Shown: piece after piece, positions 1-5,789 of the stretch | How the letters are laid out: the number at the start of each line of letters is the position of its first letter | Numbering within the stretch: position 1 is the first letter of the stretch | Assembly (NCBI GenBank): GCA_040757115.1 | Contig: JBFLYA010000236.1 | Location: 1-5,789 of the forward strand | Length of the DNA: 5,789 bases | Direction of reading: 5' to 3' | Source of the DNA: a bacterium | GTDB taxonomy: Bacteria; UBA9089; CG2-30-40-21; SBAY01 | Program-made: the position numbers and the translations under genes | The notes under the pieces: generated by a model | The model's input: only the letters and a program-made list of their open reading frames with translations | Database searches by the model: none | What the model was told of the DNA's origin: nothing

Positions 1-10
1 TGTGGAAAAC

Positions 11-50
11 AACAAATTTCCATAAATTTCTATTAGTTTCTATTAATTTC
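11..50. repeat. Tandem array, 10-nt unit (four copies)
   Basis: Four successive 10-nt blocks each end in TTTC (AACAAATTTC, CATAAATTTC, TATTAGTTTC, TATTAATTTC). On the minus strand this reads as a GAAATTAATA / GAAACTAATA type series. It lies beyond the surE stop codon and encodes nothing recognisable. Divergence between units indicates an old or fast-decaying minisatellite. Whether the array begins before the window cannot be seen. Confidence 0.75.
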
Positions 51-64
51 AATTTTTTTAATAA

Positions 65-96
65 TATCTCCCTATCTCCTTAATCTCCACATCTCC
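65..96. repeat. Short tandem array of ATCTCC units
   Basis: Four units of 7-9 nt each end in ATCTCC (TATCTCC, CTATCTCC, TTAATCTCC, ACATCTCC). On the minus strand they read as GGAGAT repeats. The array follows the 10-nt array after a T-rich stretch and lies next to a GTAAGCGTTCA junction motif at 112-122. No coding role is apparent. Confidence 0.7.
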
Positions 97-111
97 TTTT
101 GTTACACCACC

Positions 112-122
112 TGAACGCTTAC
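112..122 (-). repeat. Junction motif GTAAGCGTTCA (copy 1)
   Basis: The minus strand reads GTAAGCGTTCA, identical over all 11 positions to the copy at 5296-5306 near the other end of the window. Reading 5' to 3' on the minus strand, the ATCTCC and 10-nt arrays follow it. Its recurrence beside unrelated repeat blocks suggests that it marks a boundary. Its function is unknown. Confidence 0.6.
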
Positions 123-142
123 AAAAATCTGCGTCATACGAA

Positions 143-199
143 CTTTGGAACTTGGAATTTGGAATTTATTTGGTATTTGGTGCTTGTAATTTGGAATTT
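143..199. repeat. Degenerate tandem array, TTTGGAA/CTTGGAA 7-nt unit
   Basis: Clear 7-nt units TTTGGAA, CTTGGAA, TTTGGAA occupy 144-164, followed by decayed relatives (TTTGGTA, TTTGGTG, TTTGGAA) to about 199. The block is flanked on both sides by GTAAGC-type motifs (112-122 and 205-215). It lies downstream of surE and is non-coding. The same period of 7 recurs in the G-rich array at 5368-5442, although the unit sequences differ. Confidence 0.7.
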
Positions 200-204
200 C
201 TGCT

Positions 205-215
205 TGGATGCTTAC
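205..215 (-). repeat. Junction motif variant GTAAGCATCCA
   Basis: The minus strand reads GTAAGCATCCA, differing from GTAAGCGTTCA by two transitions. On the minus strand it stands immediately before the TTGGAA-type array, the same arrangement as other copies, where the motif precedes a repeat block. Recognition rests on similarity to the other copies only. Confidence 0.45.
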
Positions 216-278
216 AATCCGTCCAGTAAAAGATATGGGTAAAGATTAAATATTTTGCTGGGGATGTATTCTTGTGGT

Positions 279-1031
279 TTATATTTCCCAAAATTTCCAT
301 TTCTTAAATTCGGGCATAACCGCATAATTAGTCATATCCAGATGAAGTGGGGTAATCGAGATTTTACCTTCTTTAATTGCTCTAACATCTGTTCCTTCCG
401 CCCCTTCTTCATCCATAACACATTTACTGCCAATCCAGTAATAAACCTTTCCTCTTGGGTCAGTTCTTTTAATTAATTCTTCCTGATATGTGCGTTTTCC
501 CAGATGGGTAATAGATACACCTTTAATTTCTTCTTCAGATAAATTAGGCACATTGATATTTAAGAAAGTATGAGATGGTAGCCCGTGTTTTAAGATAAGG
601 TTAGCAATTTTGCAAGCAAATTTTCCTGCAAAATCAAATTTTAGGTCTTTATAATCGCCCATTGAAATAGAAAAAGAAGGTATATTTAAAAGTGTTCCTT
701 CCATAGCCGCAGAAATCGTGCCTGAGTAGGTTACATCCTCACCTAAATTAGGACCTGGGTTAATGCCAGAGACGATTAAATCGGGTCTTTTGGGTAAAAT
801 ACCTAAAACACTGATATTGATACAATCCGCGGGTGTTCCATCCGTTACAAAGGTATCTTCATCAATCTCGTCAACACGGATAGGATGCGTTAAGGTCAAT
901 GAATGTCCTGATGCACTCCTTTCACGGTCAGGGGCAATAATCGTTACTTTACCCACCTTGCTTAAACTCTCTCGTAAAATATGTAATCCTTGTGCCTTTA
1001 TCCCATCATCATTAGTCAGTAATATGTTCAT
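279..1031 (-). CDS. surE: 5'/3'-nucleotidase SurE
   Basis: SurE is a cytoplasmic metal-dependent phosphatase that removes phosphate from nucleoside 5'- or 3'-monophosphates; some members also cut short polyphosphate. The 250-aa length is normal for the family. The N-terminus MNILLTNDDG carries the invariant metal-binding Asp8-Asp9. S39 lies in the RERSASGHS motif and N91 in SGINPGPNLGEDV, completing the usual metal and substrate set. The C-terminal part has TDVRAIKEGKISITPL, also typical. The start is fixed by the N-terminal motif, which begins at the first Met. No Shine-Dalgarno sequence precedes the ATG, and the predicted promoter ends 10 nt before it, so the mRNA is probably almost leaderless. 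In many bacteria surE neighbours pcm or nlpD/rpoS; none of these is visible here. The downstream DNA to position 1 is repeat-filled. Function is inferred from strong family motifs. Confidence 0.97.
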   Translation of the reverse strand: MNILLTNDDGIKAQGLHILRESLSKVGKVTIIAPDRERSASGHSLTLTHPIRVDEIDEDTFVTDGTPADCINISVLGILPKRPDLIVSGINPGPNLGEDVTYSGTISAAMEGTLLNIPSFSISMGDYKDLKFDFAGKFACKIANLILKHGLPSHTFLNINVPNLSEEEIKGVSITHLGKRTYQEELIKRTDPRGKVYYWIGSKCVMDEEGAEGTDVRAIKEGKISITPLHLDMTNYAVMPEFKKWKFWEI

Positions 1032-1041
1032 CTAATCTTTA

Positions 1042-1070
1042 AATATACCATATTGAACTTCCTATGTCAA
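1042..1070 (-). promoter_or_regulatory. sigma70-type promoter of surE
   Basis: On the minus strand TTGACA (1065-1070) is followed by a 17-nt spacer and TATATT (1042-1047), with TG one base upstream of the -10 (TGGTATATT). This is close to consensus. Initiation about 7 nt downstream would fall near 1035, leaving roughly 4 nt before the ATG. The bases before the ATG (TAAAGATTAG) contain no good anti-16S complement. Confidence 0.75.
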
Positions 1071-1081
1071 TAAATTTTCTC

Positions 1082-1110
1082 TTGACGAAGTAATAATTTT
1101 GTGATATAGT
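1082..1110 (+). promoter_or_regulatory. sigma70-type promoter of the HD-GYP gene
   Basis: TTGACG (1082-1087), a 17-nt spacer and TATAGT (1105-1110), with an extended TGA directly before the -10. It points away from the surE promoter, and the two -35 boxes are only 11 nt apart. The predicted start is near 1117, giving a leader of about 97 nt. A perfect TATAAT at 1111-1116 is also present but would need a 23-nt spacer, so TATAGT is preferred. Confidence 0.7.
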
Positions 1111-1205
1111 TATAATCAATAATTATTTAACCAATTACTATATGGCTTCACGAAATTAAAAACAAGTAACTAACTACCATTCACCAGTTACCAATTGCCA
1201 AAAAT

Positions 1206-1211
1206 AAGGAG
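1206..1211 (+). promoter_or_regulatory. Shine-Dalgarno that favours the second ATG
   Basis: AAGGAG lies 2 nt before the ATG at 1214 but 5 nt before the immediately following ATG at 1217. Normal spacing makes 1217 the more likely initiation codon, so the mature protein probably begins MKFKNG rather than MMKFKNG. Confidence 0.6.
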
Positions 1212-1213
1212 AG

Positions 1214-2809
1214 ATGATGAAATTTAAAAATGGAATTTATCCAAAATTAACTGATTTAATTGACCGTTCTACACTTAAAGAAATTCAAGATAGTTTAGCT
1301 CAAACATTTGAAACAGGTGTAGTAATTATAGATAGAAAAGATAAACTGCATATTCCATTGGGTAGCGTGAATAAATTTTGTATGTGTATTAAAGGAACTA
1401 AAGAAGGCAAAAAAAGATGCAGTGAATTTTTAGATAAAATAAAAGAGATAGATAAACCCAAAGAATTAATTTGTCCAATGGGCTTATCGTGTCTGGTTAC
1501 CCCAATAATCACTGATGAAGTCTTGATAGGATGGATAGTTGTAGAAGGATTACTTACTTCTCGTTCAAAGGTTTCATCTCTGGTTAAAAAATTACCTTCT
1601 GAATTTGATATTGCCAGACTAACTTCTGTTTTAAAAAGAATGAGTGTTCTTTCTAAAAAGAATATTGAGGCACGAAAGACACATCTTTTTTCCATTATTC
1701 ATCTAATATCTACCTTGTGTCACCGAAAGTATCAACTGGATAAAAGAAACATAGAACTTTCAGGATTATTTGAGATAAACAAAACTATTATTTCAACGAT
1801 GGATTTAAGAAAGGTGCTTATGTCCATAGTCAATGCCGCGGCTACAACTATGGGTTTGAAAAAATGTGCCGTTAGATTGTTAGATGAAAAAGGTAAAGCA
1901 CTTGTTATGACCACTTCTTGTGGATTAAGTAAGGAGTATCTTAAAAAAACAGAGGTTCTGGTAGGAAAGAGTATTGTAGGAAGGGTTGTTAAGGAGAAAA
2001 AACCTATATTTGTCAGCAATACTCAGGAAGATAAACGACTTGAAGACCCATCTAGAACACGGAAAGAAAATATTGCCTCATTACTTTCTGTGCCGTTAAT
2101 CTTTCAAAATAGAGTGTTAGGAACAATCACTGTTTATTCCAGCCAAATACATAAATTTACAGATGATGAAATTGATGTTCTCTCTAACTTAGCCGACCAG
2201 GCGGCGATTGCTATTGAAAATATACGATTATTTGTGTTGAGAAGTGAAGGAATAATTAGTATCACCCAGTCATTAGGAGAAACGATTGAGGCAAAGGATA
2301 CCTATACAAAAGGGCATTGTGAAAATGTGGCAAATTATGCCGTAGCTATTGCCAATAATTTAGGATTACCTGAAGACCACTTAAATGATATTTACCTGGC
2401 GGGATTGTTTCATGATATAGGCAAAATTGGTGTAAGCGAAAAGATACTTTTGAAACCAGGTCCATTAACATTAGAAGAATTTAATGATATGAAAAAACAT
2501 CCAACGATTAGTGTCAATATTTTATCTCCAATAGACTTTAATAAAGAAATCCTTTCTGTTGTTCATCAACATCATGAACGAGTAGATGGTAAAGGGTATC
2601 CATATGGTATTTTTGATATTACTTTAGGTGCTCGAATAATAGAAATAGCCGATGCCTATGATGCAATGACATCTGATAGACCATACCGTAAAGCATTATC
2701 TAAATCTGATGCAATAATGGAATTGAAAAGATGTGCCGGAATGCAATTTGACCCGAAAATAGTTGAGGTATTTATAAAAATATTGGAGGAGGAAAAAGAA
2801 AGTCAATAG
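1214..2809 (+). CDS. PocR-GAF-HD-GYP protein, predicted cyclic-di-GMP phosphodiesterase
   Basis: A 531-aa soluble sensor-effector protein with no membrane segment evident. Residues about 12-170 resemble the PocR sensory domain: C56, C58, C69, C87 and C93 include the CxC and CPMGLSC pattern, followed by TPIITDEVLIGWIVVEG. Residues about 185-338 are a GAF domain (DLRKVLMSIVNAAATTM near the start, SLLSVPLIFQNRVLGTITVYS in the core). Residues about 350-530 are HD-GYP, with H368, the H400-D401 pair in GLFHDIGKIG, H430, HHERVDGKGYP at 453-463, and D480 in DAYDAMTSDRPYR. All the usual metal and GYP motifs are intact, so hydrolysis of c-di-GMP to pGpG or GMP is expected. The signal sensed is unknown: PocR domains are thought to bind small molecules, and the cysteines could hold a metal or act in redox sensing. 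It is transcribed alone from its own promoter and converges on nikR. Whether it starts at 1214 or 1217 is open. Confidence 0.92.
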   Translation: MMKFKNGIYPKLTDLIDRSTLKEIQDSLAQTFETGVVIIDRKDKLHIPLGSVNKFCMCIKGTKEGKKRCSEFLDKIKEIDKPKELICPMGLSCLVTPIITDEVLIGWIVVEGLLTSRSKVSSLVKKLPSEFDIARLTSVLKRMSVLSKKNIEARKTHLFSIIHLISTLCHRKYQLDKRNIELSGLFEINKTIISTMDLRKVLMSIVNAAATTMGLKKCAVRLLDEKGKALVMTTSCGLSKEYLKKTEVLVGKSIVGRVVKEKKPIFVSNTQEDKRLEDPSRTRKENIASLLSVPLIFQNRVLGTITVYSSQIHKFTDDEIDVLSNLADQAAIAIENIRLFVLRSEGIISITQSLGETIEAKDTYTKGHCENVANYAVAIANNLGLPEDHLNDIYLAGLFHDIGKIGVSEKILLKPGPLTLEEFNDMKKHPTISVNILSPIDFNKEILSVVHQHHERVDGKGYPYGIFDITLGARIIEIADAYDAMTSDRPYRKALSKSDAIMELKRCAGMQFDPKIVEVFIKILEEEKESQ

Positions 2810-2822
2810 TGATACCCTATCT

Positions 2823-3239
2823 TTACACTAATTCCTTACCCATAGTTGCCAGACTTAAGGAGCTATATTTTACACCTCTTGTTGATTTTAACTGATGTGC
2901 CAAATTTTCAATTTCATCAGATTTTCCTTTGACAACGACTATCTCCAGACAATTATCATGGTCAAGATGGATATGCTGGGTAGAAATAATCAGATGGTGA
3001 AAATTATGTTGGATGTCCATTAAGGTATTCACCAGCTCTCGCTGGTGATGGTCATAAACAAGGGTAATTGTTCCTGCAATTTCTTTTCCTGCTACCCATT
3101 CCTTTTTTACCAAACTTTCCCGAATCAAATCACGAATAGCCTCAGAACGATTGGTGTAATTTTGGGAATGGATAAGTTTATCAAACCTTTCCAGAAGTTT
3201 TTTATCCAGAGAAACTCCAAACCGAATTAATTCACTCAT
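2823..3239 (-). CDS. nikR: Nickel-responsive regulator NikR
   Basis: A 138-aa protein of normal NikR length. Residues 1-45 form the ribbon-helix-helix DNA-binding domain (LIRFGVSLDKKLLERFD, then YTNRSEAIRDLIRESL). Residues about 53-135 form the ACT-like nickel-binding tetramerisation domain. The square-planar nickel ligands are all present with exact spacing: H78, H89, H91 and C97, equivalent to E. coli H76, H87, H89 and C95. Nickel-bound NikR normally represses nickel uptake genes and in some bacteria regulates urease or hydrogenase genes. No nickel transporter or nickel enzyme gene is in this window, so its targets are elsewhere. Initiation is well supported by AAGGAGGG (3246-3253) 6 nt before the ATG. 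It lies 125 nt downstream of ruvB in the same direction and may be read from the ruvB promoter. Only 13 nt separate its stop from that of the convergent HD-GYP gene. Confidence 0.96.
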   Translation of the reverse strand: MSELIRFGVSLDKKLLERFDKLIHSQNYTNRSEAIRDLIRESLVKKEWVAGKEIAGTITLVYDHHQRELVNTLMDIQHNFHHLIISTQHIHLDHDNCLEIVVVKGKSDEIENLAHQLKSTRGVKYSSLSLATMGKELV

Positions 3240-3259
3240 TGAATACCCTCCTTTTTTTT

Positions 3260-3328
3260 CACCGCAGAGACGCAGAGAACGCAGAGAGAGAGATTATATT
3301 TTTCTGTGACCTCCGCGCCTCTGCGGTG
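3260..3328. repeat. Inverted-repeat element, CACCGCAGAG family (copy 1)
   Basis: CACCGCAGAG (3260-3269) is perfectly complementary to CTCTGCGGTG (3319-3328). Beyond the perfect 10 bp the arms continue imperfectly (left ACGCAGAG, right arm read in reverse GCGCGGAG). The left arm also holds internal direct repeats (ACGCAGAGA, ACGCAGAG, AGAGAGAG). It fills most of the ruvB-nikR spacer and ends only 6 nt from the nikR Shine-Dalgarno. On the minus strand it is followed by an A8 run, so it does not look like a rho-independent terminator for ruvB. The loop contains a perfect minus-strand TATAAT (3293-3298), but no -35 is visible at the right distance. Confidence 0.85.
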
Positions 3329-3364
3329 CATTACCCCTTAATCTGGAAATGTGCCAGGTTCAAT

Positions 3365-4372
3365 TCACAATTGAAGATATCCTCCCTTTTTAAGATGTGT
3401 GTAGGCTAAGGCAGTGGCTTTTCTGCCTCGTGGTGTGCGGTTGAGGAAACCAATCTGGATTAGAAATGGCTCATAAATATCTTCAATCGTAGAAACATCC
3501 TCGCTTACCGCCACGGTTAAGGTATTAAGTCCAACAGGACCTCCACCGAATTTATCAATCAATGTCTCCATAATTTTGCGGTCCATATTATCCAGACCTA
3601 TTTCATCTATTTCAAATGCAGATAGGGCTATATCTGCTATTTGTTTGGTAATTTTACCTTCGCCTTTTACCTCTGCATAGTCTCGTATTCTTTTCAGGAG
3701 TCGATTAGCCACCCTTGGCGTTCTCCGACTGCGTTTGGCAATTTCCCAGCTGGCTTCTTCCTCTATTTCAATCCCTAAAATCTTTGAAGAACGATTGATT
3801 ATCTTAAACATATCTTCTTCTTCATAAAATTCTAAGCGATTAACCACGCCAAATCTATCCCGAAGTGGTGAGGTTAGTTGTCCTGCCTTTGTTGTGGCAC
3901 CGACTAAGGTAAATCTGGGTAAATCAAGTTTTATTGACCTGGCAGAAGGTCCTTTGCCAATCATAATATCTAATTTAAAATCTTCCATAGCTAAATATAG
4001 CAATTCTTCTACGGTTCGATTTATTCGATGAATCTCATCAATAAACAATACATCTTGTTCTGCAAGGTTAGTCAAGATAGCGGCAAGGTCACCGGGTCTT
4101 TCTAAAATAGGTCCTGAGGTCGTTTTGATATTTGTGCCCAGTTCGTGAGCAATAATATATGCCAATGTCGTCTTCCCCAATCCTGGCGGACCATAGAGCA
4201 AGATATGGTCAAGAGATTCCTTTCTCTTTAAAGCCGCTTGAATAAAAATAGACAAATTCTCTTTAATCTTATCCTGCCCAACAAATTCAGCCATCTCCGC
4301 TGGACGAAGACTTTGTTCAATCTCTTTATCTTCAAAAGTTAATGTTGGAATAGTTAATCGTTCTTCGGTCAT
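3365..4372 (-). CDS. ruvB: Holliday junction branch migration ATPase RuvB
   Basis: RuvB forms hexameric AAA+ rings that, loaded by RuvA, drive branch migration of Holliday junctions in recombination and fork repair. The 335-aa length is typical. The N-terminal segment [20 protein letters not shown] matches the family. Walker A is GPPGLGKT (61-68), Walker B is LFIDE (109-113), sensor 1 is GATT (158-161), the arginine-finger region is SPLRDRFG (168-175), and sensor 2 is RTPR (217-220). The C-terminal winged helix carries [11 protein letters not shown] (275-285) and [13 protein letters not shown] (308-320). The start is supported by AGGAG 7 nt upstream. ruvA and ruvC, often adjacent, are absent here. 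A strong promoter lies about 97-125 nt upstream, and nikR follows downstream. No missing key residue is seen. Confidence 0.98.
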
Positions 4373-4397
4373 ATTAATCTCCTGTATTTGTTATTTG

Positions 4398-4451
4398 GAA
4401 TGCGGAATTAATTTTTTTAGTTCGGTATTCCTACTTCTCACTTCCGCATTC
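4398..4451 (-). other. Inverted repeat in the ruvB leader
   Basis: GAATGCGGAA (4398-4407) and TTCCGCATTC (4442-4451) are perfect 10-bp complements separated by 34 nt, all within the predicted ruvB 5' leader. The RNA could form a stem ending about 25 nt before the ATG. No T-tract follows that would make it an attenuator. It may instead be decayed repeat DNA, since GGAATGCGGAA resembles the TTGGAA arrays. Confidence 0.5.
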
Positions 4452-4468
4452 ATTAATTGGCATAAATG

Positions 4469-4497
4469 ATTTTATCAGGAATTTCATTTTATGTCAA
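4469..4497 (-). promoter_or_regulatory. sigma70-type promoter of ruvB (and perhaps nikR)
   Basis: On the minus strand TTGACA (4492-4497), a 17-nt spacer and TAAAAT (4469-4474), with extended TGA before the -10. The predicted start is near 4462, giving a leader of about 90 nt. It is back-to-back with the queH promoter; the -35 boxes are separated by 38 nt. Confidence 0.7.
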
Positions 4498-4535
4498 CAA
4501 AATTTCTATCCGCTTACCCCTTAGTAAAAAATGTC

Positions 4536-4565
4536 TTGACTTTTTAATGTTTTTCATGGTATATT
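4536..4565 (+). promoter_or_regulatory. sigma70-type promoter of queH
   Basis: TTGACT (4536-4541), an 18-nt spacer and TATATT (4560-4565) with extended TGG directly before it. The -10 region TGGTATATT is identical to that of the surE promoter. The predicted start is near 4572, 7 nt before the inverted-repeat element, giving a leader of about 200 nt. Confidence 0.75.
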
Positions 4566-4578
4566 TTAAACTAATTTT

Positions 4579-4718
4579 GTAACCGTTTAGATAGTAATTC
4601 ACCGCAGAGACGCAAGAGTTTACAGAGAAGACATAGAAATAAATCAATTTTTCCCTCTTGAGAGGGGGTAGAAGTCTGTTTTTCTCTGCGTCTCTGTATC
4701 TGTGCGGTGAACGGTTAC
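4579..4718. repeat. Inverted-repeat element, CACCGCAGAG family (copy 2), with GTAACCGTT ends
   Basis: The outer arms GTAACCGTT (4579-4587) and AACGGTTAC (4710-4718) are perfect complements. The inner arms TTCACCGCA (4598-4606) and TGCGGTGAA (4703-4711) also match, and further in AGAGACGCA pairs with TGCGTCTCT-type sequence around 4688-4695. The left end carries about 10 extra nucleotides (TAGATAGTAA) between outer and inner arms that the right end lacks. The centre has a small hairpin CCCTC-TTGA-GAGGG (4653-4666). The element shares its core with 3260-3328 and makes up most of the predicted queH 5' leader. No ORF is inside, so it would be a non-autonomous element or a structured RNA rather than an insertion sequence. 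Confidence 0.85.
4708..4718 (-). repeat. Junction motif GTAACCGTTCA at the edge of the inverted-repeat element
   Basis: The minus strand reads GTAACCGTTCA, differing at one base from GTAAGCGTTCA at 112-122 and 5296-5306. Read in that direction it leads straight into CACCGCA of the inverted-repeat element. The opposite end of the element begins GTAACCGTT followed by TAGA, a partial copy. Confidence 0.6.
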
Positions 4719-4770
4719 GACGAAAACACTAAATACATACAATCGTCCTCTTACCTTTTTTGAGGTATTT

Positions 4771-5346
4771 ATGAAAACTATTGGACTTCATATTTGCTGT
4801 GGAATATGTGGAGGTGGGGTTGTAGAAAGATTAAGAGAAGAAAGGTTTAAAGTAATCGGATTTTTTTATAACCCGAACATTTATCCAGAACAAGAGTATA
4901 AAAGGCGTCTTGAAGTCGCCCAACAAGTCTCCCAAATCCTTGATTTTGAATTGATAGAAGGCGAGTATGATAAGGATAATTGGGTTAAACTTACTGAAAA
5001 CTTAAAGGATGAACCTGAAGGGGGAAAAAGATGTGAGGTATGTTTCTGGATAAGGCTAAATGCAACTTTTAAAAAATTTAGAGAATTAAACATTCCATAT
5101 TTCGCAACAACCTTAACTGTAAGTCCACATAAAAATAGTGTGCTGATAAATAAAATAGGACGGGATTTGGGTGGTGAAGCCTTTCTTGAGCGTGATTTCA
5201 AGAAAAAGGAAGGGAGTAAATTAGCGATGAATTTTGCTAAACAACATAATCTCTATCGCCAGAATTACTGTGGCTGTATGTATAGTATAAAGGAGGTAAG
5301 CGTTCAGCAGTCAGCCATCAGTTGTCAGCATGTAGCCATCTTTTAG
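4771..5346 (+). CDS. queH: Epoxyqueuosine reductase QueH
   Basis: QueH reduces epoxyqueuosine to queuosine at the wobble position of GUN-anticodon tRNAs, the last step of the pathway. It is the non-homologous, cobalamin-independent alternative to QueG. The N-terminus LHICCGICGGGV carries C9, C10 and C13. GFFYNPNIYPEQEYKRR (30-46), GKRCEVCFWIRL (85-96, with C88 and C91), TTLTVSPHKN (113-122), DFKKKEG (142-148) and YRQNYCGCMYS (162-172, with C167 and C169) follow in family order. These cysteines are the expected iron-sulfur and metal ligands. GAGGT 4 nt before the ATG supports the start. The conserved domain ends near residue 172-175. The last 16 or so residues (from VSVQQSAISC) are read from repeat DNA and do not look like native QueH, so the original stop codon was probably lost. 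No other queuosine gene is nearby. Function is assigned by motifs with high confidence; the tail is an inference. Confidence 0.95.
   Translation: MKTIGLHICCGICGGGVVERLREERFKVIGFFYNPNIYPEQEYKRRLEVAQQVSQILDFELIEGEYDKDNWVKLTENLKDEPEGGKRCEVCFWIRLNATFKKFRELNIPYFATTLTVSPHKNSVLINKIGRDLGGEAFLERDFKKKEGSKLAMNFAKQHNLYRQNYCGCMYSIKEVSVQQSAISCQHVAIF
5290..5297 (+). promoter_or_regulatory. Perfect Shine-Dalgarno sequence with no gene behind it
   Basis: AAGGAGGT lies inside the queH frame just after the last conserved codons. The next ATG, at 5330, is followed directly by TAG, so no ORF uses this site. It may be chance, or a leftover ribosome binding site of a former downstream gene now replaced by repeat DNA. 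Confidence 0.35.
5296..5306 (+). repeat. Junction motif GTAAGCGTTCA (copy 2), within the queH 3' end
   Basis: Identical over 11 nt to the minus-strand copy at 112-122. It overlaps codons 176-179 of queH, exactly where the protein stops resembling the family, and is followed by a CAG/TCAGC-rich stretch (5306-5328) that looks like repeat DNA. This placement makes it the apparent left boundary of the repeat region that fills the rest of the window. Confidence 0.6.
5306..5328 (+). repeat. CAGTCAGC-type short repeat encoding the QueH tail
   Basis: The stretch holds CAGTCAGC, CATCAG and GTCAGC in close succession, a degenerate 6-8 nt series. It is read in frame as QQSAISCQ at the C-terminus of queH. 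The low-complexity composition contrasts with the coding sequence before it. Confidence 0.5.
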
Positions 5347-5367
5347 CTAAAAAAGCAAACTAATTAT

Positions 5368-5442
5368 CGGGGCTCGGGACTCGGGACTCGGGGCTCGGGG
5401 CTCGGGACTCGGGGCTCGGGACTCGGGGCTCGGGACTCGGGA
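5368..5442 (+). repeat. G-rich 7-nt tandem array (CGGGGCT / CGGGACT)
   Basis: Ten complete 7-nt units plus a partial. With A = CGGGGCT and B = CGGGACT the order is A B B A A B A B A B. The units differ only by G/A at the fifth position, and no unit has an indel, so the array is recent or homogenised. The plus strand has eleven runs of 3-4 G separated by 3-4 nt, matching the standard G-quadruplex pattern. It begins about 22 nt after the queH stop and would be in the 3' part of its transcript. Confidence 0.95.
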
Positions 5443-5468
5443 ATAAAAGAATTCCTTAACCCTTAAAT

Positions 5469-5487
5469 CCGAACCCCGAACCCCGAT
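5469..5487 (-). repeat. Inverted relative of the 7-nt array
   Basis: On the minus strand this reads ATCGGGGTTCGGGGTTCGG, i.e. CGGGGTT units, close to the CGGGGCT units on the plus strand. Consequently ATCGGGGCTCGG at 5366-5377 can pair with CCGAACCCCGAT at 5476-5487 with one mismatch. The array therefore has an inverted terminus, in the manner of the inverted-repeat elements elsewhere in the window. Confidence 0.7.
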
Positions 5488-5524
5488 TTTCAGGGGAAAC
5501 GGACATGAGCCAGGGCTCACAAAG
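5486..5524 (+). other. Conserved hairpin element (copy 1)
   Basis: This 39-nt block starts ATTTTCAGGGGAAACG, then CATGAG, and ends CTCACAAAG. It matches the block at 5653-5692 at about 33 of 40 aligned positions. Its centre folds as TGAGCC-AG-GGCTCA, a 6-bp stem. Relative to copy 2 one base pair changes from C-G to T-A on both sides and the loop is one base shorter, consistent with selection on structure. It begins exactly where the inverted 7-nt relative ends. The family is not recognised. Confidence 0.7.
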
Positions 5525-5557
5525 GGCAATGAAAATGGGAGAAGGACAACCCCCTAA

Positions 5558-5575
5558 CCCCCTTTATTAAGGGGG
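5558..5575. other. Hairpin CCCCCTT-TATT-AAGGGGG
   Basis: A perfect 7-bp stem with a 4-nt loop, preceded by a further CCCCCTAA (5550-5557). No T-run follows on either strand, so a rho-independent terminator is unlikely. It could still stabilise the 3' end of the queH transcript. CCCCCTAACCCCC-type blocks are frequent intergenic repeats in many bacteria. Confidence 0.55.
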
Positions 5576-5619
5576 AATATGTGTTCTAAACCAGAGGATA
5601 CGAGTCTGTGGATACTATA

Positions 5620-5652
5620 CTAATTCGCTAATCTCTAATTCACTAATTCGCT
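5620..5652. repeat. Tandem array of CTAATTCG / CTAATTCA / CTAATCT units
   Basis: Units CTAATTCG, CTAATCT, CTAATTCA, CTAATTCG and a partial CT follow one another with period 7-8. The array runs directly into the second hairpin element, just as the G-rich block runs into the first. Confidence 0.8.
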
Positions 5653-5692
5653 ATTTTCAGGGGAAACGCTCATGAGTCTGCGACTCACAAAG
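5653..5692 (+). other. Conserved hairpin element (copy 2)
   Basis: This 40-nt block shares ATTTTCAGGGGAAACG, CATGAG and CTCACAAAG with 5486-5524 and folds as TGAGTC-TGC-GACTCA. The stem is preserved although its fifth pair differs from copy 1. No ORF crosses it with recognisable content. The role is unknown; a mobile-repeat terminus, a protein-binding hairpin or a structured RNA segment are all possible. Confidence 0.7.
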
Positions 5693-5707
5693 TCTTATGG
5701 TGAAATG

Positions 5708-5749
5708 TCAAGTAAAAAATTAAGTTTTTTTAAAAATATTTTTCTTGAC
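5708..5749. other. AT-rich dyad with CTTGAC ends, possible promoter region of a gene beyond the window
   Basis: GTCAAG (5708-5713) and CTTGAC (5744-5749) form a perfect 6-bp inverted repeat around an A/T-only core, with the adjoining A and T runs adding imperfect complementarity. TTGACT at 5745-5750 is a fair -35, but no convincing -10 is found 16-19 nt downstream; TAGTAT at 5775 is too far. Promoter function is therefore doubtful. Confidence 0.35.
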
Positions 5750-5789
5750 TTATATCCCTAAAAAGGCACAAAAATAGTATGTTCGGATA

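Follow-up and report, generated by a model that had tools for sequence, protein, structure and literature searches.

Small palindromic repeats are common in bacteria, and their origin and movement are mostly unclear. Two described groups come closest to the element presented here: the non-autonomous derivatives of the IS200/IS605 insertion sequences (Y1/HUH transposases), including palindrome-associated ones, and the REP/BIME repeats of the GTAG and CGTC super-families. IS200/IS605 elements integrate 3' of a short target and do not duplicate it (PMC8612924), and REPs are themselves targets of IS621 and other insertion sequences (PMC1525189). More distant comparisons are the Rickettsia palindromic elements, which insert in frame in unrelated protein genes, the BOX elements of Streptococcus pneumoniae, generally known as modular intergenic repeats with variable inner parts, and the HEARO / IscB-associated elements. 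HEARO integrates at ATGA or GTGA.

We analysed a stretch of 5,789 nucleotides of a bacterial contig (the window), in which an earlier note had described two similar hairpin blocks. The two hairpins are left ends of a small dispersed repeat element, here called R. Like the Rickettsia elements, R is found in frame in unrelated protein genes (three cases), but it appears to differ from them in sequence, most of its copies are intergenic, and in the genus of the window genome it lies at Shine-Dalgarno-like sites; the CGTC tag of the Rickettsia palindromic element/CGTC repeats does not occur in our alignment of R (A1). The modular build with variable inner parts recalls BOX, as known in general terms, although the sequences are unrelated. 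The HEARO site resembles the target of R outside this genus; HEARO RNA (RF02033) matched 0 of 19 genomes, and the control genomes were silent as well.

The hairpin blocks and the layout of R

The two blocks are real, and the alignment of 5486-5524 with 5653-5692 has 34 identical positions, 5 mismatches and a single gap of 1 nt, where about 33 of 40 shared positions had been noted. The stem of the first block is TGAGCC-AG-GGCTCA (5506-5519) and that of the second TGAGTC-TGC-GACTCA (5673-5687), and they include the compensatory pair noted earlier, C-G in one block and T-A in the other, with both partners changed. An R element follows its target and consists of AACGNNCATG, hairpin 1, CACAAAGGRNGATGAAAAT, a cargo, and ATTTTCAG with a copy of the target core; compared with one another, many copies show first GAAACGNNCATG, then a stem of 6 bp, CACAAAGGRNGATGAAAAT, the cargo and ATTTTCAG, followed by GGAGA or RTGA. 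Hairpin 1 has a conserved foot and a variable stem, with GNNCA-stem-CACAAA at its feet in alignment A1. In hairpin 2, GATGAAAAT can pair with ATTTTC, and the cargo sits between these two conserved ends; in a minimal element (L155, 35 nt tested) hairpin 2 folds with z -3.84, and its nearly invariant stem leaves it without covariation support.

The cargo differs among copies. Intact cargo mostly takes the form of a long imperfect palindrome with short tandem repeats as its arms (for GAGATTAGAGATTG.../...CTAATCTC, z -4.88); in two further cases the cargo did not fold clearly better than its shuffles (z -1.5 and -1.9). R elements chain head to tail, with conserved ends around different cargo, and particular hairpin variants tend to accompany particular cargo, which suggests that whole units move. 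The right-hand part of the window holds such a chain, as follows.

5366..5485, + strand: cargo of element 1, an imperfect palindrome with a CGGGRCT array as left arm and CCGAACC repeats as right arm
5486..5497, + strand: right end of element 1, ATTTTCAGGGGA, doubling as insertion target of element 2
5496..5536, + strand: left end of element 2, made of GAAACGGACATG, hairpin 1 (5506-5511 with 5514-5519) and CACAAAGGGCAATGAAAAT; covariance model E 5.9e-12
5537..5652, + strand: cargo of element 2, a CCCCCTAACCCCC...AAGGGGG hairpin and a CTAATTCG array
5653..5664, + strand: right end of element 2, ATTTTCAGGGGA, doubling as target of element 3
5663..5692, + strand: left end of element 3, made of GAAACGCTCATG, hairpin 1 (5673-5678 with 5682-5687) and CACAAAG; covariance model E 6.9e-6
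5693..5789, + strand: left end of an IS110-family insertion sequence within element 3; the contig ends inside it

The cargo of element 1 folds with z -2.98 (1 of 200 shuffles was equally good), and no recognisable hairpin 1 stands to its left; element 1 appears to be truncated on that side, and elsewhere in the genome (e.g. at L227) its cargo type occurs behind a left end that is intact. The left end of element 2 (the GGCAATGAAAAT form) is seen again at many loci, as is its cargo at others (e.g. L009, L016 and L020). This whole cargo folds no better than shuffles (z 0.17); it is apparently chimeric and not a single long palindrome, and the CTAATTCG array resembles the right-hand arm of a cargo in which other sequence took the place of the left arm. 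For the left end of element 3 there is an exact 35-nt copy elsewhere in the window genome (contig C24); the element is interrupted right after CACAAAG by the IS110-family insertion, and its own cargo lies outside the window.

Each block does begin at the end of a repeat array, as had been noticed, and it does so because the preceding element's cargo has this array as its right arm. The CGGGRCT array is an arm of palindromic cargo, and the arrays are therefore cargo of the preceding element; they had been taken for partners of the hairpin that follows, and this assignment has to be given up. The idea of a modular element holds in that a conserved part is joined to variable sequence, but the joining to tandem arrays is not random. 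The unit itself had been drawn too short, as each element starts with its own hairpin 1 and extends to the right as far as the next ATTTTCAGRRGA.

To assess hairpin 1 we compared 39 different sequences, of which 17 belong to this genus and 22 to other lineages. Stem cells are paired in 94.3% of cases against 69.6 ± 2.0% after shuffling, 53 cells are changed on both sides against 17, and the covariation score is 0.561 against 0.117 for shuffled sequences and at most 0.148 for slid structures. Kinship among the sequences inflates covariation counts, yet the slid control, which keeps the kinship, scores far lower. Two base pairs at the stem base are invariant, T-A and G-C. The selection on structure proposed earlier from a single pair is supported by this covariation; further copies exist, the stem is kept in them, and the association with arrays is present. 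A covariance model built from the 39 sequences, a training set that contained both window stem types, matches both blocks at the E values given above, and no other place in the window scores better than E 0.1.

The window also holds other repeated sequence. At 4578-4723, GTAACCGTT...AACGGTTAC inverted ends flank a CACCGCAGAGACGCAGAG-type palindrome, which looks like a second palindromic element family; the same cargo type lies at 3259-3335 and there is not accompanied by those inverted ends. Within 1-130 (L186), the segment from TGTGGAAAACAACAAATTTCC to CACCTGAACGCTTAC has a second, reverse-complemented occurrence on contig C14 of the window genome.

Downstream of the second hairpin

The sequence from 5693 has 22 near-identical copies, all of which reach contig ends. 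Its inner end encodes a 50-aa fragment of an IS110 transposase (NCBIfam NF033542, E 6.4e-6, a match below the curated cut-off of the family because the fragment is cut by the contig end), and Pfam gave no match. Most copies are preceded by an R hairpin, whose stem differs from copy to copy, two lie outside R and have no hairpin (L060, L062), and in 17 of the 19 readable copies the opposite end resumes at GRSGATGAAAAT of R. The sequence from 5693 is thus an IS110-family insertion that targets R. The reverse relation, in which the hairpin is the left end of a large multicopy IS110-family insertion and R its deletion derivative, would account for the hairpin before most copies. We consider it highly improbable, because the insertion is near-identical among copies while the hairpin stem varies, two copies lack the hairpin, the opposite ends resume inside R, and R is present in genomes in which no such insertion sequence is seen. 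The large multicopy insertion was also considered as an autonomous form of R and was ruled out by its junctions. The body of the IS110-family insertion (L188-L207, about 20 copies) is absent from the assembly, so many contigs break at R.

Copies, empty sites and targets

The window genome comprises 4.3 Mb in 462 contigs. A pattern derived from the copies, with up to 3 mismatches, has 39 matches in this genome against 0 for the reversed control, and the right-hand junction ATTTTCAGRRGAA has 249 against 1. Exact left ends (GAAACGNNCATG...CACAAAKG) number 100 in the window genome; a sister genome from the same genus has 68, the controls have 0, and 59 further genomes, among them the other members of the phylum that were searched, have none; counts made within loci cover selected genome stretches, not the full genome. 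A scan across phyla of 84,980 genomes with a long left-end pattern (about 27 specified positions) found 23 stretches, where fewer than 0.001 are expected by chance by our estimate. They come from MAGs labelled Syntrophaceae, Syntrophus, Deltaproteobacteria, Pseudomonadota, Nitrospirae/Nitrospiria, Nitrospira and Chlamydiae, and from one unassigned bacterium, labels that may hide misbinning of single contigs, though several of the genomes hold many copies. In 11 of these MAGs there are 58 exact left ends against 0 in reversed controls, and several R-bearing MAGs each use one dominant stem of their own. This patchy presence across phyla points to horizontal spread. Plasmid and phage collections contain no match to the minimal R element, and a published-sequence search with the left-end sequences found no paper. 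Six matches of a short left-end pattern in viral contigs were judged to be chance, all of them lacking GATGAAAAT.

That R is a mobile, site-specific DNA element is well supported. Beside rnpB, three chained R elements are present in the sister genome G001 (L110), whereas the window genome (L274) reads uninterrupted ...GGAGAATAGGAGAAAGAAGAATC... at the same site; AGGAGAAA is single in the empty site and stands at both ends of the filled one. This is the one empty site seen in DNA, and it compares two sister genomes. Proteins tell of further insertions. A KBL/BioF-type protein (L263) carries 106 additional residues (312-417), with R read in frame, and the flanks align to the adjacent residues 320 and 321 of solved homologues. 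CheA (L149) likewise has extra residues at its R element, read in frame, and in a LolA-like ORF (L144) the frame is open through R.

These observations also bear on another possibility, a role for R as a conserved cis-regulatory RNA in 5' untranslated regions, which the covarying stem with conserved flanks, and the right ends that in this genus often lie just before start codons, would fit. Such a role is hard to reconcile with an exact empty site, in-frame insertions in unrelated proteins and copy numbers that differ strongly between genomes; R has no match in Rfam, no common class of downstream gene was seen, and we regard this explanation as very improbable.

The target can be read from the flanks. 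Among 40 distinct left flanks of this genus, only A (32/40), G (35), G (39) and A (36) are conserved before GAAACG, with no conservation further left of AGGA. Of 33 left flanks from other lineages, 28 read TGAAACG, and left flanks like CAAGAAACG do not match the right end GGATGA. Because such left flanks are unlike the right end, the right target copy belongs to the element and the left flank to the host, which shows that the target of R is one-sided. On the sequence of its flanks, R in this genus enters Shine-Dalgarno-like AGGAG sites, and its right end restores AGGAG. A start codon with a frame of at least 40 codons lies 1-12 nt downstream of 28 of the 63 terminal right ends in this genus; at random positions the rate is 9%, and at AGGAGA sites other than these it is 72 of 408. 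Outside the genus we find no such enrichment, as an open frame of 50 codons or more goes with 9 of 33 there and with 32% of RTGA sites overall. A preference for start codons as a general trait of R, first suggested by a few cases, was accordingly dropped, the counts showing it for this genus only. No change in a guide sequence was recognised that would account for AGGAG versus TGAA targets.

Candidate mechanisms of movement

The R elements probably form a new family of hairpin elements, non-autonomous and site-specific, that is moved in trans in the manner of IS200/IS605. Its asymmetric hairpin ends, fixed orientation, one-sided target, precise insertion and chains match IS200/IS605 transposition, and R further resembles the IS200/IS605 derivatives in having a hairpin near each end, in insertion 3' of a short target without duplication and in a right end that resembles the target. 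We infer that a single-strand transposase acting in trans would recognise the R hairpins, excise the element and insert it 3' of the short target, as do the Y1/HUH enzymes of IS200/IS605. As the right end finishes in the target, further elements could insert there and chains would grow. In this genus, with AGGAG as target, insertion would often fall in a Shine-Dalgarno site of which the right end restores one, and in other lineages, where the target is mostly TGAA, it would sometimes fall in a start codon region or in frame within a gene. The spread of R would then be explained by tolerated insertion sites rather than by a host function.

R differs from the IS200/IS605 derivatives in its lineage-dependent target combined with an unchanged left end, in its exchangeable palindromic cargo and long chains, and in that no linked Y1 transposase was found. 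At about 50 Y1 transposase loci (from the window genome, its relatives and the 11 R-bearing MAGs) the flanks are without R ends, a search limited by the incompleteness of MAGs. G104, a MAG of incomplete status, carries 26 exact R copies and gave no Y1 match. A Y1/HUH-type identity for the enzyme that would move R is not well supported.

Several of the loci examined have peculiarities of their own. In L183 (C7, about 1600-2500) a Y1-type transposase gene lies among GTGCGAATAATAGACCTGATGAATAAGGGATTGCGAC repeats resembling a CRISPR array. In L113 (C205) a long open frame, reported as 1120 codons with 634 of them inside the locus, has a Y1 transposase match (E 2.9e-44) at its end; the sequence is otherwise unrelated and more GC-rich, possibly a fusion or a foreign contig. 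Positions 1-107 of L146 match a Group II intron RNA (RF02003) at the locus edge.

The enzyme could instead be a REP-associated tyrosine transposase (RAYT) encoded elsewhere in each genome, with R as a REP-like element. Like REPs, R consists of short, high-copy, clustered palindromes with lineage-specific stems, mostly between genes, occasionally in frame, and serving as an IS110-family target (PMC3733652, PMC1525189), and Y1/RAYT-like genes occur in the window genome. We consider this reading unlikely, since no GTAG or CGTC tag stands at the foot of the palindrome beside the stem (alignment A1; definition in PMC3733652), and since R has a second conserved end around a cargo, a defined target and a precise empty site. 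The GTAG families have a RAYT gene flanked by the repeat, but no RAYT of these genomes is flanked by R; the one in G105 sits among its own GTAG-type repeats, and G104 has R with no Y1 match. The RAYT gene of G105 (L163) lies amid GTAGGACAGGCGTCTCGCCTGTC-type repeats, which are also the cargo of an R element (L246) in the same genome.

A somewhat less doubtful alternative is an enzyme outside both Y1 and the known transposases, for instance an integron-like site-specific recombinase that acts on folded single strands and swaps cargo between conserved ends. Conserved ends joined head to tail around different cargo, and the lack of an R-linked Y1 gene, would be expected from such an enzyme. No candidate for it was found, however, and the tendency of hairpin variants to go with particular cargo suggests movement of whole units. 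We also propose, only tentatively, that R represents a widespread undescribed class of elements with hairpin ends and exchangeable palindromic cargo, whose target may have shifted between lineages, TGAA giving way to the Shine-Dalgarno core while the right end changed accordingly, and which might be moved by a kind of enzyme not previously linked to such elements.

The ends of R are sharply defined, its empty site is precise, and its target differs between lineages in step with its right end, which makes target choice directly testable. An element that enters and restores a ribosome-binding site would put hundreds of foreign leaders before genes, with possible effects on translation.
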